Below, piece after piece: positions 1 through 64,000 of a stretch of 64,000 bases of DNA. Position numbers and translations under genes: made by a program. The stretch comes from Stratiformator vulcanicus (GTDB taxonomy: Bacteria > Planctomycetota > Planctomycetia > Planctomycetales > Planctomycetaceae): contig NZ_CP036268.1 in NCBI RefSeq assembly GCF_007744515.1, positions 3,270,712 to 3,334,711 of the forward strand, read 5' to 3'. How positions within the stretch are numbered: position 1 is the first letter of the stretch; the number at the start of each line of letters is the position of its first letter. The notes below the pieces were generated by a model. The model worked only from the letters and a program-made list of their open reading frames with translations, was not told the DNA's origin and made no database searches.

Positions 1-1403
1 ATCGAGGTTTCATCCCGATACTCGCCGAGCCGAATCGATCGCCCGGCCTTGCCCATGGCCTCGCCGAACTTCAGATCGGCAGGGGCATCGTAAACGGGGT
101 TCCCGCCAAGGATCAGTAACGTTTCGACAGCGCCAGCATTCAACTGATCGACCAGTAGCCCGAGCCCTTCGGGTCCCGCATCGGCATCCGCCCGCGGATC
201 TTCGGTCAACACAACCGTGCTGCCGATCGCACCGAGCTTTTCATTAAGCCGCATCACGCGAGCGTGAACTTCTGGCGGCTGAGTCCGGCCAGCAACGACG
301 AGGCCCGATTCCCCAGCATCCCGAAGGTCTTCGACAAGGGCTTTAACAAAGGGAAGCTCGGAGTCGGCCTCGCCACCACCAAGCACTTTGTCGACCTGTG
401 ACTCGATCTCGGTAAGCAAGCCGGCGATCTTCCCCGACTGAATCGGCAGGCGATGGTCGGCGTTCGCACCGGTCTGCGAATACTGACTCTCGGCCACGTA
501 GAGCCGATTCATCTTCTTTCCCGACTCGGGCGACCGCCGCGCGGCCCAACCGGCGATATTCACGAGCTGCTCGCCGCCCCAGCCAATGAAGTCACCATCG
601 AGCGATACAATCACATCCGCCTTCTTCAGCCGCAGATGCGGCCTCAATCGACGGCCAAAGGCGAGCTCCATGCCTTTCGCAACATTACTCTCGGCGAGCG
701 GGCTGTACTCGTACCACGTGCATTGCGGATAGCGCTGGCGGATCAATGCCTCAATCCGGGCACGCGTCGGTGACGAAGAAATATCCGCCAAAATCGCCAG
801 ACCTTCGCCGTTGTTGTCGATCACCGTCGACCTCAACTCGGCCATGAGCGAGGAAACATTCGCCTCGTCACGGGGCTTGCCACCCTCGGCGGTCATCTCG
901 ACAGGCGGCCCCATCCGATCGGGATCGTAGAGATTCAGGATCATGCCCTGAGCGTATTGATCGCTCGGCGCGAAGCGGTGGGGCTTTTTCTTGCCACGGT
1001 CGCCCCCGACCGCCGCCTTGAACTGAGGATGATCAGGGTTGCCGTCGACCTTAATCGGCCGACCGTCCATGCAGGTGACAAGCAACCCAAGCGAATGACC
1101 GCCCAACTCCCGAGCTGACGCAAAATACTGCGGCTCACCTGCCGTGCGATTGCCGCCCTGATCAGCGAACGGCAGCAGTTCTTCATTCGCCCAGCGGCAA
1201 CCGGCGACGCCGGCGAGCGAGAAAGAGGCCCCCATCAATTGCAGCCAGCGGCGACGCGAGACGCCCTCAGGAAACTCCGAAGCTCCCTGCGGAAACTCAC
1301 GATGCAGGAACTCGTCGAACTCCGGGCTCTGCTGAAACTCTTTCAAGCTCCGCCAGTAGCGAGGTTTCGCGGTCGTCTGCGGGGGTTTGGAAACGTCGGT
1401 CAT
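1..1403 (-). CDS. actB: Alternative complex III subunit ActB-like, Tat-type molybdopterin-oxidoreductase-like protein (3' end outside window)
   Basis: About 467 codons are visible from an ATG at 1401-1403; the reading frame stays open to the window edge, so the C-terminus is missing. The N-terminus has the family hallmark: a YWRSLKEF segment, then SRRRWLQLMGAS followed by an LAGVAGC stretch, a variant twin-arginine signal. The remainder resembles the catalytically dead molybdopterin-oxidoreductase domain of ActB, whose C-terminal part (not visible) normally carries Fe-S clusters. In the family, ActB is the periplasmic Fe-S subunit of the quinol:cytochrome c/oxidase oxidoreductase that replaces complex bc1. 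It starts 84 nt after the pentaheme actA, the usual actA-actB order. The identity is firm from start, signal and neighbour; cofactor content cannot be judged here. Confidence 0.85.
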   Translation of the reverse strand, partial: MTDVSKPPQTTAKPRYWRSLKEFQQSPEFDEFLHREFPQGASEFPEGVSRRRWLQLMGASFSLAGVAGCRWANEELLPFADQGGNRTAGEPQYFASARELGGHSLGLLVTCMDGRPIKVDGNPDHPQFKAAVGGDRGKKKPHRFAPSDQYAQGMILNLYDPDRMGPPVEMTAEGGKPRDEANVSSLMAELRSTVIDNNGEGLAILADISSSPTRARIEALIRQRYPQCTWYEYSPLAESNVAKGMELAFGRRLRPHLRLKKADVIVSLDGDFIGWGGEQLVNIAGWAARRSPESGKKMNRLYVAESQYSQTGANADHRLPIQSGKIAGLLTEIESQVDKVLGGGEADSELPFVKALVEDLRDAGESGLVVAGRTQPPEVHARVMRLNEKLGAIGSTVVLTEDPRADADAGPEGLGLLVDQLNAGAVETLLILGGNPVYDAPADLKFGEAMGKAGRSIRLGEYRDETS

Positions 1404-1487
1404 GTCGCGAGGTCAAGAATTCCAATTTCGCTGGCCTGCGACGTTGCCGCCGACCCAGCCTGTTTTGTCAGTTCGCCGACCACCTCA

Positions 1488-2180
1488 TTAGCGGTGGCAG
1501 GTCGAACAATCCGTATTCGGTTTGATGCCGTGAAGCTCAGCCAGCTCTCGCCCAAACTCTTCAGCCGTCTTCCCCTCGGGCGGCTGCCACGCCAGATTCG
1601 TGACTTCGTCAACCGGCCGAATATTCGGATAGGGATTGCGGTGGCAATTGAGACACCAAGCCATATTCAGCGGTGAGACCCGCTCGACGACTTCCATCGT
1701 GTCGACGCGTCCGTGACAACTTACGCAACTAACGCCGCGTGCGACGTGAGCCGAGTGATTGAAGTAGGCGTAGTCCGGCAGGTCATGCACACGATCCCAC
1801 TCGACCGCAGCCCCCGTCGCCAGACTCTCACGCACGGGAACGAGCTTCGGGCTATTCGTGTGAACGGCCACCAAGGCATTCTGGCCAGCCGCGTCTTTCT
1901 CATTGCTGTGGCAGTTCGCGCACGTTGAGGTCGCCGGAATGTTGGAGTGAGCCGCGTGTTCGACCGCCGTGTGGCAGTAACGGCAGTCGATCTTCATCTT
2001 GCCCGAGTGCAACTTATGACTAAAGGGAACCGGCTGCTCCGGCTTGTACCCCGTCACCAAGTTTGCGGGGGACGCGCCATAAACGGCGAGACCACCAAGA
2101 TAAATTGCACCGATACCGATCGCGCCGATCGTCGGCACAACCAGTGAATTGACCCAAGCGGGAAATAGAAATCGGTCCAT
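1488..2180 (-). CDS. actA: Alternative complex III pentaheme cytochrome c subunit ActA
   Basis: A 230-residue protein with one N-terminal membrane segment (about residues 13-35) and five CxxCH heme c motifs starting at residues 66, 87, 152, 176 and 225, the last three residues from the end. In the family, ActA is the membrane-anchored multiheme subunit that moves electrons from the quinol site toward the terminal acceptor. I chose the ATG at 2178-2180 because it places the hydrophobic anchor right after MDRFLFPAW, as in homologues; the frame is open further upstream but that extension looks non-coding. The gene leads the complex III operon, with actB 84 nt downstream. A RegA-type inverted repeat lies about 113-132 nt upstream of this start. 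Confidence 0.92.
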
Positions 2181-2292
2181 CGCTGCCGAACACTTCCGCG
2201 GAACTGTTTCGTCACCAAACTCGCGAGGCAGCCGCACCGGACGACAAACCTCGAATGCAGTCGCCGAAGTCTAAGGGACGCATCCCGAAATC

Positions 2293-2312
2293 GCGACAAG
2301 CAGCATTGTCGC
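2293..2312. promoter_or_regulatory. Putative RegA/PrrA-type operator (inverted repeat)
   Basis: GCGACAA and TTGTCGC half-sites are separated by 6 nt, giving a perfect 7-bp inverted repeat. Proteobacterial RegA/PrrA/RegR regulators recognise GCGNC...GNCGC half-sites with variable spacing, which this matches. It sits in the 184-nt gap between the regA-like gene and actA, upstream of the complex III operon. No U-tract follows on the minus strand, so a terminator is less likely. Binding is inferred. Confidence 0.5.
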
Positions 2313-2364
2313 AGGTGCGCGTAAAAATGCCGCAGCGATCCTGATGGCCAGCTGGCAGCCAAAC

Positions 2365-2931
2365 TCAGGGACGCATCTTTTTCAATTTGCGCTGCAGCGT
2401 GCGGCGTTCGATACCAAGCAGGCGCGCGGCTTGAGAAATGTTCCCGCCGCTATCGGAGAGCACCTGCTGAATGTGTTCCCACTCTGCTTCGGCCAGCGTC
2501 TGCGGGGAGTAGTCGACCGGTGAAGGCTCTTCGCCGTCTTCATGTTTTTGAAAGGCAGCCAGAATCTCATCCGCATCGGCGGGCTTTGTCACGTAATTGA
2601 CCGCTCCGGCGTGCATGGCGTCGACCGCATTGGCAATGCTCCCGAACCCTGTCACCACGATCGCTCGGGTTTCCGGCGATGTCCGCTGAAGATCGCGAAC
2701 CAGATCGATCCCCGACCTCCCCGGCATTTTCAGGTCAATGACGGCCATCGCGGGACGCGCAACGGGCATCAAAGCCATCGCATCGTCATAACTTCCGGCC
2801 GTGTGCGTTTGGAAACCTCGCTCTCGGAGTGCTTCCGCCAGCCGCTCGCGAAGCAGATCATTGTCGTCAACGATCAGAACACAATTGGTTCGGACCAGCG
2901 TGGAATCGCTCAGTGTTGAATTGACCTGCAT
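2365..2931 (-). CDS. regA: RegA/PrrA/ActR-family response regulator with Fis-type HTH
   Basis: 188 residues: an N-terminal receiver with the acidic pair in VLIVDDND, phosphoacceptor Asp66 in VIDLKMPG and the conserved Lys in the VTKPAD turn, then a short linker and a C-terminal Fis-like helix-turn-helix (GNISQAARLLGIERRTLQRKL). This length and layout are those of the RegA/PrrA/ActR redox regulators, not the larger NtrC type. The start at 2929-2931 is favoured by a strong GGGAGGA ribosome-binding site just upstream. The sensor kinase gene lies 107 nt upstream on the same strand. In proteobacteria this regulator controls respiratory and photosynthetic operons; control of the downstream complex III genes is inferred from position and the adjoining inverted repeat. 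Confidence 0.88.
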   Translation of the reverse strand: MQVNSTLSDSTLVRTNCVLIVDDNDLLRERLAEALRERGFQTHTAGSYDDAMALMPVARPAMAVIDLKMPGRSGIDLVRDLQRTSPETRAIVVTGFGSIANAVDAMHAGAVNYVTKPADADEILAAFQKHEDGEEPSPVDYSPQTLAEAEWEHIQQVLSDSGGNISQAARLLGIERRTLQRKLKKMRP

Positions 2932-2949
2932 TTTTCCTCCCACCGAAAA

Positions 2950-2980
2950 GCTCAACATGAGAACCGCCCCCGCGTTGAGC
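2950..2980. repeat. Inverted repeat upstream of regA
   Basis: GCTCAAC (2950-2956) and GTTGAGC (2974-2980) form a perfect 7-bp inverted repeat with a 17-nt spacer, 19-49 nt upstream of the regA start, in the regB-regA gap. It could be a leader stem-loop that sets the regA/regB expression ratio or a protein site. The function is unknown. Confidence 0.35.
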
Positions 2981-3038
2981 AATCACCGAACGTTCCGCCC
3001 AGTCACTTTCCTCAGCATATTGTAGCGTCAAATCGCCG

Positions 3039-4421
3039 TTATTCGATCGGAGATACCGGCAGCGAAACGACGACGGTCGTTCCCAGCGATTTTGTTGAGG
3101 CGATTCGCAACTCTCCGCCCAATCGCTCGACAACCGCCCGAGCCAGAAACACGCCCAGTCCGGTCCCGCTTCCCGGCTCTTTCGTCGTAAAGAACGGATC
3201 GCCGACCCGCGCCAATACTTCAGGACTCATCCCTTCACCTTGATCATCGATATTCATGCTCAACCGATTGTGATCGCAGCTCCCCGTGATCGTGACATCA
3301 TGCCCGTCCGGAGACGCCGAAATCGCGTTTTGGATCAATCCGCGTATGGCTTGCGCCGTCACTACGAAGGGCAACAGCAGTTTTCTCTGCGCGATCTGTT
3401 TCGGCAAGCGCGTCCTAACACGATCCCCGTTGCGCAAGCTGCTGAGAATTTCGGACAGCAACTCGTCGACGGTGACCTCGGTCAGTTCTTCCCCCATCGC
3501 CTGACCGGCGTCGAGCGACATGCGGTCCAGAATCCCGCGGCATTGATCAAGTTCCGTCCTGATGAGTGCGATATCTTTCGCGATCCGGCCGTCCTTATCA
3601 ATTTGCTCGACCCGGCGCTCGACTTCCCGCGCGACCACGGCAATAGTCGACAACGGATTTGCCAACTCATGCGCGGCACCGGCCGCGAGTGTGCCTAACG
3701 CTTCCAATTTCTGAGCACGCGTGAATTCATCTTGGTAGGCCCGAATTTCGCGGTCGTGTCGTTTCAATTGGTCACGCAACAGCATGGTGAAATAGACGAT
3801 CGTAATCGAGCAGGCGATGAAGGCGACGATCGACCCGAATTGGACGAGCGGAGTTCCACCACTTTGGCCACGCGTGACCGCAGCCGACGACACCAACGGC
3901 TCTAATTCACGGTGGAAGAATGAAATCAGAATGAAACCGACAATGGCAAAGCTCGTTGCCGTCCACGCCCACTGACGGGGCAGCACGACTGTCGTCAGCG
4001 ACAGATTGACGAAGTAGAAAATGACAAATGGATTCGCCGCCCCGCCTGAGAAGTAGAGCAGGGCAGTCAACATGATCAGGTCGAACAGCATGACCGGTCC
4101 GCAAACGCGAACGGTCACCGGCGCGGGTTCAACGGCCGGATCACCGGGCGGGTGAGTCGCCGACCACAAGCCTAAAAACACGTTTGACGCAGCCGTCATC
4201 CCGATCACGGTCAGCAGCGGCGCCAGCGGCAAAGGCACAGCAAGCACCCATTCGACGAAGCTGATCGTGATGAGTTGGCCGAATGTGGCAACCCAGCGTA
4301 ATTGGACCAGCCACGCCGCGGTCCCGCGCAAGGCCGCAGCGTAGCGCTTCTCAAATCGTGAATCAACGACTCCGGTGGCAAGTGGTCTTCCCAGCAGGAT
4401 GTCGAACCAACGGTGACTCAT
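3039..4421 (-). CDS. regB: RegB/PrrB-family redox-sensing membrane histidine kinase
   Basis: 460 residues with hydrophobic membrane segments over roughly residues 35-215, then a HisKA/HATPase_c kinase core. The family's quinone-binding GGxxNPF motif is present (GGAANPF, residues 126-132). The H-box reads GAAHELANPLSTI with phospho-acceptor His251, and Cys294 in LDQCRGIL sits where the redox-active cysteine of RegB is found. The ATP-binding G boxes DQGEGM and GSGTGLGVFLA are intact. It overlaps the upstream unknown gene by 4 nt (ATGA), so the two are translationally coupled, and it precedes regA by 107 nt. The expected role is sensing quinone-pool redox state and phosphorylating RegA. The assignment is strong; sensing chemistry in this phylum is inferred. 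Confidence 0.88.
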   Translation of the reverse strand: MSHRWFDILLGRPLATGVVDSRFEKRYAAALRGTAAWLVQLRWVATFGQLITISFVEWVLAVPLPLAPLLTVIGMTAASNVFLGLWSATHPPGDPAVEPAPVTVRVCGPVMLFDLIMLTALLYFSGGAANPFVIFYFVNLSLTTVVLPRQWAWTATSFAIVGFILISFFHRELEPLVSSAAVTRGQSGGTPLVQFGSIVAFIACSITIVYFTMLLRDQLKRHDREIRAYQDEFTRAQKLEALGTLAAGAAHELANPLSTIAVVAREVERRVEQIDKDGRIAKDIALIRTELDQCRGILDRMSLDAGQAMGEELTEVTVDELLSEILSSLRNGDRVRTRLPKQIAQRKLLLPFVVTAQAIRGLIQNAISASPDGHDVTITGSCDHNRLSMNIDDQGEGMSPEVLARVGDPFFTTKEPGSGTGLGVFLARAVVERLGGELRIASTKSLGTTVVVSLPVSPIE

Positions 4422-5071
4422 TCGGTCTTTTCCGAATCGAGTTGCGACGAATCGGCATCGGCCTTCTCTGCGCTAGCAGGCTGTGCCACGCCGGTGTTCG
4501 AAACCGCTTCGTCTAACTCAATCTGGTCGTTGTTCGAAGACCGGGCTTCCTTTGAGTCGGGGAGCTGACCGTCGTCACCCTCGCCACTGTCGATCTCGGC
4601 GAATTGAACCTCTCCACGGGAACGTGGTTCGTCGGGAACAACGCGAATCCCTTTTGCTTTCTGCCGGGCGATCTCCTGTCTGACTTTCTTTTGCAATAGT
4701 GCGCTCGTCCAGCCGAGACGTTCGGCCCGCGCGAGCATTTCCCGCTGCATCTTATGCGGCAGCCGAGCCACGGCGGCGTGCGCTGACCAAGACAAACCCT
4801 CCACGCGATTTTCAGCGGGGACGCGCCGCGCGACCGATTCGTAGCGCTGCAACTGATCGGCAGAGACGGCCCCCTCACAAACCTGGGAGAACATTTCCCC
4901 AAAGCGGGCGTCGCCTTGATTCAGCAAGTCCCCGATCCACCAAGGGGAGGCCTGCTGGCACCACAATGCGAACTTCAGCGGCGTTCCCCACTGCTCTAAT
5001 TCGGGGGACCCTGAAACGCCCAACGCAGTCGGGGTTAACTTGAAGGGACCGAGTTGAAGGACGGGAGGCAT
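4418..5071 (-). CDS. Hypothetical protein with ParB-like helical segment, coupled to regB
   Basis: 217 residues with no signal peptide and no membrane segment. Residues about 65-140 are helical and contain a pattern (LSWSAHAAVARLP, then EMLARAERLGW and a basic KKVRQEIARQKAKG) reminiscent of ParB/plasmid-partition type helix-turn-helix proteins. The C-terminal 70 residues are acidic, low-complexity and probably disordered. The start has a GGGAGG site next to the ATG at 5069-5071. The stop overlaps the regB start (ATGA), so it is the first gene of a probable three-gene unit with regB and regA. I do not recognise a precise family; a regulatory or DNA-binding role is only a guess. Confidence 0.65.
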   Translation of the reverse strand: MPPVLQLGPFKLTPTALGVSGSPELEQWGTPLKFALWCQQASPWWIGDLLNQGDARFGEMFSQVCEGAVSADQLQRYESVARRVPAENRVEGLSWSAHAAVARLPHKMQREMLARAERLGWTSALLQKKVRQEIARQKAKGIRVVPDEPRSRGEVQFAEIDSGEGDDGQLPDSKEARSSNNDQIELDEAVSNTGVAQPASAEKADADSSQLDSEKTE

Positions 5072-5144
5072 CGTGGCAGGCGACAGGTTCGCAGAATTCG
5101 AGCGGCGGAGCCTTCCACTTTAGACACTGCGTCGCTGTTCGGAA

Positions 5145-5160
5145 AATCGGTCGACCGATT
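5145..5160. promoter_or_regulatory. 16-bp perfect palindrome upstream of the regB/regA unit
   Basis: AATCGGTC and GACCGATT abut as a perfect 16-bp palindrome 74 nt upstream of the first gene of the unknown-regB-regA unit, in the 223-nt gap after ftr. The placement fits an operator for a dimeric regulator. No known consensus is claimed. Confidence 0.35.
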
Positions 5161-5294
5161 GCCTTCGCGGTGACAAACGGACGATCTGTCTCTACGCCGA
5201 TGATTTCCGGGCACGCCTCCCCGAAAAAACAGGCTGTTTGCGTTGGCCGGACACATTCAGCTCATCGCTAAAACCGTCGACATCGTCGCCGTGA

Positions 5295-6200
5295 TCAGCC
5301 CTCAGCCCAGAGCGAAGGCAACGAAATTTTTCCTTTACCGAGTTTGCCGCCGTAGTTCGCGGTGTGAATGGCGAGCACGCCCTCACACCCCGTCGCCGCC
5401 TCAATGCCGACTTTCATGCCCTCGCGAACGACTTCTTCCGTCGGGCCGCTGACGATGATCTCATAGACGCAGCCGACCTCCGGCCACAGGTGCGAGCCCT
5501 CGAGCGGCAGCAGCGTCGGGCAGTACTTATCGTTGATCGTCGCGACCATGTCGGTGTGTGTGTTCGCCCCGACCTTCGAGCCACTCGCGGCACACTTGAC
5601 CACCACAAGTGGTATCTCTCCGACCCGCTCCAGCGTCTCTTCCGCGGCCGCGAGAGCCTCCTCATCGGTCTTTGCGAGGATCAGAAACATCCCGCCGGTC
5701 ACCGCCTCGCGGATGCCGTAAGACCTCTCTATATGCAGCCAGCCGTCCATCCGCGGGATGCGGTAAACCTCACGGCCGAACTCCTGCCGAACTTCTTCGA
5801 AGCCGTCGCCGAATTTGGCGATGACCGAGTCATCAAGGCTGATGCGATCTTCCGCGAGTTCGCTCGGCAGCGCATCGAAGACATTCGTCTTCGGGTTTGG
5901 GACTGCCCCTTTCCGCAAACGCAGCGCGAGGCACTTTTGCAGGCTCTCCGCCTTTCGGTCCATCATCTGGATGATGAAGCCCGGCCGGCCGTCGGGCGTT
6001 TCCTCAGAACCGACCTCACGTTCGACAGTCGCCTCGCAGGGAGGAGCGGTCGCCGAACGGCCAAGGCCTTTGGTCTCCCATGCGGCTTCGCGGGCCCATT
6101 TCGCGTTCACGCTCGTGACGAGCACCCGCACCATCTGGGCCGCAAATGTTTCGGAATAATCGTCCTGGACGGGGACGCCGTTGACTTCGATTTCGGCCAT
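5295..6200 (-). CDS. ftr: Formylmethanofuran:tetrahydromethanopterin formyltransferase
   Basis: 301 residues, the normal length for Ftr/FhcD. Family blocks are seen in order: MAEIEVNGVPV at the start, EETPDGRPG (about 80-88), KFGDGFEEV, RSYGIREAVTGG, the NDKYCPTL segment, VYEIIVSGPTEE, and GNYGGKLG-like ANYGGKLGKGKI near the end. The enzyme moves a formyl group between tetrahydromethanopterin and methanofuran in the cytoplasmic C1 pathway, which planctomycetes share with methylotrophs and methanogens. The ATG at 6198-6200 is chosen by homology; the upstream in-frame extension is not family-like. No other H4MPT-pathway gene is visible here, so it is an orphan copy, divergent from hutG with 121 nt between them. 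Confidence 0.92.
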   Translation of the reverse strand: MAEIEVNGVPVQDDYSETFAAQMVRVLVTSVNAKWAREAAWETKGLGRSATAPPCEATVEREVGSEETPDGRPGFIIQMMDRKAESLQKCLALRLRKGAVPNPKTNVFDALPSELAEDRISLDDSVIAKFGDGFEEVRQEFGREVYRIPRMDGWLHIERSYGIREAVTGGMFLILAKTDEEALAAAEETLERVGEIPLVVVKCAASGSKVGANTHTDMVATINDKYCPTLLPLEGSHLWPEVGCVYEIIVSGPTEEVVREGMKVGIEAATGCEGVLAIHTANYGGKLGKGKISLPSLWAEG

Positions 6201-6321
6201 GGAGCAGCCTTCGATGGGCCTTGTAAGAATCGGTATTCGCGCCGTCGGGTTTCGGTTCGGCACGGGGCCGATATCATGACGCCAACCCTTTGAAAGTGAA
6301 ACCGGCCTGCCAAGGTGTTCA

Positions 6322-7110
6322 ATGGATGTGTTCGAATTACACCGGGGTGATTCCCCGCTCATTCTCAGTATGCCGCACTCGGGGGTGGAGCTTCCCCCCG
6401 GTCTCGCCAGTCGCTTTCACGCCCACGCCGTGGCTCTGCCCGACACGGATTGGCATATCCCGCGGTTGTACGATTTCGCCACGGGACTCGATGCGACGAT
6501 CATCCGCGCGAACTACAGTCGCTATGTGATCGACCTCAATCGCCCCCCGAGCGGTGAGAGCCTCTATCCCGGACAGGCCACCACCGACCTGTGCCCCACG
6601 ACCACCTTCGGCGGCGATCCGCTCTATGAGAAGGGCGAGGAGCCTTCGGACGCGCAAATCGCGAAGCGACGCGAAAACTACTGGGAGCCCTACCATTTGG
6701 CGATCGCCAATGAGATTAAACGCGTGAAGGCCGCTCACGGTTACGCCGTGCTTTACGACTGCCACTCGATCGCGTCGGAAGTGCCAAGGCTGTTCGAAGG
6801 CACGCTCCCGGTGCTCAATCTCGGGACGGCAAAGTCCACAAGTTGCGATCCTGTTATCGAGCGACTCGTTGCAAAGGCCCTGAGCGAGTCGGAGTTCAAT
6901 TCCGTCCTCAACGGTCGTTTTGTCGGCGGTTACATCACCCGCAATTATGGCCAACCTGGTGACGGCGTGCATGCGGTGCAGATGGAGATCGGACAGGACG
7001 CCTACATGAATCGCGGTCCGGGATATCAATACCGGGAAGATCGAGCCGAATCGCTCCGCGATGTGCTCAAGACTCTACTGTTGGCGTTGATCTCGTGGCG
7101 ACCGAACTGA
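6322..7110 (+). CDS. hutG: N-formylglutamate deformylase/amidohydrolase
   Basis: 262 residues matching the N-formylglutamate amidohydrolase family: ILSMPHSG near the N-terminus, DTDWH, NYSRYVIDLNR, and YDCHSI with the presumed metal-binding Asp and His. HutG hydrolyses N-formyl-L-glutamate to glutamate and formate, the last step of one histidine-degradation branch. No other hut genes are nearby, so the substrate may be a different formylated or N-acyl amino acid. It is transcribed divergently from ftr, a formyl-group enzyme, and that pairing may be meaningful. Family confidence is high, exact substrate moderate. Confidence 0.85.
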   Translation: MDVFELHRGDSPLILSMPHSGVELPPGLASRFHAHAVALPDTDWHIPRLYDFATGLDATIIRANYSRYVIDLNRPPSGESLYPGQATTDLCPTTTFGGDPLYEKGEEPSDAQIAKRRENYWEPYHLAIANEIKRVKAAHGYAVLYDCHSIASEVPRLFEGTLPVLNLGTAKSTSCDPVIERLVAKALSESEFNSVLNGRFVGGYITRNYGQPGDGVHAVQMEIGQDAYMNRGPGYQYREDRAESLRDVLKTLLLALISWRPN

Positions 7111-7118
7111 TCCGAACC

Positions 7119-7147
7119 CGACCACTTGGAAAACGAACGCGTGGTCG
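7119..7147 (+). terminator. Possible weak terminator after hutG
   Basis: CGACCAC (7119-7125) and GTGGTCG (7141-7147) form a 7-bp stem with a 15-nt loop just after the hutG stop, followed by ATTTT. The long loop and short U-tract make this a weak call. Confidence 0.3.
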
Positions 7148-7351
7148 ATTTTCGGGCGGGTTGTCCGATTTTGTGACAGATAATGTTGAATGAACGCGAA
7201 TTCTGGGTTACTTTCAGGTCAGTCGGCTTTGATGCGTCACCCGGGTTTCGCATCGCGACGGTGCAGTCGAGACCGATCCCACCTAAGTAGTCCCGCCTGA
7301 ACAACCATTGTGTGGATCGGCGCCCCGTCGATCGCCCAAGTGGAATTTGAC

Positions 7352-9976
7352 ATGAGAACGATTTGCTCGGCTCAAGCCGCGTTCGTTTTTTATTGCGCCT
7401 GTTCAATGGTGGCGGTTGCCGCTCCCGAGTTGGATTCGCTCGACCGCTTTCTTGATTCGCACTGCTTGGCGTGCCACGACGATTTCTCCGCGGAAGCGGG
7501 CCTCGACCTTTCAAATCTGGATCCGGATTTTTTGAACGGCGATGCCTTCTCTGTGTGGGTCAAAGTTCACGACCGCGTCGAAGCCGGCGAGATGCCGCCG
7601 GAGTCCTCCGACCGTCCCGAAGAGCGAGAGAAAGCCGCGTTTCTGAAGACGCTATCCCGGTCGCTGACCGCGGCGGAGGAAGCCCGCAAGTTGGCCGAGG
7701 GCCGCAGCACGTGGCGTCGTCTCAATCGTTATGAGTATGAGAACACACTGCGGGAGTTGCTCGAGCTTCCTTGGCTGCCACTCAAGGACAAGCTGCCCGA
7801 AGACGGTGAAGCTCATCACTTCAACAAAGTCGGCGACGCGCTCGATGTCTCGCACGTGCAGATGTCGCGTTACCTCAGCACGGCGGAGTACGCCCTGAAA
7901 CAAGCCGTTGCCACGCAGGTCAAAAAGCCTGCCGCAACGACAACACGTTTCTACACTCGGGAAGACCGTCAATTCTATCGCCGTATCGAAGACCACATTC
8001 GTGCGACCTTCCCTCTCGTCGACTATCAACTCGACCAGAAACATTTTCGGGCTTGGCACAGTTACCGTCGTAAACAGCATCGCACGAAGGAATTTCTGCT
8101 CCCGGAAAGTCATCGCAAGATCAAGCCGCCGCCGATCCCGACGGTCGGTGAAAGCGACCAAAAGCGCCGCAACCGCGAAGCCATGGCCGTGGTGCAGAGC
8201 ACCTACGAGCCGATGCACGTCTACTTTGAGAACTTTAAGGCCCCGATGACGGCCCGCTACAAAGTCCGCCTCGCCGGATACTCGATCTGGGTCGGACCGC
8301 AGGCGGAACGCGACACGTACCACAAAGATGTCGGTGAGATTTCACCGGGTCGTCGATCAGAACCAATCACCGTTTATTCTTTCATCAAGCCGAACGACAC
8401 CCGCCGACTCGGTGCCGTTGACTTCCAACCCGAATCGACCGTCGGCGAACTGACTCCCTACTTATTCGAAGGCGAATCGATTCGTCCCGATGCCGCGAGA
8501 CTCGTTCGCTGCCGGCCGGGCGATTGGGCCAATCCGCTCGAAACCGACGAGGGCTTGCCGGGAGCCGCGTATCAGTGGCTTGAAGTCGAAGGCCCGCTGT
8601 TCGACCAATGGCCGCCTGCGGGTCACAGATTGCTGTTCGGCGATCTCCCGATTGAAGAAGACGAGTCGGGAGCCGTCCGCGTTCTTTCAAAGGCTCCGCT
8701 CGATGATGCCGAACGGTTGCTGGGACGATTCATCGAACAAGCCTATCGAAAACCGGCTGACGAACGGTCGGTGGCCCGGTTTCTTTCGATCGTCCAGCAT
8801 TCGCTCGCAACCGGCAGCGACTTCACGGACGCCATGATCGCCGGATATACCGCGGTCCTCTGTTCGCCGGAGTTTCTCTTTTTCGAAGAGCGCCCCGGCC
8901 AACTCAGTGACACGGCCGTCGCCGACCGGCTCGCCTACTTTCTGTGGAACTCGCCGCCGGACGACGAGTTGCTGAGCATCGCGGCGACTAAGCAACTGAG
9001 TGATCCCGAAATCCTGCGAGCGCAGGTCGAGCGGATGCTCGACGACCCGCGGTCCGAGCGATTCGTCGAAGCCTTCCTCGACTACTGGCTCGACCTCCGC
9101 AAGATGGGTGACAACTCAGCCGATTCAAAACTCTACCCGGAATACCAACTCGACGATTTGCTCACCGAGTCAATGGTTCGGGAGACTCGGCTCTACTTCA
9201 AAGAATTGATCGACGGCAACCTCGGAGTGACGAACGTCGTCGATTCGGACTTCGTGATCGTCAACGAACGCCTTGCCCGGCATTACGGTTTGAAGAATGT
9301 TCGCGGCAGCGACTTTCGGACCGTCTCCCTCCCCGAGGATTCCGTTCGCGGCGGCTTGATGACCCAGGGCAGTGTGCTCAAAGTCACCGCCAACGGGACG
9401 ACAACCTCTCCGGTACTCCGCGGCGTGTGGGTGAATGAACGCATTCTCGGGCTCGAAGTGCCGCCACCGCCGACCGAAGTGCCCGCCGTCGAGCCTGACA
9501 CCCGCGGGACGACCACGATCCGTGAACAGCTTGCGGCTCACACCGACATCGACTCGTGTGCGGTCTGTCATCGGAAAATTGACCCCGCCGGCTTCGCCCT
9601 CGAGAGTTTCGACGTGATGGGTGCCTATCGCGACCGGTATCGTTCTCTTGGCAAGGGGCAAGAGGTCCAAGGCGTCGGGCATCACGGCCAATACTTCGAA
9701 TACAAGCTGGCCCACGCCGTTGATGCGAGCGGTCGACTGCCCACCGGAGAGCTGTTCGAAGACATCCGCGAACTGAAGCAACTCTTGACGTCGAATCCCG
9801 AACAGTTGGCTCACGCATTTGTCGATAAGCTGGCGGTCTACGCGACCGGGGCACCCGTTGGATTTTCCGATCGAGCCGAGGTCGAACATATCGTTGACCG
9901 CTCAGCGAAGTCGGACTACGGCATTCGCACGCTGATTCACAAACTCGTGGCGAGCAAGATGTTCCGCCGCAAGTAA
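7352..9976 (+). CDS. Planctomycete cytochrome c / DUF1592-DUF1588-DUF1585 protein
   Basis: 874 residues with a Sec signal peptide ([19 protein letters not shown], cut around AVAA). A planctomycete-type cytochrome domain follows with heme motif CLACH at residues 38-42, then a DUF1587-like segment (about 120-185), a long middle region, and the DUF1592/1588/1585 C-terminal half with a second heme motif CAVCH at 736-740 and the [13 protein letters not shown] signature. The ATG at 7352 puts the signal peptide at the N-terminus; a longer GTG start is possible but adds nothing. Such proteins nearly always pair with a DUF1552 protein, encoded 11 nt downstream. They are thought to act in periplasmic redox or carbohydrate processing; the biochemical role is not established. 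Confidence 0.9.
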
Positions 9977-9987
9977 GGACATTGGAC

Positions 9988-11334
9988 ATGTCGAACAAAA
10001 TCGATCGACCCGCACGCCGGACGACACGCATCGCAGCCCTCCCGCGCCGAGCGTTTCTACGCGGGACCGGAGTCGCCCTCGGGCTACCGATGCTCGACGC
10101 GATGACCCCGGCGTTTTCTCGCTCGGCACACGCGGCGAATTCCGAAAGCGAGCAACCGCCGCAGCGGATGCTCGCCGTCTGCAACAACCTCGGCTTGCTA
10201 CCGCCCAACTTCTTCCCCAAGTCGGAGGGGCTCAATTACGAACCGTCACCCTACCTTGAAATCCTGCGCGAGCATAAAAGCGACTTCACCGTGCTCAGCG
10301 GTGTTTCGCATCCCGATGTCGACGGCGGACATCCCGCGGACAACTGCTTTCTGACAGCCGCCCCGCACCCGGGCAGCGGCGGATTCAAGAACACGATTTC
10401 ACTCGATCAGTACGCCGCCGAATACATCGGACACAAAACGCGAGTCCCGTCGTTGACACTGGGCGTCAATTCGGCCGAGGGCCGACGCAGCCTGTCTTGG
10501 ACCGGGGCTGGCGTTTTGATTCCCTGCGAGCAACGGCCATCGGTCGTATATCGAGAGCTCTTCCTGCAGGGAAGTCGCAAAGAAATTCGGGAGCAGATTC
10601 GACGCCTCCGGCAGGGGCAAAGCATTATGGACGCCGTCGCCGAACAGGCCCGCGATCTCAGGGGATCACTCGGAGCTCGCGACCGCAACCGTATCGATCA
10701 ATACCAGACCGCCGTCCGAGAACTGGAGCAACGGCTACATGCCGCCGAGGCGTGGGAGAACAGGCCAAAGCCGCAGATCGAGTTTTCAATGCCGCTCGAT
10801 CCCGAAGACCCCTCGGAGTACATGGAGAAGGTCGCCCTGATGTATCAGATGGCGAAGCTGGCGTTCGAGACCGACTCTAGTCGCCTCGTCACGCTGTTGC
10901 TCGACAGCGTGAACTCCCCGGCGATCGAAATTGATGGCGAATCGATCGGAGCCGGCTATCACAACCTCTCGCACCACGGGAAGTCTGAGGAAAAGCTCGC
11001 CAAGCTGCGAGCCATTGACGAAGCACACATGCGGCAGCTCGGCGCTCTCTACAGTGACCTCGCCGCGATCGAGGAAGACGGTGAGCGCTTGCTCGATCGC
11101 ACCATGGTGCTCTACGGCAGCAATCTCGGTGATGCCAACCGGCACGTGACGACGAACCTGCCGATCCTCTTTGCAGGTGGAGGCTTCCGCCATCAAGGGC
11201 ACCTCGCGTTTGACCGGGACCGCAATTACCCTTTACCGAACCTGTTCGTCTCGATGCTGCAACGTATGGGCATCGAGACCGACCGCTTCGCATCGAGTAC
11301 TGGTACCATGTCCGGTCTCGATTTCCGGTCATAA
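9988..11334 (+). CDS. DUF1552 family Tat-exported protein
   Basis: 448 residues with a twin-arginine signal ([17 protein letters not shown]) near the N-terminus, then the DUF1552 fold, an alkaline-phosphatase-superfamily-like domain ending with [17 protein letters not shown] and [12 protein letters not shown]. The ATG at 9988 follows AGTAAGGA and starts 11 nt after the DUF1592 stop; a TTG two codons earlier is less likely. The obligate pairing with DUF1592 cytochromes suggests they act together outside the cytoplasm. The sulfatase begins 22 nt after its stop, so the three genes look like one operon. No reaction is known for this family. Confidence 0.9.
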
Positions 11335-11356
11335 ATCTCGATCGACGGTTATCTGC

Positions 11357-12907
11357 ATGTGCTCGATTCTGCCGCGCTCGCTCAAGGCCCGAGTTCTATT
11401 CGCGTTCGTTCTCGCCGCGACCGGTTCGGCTTCCGCCGCTGAGAAACCGCAGTTGGCGAAGATCAACGGAGCGTCGCCGCGGAACATCGTCTTCATACTC
11501 GTCGACGACCAACGTTACGACGCGATGAGTTGCATGGGGCACCCGTTTCTCAAAACGCCAGGGGCCGACTCGATTGCCGAGAACGGCGTGATGTTCACGA
11601 ACGCCTACGTGACGACCTCGCTATGCTCGCCGAGTCGGGCGTCGATGCTGACCGGCCTCTACGCTCACACGCATCGCGTTGTCGACAACAGCACGCCGGT
11701 CTCCGACAAGCTCGTCTTCTTCGGCGAATACCTCCAGCAGGCCAATTACGAAACTGCGTTCGTCGGCAAGTGGCACATGGGGTACGGACATTCCAAGCCC
11801 CGCCGGGGTTGGGACCACTGGGTCAGTTTTCTCGGCCAGGGCAGCTATTTTCCTCGATCGGAAGACGGCAAGCAGCATTACCTGAATGTCGACGGCGAGA
11901 AGGTTCCGCAGCAGAAATACATCACCGATGAACTGACCGATTACTCCGTCGATTGGCTGCGGAGCCGGCCGGGGGACGGCAAGCCTTGGATGCTCTACCT
12001 TTCACACAAGGCCGTGCACCACGACTTCTCGCCCGCTCCGCGGCACCTTGGAAGATTTGATTCGGTCAAAATCCCGGCGACGCCGTCGACCAAGGGGACG
12101 AAGCTCGACAGCCTTCGTCCCATGTGGGCCCGCAACATGCGGAACTCTTGGCACGGGGCCGAATTCCCATTCCACGGCACTCTCGGCAAGACGGAAGACA
12201 TTTACCGCCGCTACTGCGAAGCGATGCTCTCGGTCGACGAGAGTACCGTCCGCGTTCTCGACTACCTGAAGCAGTCGGGTCAGTTTGATTCGACGCTCGT
12301 CATCTACATGGGGGACAACGGCCACATGTGGGGCGAGCATGACCTCATCGACAAACGCACGGCCTATGAGGAATCGGCCCGCGTGCCGCTGTTGATGCAA
12401 TGCCCGGAGATCGTCCCCGCTGGAACGAAGTGCGATGAGATCGCCGCGAATATCGACATCGCCCCCACCTTGATTGAAGCCGGTGGCATGGTCCCGCCGG
12501 TTTACATGCACGGCCGCAGTCTGCTTCCGCTGGCTGAGGGCGAACAGGTAGAGGATTGGCGCGACGTGCTGCTCTATGAGTACTTCTGGGAGCGCTGGGC
12601 GCCGTCGACGCCGACGATCCACGCGCTCATCGGCAAACGGTACAAGTACATCCGCCCCTACGGCTTATGGGACCTCGCCGAACTATACGATCTTCAAGAC
12701 GACCCGAATGAACTGGAGAACCTCGCCTACTCGCCGAAGCACAAAGCGAAGGCATTAGAGATGGACGAGCAACTGTTCGAAGTACTAAGGGAGACCGAAG
12801 GTCATTCCATTCCGCTGCTCCGTGGCTGGAAGGGAAGAGCCAAAGAACTCCGCGATCCGACCGCGTCAGAATGGGCCCCGGTTCCTGCCCCGCTGCTCTC
12901 AGAGTGA
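11357..12907 (+). CDS. Secreted sulfatase (type I, Cys-type)
   Basis: 516 residues: signal peptide (LKARVLFAFVLAATGSASAA), metal-binding Asp50-Asp51 in FILVDDQRYDAM, the CxPSR signature with Cys90 (CSPSR), which a formylglycine-generating enzyme oxidises, then GKWHMGYGH and YMGDNGHMWGEHD with further active-site residues. It hydrolyses a sulfate ester, probably on a sulfated polysaccharide, in the periplasm. The closest style is the N-sulfoglucosamine/arylsulfatase-A-like group common in marine planctomycetes. The ATG at 11357 is chosen because it begins the signal peptide; the frame is open into the upstream gene. It is the last gene of the DUF1592-DUF1552 cluster. Confidence 0.9.
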   Translation: MCSILPRSLKARVLFAFVLAATGSASAAEKPQLAKINGASPRNIVFILVDDQRYDAMSCMGHPFLKTPGADSIAENGVMFTNAYVTTSLCSPSRASMLTGLYAHTHRVVDNSTPVSDKLVFFGEYLQQANYETAFVGKWHMGYGHSKPRRGWDHWVSFLGQGSYFPRSEDGKQHYLNVDGEKVPQQKYITDELTDYSVDWLRSRPGDGKPWMLYLSHKAVHHDFSPAPRHLGRFDSVKIPATPSTKGTKLDSLRPMWARNMRNSWHGAEFPFHGTLGKTEDIYRRYCEAMLSVDESTVRVLDYLKQSGQFDSTLVIYMGDNGHMWGEHDLIDKRTAYEESARVPLLMQCPEIVPAGTKCDEIAANIDIAPTLIEAGGMVPPVYMHGRSLLPLAEGEQVEDWRDVLLYEYFWERWAPSTPTIHALIGKRYKYIRPYGLWDLAELYDLQDDPNELENLAYSPKHKAKALEMDEQLFEVLRETEGHSIPLLRGWKGRAKELRDPTASEWAPVPAPLLSE

Positions 12908-12927
12908 TCGAAGACGTCCCCCACAAG

Positions 12928-12949
12928 CCGCACTTCCTGAGAAGTGCGG
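12928..12949. terminator. Bidirectional-type hairpin between convergent sulfatase and metY
   Basis: CCGCACTTC (12928-12936) and GAAGTGCGG (12941-12949) form a perfect 9-bp stem with a CTGA tetraloop, 20 nt after the sulfatase stop and between converging genes. No U-tract follows, so it is terminator-like rather than a canonical intrinsic terminator. Confidence 0.5.
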
Positions 12950-13039
12950 ATCGAGCAAGGGGCAACGCTTCAACGACCGATCCACCCGCAACCCGCGATC
13001 GGCCCGCGGTTCACAGGAACCTCGGCTTTTTCGCCGTGA

Positions 13040-14503
<1,464 letters not shown>

Positions 14504-14505
14504 TC

Positions 14506-15243
14506 ATGAAAGAGCCGACCGTTCCATCTCGCCGAAATGCTCCGTGGCTGCTGTCGCAGTGGCTTTTGCGAATCATTTTCTCGCTATGGCTCCGCTATCG
14601 TTCGAAAGGTCGTGATAATCTGCGAGCCGATGAAGGCGGGCTCGTGCTTGCCAATCATCAGAGCTTTCTCGATCCGCTGCTGATCGGGCTACCGCTATCG
14701 CGCCCGGTCAGTTTCCTCGCGCGGGACTCGCTCTTTCGGATCCCGCTGCTCGGGCCATTTCTGCGGGCGACGTTTGTGCTGCCCGTCAACCGCGATGCCG
14801 CCGGCTCCGACAGCATCCGCGAACTGGTCACCCGCATGAAACACGGCTTTCTCGTCGGCATCTTTCCCGAAGGAACCCGCACGACCGATGGCGCCGTCGC
14901 CGACTTCAAACCTGGTTTCGTCGCACTGTTGAAGCGCTGCGACCAACCGGTTTACCCCATCGGGATCGGCGGAGCGAACCGCGCCATGCCGAAAGGAGCG
15001 TGGTTTCTGCGGCCGAGGCAGGTCTGTGTCGTCTACGGAGAGCCGATCGACCCGGAGGAACTTCAGGCATTGGCGAAGCAGGGGCGCTCGGCATTGCTCG
15101 AATTCATCCGCAACCGCGTCGTCGAATGTGCGGACGAGGCGGACGCATGGGCCTTGGGAGAATGTGATCCCCATGATGACGCGGCGGCGGACGAAGGCGA
15201 TCCGTACTTCGGCCTGCTACGATCGACCGATGACGTCGCGTAG
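14506..15243 (+). CDS. plsC: 1-acyl-sn-glycerol-3-phosphate acyltransferase
   Basis: 245 residues with an N-terminal hydrophobic stretch (LLSQWLLRIIFSLWL) and the PlsC motifs: NHQSFLDP (catalytic NHxxxxD), FPEGTRT, and VYPIGI after the third block. It acylates lysophosphatidic acid in membrane phospholipid synthesis, at the inner face of the cytoplasmic membrane. The C-terminal tail is acidic (DPHDDAAADEGD). The ATG at 14506 is the first giving a PlsC-like N-terminus. Its stop codon TAG (15241-15243) lies inside a dispersed GGCGGGC-hairpin repeat, so the repeat seems to supply or abut the end of the gene. Confidence 0.9.
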   Translation: MKEPTVPSRRNAPWLLSQWLLRIIFSLWLRYRSKGRDNLRADEGGLVLANHQSFLDPLLIGLPLSRPVSFLARDSLFRIPLLGPFLRATFVLPVNRDAAGSDSIRELVTRMKHGFLVGIFPEGTRTTDGAVADFKPGFVALLKRCDQPVYPIGIGGANRAMPKGAWFLRPRQVCVVYGEPIDPEELQALAKQGRSALLEFIRNRVVECADEADAWALGECDPHDDAAADEGDPYFGLLRSTDDVA

Positions 15244-15261
15244 GGCGGGCTGTGCCCGCCG
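15239..15261 (+). repeat. REP-like hairpin repeat, copy A
   Basis: The core is CGTAGGGCGGGC-TGT-GCCCGCCG: a 7-bp GC stem with a 3-nt loop. It overlaps the plsC stop codon. It matches copy C and, as the reverse complement, copy B. Confidence 0.75.
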
Positions 15262-15327
15262 CGGGTGGACGTGTCGTCATCCCGTATCCGGAGACAGTTG
15301 AAATTTCTTTTGTCTTATTGAAATCAC

Positions 15328-15347
15328 CGGCGGGCACAGCCCGCCCG
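15328..15347 (-). repeat. REP-like hairpin repeat, copy B (inverted relative to A)
   Basis: GGCGGGC-ACA-GCCCGCC (15329-15345) is the reverse complement of copy A's core. A and B lie about 70 nt apart head-to-head, like the paired REP units of BIME elements, in the plsC-phosphohexomutase gap. Confidence 0.7.
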
Positions 15348-15385
15348 ACAAAGCTGATGAGCTGCCAAAGCAGGAAAGGACTCCC

Positions 15386-16738
15386 ATGCCAACACGTATC
15401 TTGAGCATTTCCGGCCTCCGCGGGATTGTGGGGGATGGACTCGATCCCGAATACGTCGTGCGGTTCGCCGCCGGGGTGGGAACGTTTGCCAACGGTGGGC
15501 CGGTGGTGCTGAGCCGCGACGGACGGGCGACCGGGCAGATGCTCAAGCATGCGGCGGTCGCGGGCCTGACGGCGGCCGGCTGCAAGGTGCTTGATGCGGG
15601 GGTCGCAACGACTCCGACCTGCGGCGTATTGATCTGCCATCACCGCGCAGCCGCGGGCCTGCAAATCACGGCCAGCCACAATCCGATCGAGTGGAATGGT
15701 TTGAAACCATTCAGCGGCCGGGGCGGCGTGCTGAATGCAGACGAAGGAAAGCGACTGCTCGACATCCTCGAAGGCAATCGGATCGAATACCGCGATCATG
15801 CCGGCGTCGGAGATGTGGTCGCTCTCGACGACCCGGCCGGCCCCCACATCGACGCCGTGACGTCGCTCGTCGATGTCGCAGCCATTCGGAAACGACGATT
15901 TAAGGTCGTGCTGGACTGCTGCAACGGTGCCGGAGCGGTATCGACTCCACAGTTCCTTCGCGTTTCGCTCGGATGTGAGGCCGCGATTCTTGGTGGTACC
16001 GCGGACGGTCGCTTCGAGCACACGCCCGAACCACTGGCCGAAAACCTGACCGGCTTGTCCGATGCCGTTCGCCAGACTGGGGCCGACGTCGGATTCGCCC
16101 AGGATCCCGACGCCGACCGGCTCGCCATCGTCGACGAAAATGGGCATTACATTGGTGAGGAACTAACCCTCGCTCTTGCCGTCGACTACGTGTTGGGCAA
16201 ACGAAAAGGGCCGGTGGTCGTCAACGGCTCAACGAGTCGTGTCAGTGCGGACCTCGCCGCACGACACGGTTGCGAATTCTTCCGCTCAGCCGTTGGAGAG
16301 GCCAACGTCGTGACGAAAATGCGAGAAGTCGATGCCGTCTTGGGCGGCGAAGGCAACGGCGGCGTGATCGAACCGATCGTCGGCCCCGTCCGCGACAGTT
16401 ACGTCTCGATGGCTTATGTGCTGGCAGGATTAGCCGAGCGCGGCAGCACACTGTCGGAATGGGTCGCTACCTTGCCGAAGTACGAGATCGTAAAAAGAAA
16501 GGTCTCGTGCGATCGGAATCAAGTCGAGCGTGTCTGCGACAGCCTGAAATCGAGCTTTGCCGACGCCGAAGTCACCGAGGGAGACGGGCTGCGGCTTGAC
16601 TGGTCCGACCGTTGGGTGCAGGTTCGGGCGAGCAACACGGAACCGATCGCCCGCGTCATCGCTGAGGCCCCGAAAGCGGAGGAAGCGCAGACTTTGGCGG
16701 AACAGGCGATGCAAATCGTTCAGAAGTCGGTAAGCTGA
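15386..16738 (+). CDS. Phosphohexomutase (phosphoglucosamine/phosphomannomutase family)
   Basis: 450 residues of the alpha-D-phosphohexomutase family. The phosphoserine loop is TASHNP with Ser97, the Mg-binding loop DPDADR has Asp240/242/244, the sugar-binding loop is GEGNGG (321-326), and the phosphate-binding loop is RASNTEP near the C-terminus. It interconverts 1- and 6-phosphates of hexoses, feeding cell-envelope precursors. It could be GlmM or a PMM/PGM; motifs alone do not decide, though GEGNGG is more PMM/GlmM-like. An AGGAAAGGA site precedes the ATG. The next gene starts directly after its stop codon. Confidence 0.88.
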   Translation: MPTRILSISGLRGIVGDGLDPEYVVRFAAGVGTFANGGPVVLSRDGRATGQMLKHAAVAGLTAAGCKVLDAGVATTPTCGVLICHHRAAAGLQITASHNPIEWNGLKPFSGRGGVLNADEGKRLLDILEGNRIEYRDHAGVGDVVALDDPAGPHIDAVTSLVDVAAIRKRRFKVVLDCCNGAGAVSTPQFLRVSLGCEAAILGGTADGRFEHTPEPLAENLTGLSDAVRQTGADVGFAQDPDADRLAIVDENGHYIGEELTLALAVDYVLGKRKGPVVVNGSTSRVSADLAARHGCEFFRSAVGEANVVTKMREVDAVLGGEGNGGVIEPIVGPVRDSYVSMAYVLAGLAERGSTLSEWVATLPKYEIVKRKVSCDRNQVERVCDSLKSSFADAEVTEGDGLRLDWSDRWVQVRASNTEPIARVIAEAPKAEEAQTLAEQAMQIVQKSVS

Positions 16739-17242
16739 GTGAGGAAGCTGAGGCCGACGGTTGCGGTCATCGTCGGTGCAGCGTCGACTGAGATGCGGAT
16801 TTCGGGTGGTTCAGCAGTGGATGACGATAGACTTCTCGTTCAAGTTGCTGATGAGCATAAGAATCTACGTGATCTGATTGCCCAATTGGTCGAGCGTCGC
16901 ACTGACGTGCGACTTGCCAAGGCCACGCCGCAAGGCTTCATCGGCGCACGCGCGACAACTCGAATCCAACCCGATGTGCTGATTCTGCGCGTTCCGCCCT
17001 ATGAAGACGTCGCAGAGCATGCGCAGAAATATCGGGATTCAGCGCCGGATGCTCGCATCATTGGCTTTTACGAGTCGGTCGAGCAAAAGCAGGCGATGGA
17101 TGAATCGGGCGTTGATGTGACGCTCGAATTAAGCAAAGGGGTTGAAGCGCTCTCGGCAGAAGTCCGAAAGAATGTCGCTGCACCGGCGCAGGAAATCATT
17201 GCTGAGGTCTTCGACGAGGCAAAACAGCAAGCCAACGATTAG
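16739..17242 (+). CDS. Hypothetical protein, pseudo-receiver-like
   Basis: Up to 167 residues. The middle (about residues 32-150) has the alternating strand/helix pattern of a response-regulator receiver (LLVQVADEHKNLRDLIAQLV, PDVLILRVPPYEDVAE, ARIIGFYESV, VDVTLELSKGVEALSAEV), but the phosphoacceptor site reads LILRVP with no aspartate, so it cannot be phosphorylated conventionally. The GTG at 16739 directly abuts the mutase stop; an internal ATG at 16793 is an alternative and would still contain the whole fold. Coupling with the phosphohexomutase suggests a linked role, which I cannot name. Confidence 0.6.
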   Translation: MRKLRPTVAVIVGAASTEMRISGGSAVDDDRLLVQVADEHKNLRDLIAQLVERRTDVRLAKATPQGFIGARATTRIQPDVLILRVPPYEDVAEHAQKYRDSAPDARIIGFYESVEQKQAMDESGVDVTLELSKGVEALSAEVRKNVAAPAQEIIAEVFDEAKQQAND

Positions 17243-17510
17243 TTCTACTCAATTCGTTGCGGCATCCATCAGCAACTAAGAGTACCGTTGCCACTGAAGT
17301 GAGTCAGCGGACCGATAACTCGCTCTCCCGTACGGCTCTTCGCGCGACCTACTTAATGTGTTCGCGCCAGAAATCGTCGAAGGATTGACCTTGCTCACTG
17401 GCGGACTCCGGATCGCAATACCGGATTCGCCCGGATAGGTCGGCCGCATTGATTGTGTAGAATTGCGTACTATTCAACCTTTGCTATTGCTCTTTCGAAA
17501 AATTGCCCCA

Positions 17511-18341
17511 ATGCCTGACGACCAAGAATCTGAACTCGACCTGCTGCTGCATTTGACGGAAATTGAATGCTTAAATTCGGGATCGGTCACCGGAAATGCC
17601 ACCGGCTTTTTCTTTCTGCGCGACAAATACCTGTTCCTGATCACGAATCGCCACGTCGTCGTTGGGACCGGTGCCGGTCAGCCCGATCAGCTCCGGATCA
17701 CCCTGCATGAATCCGCCGACGAACTGACGAAGACCACCTCATATCTAATCCCGATCCAGCGGGGCGTCGAAAAAGATTGGTTTGAGTACACGGATGGGGG
17801 TGATGAGGACCCGATCGACGTCGTCGCGATTCCCTTGACCGATCCGACTTTGGTGGAGAAGTTCGAGTTCCGCTCTTTCGGGCCGGACGATCTACTCGCT
17901 GACAGTGACAGCCTGCGACTCGGCAGCCAATTGCTGCTGCTCGGGTTTCCCCTCGGCTTTCATGACGAAGTGCATCACCTCCCGGTGGCGCGGACCGCGT
18001 TCGTGGCGACGGCGTACGCCGTCCCGTTTCAACGCACACCCACGTTTCTCACCGATGGCAGAATGCACCGCGGCGCGAGCGGCTCGCCAGCGATTGTGAA
18101 ACGTCCCGGACAGTCCGGCTCCGTCGAATACAAAGTCGCGGGCGTGCACTCGGCCGCCTACGACATGGCATCGCGCGATCCGAGTCAGGATGATCGACTG
18201 GCGCTGAATACGGTCTGGCGGGCCTATCTCATTGAAAAGCTGACCGCCGACGCATCTCGAAAATGGGCCGAAGGGGCCGACGTGCGGACTGCCGCTGAGC
18301 CTGATTCCGATTCGAAACCGCAACCGGCTTCAGCATCTTAA
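17511..18341 (+). CDS. Trypsin-like serine peptidase
   Basis: 276 residues with a chymotrypsin-fold catalytic triad: His48 in TNRHVV, Asp103 in DPIDVVAI, and Ser190 in RGASGSP. No signal peptide is evident from the ATG at 17511, so the protein is probably cytoplasmic, unlike DegP proteases, and there is no PDZ domain. The C-terminus is acidic and polar. An upstream in-frame start at 17463 would add a short hydrophobic stretch (TIQPLLLLF), so an exported form is not excluded. The gene stands alone, 268 nt from the preceding gene and 45 nt before the transporter. Confidence 0.8.
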   Translation: MPDDQESELDLLLHLTEIECLNSGSVTGNATGFFFLRDKYLFLITNRHVVVGTGAGQPDQLRITLHESADELTKTTSYLIPIQRGVEKDWFEYTDGGDEDPIDVVAIPLTDPTLVEKFEFRSFGPDDLLADSDSLRLGSQLLLLGFPLGFHDEVHHLPVARTAFVATAYAVPFQRTPTFLTDGRMHRGASGSPAIVKRPGQSGSVEYKVAGVHSAAYDMASRDPSQDDRLALNTVWRAYLIEKLTADASRKWAEGADVRTAAEPDSDSKPQPASAS

Positions 18342-18386
18342 AAATCTGTCGCCATCAAATTAAAATGACTTACACCACATGAGCGA

Positions 18387-19508
18387 ATGAGCAACGAGAG
18401 CGGCAACACCGAATCTGACGGGCGGCACATCTGGGAATACACCGTCGTCCAAGACATCTTTTGGATCACGGCGATCGGGCTACTGATCTTCGCCGGGTTC
18501 TTAATGCGTGCGGTCGTCGTCCCGGTCTTGATCGCGTTCGGACTGGCCTACGCGCTGAACCCGGTCGTGTCGTGGGTTAAGAACACGACCGGGCAATCGC
18601 GAAGCTTGGCCGCGTTTGAAGTCGTCGCACTGCTGACCGCGATTTTTGTCGGCAGCCTTGTCATCGGAGTCCCAACTACGCTCAACGAAATCAGCGAGTT
18701 CGTGGTCAAATTTCCGGAATACACCGGGACGGCAGTCGACAGAATTGAAAAACTTGACGGCCCTGATTGGCTCAAGCAGAGCCTGCAACAAGTGACGGAA
18801 GACCCGCCGAAACCAAGGCAGGTCCTCGGCACACTGGGCGGCTATACGTCCGAGATGCTCGGCGTAACGCTTAGCTTTATCAGCCTGACGTTTTATCTGC
18901 TCTCCTGCCTCGCCCTCGTCCCCGTGTTGGTCTTCTTTTTCGCCAGCAGCCTCGACGAATGGATTCACTCCGCCCGCGATTTGATTCCATCGCAGCATCG
19001 CGACGAAGTCGTTGACATTGTCGCGAAGATGGACAACGCGGTCGGTAGCTTCTTAAGAGGTCGGCTCATCGCGATGGCTTTCCTGTGCGTCGGAATCTCG
19101 CTCGGCTGGCTATTTGTGGGAGTACCTTACGCGATCGTCTTAGGACTTCTCGCGGGCATCTTGGGAGCAGCGCCGTTCCTCTCCTACTTCATTTGGCCGC
19201 TGGCAATCGCCTTCTGCTACGCCGAATCAATGACTTCAGGAGAACCGATCGACTGGCTCTACGTGTTCGTTTGGCCGAGCCTCGTTTTTAATGCAGTCCA
19301 AATCATCGAGAACTACGTCATCACGCCTTGGGTGCAAAGCGAGTCAATGCAGATGCGGGCGGCCACGGTGCTGATCGTAATCTTCATGGGCGGCTCCATC
19401 GGCGGCATCTACGGTGTCCTACTCGCCCTGCCATTGGCGGGTTGCATTAAGGTCTTAATGATGGAAGCCGTATTGCCACGCTGGCGAAGTTGGGCGGAAG
19501 GGACGTAA
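18387..19508 (+). CDS. AI-2E/PerM family membrane transporter
   Basis: 373 residues with about eight membrane segments in the family pattern: two N-terminal helices (IFWITAIGLLIFAGFLM, VVVPVLIAFGLAYALNPVV), a long amphipathic loop (about 85-150), a further helix, and a C-terminal block with GLLAGILGAAPFLSYF and GGSIGGIYGVLLALPLAG. The family includes PerM, YdiK and TqsA; substrates vary (autoinducer-2, ions, small solutes), so none is assigned. The start ATG at 18387 is the only sensible one. Copy C of the hairpin repeat follows its stop by 12 nt. Confidence 0.85.
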   Translation: MSNESGNTESDGRHIWEYTVVQDIFWITAIGLLIFAGFLMRAVVVPVLIAFGLAYALNPVVSWVKNTTGQSRSLAAFEVVALLTAIFVGSLVIGVPTTLNEISEFVVKFPEYTGTAVDRIEKLDGPDWLKQSLQQVTEDPPKPRQVLGTLGGYTSEMLGVTLSFISLTFYLLSCLALVPVLVFFFASSLDEWIHSARDLIPSQHRDEVVDIVAKMDNAVGSFLRGRLIAMAFLCVGISLGWLFVGVPYAIVLGLLAGILGAAPFLSYFIWPLAIAFCYAESMTSGEPIDWLYVFVWPSLVFNAVQIIENYVITPWVQSESMQMRAATVLIVIFMGGSIGGIYGVLLALPLAGCIKVLMMEAVLPRWRSWAEGT

Positions 19509-19520
19509 AGAGTTCAATAA

Positions 19521-19551
19521 CGTAGGGCGGGCTGTGCCCGCCGATCGAGGC
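19521..19551 (+). repeat. REP-like hairpin repeat, copy C
   Basis: CGTAGGGCGGGC-TGT-GCCCGCC followed by GATCGAGGC. The first 23 nt equal copy A; the GATCGAGGC tail is shared with copy D in the same orientation, so C and D are direct repeats flanking the STN-domain gene. Confidence 0.7.
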
Positions 19552-19558
19552 CTATGCT

Positions 19559-20329
19559 CTAATCACCTGCACTGGAATCGAAAGGAATTTCCGAATCGAG
19601 ACGACTTTCCCTACATTCGCAAGGCTCTATATCTCGTTCGGGCAGGTTGTTTCGTTGTATCACCTTTGCCTGCTCCGCCATTAATTCCAAGAGTTCGGCG
19701 ACTTCTCGCTGACAGGGCTGTGTTTGAGTTAGCTGCATCGTCCCGCGAAAAAACCGCATTCGCCCGCCGGCGCCGTCAAGTTTCCGCCAAGGACCGCTTG
19801 ACGCAGCGTATAGATAACATCGGATGTCCTGCCGACTGAAGCCGCTCTCGATGAGGTCAGCAACATTAACAAGGTGCGTTTCATAGAAATCGCAACTTGC
19901 AGCGTTCGTCAGCGCGAATCCCCGTCTCTCGGCGATGATTTGCCAACCCGAGATTTCATCGCTCCCCCAAATGTCGGCGATCGAAATGTCTGGCCAATCA
20001 ACGGAAAACTCTTCCTCAATTGAGAGCCCGTGGTCGACGACCGCCTGTTGATCAATTCGTATAGCAACATCAAATTGCTCAGCGATCGAATCTGCGAGCT
20101 TGATGATTGATGCATTGTTTATTTTTAAAGCGACACGCGTCCCCATAATATTTTCGAGGCGTTGCCGGTCGTGACGGTAGAGAATTCGCCTCGCCTCGGG
20201 CTGCTTACCTTCCTCCGAAGAGCCAATCGGGCGAAGTGAGACCGTCTGGACGACATCGGTCCTTTCATCCCCATAGAGGACATCGGTCGACATCGAAATC
20301 AAAACGAGTACGTAAAGAAATCGAGACAT
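19559..20329 (-). CDS. Secreted protein with STN/secretin-like domain
   Basis: 256 residues from the ATG at 20327-20329, with a short signal peptide (MSRFLYVLVLISMSTDVLYG). Residues about 60-150 match the layout of secretin/TonB short N-terminal (STN) domains: ALKINNASIIKLADSIAEQFDVAIRID, a strand-rich middle, then FALTNAASC leading into THLVNVADLI. Planctomycetes have many such periplasmic proteins of unknown role. The C-terminal part holds a CECRES cysteine pair. An upstream ATG at 20351-20353 is possible. The gene is bounded by direct copies C and D of a hairpin repeat, and appears somewhat AT-richer than its neighbours, which may mark mobility. Confidence 0.65.
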   Translation of the reverse strand: MSRFLYVLVLISMSTDVLYGDERTDVVQTVSLRPIGSSEEGKQPEARRILYRHDRQRLENIMGTRVALKINNASIIKLADSIAEQFDVAIRIDQQAVVDHGLSIEEEFSVDWPDISIADIWGSDEISGWQIIAERRGFALTNAASCDFYETHLVNVADLIESGFSRQDIRCYLYAASSGPWRKLDGAGGRMRFFRGTMQLTQTQPCQREVAELLELMAEQAKVIQRNNLPERDIEPCECRESRLDSEIPFDSSAGD

Positions 20330-20376
20330 TTCAGGCGATCGAGGCTTGAGCATGGTGGATTTCAAGCGGGCGTTGC

Positions 20377-20402
20377 GGCGGGTACAGCCCGCCGATCGAG
20401 GC
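20377..20402 (+). repeat. REP-like hairpin repeat, copy D
   Basis: GGCGGGT-ACA-GCCCGCC followed by GATCGAGGC, a direct repeat of copy C differing mainly in the loop. It lies between the start of the STN gene and the end of the diheme cytochrome gene. Confidence 0.65.
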
Positions 20403-20403
20403 T

Positions 20404-21783
20404 TTAGAGGGTCTTCAAATACTCCAACACCGCCACCTTCTCATTCTCGCTTAATCGCGACGGATAATCGTGCCCGTCGGCACTGTAACCGAATTTCGTC
20501 GTGTCGACGTACTCCCGCTTTTCATCCGTTCGGCGGTCCTCTGCGGGAATTGAATCGAAGGACTCGATCTTAAAGCCGACCTGTTCTCGATTAAACTTGG
20601 TCGATTTACGCCGCCACACCTTCGGTCGTTCTTCCGGATGCAGCAGATGCCACAGCGTCGGGACCGAACCGTTGTGGAGATACGGCGCCGAGGCCCAAAT
20701 CCCGTCGAGGGGCGGGGCGATGTAGCCGGCGGGATCGGGAATCACCTCGTCTTTTCCGTAGCGGCTCATCCAGCTCTTTGAGAGATGGGCTCGGTGGTCG
20801 GTCGTCATCGCGTCGAAGCGAACGCGGTCGGTACCTAGATCGTCGATCGGCACGACGCGTTCCTGATACGTCCAGTCGTCGCCGTAGGTGCCGTGACACT
20901 CCGCGCAGTTGTTTTCGAAGACGACCTGTCCGCGGCCGGCGAGTTTCCGATCGATCTCATACGGGAACTTTGGCGGCTCGATTGACTCAATATAGGCAAG
21001 GATGTCGCGAAAGTCGTCCTCCCACGAGTAGATCGTTTCGCGGTCGTTCTTGGGAATGAGCGTGAATTGCACGAGCATCCGATGATTTTTCGGCGCGAAG
21101 CCATCGTAGTACAGGCGAGACTTCTTCTTGAGATTCCACCAAGCCGGGGCATCCAAGAAGTGATGCACGTGGGGCCGGGTGTCGCGGGAAGTGTCGACCG
21201 ACATATCGGGATTGCGGATGCCGTCGAGAATCACGCCGAAGATGACGGCGTTCGTCGTGCCGCGTGAGCCGCCAAGCGGCAGGTTGAGTTGCGCCAGGTC
21301 AAGATGCGATAACGGTTTCAGCTTGGCGAGTTTCGTCGCCCGCACATCCCTCACGAGGGCTGCGAGGTCGAGTTCGGTATTGGCGAGGCCGGGGATCACC
21401 TTTTCGTCGACCGCGCCGCCGTGGCACGCAAAGCAATTCATGGCGTGGCCGCCGTTCTCCGTCGGCACCCAGCCGAGCAGGCGACTATCATCTTCCGGCC
21501 CCTGATGCAGACCGTATCGATCACGAATCATGCGAAGTCGTGACTTTTCGGTCGCAGTTTCTGCCTTGGAGCGGTCCGGCTCGGGCCATTGCTTCCAGAG
21601 GTCCTTGAAGACGGAATCGTCGAAGTCGTTCGGTAAGAAAGCCTTCGTCCGAAGTGTCCGATAGCCTCGCTCGGCGGCCGAGGCAGCGTCGTCCGCGGAG
21701 CAAGTCGCAGACGAACATGCCACCAACAGCACGGCGAGCGAGGCGAAAACTGATAAGTCCTTCAATTGTTCCGGGCGGTGCAT
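20404..21783 (-). CDS. Diheme cytochrome c, probable lipoprotein
   Basis: 459 residues. The N-terminus [23 protein letters not shown] has a lipobox-like LVAC ending at Cys23, so lipid anchoring is likely. Two heme motifs are seen: CFACH (117-121) in [13 protein letters not shown], and CAECH in [15 protein letters not shown]. The C-terminal [26 protein letters not shown] is the signature of diheme peroxidase-like and RoxA-like cytochromes. The family covers electron-transfer, peroxidase and rubber-oxygenase-like proteins; the activity here is undecided. The ATG at 21781-21783 is chosen for the signal; one at 21810 is possible. It is divergent from nadA. Confidence 0.82.
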
Positions 21784-21964
21784 ATTGATCCGTCGGCAAC
21801 GCTGTTTCATGTTCAGATTTGTCGAGCAGACCATTGTAGGCGGCGGCGGCGGCTCGTCTCCCCTCAAGTTCGGCAACTCGACTTCGTCGCTCCTAACCGC
21901 AAGAATAGCGATTGAACAACTAGAGTACTTCAACTCAGCCCCTTTGCGTCTCCAGGGACTCGCG

Positions 21965-22960
21965 ATGTCCACCCCACTGCAAGTCGTCGACCCATCTCAC
22001 GTGATCGAAGAGGACCCGCTCGCCCTGATGGACGAGATCGAGGAACTCAAAGAGCGTGAGGACGCGACGATTCTCGCTCACTACTACGTCGACGGCGAAA
22101 TACAGGACATTGCCGATTTCTGCGGCGACAGCCTGCAGCTCGCCCGCGACGCGACGACCGTCGAGACCGGAACGATCGTGTTCAGCGGCGTTCACTTTAT
22201 GGCGGAGTCGGCGAAGATCCTGAACCCCGAGAAACGGGTTCTGCTGCCGGACATGCTGGCAGGATGCTCGCTGGCCGAAAGCTGTCAGCCGAAGCCGCTG
22301 GCAAAGATGCAGGCCGAGTTGAGGGCGGCGGGTAGGGACATCGTCACCGTGGCCTACATCAACACCTCGGCGGCGGTGAAATCGCTTTGCGACTGGATCG
22401 TGACGAGCGGCAATGCCCGCGAGATCGTGGAGAAAGTCCCGGACGAAAAGGAAATCCTGTTCGTTCCGGATCAGCACCTCGGGCGATATCTCGAAGAGGT
22501 GACGGGGCGAAAAATGATCCTGTGGCCCGGCTCGTGCATGGTCCACGAAATTTTTAGCCTGCAGGACCTGCAGCGGGCGAAGAAGCGAAATCCCGAAAGC
22601 ATCGTGATCGCCCACCCGGAGTGCCCGCAGAATATCCTTGAAGTCAGCGACTTCATCGGTGGCACCGAAAAGATGCGTCGGCACGTGATGTCGATCGAGG
22701 AACCGAAGACATTCCTCGTGGCGACCGAGGCGGCGATGATCCATCCGCTCGCCAAATCGGCCCCGCAACACGAGTTCGTCCCGGTGCCGGGGATCATGGC
22801 CTCGACCGGGGAAACCTGCGCGTGCAACCGCTGCCCCCACATGGCCCGCAACACGCTGCAAAAGGTCCGCGACTGTCTCAAACACGGCCAGCCGGAGATC
22901 GCCTGGCAGGATTACTTCGCCGATGCAAAGGAAGTTCTCACGCGAAGTCTGCTACGCTAG
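21965..22960 (+). CDS. nadA: Quinolinate synthase
   Basis: 331 residues of the NadA family. It makes quinolinate from iminoaspartate and dihydroxyacetone phosphate in NAD synthesis. Diagnostic blocks are [39 protein letters not shown], and the [4Fe-4S] cysteines: one in [10 protein letters not shown], one in WPGSCMVHE or HPECPQ, and one in CACNRCPHM. The ATG at 21965 lies just after AGGGACTCGCG and yields the usual N-terminus; the upstream open frame is not conserved-looking. No nadB or nadC is visible nearby. Confidence 0.95.
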
Positions 22961-23007
22961 AACTCGCGGAGCCCTGTTTGAGTTTGAACGTCAGGAGCCA
23001 ACGAGTG

Positions 23008-23259
23008 ATGCCGACCCAAGAGCTGCTTGATGACTTTTACAGCTTTGCGCAGGGGCGAATCTCCGATAGCTCGGTGAATCTTTCGCTCGATGATATCTAT
23101 CAACTGTGGCGGTCTCGCAAACCAACTCCCGACGAGCTATCGAATTCGATCGAGGCGGTCTCGCAGGCTTACAGTGACCACGAACAGGGCGACGAAGGTG
23201 AGCCGGCCGAGGAGGCGCTTCGCACGATTTGCGCGGAACTCGGGTTGGTCATCGATTGA
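23008..23259 (+). CDS. Antitoxin of a type II toxin-antitoxin pair
   Basis: 83 residues, acidic, helical, without a recognisable DNA-binding signature, but with the pattern of small planctomycete antitoxins: LLDDFYSFAQGRI, LSLDDIYQLWRSRKPTPDEL, then a variable acidic tail. A CAGGAG site precedes the ATG at 23008. Its TGA overlaps the toxin's ATG (TGATG), so the pair is translationally coupled with the antitoxin first. It presumably binds and neutralises the toxin and may repress the operon. Confidence 0.75.
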   Translation: MPTQELLDDFYSFAQGRISDSSVNLSLDDIYQLWRSRKPTPDELSNSIEAVSQAYSDHEQGDEGEPAEEALRTICAELGLVID

Positions 23260-23576
23260 TGTATGAGCTGAGGACGCTGCGTCGCGCGAGTGTCGAAATT
23301 CGACACCACCTGGAATTCCTGTCGGGACGCTCGAAGCGAGGGGCCGAAGCTTGGGCCCGAGCTCTCGATAAGACTTTTCTGCGCTTGAAGGAATCGGTTC
23401 ACGCATTCCCGCTAGCTGCCGAAGATGCGCATGTCACTTTTGCCGTCCAAGAGGCCCTGTTCAAAACTCGGCGTGGCCTTATTTACCGAATCCTCTTCAC
23501 CATTGCCGGCGGGCAGGTTTTGATTTTGAGCGTCCGTGGCCCCGGCCAAGATTTTCTGACGAAGAACGATTTTTGA
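23259..23576 (+). CDS. RelE/ParE-family toxin
   Basis: 105 residues of the RelE/ParE fold: an N-terminal helix pair (RRASVEIRHHLEFL, AEAWARALDKTFLRLKESV), then FPLAAEDA and strands with KTRRGLIYRILFTI and VLILSVRGPGQDFL. The RGLIYRILF/VLILSVRG block is the classic ParE-like core. RelE members cleave ribosome-bound mRNA and ParE members poison gyrase; the sequence does not decide which. The start overlaps the antitoxin stop. It is a standard chromosomal TA module with no mobile element in sight. Confidence 0.82.
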   Translation: MYELRTLRRASVEIRHHLEFLSGRSKRGAEAWARALDKTFLRLKESVHAFPLAAEDAHVTFAVQEALFKTRRGLIYRILFTIAGGQVLILSVRGPGQDFLTKNDF

Positions 23577-23695
23577 AGGTCGACAGGAACCTGCATGTTG
23601 AGTCTGACCGAGAGAATTAAAACGAACTCACTCCGCTCATGCGCCTGCGGAAGATATGCTGTTTCGATTCCCACTTACTCCAAATTGTCCTCGCC

Positions 23696-24166
23696 ATGAG
23701 CGATTTTCCCGAGCCAACCAAATCGACAATTGGTTGGCGTGAATGGGTCGGCCTGCCGGACGTCGGCATCAAACGGATCAAGGCGAAGGTCGATAGCGGA
23801 GCCCGCTCGTCGTCGTTGCACGCGTTCCGCACAGAGGATTTCGACCGCGACGGCGAGCATTGGATCCGCTTTTGGATACACCCGATCCAGCGGCACGACG
23901 AAATTGTCGTCGAAGCTGAAGCGCCCGTCATGGAGTTCCGTTCGGTTCGCAGTTCGAGCGGCGAATCCGAAATACGACCGGTGATCCTGACGACGGTCAA
24001 TCTGCACGGCGAGCGATACCAGGTCGAGTTGACGTTGACGAATCGCGAGAAGATGGGTTTCCGCATGCTGCTGGGTCGAGAAGCCTTCCGCGGAAGATTC
24101 TTGCTCGACGCAGGTCGCTCCTATCTTGGCGGGAAGCCGAAGCGACGACGAAGACGCACCACGTGA
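23696..24166 (+). CDS. rimB: RimB-like ATP-dependent zinc protease / retropepsin-like protein (DUF785)
   Basis: 156 residues. The retropepsin-like motif KVDSGARSSSLHA (catalytic-type DSGA) lies near residue 33, followed by RPVILTTVNLHGERYQVELTLTNREKMGFRMLLGREAF, the signature block of the RimB/DUF785 family. In Pseudomonas, RimB removes the polyglutamate tail that RimK adds to ribosomal protein S6. The adjacent rimK homologue starts 28 nt downstream, so they form an add/remove pair in one operon. A basic tail (KPKRRRRRTT) ends the protein. The ATG at 23696 gives the family start. Confidence 0.87.
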   Translation: MSDFPEPTKSTIGWREWVGLPDVGIKRIKAKVDSGARSSSLHAFRTEDFDRDGEHWIRFWIHPIQRHDEIVVEAEAPVMEFRSVRSSSGESEIRPVILTTVNLHGERYQVELTLTNREKMGFRMLLGREAFRGRFLLDAGRSYLGGKPKRRRRRTT

Positions 24167-24193
24167 CTTCTTACATGGAAGCAGAGTGATCTT

Positions 24194-25429
24194 ATGAAGC
24201 TCGCGATCCTATCGCGGAGCCCGACCTGTTACAGCACGCGCCGCTTGAGAGAAGCGGTCGAGCAGCGCGGCCACAAAGCCAAGGTGCTCAATACCCTGAA
24301 ATTTGCCATCGATTTGGAGGAAGGAGAACCCGACCTCTATTTCAATCAGAAGTCGCTGTCACATTACGATGCCGTGCTGCCCAGGGTCGGCGGGTCGGTC
24401 ACCTATTTCGGCACCGCCGTCGTTCGGCAGTTCGAGCAGATGGACGTCTACTGCGCGAACTCTTCGGCCGGAATCGTGAACTCTCGCGACAAACTCCGCT
24501 GCCTGCAAATTCTCAGTCGACACAAAATCGGCATACCGGAGTCGGTTTTCGTCAACGACAAGAAGGATGTCCTACCGGCGATTGAACGGGTCGGCGGTGC
24601 TCCGGTCATCATCAAGCTGCTGCAGGGAACGCAGGGCATCGGCGTGCTGTTGGCGGAGTCGGTAAAGACGGCCGAGTCAATCGTCGAACTGCTTCGCAGC
24701 CAGAAGCAGGACGTGCTGATTCAGAAGTTCGTTTCTGAAAGCAAAGGGAAGGACATTCGAGCCTTCGTGGTGGGCGATCAGGTCGTCGCCGCGATGCGAC
24801 GGGTCGCTCAGGGGCAGGAGTTCCGCAGCAACGTCCACCGCGGCGGAGTCACCGAGCCGGTCGAATTGGCCGAGGAATACCGCGAAGCGGCGTTGCGGGC
24901 GACGCAGATTCTGGGATTGAAGGTCGCGGGCGTCGACATGCTTGAGAGCAACGCCGGACCGCAGATCATGGAGGTCAATTCCTCGCCGGGTCTCGAAGGC
25001 ATCGAACGCTGCACACAGCTCGACATTGCCGGGGCGATCATCGACTACATCGCCGCGCAGGTGAATTTCCCCGAAATCGACCTGCGGCAGCGGCTCACCG
25101 TCAGCAAGGGCTACGGCGTGACCGAGATCATGATCCCCGAAGGCTCCGACTACATCGGCAAAACGATTCAGGAATCGGGACTTCGCGAGCGGGACATCAA
25201 CGTGCTCACGCTCTATCGCAACACCAGCGTCATTCCGAACCCCCGAGCCGACCGCACGTTGGAGCCGGGCGATCGGCTGCTGTGCTTCGGCAAGATGGAA
25301 TGGATGAAAGACCTTGTTCCCGCCAAGACGCGGAAGAAACGGAAGTTCAAGATCAAGCCGCTGCCGGAACTTCCCGTCGCCGACGAGGTGCAGGAGTCGG
25401 ACGAGAACGCCGCAACCGACGAAAAGTAG
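24194..25429 (+). CDS. rimK: RimK-family ATP-grasp ligase fused to a C-terminal TrkA-C (RCK_C) domain
   Basis: 411 residues. Residues 1-295 are RimK: MKLAILSRSPTCYSTRRL, PRVGGSVTYFGTAVVRQFEQ, KLLQGTQGIGVLLAE (ATP-grasp loop), DIRAFVVGDQVVAAMRR and IMEVNSSPGLEGIE (Mg ligands Glu and Asn). Residues about 305-375 (VTEIMIPEGSDYIGKTIQESGLRERDINVLTLYR through LEPGDRLLCFG) form an RCK_C domain, normally the ligand-binding half of K+ channel regulators, and a basic then acidic tail follows. RimK adds glutamates to the C-terminus of ribosomal protein S6; in Pseudomonas it is controlled by cyclic-di-GMP. The fused domain could bind a small ligand that tunes the ligase. It forms an operon with rimB. Confidence 0.88.
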   Translation: MKLAILSRSPTCYSTRRLREAVEQRGHKAKVLNTLKFAIDLEEGEPDLYFNQKSLSHYDAVLPRVGGSVTYFGTAVVRQFEQMDVYCANSSAGIVNSRDKLRCLQILSRHKIGIPESVFVNDKKDVLPAIERVGGAPVIIKLLQGTQGIGVLLAESVKTAESIVELLRSQKQDVLIQKFVSESKGKDIRAFVVGDQVVAAMRRVAQGQEFRSNVHRGGVTEPVELAEEYREAALRATQILGLKVAGVDMLESNAGPQIMEVNSSPGLEGIERCTQLDIAGAIIDYIAAQVNFPEIDLRQRLTVSKGYGVTEIMIPEGSDYIGKTIQESGLRERDINVLTLYRNTSVIPNPRADRTLEPGDRLLCFGKMEWMKDLVPAKTRKKRKFKIKPLPELPVADEVQESDENAATDEK

Positions 25430-25544
25430 CGTCGCTTCGCGTTGTTTCGGCAGCCGCGTGCCTGTGTTATAAACGGCACTGGAGTCCGATTCGCGTCTTA
25501 GCGCTTCGGCTTCGGTGTCTGAACTTTCTGCAGGATTTTTAACT

Positions 25545-27041
25545 ATGTCAACGGTTATGCCGGCGGGGTCAGCACCCGCCGCCACCTCAGAGTCGATCGG
25601 CCATTATCTCGGTGGCGATCGGGTGACGAATTTCGGAAGCGGTGCGTCGATCGACGTCACATCGCCGCTTGATGGTTCCGCACTCGGGACGCTCGTTGCC
25701 GCGACCGCGGACGATGTCGACCGGGCCGTCGCGACGGCGTCTGAGGCATTCAAATTATGGGGCGCGACACCGCTGAAAGATCGCGTGCAGCCGCTATTTC
25801 GCTTCAAGCAGCTCGTCGAAGAAAACATCGACGAGCTCGCCGCGATCGTGACGGCCGAGAACGGCAAGACGATCGCTGAATCGGAAGCCGGTATTCGAAA
25901 AGGTCTCGAAGTCGTCGAGTACGCGACTTCGCTGCCGTCGCTGATGCGGGGAGGGCTGCTTGAAGTCAGCCGAGGTGTCGACTGTTTCGAGCGGCGCGAT
26001 CCGCTCGGTGTTGTCGCCGGAATCACGCCGTTTAACTTTCCGGCGATGGTTCCGATGTGGATGTACCCGATCGCGATCGCCTGCGGAAATACGTTCATCT
26101 TAAAGCCGTCCGAGCAGGTCCCGCTGACGCAGCTCAGAATGGCAGAGCTATTCAAAGACGCTGGCCTGCCCGATGGCGTATTCAACGTCGTGCAGGGAGA
26201 TCGCGGAACGGTCGAGGCCTTGCTCGATCACGAAGGCATCGCCGCCGCCGCATTCGTGGGATCGACGAAGGTCGCCAAAGCCGTCTACGACCGCGGCTCG
26301 AATGCCGGCAAGCGAGTTCTGGCGTTGGGCGGAGCAAAGAATCACCTCGTGGTCGTGCCGGACGCCGATCCGGACATTACCGCAAGAAATGTCGTCTCCT
26401 CCGCGACCGGATGTGCCGGGCAACGATGCATGGCGGCAAGCGTTCTAATCACTGTGGGCGACTGCGACTCGATTCTCGACAAGATCGCCGAGACGATGGA
26501 TCGGATCGTGCCGGGTGAGAATATGGGGGCCATCATCAATTCGGCCGCGAAAGAGCGGATCGAAGGGTACATCTCGCGAGCGGAATCCGACGGGGCGACC
26601 CTCAAACTCGACGGTCGCGGCGCGACGGTCGCTGGCAAAGAGGGCGGACACTACGTCGGTGCGACGCTGATTGAAGGTGTCGACCGGGAACATCCGGCAG
26701 CCTGCGACGAAATCTTCGGCCCCGTACTAACCGTACTGCGGGTCGATACGCTCGATGAAGCACTGGAGATTGAGAACTCCAATCCATACGGCAATGCGGC
26801 TTCGATCTACACCACCAGCGGAGCAACGGCCCGTTACTTCGAAGAAAGAGCCTCAGCGGGCATGATCGGCATCAACATCGGCGTGCCGGTCCCACGCGAA
26901 CCGTTCTCGTTCGGTGGCTGGAACGACTCGAAGTTCGGGGCGGGCGACATCACCGGTGACGACGGCTTCGCCTTCTGGTCGAAGCGGAAGAAGATCACCG
27001 AAAAGTGGTCGGCGTCCGGTGCGAAAAACTGGATGAGCTGA
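25545..27041 (+). CDS. mmsA: Methylmalonate-semialdehyde dehydrogenase (CoA-acylating)
   Basis: 498 residues of the aldehyde dehydrogenase superfamily, MMSDH subgroup. Catalytic Cys294 lies in GCAGQRCMA, with VAGITPFNFPAMVPMWMYPIA and EQVPLTQLRMAELFKDAGLPDGVFNVVQG typical of MmsA/IolA. It oxidises methylmalonate or malonate semialdehyde to propionyl- or acetyl-CoA. The ATG at 25545 starts after a weak site. It is 25 nt from the uronate dehydrogenase gene, so the three following genes probably share a transcript. In that context it may handle a semialdehyde from sugar-acid breakdown, which is inference. Confidence 0.9.
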   Translation: MSTVMPAGSAPAATSESIGHYLGGDRVTNFGSGASIDVTSPLDGSALGTLVAATADDVDRAVATASEAFKLWGATPLKDRVQPLFRFKQLVEENIDELAAIVTAENGKTIAESEAGIRKGLEVVEYATSLPSLMRGGLLEVSRGVDCFERRDPLGVVAGITPFNFPAMVPMWMYPIAIACGNTFILKPSEQVPLTQLRMAELFKDAGLPDGVFNVVQGDRGTVEALLDHEGIAAAAFVGSTKVAKAVYDRGSNAGKRVLALGGAKNHLVVVPDADPDITARNVVSSATGCAGQRCMAASVLITVGDCDSILDKIAETMDRIVPGENMGAIINSAAKERIEGYISRAESDGATLKLDGRGATVAGKEGGHYVGATLIEGVDREHPAACDEIFGPVLTVLRVDTLDEALEIENSNPYGNAASIYTTSGATARYFEERASAGMIGINIGVPVPREPFSFGGWNDSKFGAGDITGDDGFAFWSKRKKITEKWSASGAKNWMS

Positions 27042-27066
27042 CATCCCGATCGAGAGTCACTCACCC

Positions 27067-27873
27067 ATGAAGACCGTTCTGCTTACTGGTGCGGCGGGAA
27101 TCGTCGGCACAGCGCTGCGACCGCTCCTTGCGGCCCGCTATCCGCGGGTTCTATTGAGCGATATCGCCCCGGTCGATGATTTGCGAGAAGGCGAAACATT
27201 CGAGCAAGGCGACATCGCCAACCTCGAGTTCGTGTCGCGAATCACGCAAGAAGTCGACGGCGTCGTGCATCTGGCCGGCATGGTCGGGCCGAGTTACACG
27301 TTTGACGAAGTCCTCGGGCCTAACATTGTCGGGACTTACAACATTTTCGAAGCGGCTCGACGAAATGGCGTTGTCCGCTTGGTTTATGCCAGCAGCCATC
27401 ACGCCGTCGGATTTTGCTCACGTGACGAGCCGGTCGACGAGATAACGCCGCCGCGTCCTGACAGTTGGTACGGCGTGAGCAAAGTCTTCGGCGAGTCGGT
27501 TGGCTCCTACTACGCCGATAAATACGGCCTCGAGGTGATGTCGATCCGCATCGGCTTCGTCGGCGAGGAGGTCGTTGACGAGCGTCGGCTGCACACGTGG
27601 AACAGCCCGCGCGATCTTTCAGATCTGATCTCCATCGGCTTGGAAGAGCCAATCGACGGACACGTGATCGTTTACGGTGTGAGTGAGTGCCCCGATTCAT
27701 TCTTCCGGAATGATATTGCGGAGAAACTCGGCTACCGACCGAAAGACAAAGCGGTCAACCACCTTACCGACCCGGCGATTCTCGAGGCGCGACCCGATGT
27801 GAGCTCGATCGCCGGGCGGGTGATCGGGGGTCCGTTCGCGGTCGACGACAACCCGCGGGAGACGGGGCGATGA
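27067..27873 (+). CDS. udh: NAD-dependent uronate dehydrogenase-like SDR
   Basis: 268 residues, an extended SDR with TGAAGIVG near the N-terminus for NAD, DIANLEFV, VVHLAGM, an active-site Ser-Tyr-Lys set (YASSHHAVG, Tyr135, Lys139 in YGVSK) and a short C-terminus. The pattern VVHLAGM...NIVGTYNIFEAARRNGVVRLVYASSHHAVG...RPDSWYGVSKVFGE matches bacterial uronate dehydrogenases, which oxidise glucuronate or galacturonate to aldarolactones. Its stop overlaps the next gene by 4 nt (ATGA). A uronic-acid substrate is likely but other sugars are possible. Confidence 0.78.
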   Translation: MKTVLLTGAAGIVGTALRPLLAARYPRVLLSDIAPVDDLREGETFEQGDIANLEFVSRITQEVDGVVHLAGMVGPSYTFDEVLGPNIVGTYNIFEAARRNGVVRLVYASSHHAVGFCSRDEPVDEITPPRPDSWYGVSKVFGESVGSYYADKYGLEVMSIRIGFVGEEVVDERRLHTWNSPRDLSDLISIGLEEPIDGHVIVYGVSECPDSFFRNDIAEKLGYRPKDKAVNHLTDPAILEARPDVSSIAGRVIGGPFAVDDNPRETGR

Positions 27874-28961
27874 AGATCGCAGCCATCGAGCCGATCGTGC
27901 TATCGATCCCATTTACCGCGGGTGGCTCGGGCGAAGGGATCATGCCGACGGTCTGGAACACCCTCGACATTGTGCTCGTGCGGGTCGAGTCGGACGACGG
28001 ACTGATCGGCTGGGGCGAGGCGTTCGGCTATTTCTGTGCAGACGCGACCGCAGCGATGATCCGACGGTCGGTCGCTCCGGTGCTGATCGGACGGGAGTTC
28101 GACTCGCCCGAACCGCTGGGCGAAGAACTGCAGCGCAAAATGGTTTTGCAGGGACGGTATGGGATATCGACATTCGCCATCTCAGGAGTCGACATCGCGC
28201 TGTGGGATTTGAAGGCCAAGGCGGAAGGCGTTTCACTCGCGGAACTCATCGGCGATCGGAACCGCGACTCTGTTCCGGCCTACGCGAGCCTCGTGCGGTA
28301 CGGCGATTCCGATCTCGTGGCAGAGTACACGGAGAAAGCAGCCTCGCAGGGCTATCCTGAGATTAAACTGCACGAGATCACGCTGCCGGAGATTCGTTGC
28401 AGTCATCAGGTCGTCGGCGGCGAGATACCGATTTCGGTCGACGTGAACTGCAATTGGTCGGTCGAATTCACTCAAGAAGTGCTGCCGGAACTCGTCGAAC
28501 TGAAGGCGAGCTGGCTGGAGGAGCCGGTGTTTCCGCCCGACGACTTTCGGACGCTGGCGTCATTGCGCGGCAATGACATGCCGATCGCCGCGGGTGAAAA
28601 CGCCTGCACCGCATTTCAGTTTGCCGAAATGATCCGACTCGGCGGATGCGATTTGATTCAGCCGAGTGTGACAAAGGTTGGCGGGATCTCGGAGTTCCTA
28701 AGAGTTCTGCATTTGAACCGCGAAGCCGGGCTGCGGCTGATGCCTCATTCCCCCTACTTCGGTCCGGGATACTTGGCGACACTCCAATTGGCAGCGATGA
28801 CGCCGAGCTTTGAACTCTTTGAATTTCTCTACATCGAGCCGGATGCGTGGCTGTTTCCGAACATGCCGTTGCCGGAGCAGGGGGAAGTGGCCATTCCCGA
28901 TGGGACCGGGTTGGGAATTGAGCCCGATGCCGATGTGATCGCACGATATCGCATCGCCTGA
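27870..28961 (+). CDS. Mandelate racemase/muconate lactonizing (enolase superfamily) enzyme
   Basis: 363 residues. The capping domain (1-120) is followed by a barrel with Lys166-x-His168 (IKLHE), metal ligands Asp191 (SVDVNC), Glu217 (WLEEPV) and Glu243 (AAGEN), plus Lys269 (PSVTKVGG) and His293 (MPHSPYFGPG). The superfamily abstracts a proton alpha to a carboxylate, giving dehydratases or cycloisomerases of sugar acids. Being coupled to udh by a 4-nt overlap, it likely acts on the aldarate or aldarolactone product. The KxH variant and substrate are not assigned here. Confidence 0.85.
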   Translation: MKIAAIEPIVLSIPFTAGGSGEGIMPTVWNTLDIVLVRVESDDGLIGWGEAFGYFCADATAAMIRRSVAPVLIGREFDSPEPLGEELQRKMVLQGRYGISTFAISGVDIALWDLKAKAEGVSLAELIGDRNRDSVPAYASLVRYGDSDLVAEYTEKAASQGYPEIKLHEITLPEIRCSHQVVGGEIPISVDVNCNWSVEFTQEVLPELVELKASWLEEPVFPPDDFRTLASLRGNDMPIAAGENACTAFQFAEMIRLGGCDLIQPSVTKVGGISEFLRVLHLNREAGLRLMPHSPYFGPGYLATLQLAAMTPSFELFEFLYIEPDAWLFPNMPLPEQGEVAIPDGTGLGIEPDADVIARYRIA

Positions 28962-29063
28962 AGACGCGCTTCGCGTTGGCCGTGAGCGAACGAGGGGTGA
29001 ATATTGCTCGTATTCGCGCTACAAATTCCCGCGGACGCAGCACACCGGCCCGGAGACATCACC

Positions 29064-29537
29064 ATGAAACAATTCGTCGGTTCGATTGCGATTCTTCGCC
29101 GGACGGGTGAGACAGGCGGGGATGAATTTCTCGGGCTGTGGTCGGACGGTCGAGCCTGCTACCACTTTCCCGAGGTCCACAAGCTCGATGACGAAAGTTT
29201 CCGCCAATCATTAATTCGTGAAATCGGCTGGATGACAGGGCTAGACGGTAAGCGGGACTTCATCGTCTCGGGCGCGCCGCGGGCTCATATCGAAGCGATC
29301 GAGGAAGGGAAGTCGCCGGACGAGAACGTCGTCCTTGTGGCGGAGTTCTACCTGGCAGAGTTCATGGGAAAGCGTTGGCAGTCGCATTTGGACGAAGCCG
29401 TTCGCGAGAATCGCGCTTCGTGGATCTCTAAAGATGACATCGAAGCCGGACACGCCCCGGATCGTCGTCCAATCTGCAGCCGCTTGCTGAGTTTGCTGAG
29501 GACGGCCGATATGTTGCGGCCGTGGCAGAGCGAATGA
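29064..29537 (+). CDS. Nudix-like protein with degenerate Nudix box
   Basis: 157 residues. The N-terminal strand (FVGSIAILRRTGETGGDEFLGLWSDG) and the segment PEVHKLDDESFRQSLIREIGWMTGL recall the Nudix fold and box (GxxxxxExxxxxxxREUxEExGU), but the second Glu pair is not intact, so pyrophosphohydrolase activity is doubtful. The remaining strands (VVLVAEFYLAEFMGKRW) fit the fold. The gene stands alone between the sugar-acid operon and the DUF1294 gene. The ATG at 29064 is chosen for the strand start; a TTG at 29004 would lengthen it. The true function is unknown. Confidence 0.55.
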   Translation: MKQFVGSIAILRRTGETGGDEFLGLWSDGRACYHFPEVHKLDDESFRQSLIREIGWMTGLDGKRDFIVSGAPRAHIEAIEEGKSPDENVVLVAEFYLAEFMGKRWQSHLDEAVRENRASWISKDDIEAGHAPDRRPICSRLLSLLRTADMLRPWQSE

Positions 29538-29653
29538 CCTCGGATTCCGTCTTCGCCACGTGATCCGCACGGTCGGTTCCTGCGTTGTGAGTGGTGTCGC
29601 GGACGCCGGAGCGGCATCATGCTCGGGCGTCTCATCCTCTCTCAACAATTTCC

Positions 29654-30175
29654 ATGAACGTGTTCCGACCTCTTGGTATTCGAGGCTGGCTCGCCGTCGC
29701 GGCCGGTTTCTTCATCACGTTATGCCTGCTCGCGCTGTGGGTCGACATCGGCTCGAGCGGAATCAATCTCTGGTGGACGACCCGCGGCTACTTCGCGCTG
29801 ACGGTGTTGATGTCCGCGATCGCATTCCCGCTGATTGGCTGGGATAAGATGTTGGCCAAGGGAGGCCGAAGACGCGTGCCAGAATCGACGCTGCACTTGG
29901 TCGAACTGCTCGGCGGCTGGCCGGGATCGTTGATCGGACAGCAGGTCTTTCGGCACAAGACGCTCAAGACCGGCTACCGTGTCGTGTTCGGGATGATTGC
30001 GGCCGTCCACGTGGCAATCGTGCTGTTTATCTTTTGGAATTGGATCTGGCACGGCGAGGAATCCGTCGCGAACACTTCCGCGGCAGCAGTGTCCGGTCGG
30101 TCATCGATCGTATTGACGCTAGAGGACCAGAGCGATGAACAATTCACAACTCCGCAAGATCGGCGTTCCGGATGA
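29654..30175 (+). CDS. DUF1294 membrane protein
   Basis: 173 residues. Three or four membrane segments (GWLAVAAGFFITLCLLALWV, GYFALTVLMSAIAFPLIG, and a last near VVFGMIAAVHVAIVLFIFWNWIW) surround the DUF1294 signature: GWDKMLAKGGRRRVPESTLHLVELLGGWPGSLIGQQVFRHKTLKTGYR. The family has no known activity and is often fused to cold-shock domains; none is present here. The last 41 nt of the gene overlap the rtcB start region in another frame. Confidence is high for the family. Confidence 0.85.
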   Translation: MNVFRPLGIRGWLAVAAGFFITLCLLALWVDIGSSGINLWWTTRGYFALTVLMSAIAFPLIGWDKMLAKGGRRRVPESTLHLVELLGGWPGSLIGQQVFRHKTLKTGYRVVFGMIAAVHVAIVLFIFWNWIWHGEESVANTSAAAVSGRSSIVLTLEDQSDEQFTTPQDRRSG

Positions 30176-31529
30176 GTGCCTGACGCCGGCGATGGAGGCG
30201 ATTCAAAAGCTCGCCGCGGCGGGAGAGCTGCGCGGCCGGAACATGAAAAAGGACTTCGGTTGGGTGCTGGCCGAGCCGGAGCGATTCGTTGAGGACGAGC
30301 ATCTCGGCGGCTTCGCTCGCGCTGTGATCGAGGAGCGGGAGTTCCAGCCGGCCGAGCCGATTGATTACCGCACCTGGGGTAGCGACATTGACGATCAGGC
30401 GCATAGTCAAATGCGCGACGCCTGCCGGATTCCGTTGGCCACCAACGCGGCGCTCATGCCCGATGCGCACGTCGGTTATGGACTGCCGATCGGAGGCGTC
30501 CTTGCAACCGAGGGAACTGTGATCCCTTACGCGGTGGGTGTCGACATCGCCTGCCGGATGAAGCTATCGGTCTTCGATGTACCCACCACGGCCTTCAGTG
30601 AGCGATTCGATGACTTGAAGCGGTCGCTCGAGAAAGGCACGCGGTTCGGCGTCGGCTCGAGCTACGGCCGGTCGGGGCGGCAGGATCATGACGTGATGGA
30701 CCGCGACTGGTCGATCACGCGGATTACCCGCGAGAACCGCGACAAGGCTTGGAACCAACTCGGAACGTCGGGCTCGGGCAACCACTTCGTCGAGTACGGC
30801 GAACTGACGCTCTCGGAGCGTGACGACGAACTTGGCCTCGATAAAGGAACTTACCTCGCGCTACTGAGCCACAGTGGCAGCCGTGGCGCGGGCGCATCGG
30901 TTTGCTCGACTTACAGCGGGATCGCTCGAAATTATCTGCCGAAGCGGTACGAGCATCTCGGCCGGCTCGCATGGCTCGACCTCGACAGCGAAGCCGGTCA
31001 GGAGTACTGGGCGGCGATGAACTTGATGGGCGATTACGCCGCGGCAAATCACGATGTCATTCACCGGCGAGTGTCGAAGCTCCTCGGTGCGGAGATCGTC
31101 GCCGGAGTCGAAAACCACCACAACTTTGCGTGGAAGGAGCGGCACGGCGACCGCGAGCTGATCGTCCATCGCAAAGGGGCCACGCCCGCGGGCGAAGGCG
31201 TGCTGGGTGTGATCCCCGGATCGATGGCTGATCCGGCCTATGTCGTGCGAGGTCGCGGGGAGCCGGAGAGCTTACTCTCGGCGTCTCACGGCGCGGGGCG
31301 GCGGATGTCTCGCAAGAAAGCGAAAGACACCTACAACCTGAAAGCGGTCAGAGGTGACCTCGCCGCGAAGGGAATCACAATCCTCTCCGCCGGAGCCGAC
31401 GAAGTGCCGGGCGTCTACAAGAACATCGGCGACGTGATGCGAGAGCAGGAGGACCTCGTCGAGATTGTTGCCAGGTTCAATCCGAAGGTTGTGAAGATGT
31501 GCGGCGACGGTAGCAAGGCGGAAGATTAA
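30135..31529 (+). CDS. rtcB: RtcB RNA-splicing ligase
   Basis: 464 residues of the RtcB family, which joins RNA 2',3'-cyclic phosphate or 3'-phosphate ends to 5'-OH ends using GTP and Mn2+. Motifs: PDAHVGYGLPIGGV, VGVDIACRM (Asp137 and Cys140 are metal ligands; the usual VDIGCGM is altered at two glycines), GSGNHFVE (213-218), LLSHSGSRG, GVENHHNFAW, VHRKGA (345-349), and SASHGAGRRMSR with His385 in the guanylylation region. It starts 41 nt before the DUF1294 stop with an AGAGGA site. A terminator follows. No rtcA or rtcR is present nearby. Confidence 0.92.
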   Translation: MNNSQLRKIGVPDECLTPAMEAIQKLAAAGELRGRNMKKDFGWVLAEPERFVEDEHLGGFARAVIEEREFQPAEPIDYRTWGSDIDDQAHSQMRDACRIPLATNAALMPDAHVGYGLPIGGVLATEGTVIPYAVGVDIACRMKLSVFDVPTTAFSERFDDLKRSLEKGTRFGVGSSYGRSGRQDHDVMDRDWSITRITRENRDKAWNQLGTSGSGNHFVEYGELTLSERDDELGLDKGTYLALLSHSGSRGAGASVCSTYSGIARNYLPKRYEHLGRLAWLDLDSEAGQEYWAAMNLMGDYAAANHDVIHRRVSKLLGAEIVAGVENHHNFAWKERHGDRELIVHRKGATPAGEGVLGVIPGSMADPAYVVRGRGEPESLLSASHGAGRRMSRKKAKDTYNLKAVRGDLAAKGITILSAGADEVPGVYKNIGDVMREQEDLVEIVARFNPKVVKMCGDGSKAED

Positions 31530-31576
31530 CCGCCGCGTCACTTCGACAAGTCCGGCGCAAGTAGCCGAGCAAGGGG

Positions 31577-31613
31577 AAACTCTCGTAGACTTTTCTATCG
31601 GAGTTTTCTTTTT
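31577..31613 (+). terminator. Intrinsic terminator after rtcB
   Basis: AAACTC...TAGA (31577-31589) and TCTA...GAGTTT (31594-31606) pair as an imperfect stem with a short CTTT loop, followed by TCTTTTT (31607-31613). It sits 48 nt after rtcB and 26 nt before the hybrid kinase, consistent with termination. Confidence 0.55.
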
Positions 31614-31638
31614 CGCCACGCCGACCAAGTCATGCTCG

Positions 31639-34600
31639 ATGGGAAAGGTTCAAAATAGGAAATCGTCGCAAGACGAAACGCGATTGGCCTTAATCGCTGC
31701 ATTGGCCGAGAGCCATCCCGGACCGACGCTAGTGATCAATTTGGCCGGCGAAATCGTGTGCGCGAATCAGGCCGCGATTCAGTTGCTCGCGCTGGACGAC
31801 GAGCGAGACCGGCCGACGACACTTGCCGAGTCGGTCGGCATGGACGATCCCGATCGTTTTGCGGGCGAATTGCGGAGGGCCGGCCGATCACCCGGACCGA
31901 TCCGCTTTTCGACGCGCATCAAGAACGCAACCGGCGTCGAGCGATCGCTTGAAGCGGGCGTCAGTCCGATCCCGCGACTGCCGGGAGAGCCCGAGGAGAC
32001 GACGCCACTATTCTATTGCACGTTTGCCGATATTTCCCGTCACGTTGCGGCTGAGTCCGCTCTTAAGGAGAGCGAACTTCGATACCGCTCACTCGTCGAA
32101 GAGTTACCTCTGAACGTGTTCTTTAAGGACACCGCCGGGCGATTCATTTTCGCGAACAAGCGCTGCTGCAAGCTGATGCACCTCCCGCTGGAGAGTCTGA
32201 TCGGGAAGTCGGACCACGACCTGTTTCCCCAGAATCTTTCCGACAAATACCGCGAGGATGATCAACGGGTTATCGACACCGGCGAGACGCTCGAAGTGGT
32301 GGAAGAATATCACGAGCCCGGTGCGGATCGCCTGTATGTTCAGTCATTAAAGGCGCCGCTGAAGAACACGCAGGGCAGGGTCGTCGGTATTCAGGGCATG
32401 TTCTGGGACGTGACCGACCGGGTTCGGGCCGACCGGGCCGTGCGAGCGGCAGAAACACGCCACCGGGCCATTCTGAATGCGGCCCTCGACTGCATTATCA
32501 CGATCGACTCTGACGGCCGAATCGTGGAGTTCAACCCGGCTGCCGAAAAGACGTTCGGGTATGCCGTTGAAGAGGCGATCGAGTGCGACGTCGCCGAACT
32601 GCTGATCCCGCCGCGTTTTCGCGATCGCCACCGCAAGAACATGGAGGCGCTCTCTGAACAGGACGAGACGCTGCTGGCCGGGAAGCGGGTCGAACTGACG
32701 ATGCACCGCCGGAGCGGGCGGTCCTTCATCGCTGAAATGACGATGCAGCCGATCCCTCTGCGGACCGGGACACTGTTCACACTGTTTATTCGAGACATCA
32801 CGCGCCGCAGAAAAGCACAGGAGGCATTAAAGCAGAGCAACGCCCGATTCCGCCGGCTCGTCGATTCCGACATCATCGGTCTGACGATCGTGCATCTGGA
32901 CGGTCGGATCCTCGAGGCCAACCGAGTGTTCCTCGAGCTGACCGGCTATTCGCGCAAAGACCTCGAAGCGGGTCGGCTCCGGTGGGACATGCTGACGCCG
33001 GACGCGTTTCAGCAGGCCGACGCGGAAGCGATGGAACTCATTATGCAGGGCGGCCAGAGTAAGCCCCGCGAGAAGGAGTATCTCCACAAAGACGGCTCAC
33101 GGGTTCCGATTCTGACCGGAGAAACGCTGCTCGATGCCCGCAAGCAAACCTGTTTATGTTTCGTCGTCGACATTGCCCGACAGAAAGAAACGGAGGCAGA
33201 GCTCCAGGCGGCAAAGCAAGCGGCCGATCAGGCCAACGAGGCGAAAAGCGCATTTCTGGCCAACATGAGCCACGAAATTCGCACACCAATGAACGCCATC
33301 ATCGGAGCCTCCGACCTGCTCGCACGGACCGGTTTAAGCGAGGTGCAGGCCGATTTCCTCGGCATTGTCTCTCAGTCGTCGGAGTCACTACTGACGCTGA
33401 TCAATAGTCTGCTCGACTTCTCAAAAATCGAAGCGGGGCGACTCGAGGTTCACCCGTCACCTTTTGACATTCGTGACCTGGTCACGGGGACGATGCGGTC
33501 ATTGTCGGGACCGGCTCACACGAAGGGTATTGAGTTAGTCCCGCACATCGATCGCCGCGTCCCTACCTCTTTGGTCACTGATCCTGATCGCCTGCGACAG
33601 ATTCTGCTGAACCTCGTCGGCAACGCGATCAAGTTCACGGAGCGTGGACGAGTCACCGTTCGGATTGAGCCACTCCGCAGAAAGGCCGGTGATGACGACC
33701 GTCTCCGAATTTCGGTCAGCGACACGGGCATCGGGATGAGTGTTGAAGAGATCGAACGCGTATTCGAACCGTTCGAACAGGCGGACAACTCGCTCACGCG
33801 ACGCCACGGCGGAACCGGGCTCGGTCTGGCGATTTCGGCCCGGCTCGCCGACCTGCTGGGTGGACCGCTGCAATGCGAAAGCCAAGTCGGCTCCGGCTCG
33901 ACGTTCTACTTTGAGATTGATGGCCGAGCGGCGGCTGAAGAGTCCGACGACGGTGTCTTGAAAGCTTCTCCACCGAAACAGATCGCGATTGAATCTGAGA
34001 CAGCCGATGTCCGTGCCGCGCTTGTCGAATTGGTCACCTCTTGGGACGTCGACGTTGGCCCTAAAGATGAAGCTGAGTTGCAAATCGTTGACTTCGGATG
34101 TGGAGCGAGCCGGCGTGACTTCGATACCGAGTCAATCGGCGAGTCGGACCTCCCGACGATCGCGCTGCTCGACACCCTTCATCCTGCTTTGACCTCGCCG
34201 ACTCTCGGTTCGTCCGGGGCGACGGTTTTGATCAAGCCGCCGGCCGCCTCGGAACTACGAGACGTCATTCGTTCATCCCTATTCGGCCAGCAGAATGATT
34301 CGGGAACTTACGCCGTTCCGAACGACAATACGGTCGAAGAAGCGAGTCTCAGCGGGGTGCGGGTCTTGTTGGTCGAGGACAGCGTCTACAACCGGCGGCT
34401 GATGAGTGCCGTTCTTCAGACTCGGGGAGCCACGCTTTCGGTCGCTGAGAACGGCCGGCAAGCAGTTGAAAAGAGCCAGGAAAAAGATTTCGACGTCATC
34501 CTGATGGACGTGCAAATGCCCGAAATGGACGGCCTGCAGGCCACCCGGCAAATCCGCGAATTTGAAGCGGCGACCGATCGTCACGTACCGATCGTCGCGA

Positions 34601-35196
34601 TGACCGCCCAAGCGATGCAGGGCGATCGCCGTCGCTGTCTCGAAGCCGGGATGGACGCGTACCTTTCCAAGCCGGTACGAGTCGACGAGGTACTTCATGT
34701 CTTGGAAAGACTCAACAAGCCGATCGTTGCCGGAGAATCAGCCAAAGCAGAACGGCCTGATGCGGCGTCACGCAAGCCGACAAACGACGCTCAGCCGAAA
34801 TTGAATACGGATACGGTTGATTCCGAGACGCTGCGATTAGAGATTCTCAGCGCCGTCGGCGGAAACGACGATTTGGCCGACGAGGTCATCGAAGCGTTCT
34901 TGACCGAGGCTGACGAATTGATTTCAACGATCCGTGACGCTGAACGAAAAGGCGATGTGAAACGTCTCGGTCGAGCCGTCCACGCGCTCCGCGGGGCGGC
35001 TGTATCGTTCGGAACAACGAAATGCCAGCAAAAAGCGGAACAAATCGAGTCAAATCTGAGAAGAAATCAGCCCATGCCCGATTCGGGAGAAATTGAAGAA
35101 CTCGTTCAGGCGACGCTCGATTTGCGCGACAAGCTTCGGCACAGTGTTAGGGCATTGGGGGCTGACAAACCGCGTAGCGACGGGCAGTCTTCATAA
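31639..35196 (+). CDS. Multi-PAS hybrid sensor histidine kinase with receiver and HPt
   Basis: 1185 residues, apparently cytoplasmic. Four PAS-like domains (about 20-135, 145-265, 272-395, 402-515) precede a coiled linker, a HisKA domain with His545 in ANMSHEIRTPMNAI, and HATPase_c (about 650-760) with SDTGIGM and GGTGLGLAIS. Next come a degenerate receiver-like segment (about 780-885) lacking the acceptor Asp, a true receiver (906-1025) with Asp957 in VILMDVQMP and Lys1011, and an HPt domain with His1115 in AVHALRGAA. The layout predicts a phosphorelay (His-Asp-His) whose output would go to a receiver in another protein; the gene 135 nt downstream encodes one. The signal is unknown, and no transmembrane segment is evident. 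Confidence 0.88.
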   Translation: MGKVQNRKSSQDETRLALIAALAESHPGPTLVINLAGEIVCANQAAIQLLALDDERDRPTTLAESVGMDDPDRFAGELRRAGRSPGPIRFSTRIKNATGVERSLEAGVSPIPRLPGEPEETTPLFYCTFADISRHVAAESALKESELRYRSLVEELPLNVFFKDTAGRFIFANKRCCKLMHLPLESLIGKSDHDLFPQNLSDKYREDDQRVIDTGETLEVVEEYHEPGADRLYVQSLKAPLKNTQGRVVGIQGMFWDVTDRVRADRAVRAAETRHRAILNAALDCIITIDSDGRIVEFNPAAEKTFGYAVEEAIECDVAELLIPPRFRDRHRKNMEALSEQDETLLAGKRVELTMHRRSGRSFIAEMTMQPIPLRTGTLFTLFIRDITRRRKAQEALKQSNARFRRLVDSDIIGLTIVHLDGRILEANRVFLELTGYSRKDLEAGRLRWDMLTPDAFQQADAEAMELIMQGGQSKPREKEYLHKDGSRVPILTGETLLDARKQTCLCFVVDIARQKETEAELQAAKQAADQANEAKSAFLANMSHEIRTPMNAIIGASDLLARTGLSEVQADFLGIVSQSSESLLTLINSLLDFSKIEAGRLEVHPSPFDIRDLVTGTMRSLSGPAHTKGIELVPHIDRRVPTSLVTDPDRLRQILLNLVGNAIKFTERGRVTVRIEPLRRKAGDDDRLRISVSDTGIGMSVEEIERVFEPFEQADNSLTRRHGGTGLGLAISARLADLLGGPLQCESQVGSGSTFYFEIDGRAAAEESDDGVLKASPPKQIAIESETADVRAALVELVTSWDVDVGPKDEAELQIVDFGCGASRRDFDTESIGESDLPTIALLDTLHPALTSPTLGSSGATVLIKPPAASELRDVIRSSLFGQQNDSGTYAVPNDNTVEEASLSGVRVLLVEDSVYNRRLMSAVLQTRGATLSVAENGRQAVEKSQEKDFDVILMDVQMPEMDGLQATRQIREFEAATDRHVPIVAMTAQAMQGDRRRCLEAGMDAYLSKPVRVDEVLHVLERLNKPIVAGESAKAERPDAASRKPTNDAQPKLNTDTVDSETLRLEILSAVGGNDDLADEVIEAFLTEADELISTIRDAERKGDVKRLGRAVHALRGAAVSFGTTKCQQKAEQIESNLRRNQPMPDSGEIEELVQATLDLRDKLRHSVRALGADKPRSDGQSS

Positions 35197-35331
35197 ACGT
35201 TTTTGCGGATGACGTGCCTCTGATGGGACGATTGAAGAACTCGAACAGCCAATTCGTACCCACTGAATTTGTTCGCACTGTCGTAATGACTCGAGAGCAC
35301 TCGGACACAACGTCAAAGGATAAGTGACACA

Positions 35332-36264
35332 ATGCCGACGATCCTCGTCGTGGATGATTCCGCCGCCGATCGCCGACTCGCCGGAGGCTTGCTCTCCCGT
35401 GACGGATGGGAGGTCGAGTACGCTTCCGATGGTCAGGAGACACTCGACTTCCTCAACCAGCGTGCGCTCGACTTTTCGAGTGACCGCATGGTCGACGCGA
35501 TCCTGACTGATTTGCAAATGCCGCGTATTGACGGCCTGCAACTGGTCGAAGAGGTTAGCACACGCTATCCGCTGATTCCGATCGTCCTGATGACATCACA
35601 GGGCAGCGAAGAGATTGCCGTTCGCGCGTTGCAGGCCGGCGCGGCCAGTTATGTGCCGAAGCGGAATCTCGCGCAGCGATTGCGTTCGACGGCCCGGCAG
35701 GTCCTTTCGGCAGCCGCTGAAGATCGAGATCACTCCCGCCTGAGCGATCGCCTTATTCGCCAAGACCTGGTCTATGAGTTGGAAAGTGACCTCGGTCTTG
35801 TGGCTGCTGCGGTGAGATCGGTTCGCTCACTCTTTGCCAGGTCGCCGTTTATTGAAGACAAGACAAAGCTGCGGTTGAGCGTTGCGTTTGAAGAGGCCCT
35901 GCTCAATGCCATGTATCACGGGAACCTCGAGGTCGACTCAAAGCTTAAAGAGTCCGATCATCAGGCGTTTCACGATCTCGCCCGGCAGCGCTGCAATGAG
36001 ACTCCGTTCTGCGAGCGTCACGTGCGGGTCGAAATCAAACTCTCGTCTTCCCAAGCGGTCATCACGATCGAGGACCAAGGACCCGGCTTCGAATTGGGCG
36101 ACCTGCCCGATCCGTCTGCCCCGGAAAACCTCGCCCGGGCCAGCGGGCGCGGGCTATTGCTGATCAAGACCTTCATGGACGATGTCGCTCACAACGACTT
36201 GGGCAACCGAATCACGATGGTCAAAAACCTCACCGACGAAGCCGAACCCGCGCTAGCGATTTAG
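35332..36264 (+). CDS. Response regulator with RsbW-like ATPase domain
   Basis: 310 residues. The N-terminal receiver (1-120) has the acidic pair at VVDDS, Asp60 in ILTDLQMP and Lys110 in YVPK. The C-terminal half (about 150-300) is an anti-sigma/serine-kinase HATPase_c_2 domain: N box EEALLNAMYHGN (Asn192), ITIEDQGPGFELGDLPD and ASGRGLLLIKTFMD. That is the fold of RsbW/SpoIIAB. Fused receiver-ATPase proteins act in partner-switching control. The upstream hybrid kinase with HPt is the likely phosphodonor. No STAS antagonist or sigma factor is seen in this window. The ATG at 35332 is clear. Confidence 0.85.
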   Translation: MPTILVVDDSAADRRLAGGLLSRDGWEVEYASDGQETLDFLNQRALDFSSDRMVDAILTDLQMPRIDGLQLVEEVSTRYPLIPIVLMTSQGSEEIAVRALQAGAASYVPKRNLAQRLRSTARQVLSAAAEDRDHSRLSDRLIRQDLVYELESDLGLVAAAVRSVRSLFARSPFIEDKTKLRLSVAFEEALLNAMYHGNLEVDSKLKESDHQAFHDLARQRCNETPFCERHVRVEIKLSSSQAVITIEDQGPGFELGDLPDPSAPENLARASGRGLLLIKTFMDDVAHNDLGNRITMVKNLTDEAEPALAI

Positions 36265-36503
36265 CATCCCCAAAGACCGCCCGAATCGAGATGCCAAACA
36301 GCGCGACGCGCCAGCGAGGCCGTGCTGTCAACAGATCAAATTCGCGGGATTTCTCTCGTTTCGCACCTTCTCGCGGCTGCGTGCAATGCAAATGATTTTG
36401 TCCCGGCTGGGCCGGCGCTGCGTAATCGCTCAGGCTTGATTACCTCGATGGCGTACCGGGCGATCAACTCACGTTGCTCCCAACCGCTCGATCCCCACGG
36501 CCT

Positions 36504-37274
36504 TTACAGTTCGACCGGTGGGTATTCCGGAACGGCGGGGGATAGTTCTCGAATCCAGATGTTGCGGAACCTGACTTCATCGCCGTGAAACTGCAGGCTG
36601 ATCGGTAGCCGCGACGGATGAGCTTTGTACGACGGCGGACGATGCCAAGCGGTATCACCGAGCAACTCGGCGTGATTCTGCACGACAACTCCGTTGTGCA
36701 GCACTGTCGCGTAGGCGGGCCGCAGCAATGCGCCGTGCTTGTCGAATCGCGGGGCCTCAAAAATAATGTCGTATTCCTGCCATTCGCCGGGCTTGCGTGA
36801 CGCGTTGACTTGCGGCGGCCACTGCTTGTAGAGCGAACCGGCCTGCCCGTCGAAATAGGTCTCGTTTTCATAGGAATCGAGGACCTGGACTTCATAGCGG
36901 CCCATCAGAAAAACACCGCTGTTGCCTCGTCCCTGGCCCTTGCCTTCGACCTTCGCCGGGGCAGCCCACTCAATGTGCAACTGACAATCGCCGAAGCCTT
37001 CTTTCGTCGTGATACCGCCACCGGCAGTAATCGCGTAATTATCTTCGATCGTCCATTGTTCGCCGCCTTCCCATTGCGACAGATCGGTGCCGTCGAACAG
37101 AACGACCGCATCGGCGGGAGGGGCGTCGGTCGGGCCGGGATCGACGACCTTCGGCTCCTCCCACTTAATACCGCTTTTGTATTCCGAGGCGAGGAAAGCA
37201 CCGCAAAGCGGGACGAGAGCACAGCAGACGGCGACCAACGGAAAGAGTCGCCGAAGAACGTGTGGGGATGGCAT
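36504..37274 (-). CDS. DUF1080 (3-keto-disaccharide hydrolase-like) secreted protein
   Basis: 256 residues. Signal peptide ([22 protein letters not shown]), then a concanavalin-like DUF1080 domain: [79 protein letters not shown], and [20 protein letters not shown] near the end. These proteins are abundant in planctomycetes; some cleave 3-keto-glycosides, while others probably only bind glycans. The ATG at 37272-37274 starts the signal peptide. It lies downstream of the MATE gene on the same strand with 93 nt between. Confidence 0.88.
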
Positions 37275-37367
37275 GGGCAGCTCCGGTTTCAAGATTTGAA
37301 GTATCGCGATTCTCCCCGCCAGGCCGCAGCGCGGCAACTCACCCGACCGACAAGTTTGTCCGCACTC

Positions 37368-38771
37368 TCAAACGTCGGTATCAACCCAGCGCGCACCGAC
37401 GTAACGGGCCGTCGAGAGGATAGCCCGAACCAAGATATCCACACACATTCCGGCCCACGCTCCGAGCAGCCCGAAACCAAGAACCCAACCGAACAGATAA
37501 GCCAACGGCAGGCGGATCAGAAACACACCTGCGGCCGTGATGGCCAGCGGGAATCGCGTATCCCCGGCTCCCCGCAAGGCTTGAACGTAAACGATCGATA
37601 TGACTAACGGCACCTGAAAGAGCGCGAGCATTCGAAACGGCGGGATTCCTTCAGCGCGGACCGCTTCGCTCTTGTGCATCACGTTATAAATCTGATCTGC
37701 TCCAAAAAAGAATATGAGCGTGATTCCGATTGCCATCAAACCGCACTGACGGACTGCCTCATGCCCGGCAGCGATCGCGCGGTCGGTGTCGGCGGCGCCG
37801 AGCGACTGCCCCACCAGCGCCGAAGCAGCCGCTCCCCAAGCGACCGCCGGAAGGTAGGTGATCGCCTCGACCCGAATCCCGACGATATGCGCCGCCAGTG
37901 CGATTCCTTCGGAATCTCCGGTGCCCATTCGGGCGATGAGCATCAAGAAGAGGAATTGACCGCCCCACATCACGGCTCCATCGGCGGCGGCGGGGATTCC
38001 GATCTTGAGGATGCGTCGTGTCGTCGTGCGATCCGGCTTTAGACCGGCCGGAACGACGAACAATCCGCCGACACCGCGGACCAGCACCGCCGAGATGAGT
38101 ATCGCACCAAGCCCCTTCGCGACGACCGTACCCAAAACGATACCGTCCGCCCCCATCGGCGCGATGGAGAACAGACTCCCCGGCGTTCCGAGGCCGTACA
38201 TGAAGGCGAATGACAAAGCGACATTCAGGACGTTGACTGAGCCGAGCGTGATCAGTGGAACCCGCATGATTCCGGCGCCTCGGTATCCGGCCGCTGCGAC
38301 AAGAATCCAACCCATGAAGACGTGACCGATCGCATCCAATCGCAGATAGCCGACGGCGATACGGGCCGACTCCGCTTCGAGTCCGAGCAATCGAGCCAGC
38401 AGCGGCGCCGTCGGTACGATCGCAAGGGAGAAGGCCGCCGCGACGCCGACCCCGAGAACCAGCGACTGGCTCAGAACAGCTCGGGCATCCTCAAAATCGG
38501 CCCGGCCCCAGCATCGGGCAACGATGGCGGATGTCCCGACGCCGATCAGGCCGACAATCATTGAAGCGAGCCAGCCGACGTAGGCCGCCAAGCCAACTGC
38601 GTTGGTCACGCTCGGTCCCAGCCGACCGGAAAGATAGGTATCGGTGAGGGCCACGCAGAATGACAACAATTGCTCGGTCAATACCGGCATTGCCAAGGCG
38701 AAGATCTGCGAGCGCACCGATCCCGACGACCATCGCCGCGGCGACTCGGAGTTCTTTGTCGTCGCCGGCAT
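37368..38771 (-). CDS. MATE family multidrug/toxin efflux transporter
   Basis: 467 residues with twelve predicted membrane segments and the two-fold pseudo-repeat of MATE exporters: ALAMPVLTEQLLSFCVALTDTYLSGRLG in the first half and IGIPAAADGAVMWGGQFLFLMLIAR in the second, with VQALRGAGDTRFPL. Such proteins export organic cations or drugs using H+ or Na+ gradients; the substrate is unassigned. The ATG at 38769-38771 gives a short polar N-terminus before the first helix. It is downstream of hinT. Confidence 0.9.
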   Translation of the reverse strand: MPATTKNSESPRRWSSGSVRSQIFALAMPVLTEQLLSFCVALTDTYLSGRLGPSVTNAVGLAAYVGWLASMIVGLIGVGTSAIVARCWGRADFEDARAVLSQSLVLGVGVAAAFSLAIVPTAPLLARLLGLEAESARIAVGYLRLDAIGHVFMGWILVAAAGYRGAGIMRVPLITLGSVNVLNVALSFAFMYGLGTPGSLFSIAPMGADGIVLGTVVAKGLGAILISAVLVRGVGGLFVVPAGLKPDRTTTRRILKIGIPAAADGAVMWGGQFLFLMLIARMGTGDSEGIALAAHIVGIRVEAITYLPAVAWGAAASALVGQSLGAADTDRAIAAGHEAVRQCGLMAIGITLIFFFGADQIYNVMHKSEAVRAEGIPPFRMLALFQVPLVISIVYVQALRGAGDTRFPLAITAAGVFLIRLPLAYLFGWVLGFGLLGAWAGMCVDILVRAILSTARYVGARWVDTDV

Positions 38772-38918
38772 TGCGATTCGATCGGTAGAGCAGTGACGCG
38801 GCGAATCGGGCCGAAGAAAGTCTCTGCGTGGAGGCCCTGTGTCATTATTGCAGCCGCGGCCAACTCGTCGTCCCGGCATCTCGCAAGAGTTCAAGAGCCG
38901 CTGACCAACAACGCGTCA

Positions 38919-39296
<378 letters not shown>

Positions 39297-40787
39297 TCAA
39301 AGTCGCTTTTCGGCCACTTCGATCGCCCGCAGCAACACCTTGGCTTTGTTCAACGTTTCTTCGTACTCGGCGCTCGGGACGCTGTCAGCCACCAGACCGG
39401 CGCCAGCCTGCAGAAAAGCCGTCTGCCCGGTGAGCACGATTGTCCGCAGCGCGATGCACGTATCCATGTGCCCGGTAAAATCGATGTAGCCGACGGCCCC
39501 CGCATAGGGTCCGCGTCGATGCGGCTCCATCTCGTCGATGATTTCCATCGCTCGGACTTTCGGCGCGCCGGAGACGGTCCCGGCAGGAAGTCCGGCCCGC
39601 AGCGCATCAATGGCGGTCGTGCCTTGTTTCAGTCGCCCCGTCACATTCGACGTAATGTGCATCACGTGGCTGTATCGCTCGACCTCCATCACGTCGGACA
39701 GCTCAATCGAACCAAATTCGGCGACGCGTCCGACATCATTTCTGGCGAGGTCGATCAGCATCACGTGCTCAGCCCGCTCCTTCGGGTCAGCCAACAGTTC
39801 TTCGGCTAACTTCCGATCCTCTGCTTCGGACCGACCCCGTTTTCGCGTTCCGGCCAACGGCCGAATCGTGACGATATCCTCTTCAACCCGCACCATAATT
39901 TCCGGCGAACTGCCGATCAACGTTGTCTGCGGCAGTGTGAGCAGAAACATGAACGGGCTCGGGTTTACAACGCGGAGTGCGCGGTAAATATCGAGCGGTC
40001 GTGCCGAGGTCTCCCGCCGCAGTCTCTGACTGACGACGACCTGAAAAACGTCACCGGCGCGAATGTATTCCTGGCACCGCTCAACCACCGACTCGAACCC
40101 GGCCTTGGTGAAATTCGATTCGAAATCGATTTGGGGTTCGCCGCTCGTTTCGATGTCGGTCACCTGCAGGTCGTCGACCCCCTGCTGCAACTGCCGACAC
40201 AGATCGTCGACGGCCCGACAGGCCCGGCGATATTCAGCAGTCGCATCCTCTGCGTCGGCAGCCGGTCTCGCATGGGCGACGACAAAGATCGTCTTATTGA
40301 TTTGGTCGAAGATGACCATCCGGTCGTACAGCGCGAAGTGCATGTCCGGCAATTTGCGATCGTCGGACGGAGCGTCCGGCAGGTGCTCGCTATAGCGGAC
40401 GACATCGTAACCCGCATACCCGACGGCCCCTCCACAAAACCGCGGCAGACCCTCGGAAGGCTCGGTCTGATAGTGCTCGAGTAGTTGCTGAAGCTCACCG
40501 AGCGGGTCATCACATTCGAAGCTGCGCTCTTTGTCGCCTTCGGTAATAGTGACCGTAGTCCCGCAGGCGGAGATCGTCAGAAAGGGCGAGGTACCGACGA
40601 AGCTGTACCGCCCGATCTTTTCCCCGCCGACCACACTTTCAAATAAGAACGAACAACCCTCTTGCCGAAGCCGACAGTACGCCGAGACGGGAGTAATCGA
40701 GTCACCGATCAACTGCCGGTAGACAGGGACACGCCGTCCTGCCGCCGCAATCTCTCGGAACACGTCGAAGGGCGGCTCGTGCGTCAT
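39297..40787 (-). CDS. trpE: Anthranilate synthase component I
   Basis: 496 residues of the chorismate-using family: an N-terminal regulatory half with the LFESV block near the tryptophan site, then the catalytic half with [74 protein letters not shown]-like [21 protein letters not shown], and [13 protein letters not shown]. The enzyme makes anthranilate from chorismate and glutamine (with TrpG) at the start of tryptophan synthesis. No trpG or other trp gene is adjacent. The 5' region, shared with mcsB, holds a long inverted repeat. Confidence 0.93.
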
Positions 40788-41091
40788 TGCTCTGTATCGT
40801 TGCCGATCGGACGATCATTCACAGCTAAATTTAAACGTTCGCAGCCGACCGGGGTCTCTGAAAATGTCCCGACGCAGCGTCGCGGCACACGATACGAATC
40901 AAAGAGGCAAAACGCAAAAGGTCCCCCAAGTGCCGCGACGGGCCGACATCCCCGTATCCCCATGCGACAGGTCATTTTACGGCGTCTCCGGGGTCGAAGT
41001 GGAGCGTTGACAGTCGATTCCCGCCCGCTAGAATCGCCCTGTCGCGGGGGCGGATGTCGACCGCGGTCGATCGCCCGAAGGAGTGTCCGAC
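40788..41091. other. Divergent intergenic region trpE/mcsB
   Basis: About 304 nt. It holds an 11-bp inverted repeat (CGTCGCGGCAC at 40878-40888, GTGCCGCGACG at 40930-40940), an 8-bp pair (GCGACAGG at 40964-40971, CCTGTCGC at 41038-41045), and a sigma-70-type promoter for mcsB. No trp leader peptide with tandem Trp codons was found. Confidence 0.5.
41007..41034 (+). promoter_or_regulatory. Sigma-70-type promoter of mcsB
   Basis: TTGACA (41007-41012) and TAGAAT (41029-41034) are separated by 16 nt, near the optimum of 17. The expected transcription start is around 41041, about 50 nt before the proposed mcsB start. Confidence 0.6.
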
Positions 41092-42153
41092 TTGAATCTC
41101 AATGCGCTGATCGAGACGAGCGGCGAGTGGCTTCGCGGCGGCGGACCGGAATCCGACATTGTCGTATCGAGCCGGATTCGACTCGCGAGAAATCTCGCCC
41201 AATTCCCCTTTCCGATTCGCGCCAGCGATGCGGTGAAAGCGGAAGTCTCAGAGCTGCTGTGCAACCGGCTGCTTGACCTCGATTTCGGGCCTCAGCTTTA
41301 TTCGCTCGATGTCGGAGATCTGAACGAAGTCGACCGGCAGTTTCTTGTCGAGCGACAGCTCATCAGCCGCGAATTGTCTGACGGCGTTGGGCCGCGCTGC
41401 GTGTGCATCAGTCGCGAAGAGAACCTCAGCGTGATGGTCAACGAGGAAGACCATCTTCGCGTTCAGGTTCTGCACAGCGGGTTCTCACTGGGCGATACTT
41501 GGTCGCAAATCAGTGAGTTGGACGACAATATCGAACAGCACGTGACATACGCGTTCAGCGACCGATTTGGCTATCTGACATCCTGCCCGACCAACTGCGG
41601 CACCGGCATTCGCGTCAGCGTCATGCTGCACTTGCCGGCGCTAGTGCTCACAAAAGAAATTCAGAAAGTCTTTCAGGCCCTTCAGAAGATCAGCCTTGCC
41701 GTCCGCGGCCTCTATGGCGAAGGCAGTCAGGCGATGGGTGACTTCTATCAGGTCTCCAACCAGGTCACGCTCGGCAAGAGCGAGCAGCAGATCATCGAGA
41801 ACGTTCAGGAAGTGATCCCGAACATCATCGCCTACGAACGTCGGGTGCGTAACAAGCTGGTCAGCGAAAACAGGCGGAATCTGCACGACCAGATCGCTCG
41901 GGCCTATGGCATTCTTCGCAACGCTCAAACCATCAGCAGCGAAGAGACGATGCACCTGCTTTCAAGCGTCCGCATGGGCGTGAATCTCGGACTGATCGAT
42001 GAACTCGAGATGGCGACGGTCAACGAAATGTTGATCCAGACGCAGCCTGCTCACCTGCAGAAATTGCGTGGTGAAGACCTGCAATCGGCCGAGCGGAACG
42101 TCGCGCGAGCTTCATACCTCCGCGAGCGGCTGACCGGCGACTTCACCGGCTGA
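41092..42153 (+). CDS. mcsB: Protein arginine kinase McsB
   Basis: 353 residues from a TTG at 41092-41094. An AAGGAG site (41078-41083) lies 8 nt upstream, ideal for this start, whereas it overlaps the alternative GTG at 41083. The family start MNLNALIETSGEWLRGGGPESDIV also fits. Kinase motifs: SSRIRLARN, NEEDHLRVQ, SCPTNCGTG and RGLYGEGS. The C-terminal RNVARA resembles the phospho-arginine allosteric motif RDxxRA with Asp replaced by Asn. McsB phosphorylates arginines to mark proteins for ClpCP. Unlike Bacillus, no mcsA, ctsR or clpC is next to it. Confidence 0.9.
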   Translation: MNLNALIETSGEWLRGGGPESDIVVSSRIRLARNLAQFPFPIRASDAVKAEVSELLCNRLLDLDFGPQLYSLDVGDLNEVDRQFLVERQLISRELSDGVGPRCVCISREENLSVMVNEEDHLRVQVLHSGFSLGDTWSQISELDDNIEQHVTYAFSDRFGYLTSCPTNCGTGIRVSVMLHLPALVLTKEIQKVFQALQKISLAVRGLYGEGSQAMGDFYQVSNQVTLGKSEQQIIENVQEVIPNIIAYERRVRNKLVSENRRNLHDQIARAYGILRNAQTISSEETMHLLSSVRMGVNLGLIDELEMATVNEMLIQTQPAHLQKLRGEDLQSAERNVARASYLRERLTGDFTG

Positions 42154-42200
42154 TCCGACACCGTCGTTAGACCCGCCGTCCGACGTCAACGGGCGATCTG

Positions 42201-42791
42201 CTACTCGACGGAGACGCCGGTGAAATACTTCGGCTCATTCCCCTGCTTCCACTTAATGTTGCAGCCGATGCTCGGCGATTGATCTTCCGGCACCGACTCG
42301 CCCGCCAACACCTGATCGCAGGCAGCCCGTAAATCTTTGCCCGTGATCGGCTTGTCATTGCCCGGTCGGCTGTCGTCGAATTGGCCGCGATAGACAAGCT
42401 TGTGCTCGGCGTCGAACAGGAAGAAGTCAGGCGTGCAGGCGGCTGTGTACGCCTTGGCGACTTCCTGCGTTTCGTCGTAGAGATAGGGGAACGAATAACC
42501 GACGGCAAGAATCTCTTCCGCCATTTTTTCGGGACTGTCGGCTGGGTAATTCTCGACGTCGTTCGAACTGATTCCGACGACGTTAATTCCTTTCATGCGG
42601 TATTCGTCCGCGAATTTCGCGAGATCGGTGTTGAGGTGTTTCACGAACGGGCAGTGATTGCAGATGAACATGACCAGCAGCGGATTGCCGCTCAAATCGG
42701 CACGCGACGTGACCTGACCGGTCGGATCGGGAAGCGAAAAGTCGGGCGCTTCGGTACCAAGCGGGAGCATCGTAGAGGCGGTCTTGACCAT
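42201..42791 (-). CDS. Thioredoxin-fold AhpC/TSA-type protein
   Basis: 196 residues of the thioredoxin/peroxiredoxin superfamily: TEAPDFSLPDPTG, then CxxC at Cys44-Cys47 (MFICNHCPFVKHL), GINVVGISSNDVENYPADSPEKM, FPYLYDETQEVAKAYTAACTPDFFLFD, and GNEPKYF at the end. The CNHC site suggests thiol-disulfide chemistry; the AACTPDFF block resembles redoxin domains found widely in planctomycetes. No signal peptide is seen, so it is cytoplasmic. It is convergent with mcsB, with 47 nt between. Confidence 0.85.
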   Translation of the reverse strand: MVKTASTMLPLGTEAPDFSLPDPTGQVTSRADLSGNPLLVMFICNHCPFVKHLNTDLAKFADEYRMKGINVVGISSNDVENYPADSPEKMAEEILAVGYSFPYLYDETQEVAKAYTAACTPDFFLFDAEHKLVYRGQFDDSRPGNDKPITGKDLRAACDQVLAGESVPEDQSPSIGCNIKWKQGNEPKYFTGVSVE

Positions 42792-43031
42792 CGGGAGAAC
42801 CTTTGGGCATCTGAGGGTAAAGAAATCGAAGCCGACGATTTAAAACGCTTTGCCAAGTGCGACCGCTGTCAGTAGACGCGGACGTCGTCGACTGAAATTG
42901 TCTCGGAGTTAGCAAGGATTGACGACATTCGAACCTACAGAGCCAGCCGTCCGAGTTCAATCGGTCAAATTAGCCCTGCGGTTCTGAATGATCGCGATCG
43001 CTGAAGGCATCCGGTAATCCCTCGCTGCCGA

Positions 43032-43550
43032 TTACTTGCCGCCGTGATAGCGATCGATGAGTGCCGGGATAAGAGGTTGGGGCACAAATTGCTCCAGACG
43101 GTCCGCGACCGCTCTTCCGCCGAAGCGGGCAATCTGTTTGATCAGCGTGCTGGAGACGTGCGAATAGCGTTCGTTGGCCATCAGGAATACGGTCTCGATT
43201 CGCGGCTCTAATGTCCGATTCGTGAGGGACATCGTCAGTTCCAGTTCAATGTCCATCAGGCTTCGCACGCCGCGAAGCAGAACTCCCGCGCCAATCTTTC
43301 GGACGAATTCAACCGACAGCCCCTCAAATGTTTCAATTGAGACTTCGGGAAGATCACCACAGACATCCGTCAGCATTGCCGCCCGCTCGTTCGGCTCGAA
43401 CAAGGCTTCCTTGTCGGGATTGCGTCCGATCCCGACCGTCAGCCGATCGAAGATTTCAGCCCCGCGATGAATGATGTCGACGTGCCCCAACGTCACGGGA
43501 TCGAAACTGCCGACGTACACCGCATGTCTTTTGTCTAAATCGTCAGCCAC
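43032..43550 (-). CDS. coaD: Phosphopantetheine adenylyltransferase
   Basis: 172 residues of the nucleotidyltransferase family: YVGSFDPVTLGHVDIIHRG (nucleotide-binding TxGH), EALFEPNERAAML, ETFEGLSVEFVRKIGAGVLLRGVRSLMDIELELTMSLTNR and SHVSSTLIKQIARFGG, all CoaD signatures. It adenylylates 4'-phosphopantetheine in CoA synthesis. It begins with GTG (43548-43550), preceded by GAGGG. It is divergent from the Hsp20 cluster. Confidence 0.93.
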   Translation of the reverse strand: MADDLDKRHAVYVGSFDPVTLGHVDIIHRGAEIFDRLTVGIGRNPDKEALFEPNERAAMLTDVCGDLPEVSIETFEGLSVEFVRKIGAGVLLRGVRSLMDIELELTMSLTNRTLEPRIETVFLMANERYSHVSSTLIKQIARFGGRAVADRLEQFVPQPLIPALIDRYHGGK

Positions 43551-43735
43551 TGCTTACCCTCATCTCTCTTCAACGAACCTCAGCAACGAGAACAACCTGC
43601 CGTTCCGGCAGATGATCTCGTGATCGGCGTCACAAACCGGGCGGACATTCGTGCATTGCTGTTGAGTTCTCCGCCCGCGCAGCGTCTTTAAATCGAATTC
43701 AAATAACAACTTACACCGCGGCTCTGGATGGATGA

Positions 43736-43764
43736 CTTGAAAGGTACATCAGTTGCTCCCTCAT
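43736..43764 (+). promoter_or_regulatory. Sigma-32 (RpoH)-like heat-shock promoter of the Hsp20 cluster
   Basis: CTTGAAA (43736-43742) and CCCTCAT (43758-43764) are spaced by 15 nt, close to the enterobacterial sigma-32 consensus CTTGAAA-N(13-17)-CCCATnT, and lie 32 nt before the first hsp20 start. No CIRCE/HrcA element was seen. Confidence 0.45.
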
Positions 43765-43796
43765 CTTTAGCAATTGAATCCCTCTGAGCGAGCTAT

Positions 43797-44315
43797 ATGC
43801 CGGTCTTTCGACTGCATCACAATCTCGGGTCGCTTCGCGATCTCGAACAGGAGGTGGACCGCCTGCTGCGGAATGTGCAGTTGACGGTACACGGAGTTCG
43901 AGCCCGACGGAAGTTTCCCGCGATCAATGTCTACGAGGTCGACAACGAGTATTTGTTGACCGCCGAGTTGCCGGGGACACAACTTTCCGACTTGGAGTTA
44001 ACTGTTGCCAACGGCATGTTGACATTGCGGGGCAAGCGTGCCGATCTGGACCACGTCTCCGAATCATCGTTTCGCCGGTCCGAACGATTTCACGGTGGGT
44101 GGGAGCGCTCAGTACCGCTGCCGGAGCGAGTCATTGAAGACAAGCTCGCGGCGACGTTCGCCAACGGCGTGTTGAAAATTCGGCTGCCCAAAGCGGTTCA
44201 GTCGCCGGCGAGGAAGATTCAGATCAACGCCGATCAGGAGAATCCGGACGCGACCGAAAGCCGAATCGATTCGGGTTCGGACGTGTCGAGCGAGGTGATC
44301 CGCCCTAATGAGTGA
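43797..44315 (+). CDS. Small heat-shock protein Hsp20, first copy
   Basis: 172 residues: an N-terminal arm, the alpha-crystallin domain (about 38-135) with PAINVYEVDNEYLLTAELPG and LEL-x-VANGMLTLRGKR, the RFHGGWERSVPLPERV loop, ATFANGVLKIRLPKA and a polar C-terminal tail. It lacks a clear IxI anchor near the end. Hsp20 binds unfolding proteins without ATP. It begins 32 nt after a sigma-32-like promoter, and its end overlaps the next hsp20 by 8 nt, so the two are translationally coupled. Confidence 0.92.
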   Translation: MPVFRLHHNLGSLRDLEQEVDRLLRNVQLTVHGVRARRKFPAINVYEVDNEYLLTAELPGTQLSDLELTVANGMLTLRGKRADLDHVSESSFRRSERFHGGWERSVPLPERVIEDKLAATFANGVLKIRLPKAVQSPARKIQINADQENPDATESRIDSGSDVSSEVIRPNE

Positions 44316-44724
44316 TGACTTGATCGAAAACTCTGGCGAATTCGAAGCCTCCGATGCCGACGAAACGCAGTCTTCGGAGGAGACCGAGCCACGCTTCGTC
44401 TTCACGCCCCCGATCGATATTTTCGAATCGGAGGAGGGATTGGTTCTGCACGCGGACTTGCCCGGCGTTTCAAGTGAAACGCTTGATCTGCAGGTGCAGG
44501 ACAACAAACTGACGCTGTTCGGCAGAGTCAATCCACCGGTTCCCGACAATGCGGAACTTCGGTATCAGGAATACGAAGTCGGCGATTTCCTCCGCTCGTT
44601 TATCCTGAGTGACGAAGTCGATCACGAACGCATCACCGCTTCGCTTCAGAACGGTGTCTTGAAGGTGACGTTGCCGCGTGCCCCGCGCACAGCCGCCAGA
44701 CGCATCGAAGTCAGCCCCGAATAG
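44308..44724 (+). CDS. Small heat-shock protein Hsp20, second copy
   Basis: 138 residues: a short acidic, probably disordered N-terminus (EASDADETQSSEETE), then the alpha-crystallin domain with PPIDIFESEEGLVLHADLPGVSSETLDLQVQDNKLTLFGRV and ASLQNGVLKVTLPRA, ending TAARRIEVSPE. It overlaps the first copy by 8 nt (start at 44308). It probably arose by tandem duplication, but the divergence from the first copy suggests an old event and perhaps hetero-oligomers. Confidence 0.92.
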   Translation: MSDDLIENSGEFEASDADETQSSEETEPRFVFTPPIDIFESEEGLVLHADLPGVSSETLDLQVQDNKLTLFGRVNPPVPDNAELRYQEYEVGDFLRSFILSDEVDHERITASLQNGVLKVTLPRAPRTAARRIEVSPE

Positions 44725-44816
44725 GCGAGCAAGAAGCGGCATCAGCTCCTCTCGGAAGGTCTGGGGATTCTCTTGATCCGCTCAAGTGGGTCGGCGTGTA
44801 CAATCAGGGAGACTAC

Positions 44817-44872
44817 GTTCATGTTCTATAAACCCTGTTACGGGGTTCATGTTCTATAAACCCTGTTACGGG
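44817..44872 (+). repeat. Tandem duplication of a 28-bp unit upstream of the third hsp20
   Basis: Two near-perfect copies (44817-44844 and 44845-44872) beginning GTTCATGTTCTATAA and ending CCTGTTACGGG. The unit contains an AACCC...GGGTT inverted repeat across the junction and TATAAA. It lies 75-131 nt upstream of the third hsp20 start, so it may be a duplicated regulatory site. Confidence 0.7.
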
Positions 44873-44947
44873 TTCGGACAGGACTTGGCGAGTTGACTCT
44901 CTCGTGACGAAATATCGCTCTTCAATGCATTTTTGGGAGACAAACAC

Positions 44948-45463
44948 ATGACCGACGACAGCGAAACCAAGATGGACCAGCCGACGAAAATGACGTTTGA
45001 TCGGCTGCGGCGAGATTTCGAAGGCTTTGTGGAAGGGGCCGTTGCCAGAGGCTCGCAAGCTCTCGATACGATCGGTGTTCGCGCAGGCGAACCCGTGCCC
45101 GCACCGGTCGACATCTACGAAGTCGATAACAATTTGCACGTGGTCGTTGATCTTCCGGGCGTCTCTTCCGATGCGATCGTGTTGCAACTCGACGGTAATG
45201 TCCTCGGTTTGCTTGCGACGCCGGCGGAAGATGCGACCAAAGGTAAGATCCATCGCAAAGAGCGATCGGTGGCTGCGATCTCGCGGAAGATAAATCTGCC
45301 GGTACCGGTCGATGGAGATTCGGCGACGGCCGATGTTTCGAACGGCGTGTTGAGCATCACGTTGCCATTGGCTCCGACCGCCCGTTCCCGCTCGATTCCG
45401 ATTTCGACGGCAGCGCCAGCGGCGGAGCAGGGATCAACGATGGAGCCGATGTCGGCAACTTAA
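44948..45463 (+). CDS. Small heat-shock protein Hsp20, third copy
   Basis: 171 residues: a charged N-terminal helix (TFDRLRRDFEGFVEGAVARG), the alpha-crystallin domain with APVDIYEVDNNLHVVVDLPGVSSDAIVLQLDGNVLGLLAT, HRKERSVAAISRKINLPVPV and ADVSNGVLSITLPLA, then SRSIPIS (an IPI anchor motif) and an Ala-rich tail. It stands 223 nt after the second copy and carries its own upstream region with the 28-bp tandem repeat, so it may be separately controlled. Confidence 0.9.
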   Translation: MTDDSETKMDQPTKMTFDRLRRDFEGFVEGAVARGSQALDTIGVRAGEPVPAPVDIYEVDNNLHVVVDLPGVSSDAIVLQLDGNVLGLLATPAEDATKGKIHRKERSVAAISRKINLPVPVDGDSATADVSNGVLSITLPLAPTARSRSIPISTAAPAAEQGSTMEPMSAT

Positions 45464-45529
45464 ATCGTGTTGCCACTCCGCTTCGCTATCAGCCCAGCGG
45501 CCATAGCGATCATCAGATCGGATGCGAAT

Positions 45530-45826
45530 TTATTCGTCGCCGACCGGCTCAGCGCCTGCCGGCGGCGTGCCTTTACCGGCGCGAACATAGTTCGTGCGGG
45601 CCGCTCGATACGCGGCCGGATCGGGTTCCTGTTCTGCGGCGGTCTCTCCGCGCGCATATTCGCGGAAATACCGCTTGAGGAACGGCACGCACCAACCGCA
45701 TCCCGTTCCGGCCCCGCCGCATTCGCTGATCTGGCTCGGGACTCGCGGCTCGTGCACGCGAATAAAATTCACGATTTTCCGCTTCGAGACGTGAAAGCAC
45801 AGGCAGACCTTATCATCCAACTCCAT
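45530..45826 (-). CDS. BFD-like [2Fe-2S] ferredoxin
   Basis: 98 residues with the Bfd cluster motif: Cys8-x-Cys10, 32 residues, then Cys43-x-x-Cys46 (GTGCGWC), exactly the CxC-X32-CxxC spacing of bacterioferritin-associated ferredoxins. In the family, Bfd reduces ferric iron stored in bacterioferritin; similar domains serve nitrite reductases. The tail is longer than Bfd and Pro/Glu-rich. No bacterioferritin gene is in sight. It lies 11 nt after the zinc-ribbon protein gene on the same strand, so they are probably co-transcribed. Confidence 0.82.
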   Translation of the reverse strand: MELDDKVCLCFHVSKRKIVNFIRVHEPRVPSQISECGGAGTGCGWCVPFLKRYFREYARGETAAEQEPDPAAYRAARTNYVRAGKGTPPAGAEPVGDE

Positions 45827-45837
45827 TTTGTACGTCC

Positions 45838-46878
45838 TTATTCCGGCGAAAGCCGCTCACCCGTTGCGTCATTCTCGTAGAGCACAATTTCGACTCCACG
45901 AAATTCAATTCGCATATTCATTTGAGACGCGGCCCGGCTGAGAATTTCTTTCAGAGATGAATCGGTCGCCATCAAATTGACGGTGCCTTCCAAGAGCAAC
46001 TCCGGATCGTCAATCGTCTCGTCGAAGTTGATCGGGGCGCCGGCCATCTCAGAAATGACCAGCCGTATTTCGCGGAACGGCTTGGGACCGTTCGTGTCGA
46101 AACGGGCCACGCGGAGTGCAAGTTGCTCGGCGAGATCGACCTGACGCTGGTGCGTATCGTCCGTCGGTCGAGGGGCAACGACAGCTTGACGGGCCCTGTC
46201 GAAACCGGAGTAAACGACTGTGGGAAAGCTACCAGTCGATGCAAAGTCCGATGAGTCATTCGCAATACTGAAATCATCAGTCTCAGTCGGACTCGGGCCG
46301 AAGCGCGGCGGAGTCGGGTCAGTCTCTGTATCACGGACTGCTAAGCCAGGTCCTGACGAGAGGTCCTCTTTTGGGCTCGGGAACTCTGGTGAAGAAATCA
46401 CCGCCTTTGGCAACTTGCTTTGGACGTCTATTGGCGGTTGAGTCACCGTTCCCTCTTCGTGACCGTGACTCGCGAGCAATGGCGGGCGGTCGGAAGATGT
46501 CTGTTCCGGCGGCGCATTGACTTCGATTTGCCAGACCATCCAACCCAAGATCACAGCTCCACATCCGGCCGTTCCCCAAGCGATCACCAGAGGGTCCGAA
46601 AGTGTCTTTGTAATTCTGAAGAGCGTTTCTCTCGCATAGGTTGCCACTTGAAGGGCGCCGGCCACGGTCGAAATCCCGACATCTCGAATGGCGACTCTCT
46701 GAGTGACCGCGGGAATCTCCGTTGGTGCTGAAACGCTCGGCAGGCCTTCGACGTCATGCCGCAACAGCAAGGCGCAGCCACATTCGGGGCATTCGAAATC
46801 CCGATCCTCCCGCCCCAGCACCATGAGCCGGAACGGCATTTCGCAAGCAGGACAGGGAAGGGTGACGGCGTGAGACAT
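45838..46878 (-). CDS. Zinc-ribbon/TM protein with STN-like C-terminal domain, first of pair
   Basis: 346 residues. An N-terminal zinc ribbon has Cys9, Cys12, Cys30 and Cys33 (CPAC, CPEC). A membrane segment follows (about 97-116, VIAWGTAGCGAVILGWMVW), then a long Ser/Pro-rich stretch and a C-terminal domain (about 245-340) rich in short strands and helices (RQVDLAEQLALRVARFD, LEGTVNLMATDSSLKEILSRAASQMNMRIEF) like secretin STN or beta-alpha-beta repeats. The zinc ribbon is presumably cytoplasmic and the rest periplasmic. The adjacent upstream gene has the same layout. I do not recognise a named family. Confidence 0.7.
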   Translation of the reverse strand: MSHAVTLPCPACEMPFRLMVLGREDRDFECPECGCALLLRHDVEGLPSVSAPTEIPAVTQRVAIRDVGISTVAGALQVATYARETLFRITKTLSDPLVIAWGTAGCGAVILGWMVWQIEVNAPPEQTSSDRPPLLASHGHEEGTVTQPPIDVQSKLPKAVISSPEFPSPKEDLSSGPGLAVRDTETDPTPPRFGPSPTETDDFSIANDSSDFASTGSFPTVVYSGFDRARQAVVAPRPTDDTHQRQVDLAEQLALRVARFDTNGPKPFREIRLVISEMAGAPINFDETIDDPELLLEGTVNLMATDSSLKEILSRAASQMNMRIEFRGVEIVLYENDATGERLSPE

Positions 46879-46966
46879 CAGTCTCGATATCGAATAGAGC
46901 GCAACGGGTCCGCCTCGGGGACATCAGTCGGCGACGGATGAAAACGTCGGAAAGCAACGAACTTCG

Positions 46967-48871
46967 TCAGTCTTCAAACCGGGTCGGCTTCAGTCCTTTA
47001 CCAGTAGCATCATTGAGCGTCGTAACGATTGCTTTGTTACCCGCTTCGTCAATCACAATCGCCATTTGATCATACTGCGAAACGATTTGCGCGATCGCCT
47101 TTGTCGCGGGGACCTTTCCCAGACTCATTGATTGAGGCATGTTCTTGGTGTAGCCGGCGAATTTCAGCGCTTCGCCGTCGACCTCGATCGTGGTCTTCGT
47201 TTCCTCCGCGAGATAGGCGAACGCCTCCTGCAATGGCGTCCGATTAAATTCGATCTCGACCGGCAACTGCAGCCGACCCGCTACGGTCGCCGGAAGTTCG
47301 GGCTGCTGCTCGGTAGGAGTGAAAACGTCTTGAGTAAAGTCTGTCCGTCGCGACTCGTCCCAAGCCAAAAGCGAAGCCAATGCCAAATTTGGAGCCGCAC
47401 GGTTCGGCAAGCGCGCCGCGATCAGCACGTTGCGGTCGAGCGTGCCGTCCACTCCTGCCGCTGCCAGCGCGGCGGTCATCGCCGGCAGGCGGCCGATGAG
47501 CTTTCGCGAACCGACCTCAGCCGGACTCATCGCGCTGACTGTATCCAACACGCGTTGCGGCAGGTCGCTCAACCGTTGATTGAGCAACTCGGCGGTCGAC
47601 TTGGGCGAAGCGGTGGCCATCGGCCTCGCCTCAAGCTCCGTAAAAAAGTCTCCATTAGCGAGATGCCCGCTCCACCGGACGGCTTCAATGTCGCTCCCAA
47701 ACCAATCGACGATCTGGTCGTAGAGCGGGTAGACAGACTCTGGGACAAGTTTGTCGCGATGGACGAGCATTTCAGAGGGCTGAAACAGCAGCGTGAGATG
47801 ACGGGACCGGTCACTCGACTCCAACAGTGCTTCGATCGCCGTCGGGGCCAAACCGGGAGCGATGAACGCACGCGGCAAGTCCTCGGCATACTCGACCGGC
47901 GCCGCCGCGAAGATGATCGGCAAGTTGTTCTGGTCAACGTCGTCCGCAATCGAGAACGCGCGCTCCGCGGTCATATAAACCGGACGCCCAAATTCGTCAT
48001 TGCGTTCCCCCCCAATCAACTGAATCAGGTCCGACCGCCTCATCCCGGCCTTCAGCCGAACGACCACGGCATAACGGGGCTCATCAGCCCGTGCACCGAG
48101 CATTACCGAGATTAAGGCTTCTTCGATGTCCGACGGATCAACAAGGCAAAGTTCGCGGAGCGATTGCTCTCCCCATGCTGCGAGTGGGCCGAGACAGTAT
48201 CGAACCTCCTGAGCAGTCGAGCCGTTTGCCCACAACTCCGCAGGTCGTAAATGAATGACCGCGGACGTTCCGGCCGGAATGTACTGCAGCGTGATCGGCT
48301 CGCCCGAGGTCGGACCTGCTTGTGCCAGTTGCTTCCCTGAACGACTGAGCCGATCGCGCTGCGATTCGAATTGCACATCACGCGTCGGTGGCGGAGCGGC
48401 GACTGAATCAGGCTTTGTGTCCGAACCGCCAAGGTAGCTTGCCGCGATCAACACCCCGACCAGTCCCACCGCAATCACTCCGCCGATGCCAATCTGCAGA
48501 GGCAGATTTTTCTGACGTTTCCGCCGCATCTCCCGCAGCCGCGCGCTACCGCCGGAGTCGGTCGGCAACTGGGTTTCCGGAGCGGCGAAGGAGGGAAACT
48601 CGTCTGCGTTCTCTTGCGGTCGGACCGCCGGTTGCGGCTTCGCCCTTTTACTCTGCGGCTGTGCCGGGGCAGCCTGAACAACGCGCGCGGCACGACCGAC
48701 CGGCACTTCTTCCGGCTCCGGCTCGGCAAGTGACAATTCGACTTCGTCGGGGTCCTCAAGCAGAAACCGGTGCGCGCACTTGGGGCACTTGGCCGTCTTT
48801 CCCAGCAGGGAGCGATTCGGCAATTTGAGTTTGGAGTTGCAGTTGGGGCAGGGGATCGAAAGGGCGGACAT
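46967..48871 (-). CDS. Zinc-ribbon/TM protein with large extracytoplasmic domain, second of pair
   Basis: 634 residues. An MJ0042-type zinc ribbon (Cys8, Cys11, Cys29, Cys32) is followed by a disordered linker, one membrane segment (about 124-147) and a large extracytoplasmic part. The last 110 residues (QLPVEIEFNRTPLQEAFAYLAEETKTTIEVDGEALKFAGY, then NMPQSMSLGKVPATKAIAQIVSQYD) resemble an STN/secretin N-domain. The middle (QYIPAGTSAVIHLRPAELW) has the pattern seen in planctomycete proteins of unknown role. The ATG at 48869-48871 is chosen because it starts just before the zinc ribbon. It lies 110 nt after ispD and 88 nt before its smaller neighbour. Confidence 0.75.
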   Translation of the reverse strand: MSALSIPCPNCNSKLKLPNRSLLGKTAKCPKCAHRFLLEDPDEVELSLAEPEPEEVPVGRAARVVQAAPAQPQSKRAKPQPAVRPQENADEFPSFAAPETQLPTDSGGSARLREMRRKRQKNLPLQIGIGGVIAVGLVGVLIAASYLGGSDTKPDSVAAPPPTRDVQFESQRDRLSRSGKQLAQAGPTSGEPITLQYIPAGTSAVIHLRPAELWANGSTAQEVRYCLGPLAAWGEQSLRELCLVDPSDIEEALISVMLGARADEPRYAVVVRLKAGMRRSDLIQLIGGERNDEFGRPVYMTAERAFSIADDVDQNNLPIIFAAAPVEYAEDLPRAFIAPGLAPTAIEALLESSDRSRHLTLLFQPSEMLVHRDKLVPESVYPLYDQIVDWFGSDIEAVRWSGHLANGDFFTELEARPMATASPKSTAELLNQRLSDLPQRVLDTVSAMSPAEVGSRKLIGRLPAMTAALAAAGVDGTLDRNVLIAARLPNRAAPNLALASLLAWDESRRTDFTQDVFTPTEQQPELPATVAGRLQLPVEIEFNRTPLQEAFAYLAEETKTTIEVDGEALKFAGYTKNMPQSMSLGKVPATKAIAQIVSQYDQMAIVIDEAGNKAIVTTLNDATGKGLKPTRFED

Positions 48872-48981
48872 GACCGCTCCCTCTACAACCGGAAAATGAT
48901 CAAACGAATTCAATCCCCATCGTACGGCGATCTCAAGACGATGGCAAAGTCGGTCTTCCTGCAAGCGGATCAAGACTTCGC

Positions 48982-49731
48982 TCAATCGAACAACCGACCG
49001 GGGCCGTCCGAGAAGGGATGGAGAGACCCAAGACCGCCGGCTTCGGTCGGCAAGCGATTAATCAGCGCTTCGGCCATTTTGAAGTCATCCGAAGTCGTTA
49101 TTTTGAAATTCATTGGAGAGCTATTCACCACTCGGACGGGATGCCCGATTCGCTCCACCAATTGTGCTTCGTCAGTCGCCTGAAAACCGCCCCGTTTGGC
49201 GTAGGCTCGACGGAGCAAGTCGGCTTGAAAAACCTGGGGCGTCTGGGCTTCCCAAAGTCCGGCCCTCGGGACGGTCTCCTCTATCGCGTTCGTCTCGTCG
49301 ACCTTTTTGACGGTCCCAGCGATCGGCACCGCCGGAATCGCCGCTCCGTGAGCAACCGCTTCATCGAACACGGCCCGCACCCATTGCTTTGTAATCAAGG
49401 GACGTGCCGCATCGTGAACGGCAACGTAGTCCGTGTCATCGGGAATTTGAGCGAGCGCGTTCTGCACGGAATCGGCCCGCTCGGCTCCGCCGGAGACCAC
49501 CTCTACATTCATGAAACCCAGATTCGCGCGAAAGGTGTCGCGAAACCAATCGATGTCTTCATCGGCGATGGTAATCGCGATCGAAGTGACATCGTCGACC
49601 GAGGAAAAGACGTCCGCGCAGCGAACCCACAGCGGTCGGCCTTTCAGTTCCACGAACGGCTTTTTGCGACGTCCGGAAGTGAAGCGAGAACTTTGACCGG
49701 CTGCCGCGAGAATTACCGCAAATTTCGGCAT
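48982..49731 (-). CDS. ispD: 2-C-methyl-D-erythritol 4-phosphate cytidylyltransferase
   Basis: 249 residues of IspD: the CTP-binding start KFAVILAAAGQSSRFTSGRRKKPFVELKGRPLWVR, GGAERADSVQNAL, DYVAVHDAARPLIT, AAIPAVPIAGTVKKVD, LWEAQTPQVFQADLLRRAY and TDEAQLVERIGHPV. It makes CDP-methylerythritol in the non-mevalonate isoprenoid pathway. The ATG at 49729-49731 gives the family start; the upstream in-frame extension is not conserved-looking. No ispF is adjacent. It is the first gene of a minus-strand run through the zinc-ribbon proteins to bfd. Confidence 0.93.
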   Translation of the reverse strand: MPKFAVILAAAGQSSRFTSGRRKKPFVELKGRPLWVRCADVFSSVDDVTSIAITIADEDIDWFRDTFRANLGFMNVEVVSGGAERADSVQNALAQIPDDTDYVAVHDAARPLITKQWVRAVFDEAVAHGAAIPAVPIAGTVKKVDETNAIEETVPRAGLWEAQTPQVFQADLLRRAYAKRGGFQATDEAQLVERIGHPVRVVNSSPMNFKITTSDDFKMAEALINRLPTEAGGLGSLHPFSDGPGRLFD

Positions 49732-50226
49732 GGTTCTATCCCAACGCAATTGCGAATTATTAATTCCATTTGTTAGCCGCGATTGTAATTCGCCGAGCGG
49801 CGAGCCGCGACGCGACTCAGCGAAACACCCCTGTCCGAAGTCGTGGCAATTCCGCTGCAAAACAATCGCAAATCGGCTGCACCTGATTAACGCGGGGGTT
49901 GTCGCATTGAACCGTCATGTGTCGCGGTCTGAATTGAACCCCTTGAGGTTGCGTCACTGTCGCGGAAATCCGACACGCCCGCGTTGCATTTTGGCCGCAT
50001 GATGCGGAACCACGGTGACTTTTAGAAACGTGGCTTCGCGTGCAACTCTGAAAGTGACTCGAACCGAACTGACTCTTCTGCTTGAACTTAAGTCAAACTT
50101 AGGCTGCGTTAGATGAAAAGGTACGCGGTTTGTGTTTCTTCATCGAGCTTCTACCAAGCGGGGCCACGCCCCAACGCGGATATCGAGAGTCCTTCAGCCA
50201 TCAAAACGCCGACCCCAGTCATCACC
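49732..50226. other. Intergenic region ispD/AAA+ regulator
   Basis: About 495 nt between divergent genes. It contains a possible sigma-54 promoter at 49844-49859 and, if the regulator starts at 50113 rather than 50227, its extra N-terminus. I found no other convincing gene; the short frames here are not coding-like. Confidence 0.4.
49844..49859 (+). promoter_or_regulatory. Candidate sigma-54 (-24/-12) promoter
   Basis: TGGCAATTCCGCTGCA has the required GG-N10-GC spacing and 13 of 16 agreement-type positions with TGGCACG-N4-TTGCW apart from three mismatches. It points toward the AAA+ regulator gene but is 254-368 nt upstream of its possible starts, which is long. Confidence 0.3.
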
Positions 50227-51774
50227 ATGACGCAGCCGGTTTTTGCCGTAATCAGCCCACGCTCCGCGTTCCTCGAAGAACTTCGCGAAAACCTCGCGGA
50301 GGTCGGGCGGACCATTTTGTGTGATGATCTTCTCGAAGCACCTCGATTGCTCCGTCCCGATCCACCCGACATCGTGGTCGCAGACTTAGTCCGGTTTGAC
50401 CGGGATCGGTCGCCCAACGACGACTTCATCCAATCATTGAGACAGGCGGTCCCAGCCACCAAGCTGTTCGCCGTTGTGCATGACCTTTGTCCCGAAACGA
50501 TCGCCCGCCAGGCGAAGCAGGCGTCGGTCGTTCTGCTCTCACAAAATCTCTCGATGACAGATGTCGCCCAGAGACTGATCACCGCAGTCCGCCATTCGGC
50601 TGGTTCCAGCCGGGGAAACTCACCGACCGAATTAACGGCGAACGTCTCGGTAGGCAATGCGTCCGGACATATGCGACCCCTCAATCATCGTGATGAAAAC
50701 GAAAATCGAGTCGGCAAAGTCTCGATCGATCAATCATCCGACCAGCCGGGCAACACTCACGTTCTCGCCGGGTTAACGCGGCAGTTTGAAACCCTGTCGC
50801 CGAAGCTGCAGGAAATGCTTTCCGAATTGCAGATCGCGGCGAGACACGATGTCACGGTGTTGCTGATCGGTGAAACCGGCTCGGGTAAGACGTTCCTATC
50901 AAAGCTGATTCACGAAGTCTCCCCGCGCCGCGACGAACCGTTTCTGACCGTTGCGTGCGGAGCCCTGCCGTCTGATCTGATTGAGAGTGAACTCTTCGGC
51001 CACGTCAAAGGAGCCTTCACCAGCGCCCACGCAGACAAAGAAGGCAAGTTCGTCGCCGCGCACGGCGGGACGATTCTGCTCGACGAAATTGACGTGCTCG
51101 GTCCGGAGCAACAGGTCAAACTGCTGCGGGTCATTGAGACCGGAGAATTCGAGCCGGTCGGTTCCAACCAAACGTTGCAGTGCGCGGCCCGGCTGGTTGT
51201 GGCAAGCAACCTCGATCTCAAGCCGCTCGTCGAGGAAGGCAAGTTCCGTCCCGACCTTTACTACCGGCTGAGCATGTTGAAATTTCAGCTACCGCCGCTG
51301 CGAGAGCGGCCCGCCGATATTGAATCGCTCGCGAGAAAGTTCGTCGAACAGCTCGCGACGCGGCACGGCGTCGCGATTTCCCGAATCGAGCGCGGCTTCG
51401 TTGAAGCGCTCAGTCTGTACCCTTGGCCGGGCAACGTGCGGGAATTGGAAAACGTGGTGCGGCGAGCCGTGATCTACTGTCAGGACGGAGTGCTTGCCGC
51501 ATCTCACCTTCCGCACCACATTCTCAGCGGAGATGCCGGGCCCACGAATGACCCTTCAGTCCGCCTCGGCCCGAACATGTCGAGGCCGATGCCCGAAGTC
51601 GATACCGAACCGCCGACGCTTGAGAAACAGGTCGCTGCCAGCGAGCAGGAGGTCATCGAACAGACACTGTTCCGGAATAATTTCAGCCGAACCAACAGCG
51701 CCAAAGAACTCGGCATCAGCCGCGTGACGCTCTACAATAAGATGAAAAAGTACGGCATCTTGCAGAACAACTAG
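50227..51774 (+). CDS. Sigma-54-type AAA+ transcriptional regulator with altered GAFTGA loop
   Basis: 515 residues from the ATG at 50227: a degenerate receiver (1-125, Asp53 in IVVADLV but without the acidic pair), a linker, an AAA+ domain (Walker A GETGSGKT 215-222, Walker B GTILLDEID about 281-289, arginine finger FRPDLYYRLSMLKFQLPPLRERPADI) and a Fis-like C-terminal HTH (NSAKELGISRVTLYNKMKKYG). The sigma-54 contact loop reads GAFTSA (262-267) instead of GAFTGA. The start at 50227 puts Asp53 where receivers have their phosphosite; an ATG at 50113 would add 38 unlikely residues. The target genes are unknown. Confidence 0.85.
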   Translation: MTQPVFAVISPRSAFLEELRENLAEVGRTILCDDLLEAPRLLRPDPPDIVVADLVRFDRDRSPNDDFIQSLRQAVPATKLFAVVHDLCPETIARQAKQASVVLLSQNLSMTDVAQRLITAVRHSAGSSRGNSPTELTANVSVGNASGHMRPLNHRDENENRVGKVSIDQSSDQPGNTHVLAGLTRQFETLSPKLQEMLSELQIAARHDVTVLLIGETGSGKTFLSKLIHEVSPRRDEPFLTVACGALPSDLIESELFGHVKGAFTSAHADKEGKFVAAHGGTILLDEIDVLGPEQQVKLLRVIETGEFEPVGSNQTLQCAARLVVASNLDLKPLVEEGKFRPDLYYRLSMLKFQLPPLRERPADIESLARKFVEQLATRHGVAISRIERGFVEALSLYPWPGNVRELENVVRRAVIYCQDGVLAASHLPHHILSGDAGPTNDPSVRLGPNMSRPMPEVDTEPPTLEKQVAASEQEVIEQTLFRNNFSRTNSAKELGISRVTLYNKMKKYGILQNN

Positions 51775-51779
51775 CCCGA

Positions 51780-54700
51780 TCAGGAGTTCTCGTTTTTCGG
51801 CTCTTTATCCTTCTCATCTTGTGATCGGTGATGAGGTAATAGTCGTGTGCGATAGCTCTCCAAGGGACGTTCTAGCGTTTTTTCGATCGCGCGGGTCCGA
51901 GCCTTGACCGACTGACGGTCACGACCAATTTCGTCAGGCTCGTGGGCAGACAACACCGCGAGCGCGGCATCGATTTGCTTCAGCGAAGTCTCGACGTCGT
52001 TGAGTACGACACCCGAGGCTTTCGGTTCGCTCGTCCCCCGATTGTCCCAGCGACGTTTGAGGACCTGCAGCAGTCCATCAAGGTGGTCGCAGCGCTCCGT
52101 CGGCCCGGCGAAAAGTTCCGGATGGTCAATCGCGATCTCAATCGCCCGGAGCGCGTTTCGAACTGAGCGGTCCGTGGAATCGGCGAAGTAGATTGTGTGG
52201 AGCAGATGCTGTAGTTCGAGGCCGACTGCGTCCTCGCCCAAGTGACGGTATAGCTCACTCACTTCGGCGTGCGCGAAGTACGTCATCATCGGGTCGTAGG
52301 GGCGGGCGGCCGACATTACTTGCGAGATCGACTCGAACGTTGGGTTCGCCCGCGCGGCGGCGAGCGCTTGAAGATATTCAACTCTGCGGAGGTCTTCCGG
52401 GTGCAAATCGGGGGCCGTCGCTTCCGCGGCAACCCGGCGAATCGGGGAACGACGTTGCGAGGTCATCAGGCCCTTCAGTTCTTTGCGATAAGCCCATGGC
52501 TGATCGGGATAACGTGCCGGGAGTGATCGTTGTCCGGTCACGGCGGCCAATCGATCAAGAACCTGCCTCTGATCGGTCGCGCTCACGCAGTGAGCCAAGA
52601 GCGCTTTGCCATTACTTTGAATCGCCCCCGACAGTTCTTGCCACTTCGCCCCCCAGCGCATCACTTCCAACGGCAATCGGTACGCCAGACCGCTCTCCTG
52701 TCGTCCGAACGCAACGTCGTTCTCTGAGATGAAGCGATCGATCGTCTCGGAATCGAACGAGGTCACGTTCAGTGGCACCGACCAATCCCAACCGAGAGTT
52801 GCGAGAATCTCGCGGACATGCGGACGTTTCAGTCGATCGACAAGCTCGTTGCCCAAAAGCGGTTCATCGCGATTTGACGCCAGTAGCGCAAATTCGCCGG
52901 GCCCGATCTCAACGACGGCGGCTTGCGAGAAGACCGACCGTAAAGCACTGAGTACATCTCGAAGTGGTTCCGGTCCCAGATCGATCTGTCGAAACCGCTG
53001 ACAGAATACGCCGCCGGGAAGCAGGCTGTTGGAGGCAAGACGGTAAAACGTCGGATCGAAATGCGGGATCGCCTGCGGAAGTGACGATGAGCCCGGATCA
53101 TCAATCAGAACGTCGTAGTTCGGTTGCTTCGCAGCTAAAACCTGCCGTGCTGATCCGGTGATTTCATGCACTCGCTCGTCATCAGAACTCGGCCTTAATT
53201 CGCCGTCCCAGACTTGCGCATTGATCTCGTCCCAGACCCGCAAGTCTTGGACGACGTAATCGACCTTCGCGATGGGGAGGGCCGCACATGTTGCAATGGC
53301 TGCCCCGCCGCGGTCGCCCATCAGCAGAATCGAATCGGGGTCGCCGTGAATGAGCAGCGGATAGAGCGCTTTCATCACCTCCGCACTGGCGTGGGGGCAC
53401 AGCCGCGGTTCCGATGAAACAATCGCTTGCGTCACTCCATTTTCGCAGATGCGAACCTGTACCCCGTTTTGACGCCAGAGTGTCGTGACCTTTCCGCCTT
53501 CTTCAATTGTCGCAAGACATCGACCGCCTTCGATGACCGAAAGCAGATTCGTCTCGAAGCCCGCATTCCGACCGATGAAGGCCGATGTATTAAACAGCAG
53601 CGAAGCGGGACGAACCGGATCGTAGGTACCGCCAAACGCGATCAGCCCGGTCAAGGCAAATGCCCCGCCCACTACAGCAACGCGGCTGCGTGACACGACG
53701 CCCTTAAAGGTCGACAGCAGCGTGGCCAGGCACGCAATACACGCCGCCGCCGCTCCGATGAGTAAGAGCAGTTCAGAAGCGACTCCATTGGTCAATAAGA
53801 ATGTCCCCAAACCGAAACCGATCGCTGCGACAATCGGTGACCAGTGGCCGGACTTCATCGGGTAAGTTGAGACCGCGAGACCGAACCCCAACAGACAGAA
53901 TGGAATCGTCACCGTCGTGATGCGTATCGTCGTAAGAGTCCACACCGATTGGATGAATGCATTGCTGTCCAAGTGCAGGTCGGTAAGCCAGTAGTAGCCG
54001 ACCGACATCGTCACTGCGGCGACAATGATCGCCAAAGAACCGACGGCAATGCGGGTGCTGAGATCGATTCGTGGAACTATCAGTGCGCAACACGTGATCG
54101 CGGCGAATAGTGCCGCAACAATGGCCGCGTCATAGGACGGCCCCCACGGGAAGAGTTGCGACAGCATGATGGGGCAGGCCGAAGCCATCAGTCCGCAACC
54201 AACTGCTAATGTGCAGAGCGCGAGGACGGTGACTCGGTCCGTGTTCGCTTTGGGAGAACGATCCGGCCCCTCGATCGAGCCGTCGGATTCCATTTTCTCT
54301 TGAGAAATGAACACGTCGGACGCCGCGGCCAATGCGAGCACAATCGAGCCGATGCACCCGGCGGCGAAGGGACCGATCCATGAAGCGAACAAGAATGCAT
54401 TGAGCCCGATACCAATCGCAATTGCTTCCGCGGCAATCACCGTTGAAACACCGCGATGCCCGATCCAACATCGAATCGCGATGAATGCGGGAAGGAGCAG
54501 AATCGCCCCGACGATTAACTCGCCGACCCAAATTGGAAACCCGGCTGCCAACGTGCTCAATTGCAGTGTCGCCGAAACATCACCGAGAGGCCCAGCCAAC
54601 GCCCCGAGAACTGCCAACACTGCCACACAGGCCGAAGTCGCGAATGATCCGAGATTCAGTCGACCACGCGGAATGAGAAAGCAGCAAGCGGCCAATGCGA

Positions 54701-54884
54701 CCATCAGTAGATTGGCAGAGCTACCGAAGCCAGCTAAGTAAAGGAACCGGTCGATCAGCGACCAGAGAACCATCCCGACGGCGAGTCCGATTACGCCGTC
54801 CGCGATGTGCTTAAGCACCTTGGGAGTGGTCACCGCCGCTGCGAGCGTGCCACCGTATTGCCGCAATCGTGTCGAAATCGTCAT
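51780..54884 (-). CDS. Large membrane protein with degenerate spermidine-synthase-like domain
   Basis: 1034 residues. Residues about 20-440 carry many hydrophobic segments (12 or so, in two blocks around a hydrophilic loop near 200-220). Residues about 455-740 form a Rossmann-like domain resembling polyamine aminopropyltransferases (DSILLMGDRGGAAIATCAALP, VDYVVQDLRVWDEI, YDVLIDDPGSSSLPQAIPHFDPTFYRL, LLPGGVFCQRFRQI), but the glycine-rich loop and catalytic acidic residues are altered. The C-terminal 290 residues are helical and hydrophilic. Membrane-fused spermidine-synthase-like proteins are common in planctomycetes, with no settled function. It is convergent with the AAA+ regulator, only 5 nt apart. 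Confidence 0.75.
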   Translation of the reverse strand: MTISTRLRQYGGTLAAAVTTPKVLKHIADGVIGLAVGMVLWSLIDRFLYLAGFGSSANLLMVALAACCFLIPRGRLNLGSFATSACVAVLAVLGALAGPLGDVSATLQLSTLAAGFPIWVGELIVGAILLLPAFIAIRCWIGHRGVSTVIAAEAIAIGIGLNAFLFASWIGPFAAGCIGSIVLALAAASDVFISQEKMESDGSIEGPDRSPKANTDRVTVLALCTLAVGCGLMASACPIMLSQLFPWGPSYDAAIVAALFAAITCCALIVPRIDLSTRIAVGSLAIIVAAVTMSVGYYWLTDLHLDSNAFIQSVWTLTTIRITTVTIPFCLLGFGLAVSTYPMKSGHWSPIVAAIGFGLGTFLLTNGVASELLLLIGAAAACIACLATLLSTFKGVVSRSRVAVVGGAFALTGLIAFGGTYDPVRPASLLFNTSAFIGRNAGFETNLLSVIEGGRCLATIEEGGKVTTLWRQNGVQVRICENGVTQAIVSSEPRLCPHASAEVMKALYPLLIHGDPDSILLMGDRGGAAIATCAALPIAKVDYVVQDLRVWDEINAQVWDGELRPSSDDERVHEITGSARQVLAAKQPNYDVLIDDPGSSSLPQAIPHFDPTFYRLASNSLLPGGVFCQRFRQIDLGPEPLRDVLSALRSVFSQAAVVEIGPGEFALLASNRDEPLLGNELVDRLKRPHVREILATLGWDWSVPLNVTSFDSETIDRFISENDVAFGRQESGLAYRLPLEVMRWGAKWQELSGAIQSNGKALLAHCVSATDQRQVLDRLAAVTGQRSLPARYPDQPWAYRKELKGLMTSQRRSPIRRVAAEATAPDLHPEDLRRVEYLQALAAARANPTFESISQVMSAARPYDPMMTYFAHAEVSELYRHLGEDAVGLELQHLLHTIYFADSTDRSVRNALRAIEIAIDHPELFAGPTERCDHLDGLLQVLKRRWDNRGTSEPKASGVVLNDVETSLKQIDAALAVLSAHEPDEIGRDRQSVKARTRAIEKTLERPLESYRTRLLPHHRSQDEKDKEPKNENS

Positions 54885-55237
54885 GGCGTCCTTGCCTAAA
54901 ACGTCGGCAATCACACGAGCGCACGTGGCGAAAGGCTGGCGTCTTCAATCAACAACCACGGGCCGCAGTCACAAAGCCAGCCGCCACTGACAGAATACGC
55001 TTTGTGTCGTGCCGGTCGACCGATTGTTCTATCCGAATGGTCCGTTACGCCTCAAGTCGAGGCTGAGAACATCTTTAGTTCGAACGGTGAGCTCCGCCCT
55101 CACGATTGCGGGATCAGCTCCTGTTTTACGGCTCTGACATCAATTGAAAACACCCCGTCGCCAGGAACTGGCGACGGGGTGTTATTTCATTTCGCGGTCG
55201 AATTCTGCATCGACGCGAGATTGAACAGATTCGTAGC
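54885..55237. other. Intergenic region between YTV protein and large membrane protein
   Basis: About 353 nt. It holds the YTV gene's terminator at 55145-55183 and presumably the promoter of the large membrane protein gene. No gene was found. Confidence 0.5.
55145..55183 (-). terminator. Strong intrinsic terminator of the YTV gene
   Basis: A perfect 16-bp stem (AACACCCCGTCGCCAG at 55149-55164, loop GAA, CTGGCGACGGGGTGTT at 55168-55183) is followed on the minus strand by TTTTC. It lies 55 nt past the YTV stop codon. It could also act on the plus strand, where ATTTCATTT follows. Confidence 0.8.
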
Positions 55238-56623
55238 TTACGTCGAGAATCCGAACGGCACGGGCAATCCGTTGGCTTGCGGAGCAAGCTCAGTGTCGGA
55301 CTCAGGAACCGGACGCAAGGTGTCGGTGCCGTCGAAGGTTTGCGGGGCTGCTCCCTGCGGTGCGACGTTGCAATTGCCACCCGGGCAGCCGCCAGGGCCA
55401 CAGTTCCCGGTCGCGCATCCGCCGCACGGCGACGGACAAGCTTGAACCGGAACCATTCGGCAGACTTCATAAGGAACCTGCCGGGCGACGCACTGGGCCA
55501 CCATGCGAGTGCAGGTCTGTTCGACCTGACGCGGAACACACTTCGCCACGCGGTAGTTGACGGTGTAGGGCTCTTGACGCGTCACGCAGTAGGGAACTTT
55601 GCGGGTGCAAATTTCTTCCACCATCTTGCAGGTCTGAACCGGAACCTGACGCGTGCATTGCTCGGCGACCATCCGGGTGATTCGCTGCGGAACCTGTCGT
55701 TCGACCCGCTCGCTCACCATGCGACAGACGCGATAAGGAATCCGTTGCACACGTTCTTCCGGAACCATCCGGCAGACGGTGACGGGAACCTTGGTCACGA
55801 CGGTCTCAGGCACCATACGACAGACGGTGACAGGGCAAACCTGCCGAACGACCTGCGGCCGATACGTCGTGCACGGAACCTGACAGGCGACGCGTCGGAC
55901 ACAAACCTGCGGCACGCTGAAAGACGGGCCGGGCAATTGAGTCATACGAAATGTTTGACGACCGGTACAAGGGTCGCAAACCAACTGCGGTACGCTCAGG
56001 CCAGGCAAGCAAACGGGACGGCGAACGACTTGCGTCTGCAGCCGATAGGTCGTTCGCATCGTCGTGACCGGTCGCATGACCGTGTAGCAGCGCTGCTGAT
56101 TGATGGTCTGAGTCACCGGTCGCATCACGACCCGGCGGCATTCGCGCTCGATCGTCTCGGTGACCGGGCGCATGACCGTCTGCCGGCATTCGCGGACCCG
56201 TTCTTCGAAGACCGGTTTTTGAACCGTGTAGGAGCAATCTCGCATCACCGTTTCGGTGACCGGACGCATCACAGTGTAACTCTCTTCGCGACTGGCCGTC
56301 TCGAAGACCGGACGTCGGACCGTGTATTGCTCATCGCGGTACGCGGTCTCGGTCACGTTGCGGTAACATGTCTGCTGACGGTCTTCGTAGACGGTATCCA
56401 TCACAGTGCGGGTAACCGTGAACTGCTCCGGCTTCATGACCGTCTGATAAACGGTTCGATAGCACGTCTGCCGCTCCATTCGGAACGTCGTGCAACATGC
56501 CACGGGCTGACAAGCGGTCGTGGGACAGCAATTGTAGCTGCCGACGCCGCATAGTTGGGCCGAGGCTTGCTGGGCAATGGCGGTCACCGCGACGAGGGTG
56601 CCGCAGATCAGTGTAGCTCGCAT
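55238..56623 (-). CDS. YTV-repeat, cysteine-rich surface protein
   Basis: 461 residues. Signal peptide (MRATLICGTLVAVTAIAQQASAQ), then about 20 short repeats rich in Cys, Arg, Tyr, Thr and Val, such as CYRTVYQTVMKPEQFTVTRT, SYTVMRPVTETVMRDC and CRMVPE-type units, and a C-terminal CGGCATGNCGPGGCPGGNC tail. This is the YTV-protein family known from planctomycetes, thought to form cross-linked cell-surface layers. The ATG at 56621-56623 has a TGGAGG site upstream. A strong terminator follows the gene. Repeat number may vary between strains. Confidence 0.9.
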   Translation of the reverse strand: MRATLICGTLVAVTAIAQQASAQLCGVGSYNCCPTTACQPVACCTTFRMERQTCYRTVYQTVMKPEQFTVTRTVMDTVYEDRQQTCYRNVTETAYRDEQYTVRRPVFETASREESYTVMRPVTETVMRDCSYTVQKPVFEERVRECRQTVMRPVTETIERECRRVVMRPVTQTINQQRCYTVMRPVTTMRTTYRLQTQVVRRPVCLPGLSVPQLVCDPCTGRQTFRMTQLPGPSFSVPQVCVRRVACQVPCTTYRPQVVRQVCPVTVCRMVPETVVTKVPVTVCRMVPEERVQRIPYRVCRMVSERVERQVPQRITRMVAEQCTRQVPVQTCKMVEEICTRKVPYCVTRQEPYTVNYRVAKCVPRQVEQTCTRMVAQCVARQVPYEVCRMVPVQACPSPCGGCATGNCGPGGCPGGNCNVAPQGAAPQTFDGTDTLRPVPESDTELAPQANGLPVPFGFST

Positions 56624-57037
56624 GACCTGTATACCTCCACAAGTTGAGAATCTAGTTACGGCCCGGTTCGACCGCCGATCGCCCTCCCTGTGACCACGTC
56701 CGATCTTCATCGCGGACCCGACCACTTGCAAAGCAAAACCAACGGTTTTAATCGTAAGAACCGGAACCGAACGCGGTCTTAAGTTCTGACGCTATAACGT
56801 AGCTCGGGAGATTGCGGGGCTTGAGGGAAAATGTGCAAAATGGGCACATTATGTTGCCCCCCTGCCGTTGCCGTTCGTCACAACCGACAACCGCGCACCT
56901 TGCCCTAATTCACCCGCCCCTCATAAACCATAAACTCGAATCCGATGCGGCTTGTGAAACGCTCAAATTCTCGCTGCAATCGATCGCGTCGTTAAAATAG
57001 GAAGAACACACCGAGCGGGCGGCAAAGAAAGCAACCG
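56624..57037. other. Intergenic region upstream of YTV gene
   Basis: About 414 nt between divergent genes. It holds the YTV leader (TGGAGG site near 56633) and an inverted repeat at 56830-56850. The short frames here, such as the one over 56812-57000, are not coding-like. Confidence 0.4.
56830..56850. promoter_or_regulatory. Operator-like inverted repeat
   Basis: AATGTGC (56830-56836) and GCACATT (56844-56850) are separated by 7 nt, a 7-bp inverted repeat between the YTV and lipoprotein-like genes. Its role is unknown. Confidence 0.3.
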
Positions 57038-57604
57038 ATGGCAAACTGCATCACACGTTTCAACATGTCAGCCCTGTGTTCGTGGAGACGAGGCTTCGGG
57101 ATCGCAATCGGGCCGGCTGTCCTGTGTGGGATCGGCTGTGACATCAAGCCTTCGAACTTGAATGAACCGGCTGAGCCAGCTCCCGCCGCGGCCGTTCCCG
57201 ATCAACCCGACAAGAAAGATGACGTTGCGGTCATACATAAGACGACGCGAGAGATTCTCGACCTGGCCGAACTGCAGGATGATCCCAATTGGGCCGTCGT
57301 CGATACCGGCGTCACTGGCGGTGATCCGTTAACGCAAGCTCAATCGGTTTACTTTCACGCGGCGGCCACGCTCAGCCCGATTCCGATCCAGCAATTCGTG
57401 CAGCAGCAGCGAGCACTTGAAGGAACGACGCCGACCTATGAAGAGGTCCAGCAGTTCATGGAGCAGAACCCCGGCGTAACGTTGCGGCAACAGAAGCCGT
57501 GGCAGAAATATGCTTACGATGCGGAAAACGGCACGATCGTCGTCGTCGAGGACAAAGCCGAGAAGCAACGCATCTCTGAGAAGGCCGGCGTCGAACTCGA
57601 CTAG
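57038..57604 (+). CDS. Hypothetical secreted or lipoprotein-like protein
   Basis: 188 residues. The N-terminus has a hydrophobic stretch (FGIAIGPAVLCGIGC), possibly ending in a weak lipobox at Cys34, followed by a Pro/Ala linker. The remainder (KTTREILDLAELQDDPNWAVVD, YEEVQQFMEQNPGVTLRQQKPWQKYAYDAENGTIVVVE) looks like a compact soluble domain. I do not recognise the family. It is likely periplasmic or envelope-attached. The start ATG at 57038 is the only plausible one. Confidence 0.6.
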   Translation: MANCITRFNMSALCSWRRGFGIAIGPAVLCGIGCDIKPSNLNEPAEPAPAAAVPDQPDKKDDVAVIHKTTREILDLAELQDDPNWAVVDTGVTGGDPLTQAQSVYFHAAATLSPIPIQQFVQQQRALEGTTPTYEEVQQFMEQNPGVTLRQQKPWQKYAYDAENGTIVVVEDKAEKQRISEKAGVELD

Positions 57605-57984
57605 TCGAGCAATCCCGACGAGCTCTTAAGAACCTCGGACGAGCGCGCCTTAGGCGGACTGTACCTGCCGTTCCGAACCAAGCGAAAAGTTCCGGGCTTT
57701 AGTGGTTGATGACCACAACGCAACGGCGCCCGACCGCTTTAGGCAACGGCTCAGCATTCGCTGACATACCGGCGCCGCCTATCGGATTTTCTCCCGCCGT
57801 CGACGTTGCGGACGATCTTCGCGTCGTGCAGGCACGGCATTCGCCCCCTCTTAAAGCCGTGAGACAAATTGCTCGGTTTCCGAGGAATCTTGTTTCGAAA
57901 GAGCATCACGACCCGTAGGTCCGATGCCGAAATGAAACACCTTTTGGAATGACGCGGGACCTCCCGCTCGTTCGCATCAAACCA
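57605..57984. other. Intergenic region without confident gene
   Basis: About 380 nt. It contains overlapping short open frames on both strands (over 57706-57918 and 57751-58035) with no start signals or recognisable sequence, so I call no gene. It may hold the promoter of the small protein starting at 57985. Confidence 0.4.
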
Positions 57985-58329
57985 ATGTTCGGCAAATATC
58001 GACGACATTGCGGCGGCCGTTTCATCCGACGACAACTATGTCGCGCGGCGATCCTGGTACTGGCATGGAACGTCACGATGACGCAACCGGCGAATTGCGC
58101 CGACTGGGTCTACCGGCGGTCGTACTACACACACGAGTTGCCGCCGCACGTCGCGGCCGTTTCTCCGATGCCGGTCGAACGGTCGGCCTACCGTCCCGCC
58201 ATCACCAACCCGTATCCGGGTTTTGGGATTACGGGTGGTTTCCGCTGGAATCGCGTCGTCATGCAAAACGGCAACAGTCGCGACTTCACACTCTTGCGGA
58301 GCGACTTCGTGAAGTTTCCGCCGTATTAA
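57985..58329 (+). CDS. Small secreted planctomycete protein of unknown function
   Basis: 114 residues. Signal peptide-like start (RRQLCRAAILVLAWNVTMTQPANC), then an aromatic and proline-rich segment (WVYRRSYYTHELPP, SAYRPAITNPYPGFGITGGFRWNRVV) ending LLRSDFVKFPPY. Similar short proteins recur in planctomycetes, but I know of no function. The start may be the ATG at 57985 or an earlier one at 57949. Confidence 0.55.
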   Translation: MFGKYRRHCGGRFIRRQLCRAAILVLAWNVTMTQPANCADWVYRRSYYTHELPPHVAAVSPMPVERSAYRPAITNPYPGFGITGGFRWNRVVMQNGNSRDFTLLRSDFVKFPPY

Positions 58330-58356
58330 TTCGGATCGCCGGGTCGAGATGTTTTG

Positions 58357-58908
58357 TTAGCGCGACGGTGAGAGGATATTGATCGGCTCCCCGTTCATCG
58401 GGTCGAGCCGCTGGACTTCGTTCACCTTCCACTCCCCAGCCACCTTTCGCCACGAGAGTTTCCAACGCGTTGCGATGCGTGACTCGAAGCCACCCTGTTT
58501 GGCTCGAACCGTTCCGTTGGCCCGAAAGAACGAGAGCGCGTAGCTATCGTTCAATTTCATTTCGACGTCGACATCGGTCAGGCGGATCGGTGGAACCAGT
58601 CGGAACGCCCCCATCGCGGCGTAAATCTGCAGTCGCTCCGCTTCCAGATTTTCTCCGAGAAACGACAGCACCCGATCGACGTCGTCATTTTCAACGGCAT
58701 CTTTCAGCTCCATGACGCGGTCGGCCACGATCTCCGCTTCGGTCACAACCAGCAAATCGATGACGAACACCAATCCGATCGAGGCCAAGAGCACTCCGGC
58801 GCCCACCAGAAGTAGCAAATTTTGGCGCTGCTTGCCGATGACAGCACACACGACCGCCCCGATCGCCAGCGCGATGACCGGTGGATACGGGTCTTCAATC
58901 AACCACAT
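58357..58908 (-). CDS. Small two-helix membrane protein with NTF2-like C-terminal domain
   Basis: 183 residues. Two N-terminal membrane segments (YPPVIALAIGAVVCAVIG and LLLLVGAGVLLASIGLVFVIDLLVV) are followed by a soluble part (about 60-180) resembling an NTF2/SnoaL-like fold: KDAVENDDVDRVLSFL, then strands with IRLTDVDVEMKLNDSYALSFF and RIATRWKLSWRKVAGEWKVNEVQRLDP. It is probably anchored with the domain on one face of the membrane. The function is unknown. Confidence 0.6.
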   Translation of the reverse strand: MWLIEDPYPPVIALAIGAVVCAVIGKQRQNLLLLVGAGVLLASIGLVFVIDLLVVTEAEIVADRVMELKDAVENDDVDRVLSFLGENLEAERLQIYAAMGAFRLVPPIRLTDVDVEMKLNDSYALSFFRANGTVRAKQGGFESRIATRWKLSWRKVAGEWKVNEVQRLDPMNGEPINILSPSR

Positions 58909-59167
58909 AAAGCGATTCCGAATGTCGGGTAAGGTGAATAGCCGGGATACCGGCCGATGGACAGAAGTCTGAATTCGGAAAGGAATTATTGCTCATTTGC
59001 CGCCCGGAAACGAGGATGGCCGCACTCCAAACGTCGGCCAATTGCGGCGAGATCAGGCCCATTACGTCCAACAATCCTCTTGACCAAATCAGCTGATTTA
59101 AGCAAATTCTACAAATCCGGACATGGTGGTCCGAGAATTCTGCAGACCGACCACGGAGGGTCGAGCA

Positions 59168-59794
59168 ATGAAACGCTGGTTGGCATCCCTTTTTATCGGC
59201 GGTTATCTCTCGGCGCTCGGCGTCGGTCTCGTCTCGCACACGATGGAGTGGGGCACCGGTCGCCATCCCGCAATGTATTACATCGTGTGGGATATGTTCT
59301 GCGGCTGGACCAGTTGGGACGTTCGCCTCGAAGTGATCGGCGAAGGCGTCAGCGGGAAGTACTACAGCCTCGCCCCCGGGCCCTGGGGCGGAATCAACAC
59401 GCACGGCCGGCTCGATCGCCGCGATTACGATGTCGGCGGACTGGCCTGCTGCCGCATCGCATTGAACACGCTCAAGCACACCAGCCACGAAGAAATCGCT
59501 CGGATCTTTGTCGTCGAGCGGGCTTGGAACAAGAAATACAACATTCCGGATCACCTGTGGGAGGAGCGGTTCGAAGAACCACGCGATCCCCACTACTACC
59601 ACAAAATTTATCACGTCATCAGCGGCGAAGGCGTACTCCTGAGCAGTCAGCCGAATTGGCTGACGCACTACACGAGCGTCGCCCAAAATGCCGACCCGCG
59701 GCTCCAATCTCAAATGCGTACTCGGCAGCCGTTTTACCTGCTCGACATGGCTGCAGCCAACAACTCCGGTCAGGAATTATCATCGCAACCGTAG
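59168..59794 (+). CDS. Hypothetical membrane-anchored protein, paired with HTTM gene
   Basis: 208 residues from the ATG at 59168, with a GGAGGG site upstream. A hydrophobic N-terminus (WLASLFIGGYLSALGVGLVSHTM) is probably a signal anchor, then a soluble part with conserved-looking WDMFCGWTSWDVRLEVIGEG, NTHGRLDRRDYDVGG and HYYHKIYHVIS. No family is recognised. It precedes the HTTM gene by 132 nt on the same strand, which suggests a joint role with that protein. Confidence 0.6.
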   Translation: MKRWLASLFIGGYLSALGVGLVSHTMEWGTGRHPAMYYIVWDMFCGWTSWDVRLEVIGEGVSGKYYSLAPGPWGGINTHGRLDRRDYDVGGLACCRIALNTLKHTSHEEIARIFVVERAWNKKYNIPDHLWEERFEEPRDPHYYHKIYHVISGEGVLLSSQPNWLTHYTSVAQNADPRLQSQMRTRQPFYLLDMAAANNSGQELSSQP

Positions 59795-59926
59795 GTGGTC
59801 TGTTCGATGGTCAGATGCTGAGAACTCACTGAGTGCCCGTTGCGATCGGCAATTCACAATTCCGCATAAGTAAAACCGGCCCTGCGGGACGAATACCCGC
59901 GCCGCCCGATTCGTCAGGAGGACGAA

Positions 59927-61411
59927 ATGGCGACTTCAACCAATCAATCCGCTTCTATCTTCGCCCAGTTGACCCGACCGTTCCGCGAATTCTTCTTCAA
60001 GGAAGAAGTGCCCTACGGGCTCGCGATCGTTCGAATTTTTCTCCCGCTGATCTTGTTCGGCGATATGCTGCGTCGCTGGCCGCATGTACGAGAGCTTTAT
60101 TCCGCCGACGGTGCCACCGCACCGCTTTGGATCAACTTTGGTTTTGCGAATCCGTTCCCGGAGTTCCCCGGCTGGCTCGCCGTCGCGATTTTCACCGCGA
60201 TGCTGTTCTTCCTGCTCGCCGCCTCCCTTGGCTGGCTGACTCGGCTATCGCTCGCCTTCTCGACATTGCTGCTGTTCTACTTCGCCAATCTCGACGCGAT
60301 CGGAACGATCAGCAAGTACACCGCGATCGCAACGCACATTCTATTGCTTCTGTCACTCTCGGACTGCGGCGCAGTCTGGTCGGTCGACGCACGGCGTCTC
60401 GGTCGATTGGAGCCGAGAACGTCCGCCGTCTGGCCGCAACGGTTGATCCAACTCTTCATCGGTATCGTCTATCTGGCCGCCGGAATGACGAAGATCCACA
60501 CGCCGCACTTTTTCTCCGGCGAGCAGATGATGTACTGGATGCTGACTCATCTGAATAACGGACATCCGCTCGGCGCCTACATGGCGATGCACCCGTGGAC
60601 GCTGAGTGCATCGGCCTACATCACGAGTCTGTGGGAATTGACGTTCGTCTTCCTCGTCTGGAGCCTGTGGGGGCGACGGGTGATGCTCACCCTCGGCGTC
60701 ACATTCCACCTGATGACGACGCTGGCATTGGGGCTTTACCTGTTCCCCATGATGTATTTCGCCGCCTACTGGGCGTTCTTGAAAGAAGACGACTACCGCT
60801 GGTTCTGCGAGCGGGTTCGGTCATCGAACCTGCTGAATCACTGGCGGGCTGAGCTGTCCGGAACACTAGCATCGTTCACGAATTTAATTCGAGGTGCGGG
60901 AGGTCGCCTCACGCCGGTCGCCTACGCCGCAGTGCTTCCGCTCGTTGCGCTGGGAGCATCGGCCGCGGAGTATCAACTTGACCCTTACAACGAGCGCAGC
61001 CCGGACGGTCCGCTGCCACTGGTCGAACTGAGTCAAAACGAAGCACAGCGAATGTTGGCCCGGCCGCAACCGATTCGCGTTGAGGACAAGTTCTTCACCT
61101 TCACGATCGGTAGCTTCAAGATCGGAAACTATCTGGCTTACCAGAGGACCGAGTACGCCCTCGGGGAAACGATGTTCGCGCAAATTCTACTGCAGCCGCA
61201 GCACGAAGACATTTATGTCGAACTCGTGCTGGAAGATGCCAATGGGGCGATCGTTGCGAGCACTGACACGCTAGCGCCGCGCGAAATGCTTCGTTGGACG
61301 CCTCCGATCGGCTTGTCACCGGCACTGGTTAAACCGGGCGAGTACGGCTTGGTGTTGCGGCTCGCCGGGAAACCCGTAGCCCGCCGTTCGTTTACCGTAA
61401 CGGCCGACTGA
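59927..61411 (+). CDS. HTTM-domain (vitamin K-dependent gamma-carboxylase-like) membrane protein
   Basis: 494 residues, preceded by a strong AGGAGG site. Several membrane segments over about 25-330 hold the HTTM pattern seen in gamma-carboxylase homologues: YGLAIVRIFLPLILFGDMLRRW, LIQLFIGIVYLAAGMTKIHTPHFFSGEQMMYWML and VTFHLMTTLALGLYLFPMMYFAAYWAFL. The C-terminal 150 residues are soluble, with a beta-rich segment (FAQILLQPQHEDIYVELVLEDANGAIVAS). Bacterial HTTM proteins have poorly known roles. It probably forms a two-gene unit with the preceding gene. Confidence 0.8.
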   Translation: MATSTNQSASIFAQLTRPFREFFFKEEVPYGLAIVRIFLPLILFGDMLRRWPHVRELYSADGATAPLWINFGFANPFPEFPGWLAVAIFTAMLFFLLAASLGWLTRLSLAFSTLLLFYFANLDAIGTISKYTAIATHILLLLSLSDCGAVWSVDARRLGRLEPRTSAVWPQRLIQLFIGIVYLAAGMTKIHTPHFFSGEQMMYWMLTHLNNGHPLGAYMAMHPWTLSASAYITSLWELTFVFLVWSLWGRRVMLTLGVTFHLMTTLALGLYLFPMMYFAAYWAFLKEDDYRWFCERVRSSNLLNHWRAELSGTLASFTNLIRGAGGRLTPVAYAAVLPLVALGASAAEYQLDPYNERSPDGPLPLVELSQNEAQRMLARPQPIRVEDKFFTFTIGSFKIGNYLAYQRTEYALGETMFAQILLQPQHEDIYVELVLEDANGAIVASTDTLAPREMLRWTPPIGLSPALVKPGEYGLVLRLAGKPVARRSFTVTAD

Positions 61412-61966
61412 ATTCCCGATTCGTAGAAAACGACTTCGCAAAAGCGGGCCGGCCGTCATTCGAGCCGCCCGCTCCGCCCAGCAATTCGATCGCGGTCACT
61501 GATATCCGTTTGATGTCTTTGTGAGACGCGGCGACGGAGTCGCGATCATCAAGTCGTGGCGACGCTTCGCCGCTTGGTTCTGATCGCACCACCGAACCGC
61601 CATACGACTCGGTGCGGGGCGACGCTCGTCGACCTGAGCACCGGCCGCTGACTGAAGTCGATTTCCAGCAATTCGATCAGCCTGGAAAAGGCTCTGTCGG
61701 GCGTCGACGCGACCGCCACGATGGCGGGTTCGATGTCGGCCCGCGCAGTCCATGAGTCCCCCGAGTCCTCCGCGGCAGTGATTGTCAAACCAGTCATAAT
61801 TTCTCGTCTGTTCGGGCTCTGTCTGGTGATCCGGTCGAACGCGTCTGTTGCAGTATCGGAACCGAACCGACGAAGGGAAAGCCCTCAGCAGGTCCAATCC
61901 GATCGATCAGCCTGATATGCTCACTGGGAGAAATTCGACCTTGACCTTTGCCGCCCGGAGTCCTCA
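61412..61966. other. Intergenic region between HTTM and SGNH genes
   Basis: About 555 nt. The only plausible gene is the weak minus-strand frame at 61549-61797, listed separately. Otherwise nothing recognisable is seen. Confidence 0.4.
61549..61797 (-). CDS. Possible small protein, HicB-like
   Basis: 82 residues from an ATG at 61795-61797. The first 45 residues (MTGLTITAAEDSGDSWTARADIEP, then VAVASTPDRAFSRLIELLEID) weakly resemble the HicB/DUF1902 antitoxin fold, while the rest is basic and uninformative. No HicA toxin is adjacent. It could be a chance frame; I list it because the 555-nt gap is otherwise empty. Confidence 0.3.
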   Translation of the reverse strand: MTGLTITAAEDSGDSWTARADIEPAIVAVASTPDRAFSRLIELLEIDFSQRPVLRSTSVAPHRVVWRFGGAIRTKRRSVATT

Positions 61967-62677
61967 GTGAGATTGCTCGTCCCGTCGCTCGTCTTATTGA
62001 TCAGTCCGTTCCCTGCCATGGCATCCGGGGCGGAACCGATTTCTATTCTGCCGATCGGGGACTCCATCACGCAGGGAGGCAAGCGGGATCGCGAAGAGTA
62101 CACCTATCGCTGGTCGCTAGGCAAAATTCTTTCGGAGAAGGGCGTCGCTTACGACTTCATCGGAACGCGCAGACGGGGACTGCACGGTGACGCGACGTGG
62201 CCGGATATTGCCGGTCAGCCGTTCGACGGCGACCACGAAGGCTACTACGGCGCGAAGACGGCATCGGTCCTCGAAAAGCTGAAGAAGAACCTGCCGAAAC
62301 TTTCCTCGCCCGATTTCGCGCTGATCCATCTCGGGACCAACGACCAGAAATCGGCGGACCACCAGGCGGCGATCGTCGAACCGCTCGAGGAAATGATCGG
62401 ACAACTTCGCGAGCGCAACCCGACGATCGTGATTCTTATCGGTCACCTCAACTTCAACGGGGGCGCAGCACTTAAGATTCGCCCGCTCGTTGAAGAGATG
62501 GCCGAACGTCTTTCGACCGACGAGTCGCCGGTCAAGACGGTCCATCACTACAAGGACTGGATCGAAAACCCGAAGCGGCAGGGCACCGACACATTCGATT
62601 GGGCCCACCCGAATCGGCAGGGGCAGGAAAAAATGGCACGCGCATGGTGGGAGGCGATGGAGCCATACACGCGGTGA
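61967..62677 (+). CDS. Secreted SGNH/GDSL hydrolase
   Basis: 236 residues, starting with GTG at 61967, 6 nt after GGAG. Signal peptide (MRLLVPSLVLLISPFPAMASGA) then the SGNH set: Ser33 in GDSITQG, Gly/Asn in LGTNDQKS (Asn125), and Asp211-x-x-His214 in DWAHPN. These enzymes deacetylate or de-esterify glycans and other substrates outside the cytoplasm. In a polysaccharide-degrading planctomycete a carbohydrate esterase is plausible, but the substrate is unassigned. It is convergent with the two minus-strand genes that follow. Confidence 0.88.
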   Translation: MRLLVPSLVLLISPFPAMASGAEPISILPIGDSITQGGKRDREEYTYRWSLGKILSEKGVAYDFIGTRRRGLHGDATWPDIAGQPFDGDHEGYYGAKTASVLEKLKKNLPKLSSPDFALIHLGTNDQKSADHQAAIVEPLEEMIGQLRERNPTIVILIGHLNFNGGAALKIRPLVEEMAERLSTDESPVKTVHHYKDWIENPKRQGTDTFDWAHPNRQGQEKMARAWWEAMEPYTR

Positions 62678-62729
62678 CCATCCGGAGCCGCGGTGGTGCC
62701 GGCGGCACATTCTCGGACAGATCAGAATG

Positions 62730-63344
62730 TTACGACCCGGCACTCGTGGCCTTGAATACCGCCCGTACGCCGAACAGCACCAAGCCTAGAATGCCGATCG
62801 TCATTGCGATAAATCCGCTGACAACCAGCGGGATGTTCACTCGCGTCACATTTCGCCGGATGCGGAGGGTGAAGCCGGTGACCTCCAAATCCAATTCTCC
62901 GTTCGCGATGGCGGTCAGCTCGTAGATGTCGCTGACGGGGACATCAAGAACCGGGAGGACGCGTTTCGCCCAATAACGATGCGGCTCATCGAACAGCCCG
63001 CGCGACTGCGACATATCTTCGTTGATGATCGCCCCGGCCTGACCGGCCCAAACGGTGGAGCCGTCGGCGGTAATTGCGCAATCATAAATAGCATATTTCG
63101 TCGCGAATTGTCCTGAAGGCAAGACGACTTCGACTGCCAACTCCAAGGCCACAGGACTCATGCCCCGCGTCAGTTCGAACGCGAGCGGCTCGCCGGGCGT
63201 CACGTCGTAACGGGCAACTTCTTCACCGGAAGCGAACGCTGCCTGAAACAAGAATCCAAATCCGATCGCGGCGCCCACTATGGCAATCGCCAAGCTGATC
63301 GCGATCGGCAAAAAGCCCGAAAACGGCTGACGGCGCGGGTACAC
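62730..63344 (-). CDS. Hypothetical membrane protein with extracytoplasmic beta-rich domain
   Basis: 204 residues from a GTG at 63342-63344. A first membrane segment (FLPIAISLAIAIVGAAIGFGFLFQ) and a last one (VNIPLVVSGFIAMTIGILGLVLFGV) enclose a beta-rich soluble part (VARYDVTPGEPLAFELTRGMSPVALELAVEVVLPSGQF, GELDLEVTGFTLRIRRN). The order TM-domain-TM suggests an envelope protein. I do not recognise the family. It starts 6 nt after the stop of the small secreted gene on the same strand, so they are co-transcribed. Confidence 0.65.
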   Translation of the reverse strand: MYPRRQPFSGFLPIAISLAIAIVGAAIGFGFLFQAAFASGEEVARYDVTPGEPLAFELTRGMSPVALELAVEVVLPSGQFATKYAIYDCAITADGSTVWAGQAGAIINEDMSQSRGLFDEPHRYWAKRVLPVLDVPVSDIYELTAIANGELDLEVTGFTLRIRRNVTRVNIPLVVSGFIAMTIGILGLVLFGVRAVFKATSAGS

Positions 63345-63350
63345 GAGAAC

Positions 63351-63755
63351 CTACTCCGTGACCGGAACCGGCTTCATTTCGAAGGTGCCCTTCTTCCCGG
63401 CAGAAGCTGCGTACTGGCCTTTGAACTCATCGCCTACGATCTCGCCGCTCCACGTGTAGAGGCCGCCGTTGTCTTCGCCAAGGTCGGTCTCGCCGGAGAA
63501 GATGATTTTCTCCCCGACCGCTTTGCCATTCATCTCGACATAAAAGCAAAACTTCTCGCTGCAAACGCCGGTGAACTTGGCTTTCCATTGGTCGCCGTCG
63601 ACTTGCTCCGCTTCGCAGCGAAGCTCCTTGCAGTGCTCTTCTTTGCCTTCGGCCGCCCATGTACCAACCCATTTCAGAGAAGGTTCGGCTGCTCCGGCGG
63701 ACGAGACAATTCCGACAGGCATCAACAGGCAGGCAGCGAGAATGGCGATTCGCAT
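63351..63755 (-). CDS. Small secreted protein of unknown function
   Basis: 134 residues. Signal peptide (MRIAILAACLLMPVGIVSSAGAA), then a beta-rich lipocalin- or calycin-like domain with four cysteines (EEHCKELRCEAEQ, GVCSEKFCFYVEMNG, pairing possible) and YTWSGEIVGDEFKGQY. The function is not recognised. It forms a two-gene unit with the membrane protein gene 6 nt downstream. Confidence 0.7.
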   Translation of the reverse strand: MRIAILAACLLMPVGIVSSAGAAEPSLKWVGTWAAEGKEEHCKELRCEAEQVDGDQWKAKFTGVCSEKFCFYVEMNGKAVGEKIIFSGETDLGEDNGGLYTWSGEIVGDEFKGQYAASAGKKGTFEMKPVPVTE

Positions 63756-64000
63756 TGAAGGAGCACTCCGATATCAGGCGACAAGACGATTTGAATCCAA
63801 CAGTCAAATCATGCTACGAGCGAATCTCCTGACAGCAAGTGAAACGCGATTCTCCGACTGCTCGCCCGTTGCATCTCAAAGAGAAATCTTGAGCCTCGAA
63901 CGCGATGCACTCCGATCTAGCCGATCATGCGAACCTTGCGGGACTCAGAGCGTCTGAATTCCCTGAAGCGGCATGATGACGAGTGCGGAACATCTCACAG
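63756..64000. other. Right edge of window without confident gene
   Basis: About 245 nt upstream of the small secreted gene. No coding sequence or RNA is recognised; it probably contains the promoter of the minus-strand unit. Confidence 0.4.

Follow-up and report, generated by a model that had tools for sequence, protein, structure and literature searches.

Alternative complex III (ACIII) stands in for the bc1 complex in many bacteria. A locus of the planctomycete Stratiformator vulcanicus raises the question of what controls its genes: here a perfect inverted repeat lies between a gene for a RegA-like response regulator and actA, the first gene of an ACIII cluster. Among the matches listed from the open-access literature, we found no regulator of ACIII, and in a paper that names both the complex and RegA (PMC3534657) the latter appears only in the title of a reference. 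We analysed the stretch of 64,000 nucleotides that contains this locus (the window) together with the corresponding loci of other genomes. The results suggest that the inverted repeat is probably part of a larger conserved switch, by which a redox-sensing regulator would control the main genes of oxygen respiration in planctomycetes.

A RegB/RegA-like pair beside the genes of alternative complex III

On the minus strand, the genes follow one another in the order LmbU-like, RegB-like, RegA-like, gap, actA and actB. The features of the locus are as follows.

1..1403, minus strand: 5' part of actB, the Fe-S subunit (1103 aa), with 4Fe-4S domains; the gene continues beyond the window
1488..2180, minus strand: actA, multiheme cytochrome c subunit of ACIII and first gene of the cluster (Cytochrome_C7, Cytochrom_CIII)
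2268..2273, minus strand: -10-like hexamer TAGACT, 19 nt from box II
2293..2312, minus strand: box II, the inverted repeat and proposed RegA site, GCGAC-AATGC-TGCTT-GTCGC
2319..2333, minus strand: box I, putative second RegA-type site, GCGGC-ATTTT-TACGC, starting 21 bp upstream of box II
2365..2931, minus strand: RegA-like response regulator, receiver and Fis-type helix-turn-helix (HTH); start codon uncertain
3039..4421, minus strand: RegB-like sensor kinase, with GGAANPF, the H-box AHELANPLSTI and a cysteine in DQCRGIL
4418..5071, minus strand: LmbU-like putative regulator (62.8 bits against the LmbU family, cut-off 125), with a 4-nt overlap with regB

Among curated models, the RegA-like protein matched ActR/PrrA/RegA (NF033791) best, at 158.2 bits, with NtrX next at 91.8, and the RegB-like protein scored 240.6 bits against the ActS/PrrB/RegB model. 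Both scores lie under the NCBI equivalog cut-offs (250 for NF033791 in NCBIfam and 350 for the kinase model), and we therefore call the proteins RegA-like and RegB-like. In an alignment to 3rqi and 1umq, the latter of which we take to be PrrA, the Fis-type HTH of the RegA-like protein carries the recognition helix RRTLQR as in PrrA, and RR-LQRKL is invariant in all nine RegA-like sequences. GGxxNPF, presumably the quinone motif of RegB-type kinases, is invariant together with the H-box histidine and one cysteine (C294) in 10/10 aligned RegB-like proteins, a selection of those found. This cysteine sits between the H-box and the ATP domain and is a candidate redox cysteine. The pair thus resembles RegB/RegA (PrrBA, ActSR, RegSR) in GGxxNPF, the H-box histidine, the redox cysteine, and a receiver joined to a Fis-type HTH with RRTLQR. 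Unlike those systems, it scores below the equivalog cut-offs, often stands beside actA and, in the window's clade, is accompanied by the LmbU-like third gene. The regBA operon probably begins with this LmbU-like gene, whose product had no match in a Pfam search; the gene occupies the equivalent position in L032, L033 and L034, the three nearest relatives, and was detected in four of nine loci of the family.

On the other side of the gap, the genes follow the ACIII operon order of actA cytochrome, actB Fe-S protein, NrfD and ActD, with ActA reaching 70 bits against the QrcA model (cut-off 180). A Pfam search assigned no domain to the next two proteins after ActD, which are 414 and 119 aa long. 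Further downstream, on one strand throughout, come an SCO-like gene, coxB, coxA and coxC, of which coxA was assigned as Pfam COX1 and the other three by reading their translations. Genome-wide, COX1 and cydA each occur once. The actA promoter probably serves an ACIII-oxidase cluster that contains the only heme-copper oxidase of the genome, and the act-cox cluster may be read as one transcript.

The inverted repeat and the gap before actA

The gap between the stop codon of the RegA-like gene (2365-2367) and the conserved actA ATG (2180) is 184 nt long. A preliminary description had placed an inverted repeat, GCGACAA-N6-TTGTCGC, in this gap, and we confirmed it at 2293-2312 as GCGACAAGCAGCATTGTCGC, with 7-nt arms and a 6-nt spacer. 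The bare palindrome is not beyond chance and is weak evidence by itself, because when the gap was resampled 500 times with a first-order Markov model, 71 of the resampled sequences contained an equally long repeat (perfect arms of at least 7, loop of at most 12). The pattern occurs once exactly in the window, and allowing up to two mismatches adds no further site (1 match versus 0.81 expected); in the whole genome the same tolerance gives 42 places, versus 27 for the reversed control pattern. What does exceed chance is the half-site pattern, which is kept at the equivalent place in relatives. Separately, an 11-mer, AGGGACGCATC, occurs at 2274-2284, just upstream of the -10-like element, and again at 2367-2377 in the stop region of the RegA-like gene; this may be chance.

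One way in which such a repeat might act is as RNA, by forming a hairpin downstream of regBA that terminates or attenuates transcription, and it can indeed pair as a 7-bp stem. However, no terminator-like site was found in a search of 2150-2400, folding of the gap was not better than that of shuffles (z -0.29), Rfam at gathering scores gave no match in 2000-2600, and the relatives keep half-sites at 5- or 10-nt spacing and not a stem. We consider an RNA role very improbable and rejected it.

As DNA, box II can be divided into GCGAC (2308-2312), AATGC, TGCTT (2298-2302; the decayed middle half-site) and GTCGC (2293-2297). Its outer half-site cores, GCGAC and GTCGC, are 10 nt apart, a spacing that would be admissible because RegR half-sites are variably spaced, according to PMC4064962. 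The three nearest relatives have outer half-sites of the form GCGRC-N10-GTCGC, 19 nt before TAGAAT, TAGGAT and TAGGAT, and their whole box reads GCGGC-N5-G(C/T)CGC-GTCGC. Because these relatives keep the triple with the same 19 nt, the palindrome is read as the outer pair of a half-site triple whose middle member has decayed. Box I lies upstream of box II with 6 nt between them, and the relatives likewise carry a second box, GCGTC-N5-GACGC, 20-21 bp upstream of their box II equivalent. By this comparison, the window holds a derived, tandem version of the conserved box.

A point against a RegA-type site is that the window's own gap (L074) fits neither the strict nor the relaxed pattern of the conserved box, owing to the decayed middle half-site of box II. 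We also built a scoring matrix from 22 sites of other genomes and ranked 127,896 positions in the window with it. Box II came third and box I sixth, or third and seventh when the three nearest relatives were left out, although the score of box II was 9.3 against 21.8-38.1 in the 22 training sites and that of box I was also below all of them. Two other places in the window outscore box II, one of which precedes a gene read as ispD. The top match, at 49780-49832 on the minus strand (GTTTC-N5-GTCGC-GTCGC, 19 nt, TACAAT), stands before this putative ispD and is probably a chance match.

The RegR, PrrA and RegA motifs for comparison came from PMC5506826. Published RegA motifs are degenerate; the same paper reports that in At. 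ferrooxidans their matches lie mainly inside genes, and none in the promoters that RegA binds. The sequence GCGACATTTTGCCGC, from L037 and L058 and also L048, has no mismatch to any of the three motifs. Box I has none to the RegA motif (R. capsulatus; very degenerate, matched on the other strand), one to RegR and two to PrrA, and box II has 3, 4 and 3 mismatches to the RegA, RegR and PrrA motifs. The preliminary description had matched the palindrome to GCGNC/GNCGC half-sites; its outer half-sites have this form, but as a whole box II departs from the published motifs and box I fits better.

These results could mean that the palindrome is a chance feature of this genome, with box I alone being the working RegA site and box II a decaying relic. 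The resampling frequency, the lost middle half-site, the absence of a fitting published motif for box II and its AA/TT arm letters, which are not common to the three nearest relatives, are all in keeping with that explanation. Against it, GCGRC, GTCGC and the 19 nt to a TAG-type hexamer are kept in the three relatives although their gaps are otherwise very different, and box II occupies a conserved position relative to the -10-like element. We therefore regard a relic box II as rather unlikely and favour two tandem sites. Placed from the -10-like hexamer, the transcription start would be at about 2261, giving a 5' leader of about 81 nt; box II, at about -51 to -32, would then overlap with the -35 region. 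A search found no sigma-70-type promoter here, as would be expected of an activator-dependent promoter.

Conservation of the box and its link to RegA

We surveyed 170 genomes of the same family, in which the window's genus is represented by the window's genome alone. A close RegA was present in nine of them, the window's included (E <=6.6e-52; next 5.9e-23). In 7/9 loci, actA comes next after RegA and shares its strand; of the other two, one contig stops after RegA and one locus has no actA there. RegB precedes RegA in six of these seven, L037 being the one in which no neighbouring RegB was detected. The family gaps share GCGRC-N5-GNCGC, some with a third half-site directly behind it (GTCGC or AGCGA), and, at a distance of about 24 nt downstream of the N5 box, a TANNNT. 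Box, 23-25 nt and TANNNT occur together in all six family upstreams other than the window (0.00 expected). This layout was derived from the family gaps before its use elsewhere, and the last half-site was widened to GNC[AG]C after L044-L047 had been seen.

In a survey of 392 genomes of the phylum, 34 had a full-length RegA match, three of them in the family (E <=9.2e-64; next 1.4e-37). The 27 new loci of other families had actA downstream of RegA in 12 cases and RegB within the fetched stretch in 25, with no RegB found beside RegA in L061 and L068. Upstream of the RegA-adjacent actA genes, the relaxed box was present in 10/12 (0.79 expected) and the full layout, with TANNNT at 23-25 nt, in 9/12 (0.00 expected). 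We also examined actA genes that do not lie directly behind RegA, some of them at least 1.6 kb from it on the same contig. Of 20 genomes searched, 14 had ActA and six did not, and 12 were usable; the relaxed box was found in 11 of these (1.98 expected) and the full layout in seven (0.01 expected). By contrast, neither the relaxed box (0.68 expected) nor the full layout occurred in any of 33 actA upstreams from family members that lack a close RegA, a control set with a G+C of 0.48 versus 0.62-0.67 and with 16 members from one genus.

Counting one representative per genus (27, the window excluded), the exact GCGAC-N5-GNCGC was present in 18 (0.87 expected) and the relaxed box in 25, and no other half-site spacing from 0 to 15 rose above 4. 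The preliminary description had named a lack of half-site conservation in homologous gaps as what would refute it; these counts, set beside none of 33 controls, point the other way. The distance from the box to TANNNT was 24 nt in 15 representatives, 23 in four and 25 in one (20 in total), and never 15-22 or 26-35 nt. No box was found upstream of actA in L103 and L135, and L050 and L126 have a box without a -10 at the right distance, which may be chance. Left out were loci with short upstreams (L094, 75 nt; L099, 36 nt; and L076, 102 nt only, whose genome carries RegA on a different contig), a distant paralog (L112, E 8e-44), genus duplicates, and L139, L168 and L185, taken as copies of L048, L106 and L104; L033, with no actA on its contig, was dropped from the 27-genus count.

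Of twelve genomes taken from named contigs, nine were planctomycetes; seven of the nine had the relaxed box, none with a -10 at 23-25 nt. One of the seven, L217, repeats the actA of L126 and possibly has a chance box; Botrimarina and Laterigemmans had no box upstream of actA. In L215, L216, L218 and L100 (Rhodopirellula, Stieleria, Rubripirellula and genome G429), actA is preceded by the box GCGRCACAATGTCGC, twice in Rubripirellula, and in none of the four does a TANNNT stand at 23-25 nt, so that their promoters are laid out differently. Myxococcota were considered as box carriers and rejected: their RegA-like genes are close in sequence, yet the box was in 0/6 actA-like loci of three genomes.

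By these comparisons, the conserved element is GCGRC-N5-GNCGC, separated from a -10-like hexamer by 23-25 nt; some lineages add a third half-site. The earlier proposal of a RegA/PrrA-type site at ACIII beside a RegA-type gene thus gains strong comparative support, but the element that is conserved is not the GCGACAA-N6-TTGTCGC palindrome. Given its rigid -10 distance, the box might belong to the promoter of an alternative sigma factor, or be the site of another regulator that travels with regBA, such as the LmbU-like protein, whose gene shares the operon in the window and the three nearest relatives. However, the box has the form of published RegA/PrrA/RegR sites and would reach to about -51, past the usual sigma contacts. 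The LmbU-like gene has a far narrower spread than the box, and the box is missing from the control upstreams without a close RegA. We judge a sigma factor or another regulator quite unlikely, and a RegA-type site remains our preferred assignment.

We looked for other targets of the same kind. Autoregulation of regBA was rejected for now, since eight loci showed no box ahead of this operon. For cydA, the window's genome has a weak GCGCC-N5-GTCGC only, without a -10 at 24 nt, and we rejected it as a target there. Among 15 genomes searched, five relatives had cydA. Upstream of it, L209 has the full layout (GCGGCATCGGGTCGC, 24 nt, TAGACT), L211 and L212 have GCGTC/GCGGC-N5-GTCGC, followed after 24 nt by CAAACT or GAAACT, and L208 and L210 have no box. 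In the window's genome, GCGRC-N5-GNCGC gave 190 and 217 matches versus 284 and 299 for the reversed pattern, and TGYGRCNNNTTGNCRCR gave one match versus four and two for controls. Because the plain box patterns are not enriched in this genome, such counts are uninformative on the regulon.

A proposed redox switch for the quinol-to-oxygen branch

Taken together, we think it likely, with a probability of about 0.8, that the actA gap acts as a promoter in which a pair of RegA-type sites stands in tandem, 21 bp from one another, and through which the RegB/RegA-like pair sets act-cox transcription. This reading draws on sequence, conservation, fixed spacing, co-occurrence with RegA and gene order, from which we infer binding, start site, activation, signal and single transcript. 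A shift in the quinone pool or the oxygen supply would probably lead the RegB-like membrane kinase to phosphorylate the RegA-like regulator, and the phosphorylated regulator would bind the GCGNC/GNCGC half-sites in the actA gap. It would thereby set transcription of act, SCO and cox, the quinol-to-oxygen branch. Because box II ends 19 nt before the -10-like element, at about -51 to -32, it would lie where an activator contacts RNA polymerase, and activation of the act-cox cluster is the likely direction. In R. capsulatus, RegA represses some targets and activates others (PMC5359404), so that either direction may apply at actA. A feedback loop would close, because ACIII oxidises quinol.

The proposed sites resemble those of alphaproteobacterial RegA/PrrA/RegR (R. 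capsulatus, R. sphaeroides and B. japonicum), which, according to PMC5506826, PMC5359404 and PMC4064962, have half-sites of the GCGNC/GNCGC type that the quoted motifs space 5 nt apart, promoters with two or more boxes, and respiratory and redox targets. Some RegA ChIP sites of R. capsulatus have the same form, for example GCGACCGTTCGTCGC at ccoN and GTGACAATTTGTCCC at cydA, and others do not (PMC5359404). Unlike in the alphaproteobacteria, the target here would be ACIII and the phylum is Planctomycetota, the -10 distance is nearly fixed in most lineages tested, and the window's clade has three half-sites in a row. As in the control of ccoNOQP and cydAB by R. capsulatus RegA (PMC5359404), a RegA-type site would stand before terminal-oxidase genes; here, however, the quinol:cytochrome c step is ACIII and not bc1, and is clustered with the sole heme-copper oxidase.

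There is perhaps an even chance that this arrangement holds more broadly, with a RegB/RegA-like pair sensing the (mena)quinone pool across much of Planctomycetota and using an operator at a constant position before the -10 to set, in a feedback loop, the amount of the quinol-draining ACIII and oxidase and, in some lineages, of cytochrome bd as well. If true, ACIII would thereby have its first assigned regulator and operator, as judged from the open-access matches listed. An operator with a near-fixed -10 distance, tied to the presence of a RegA-like protein, would make the regulator, its target and the bases involved open to test in Planctomycetota, a phylum whose transcription control is little studied.
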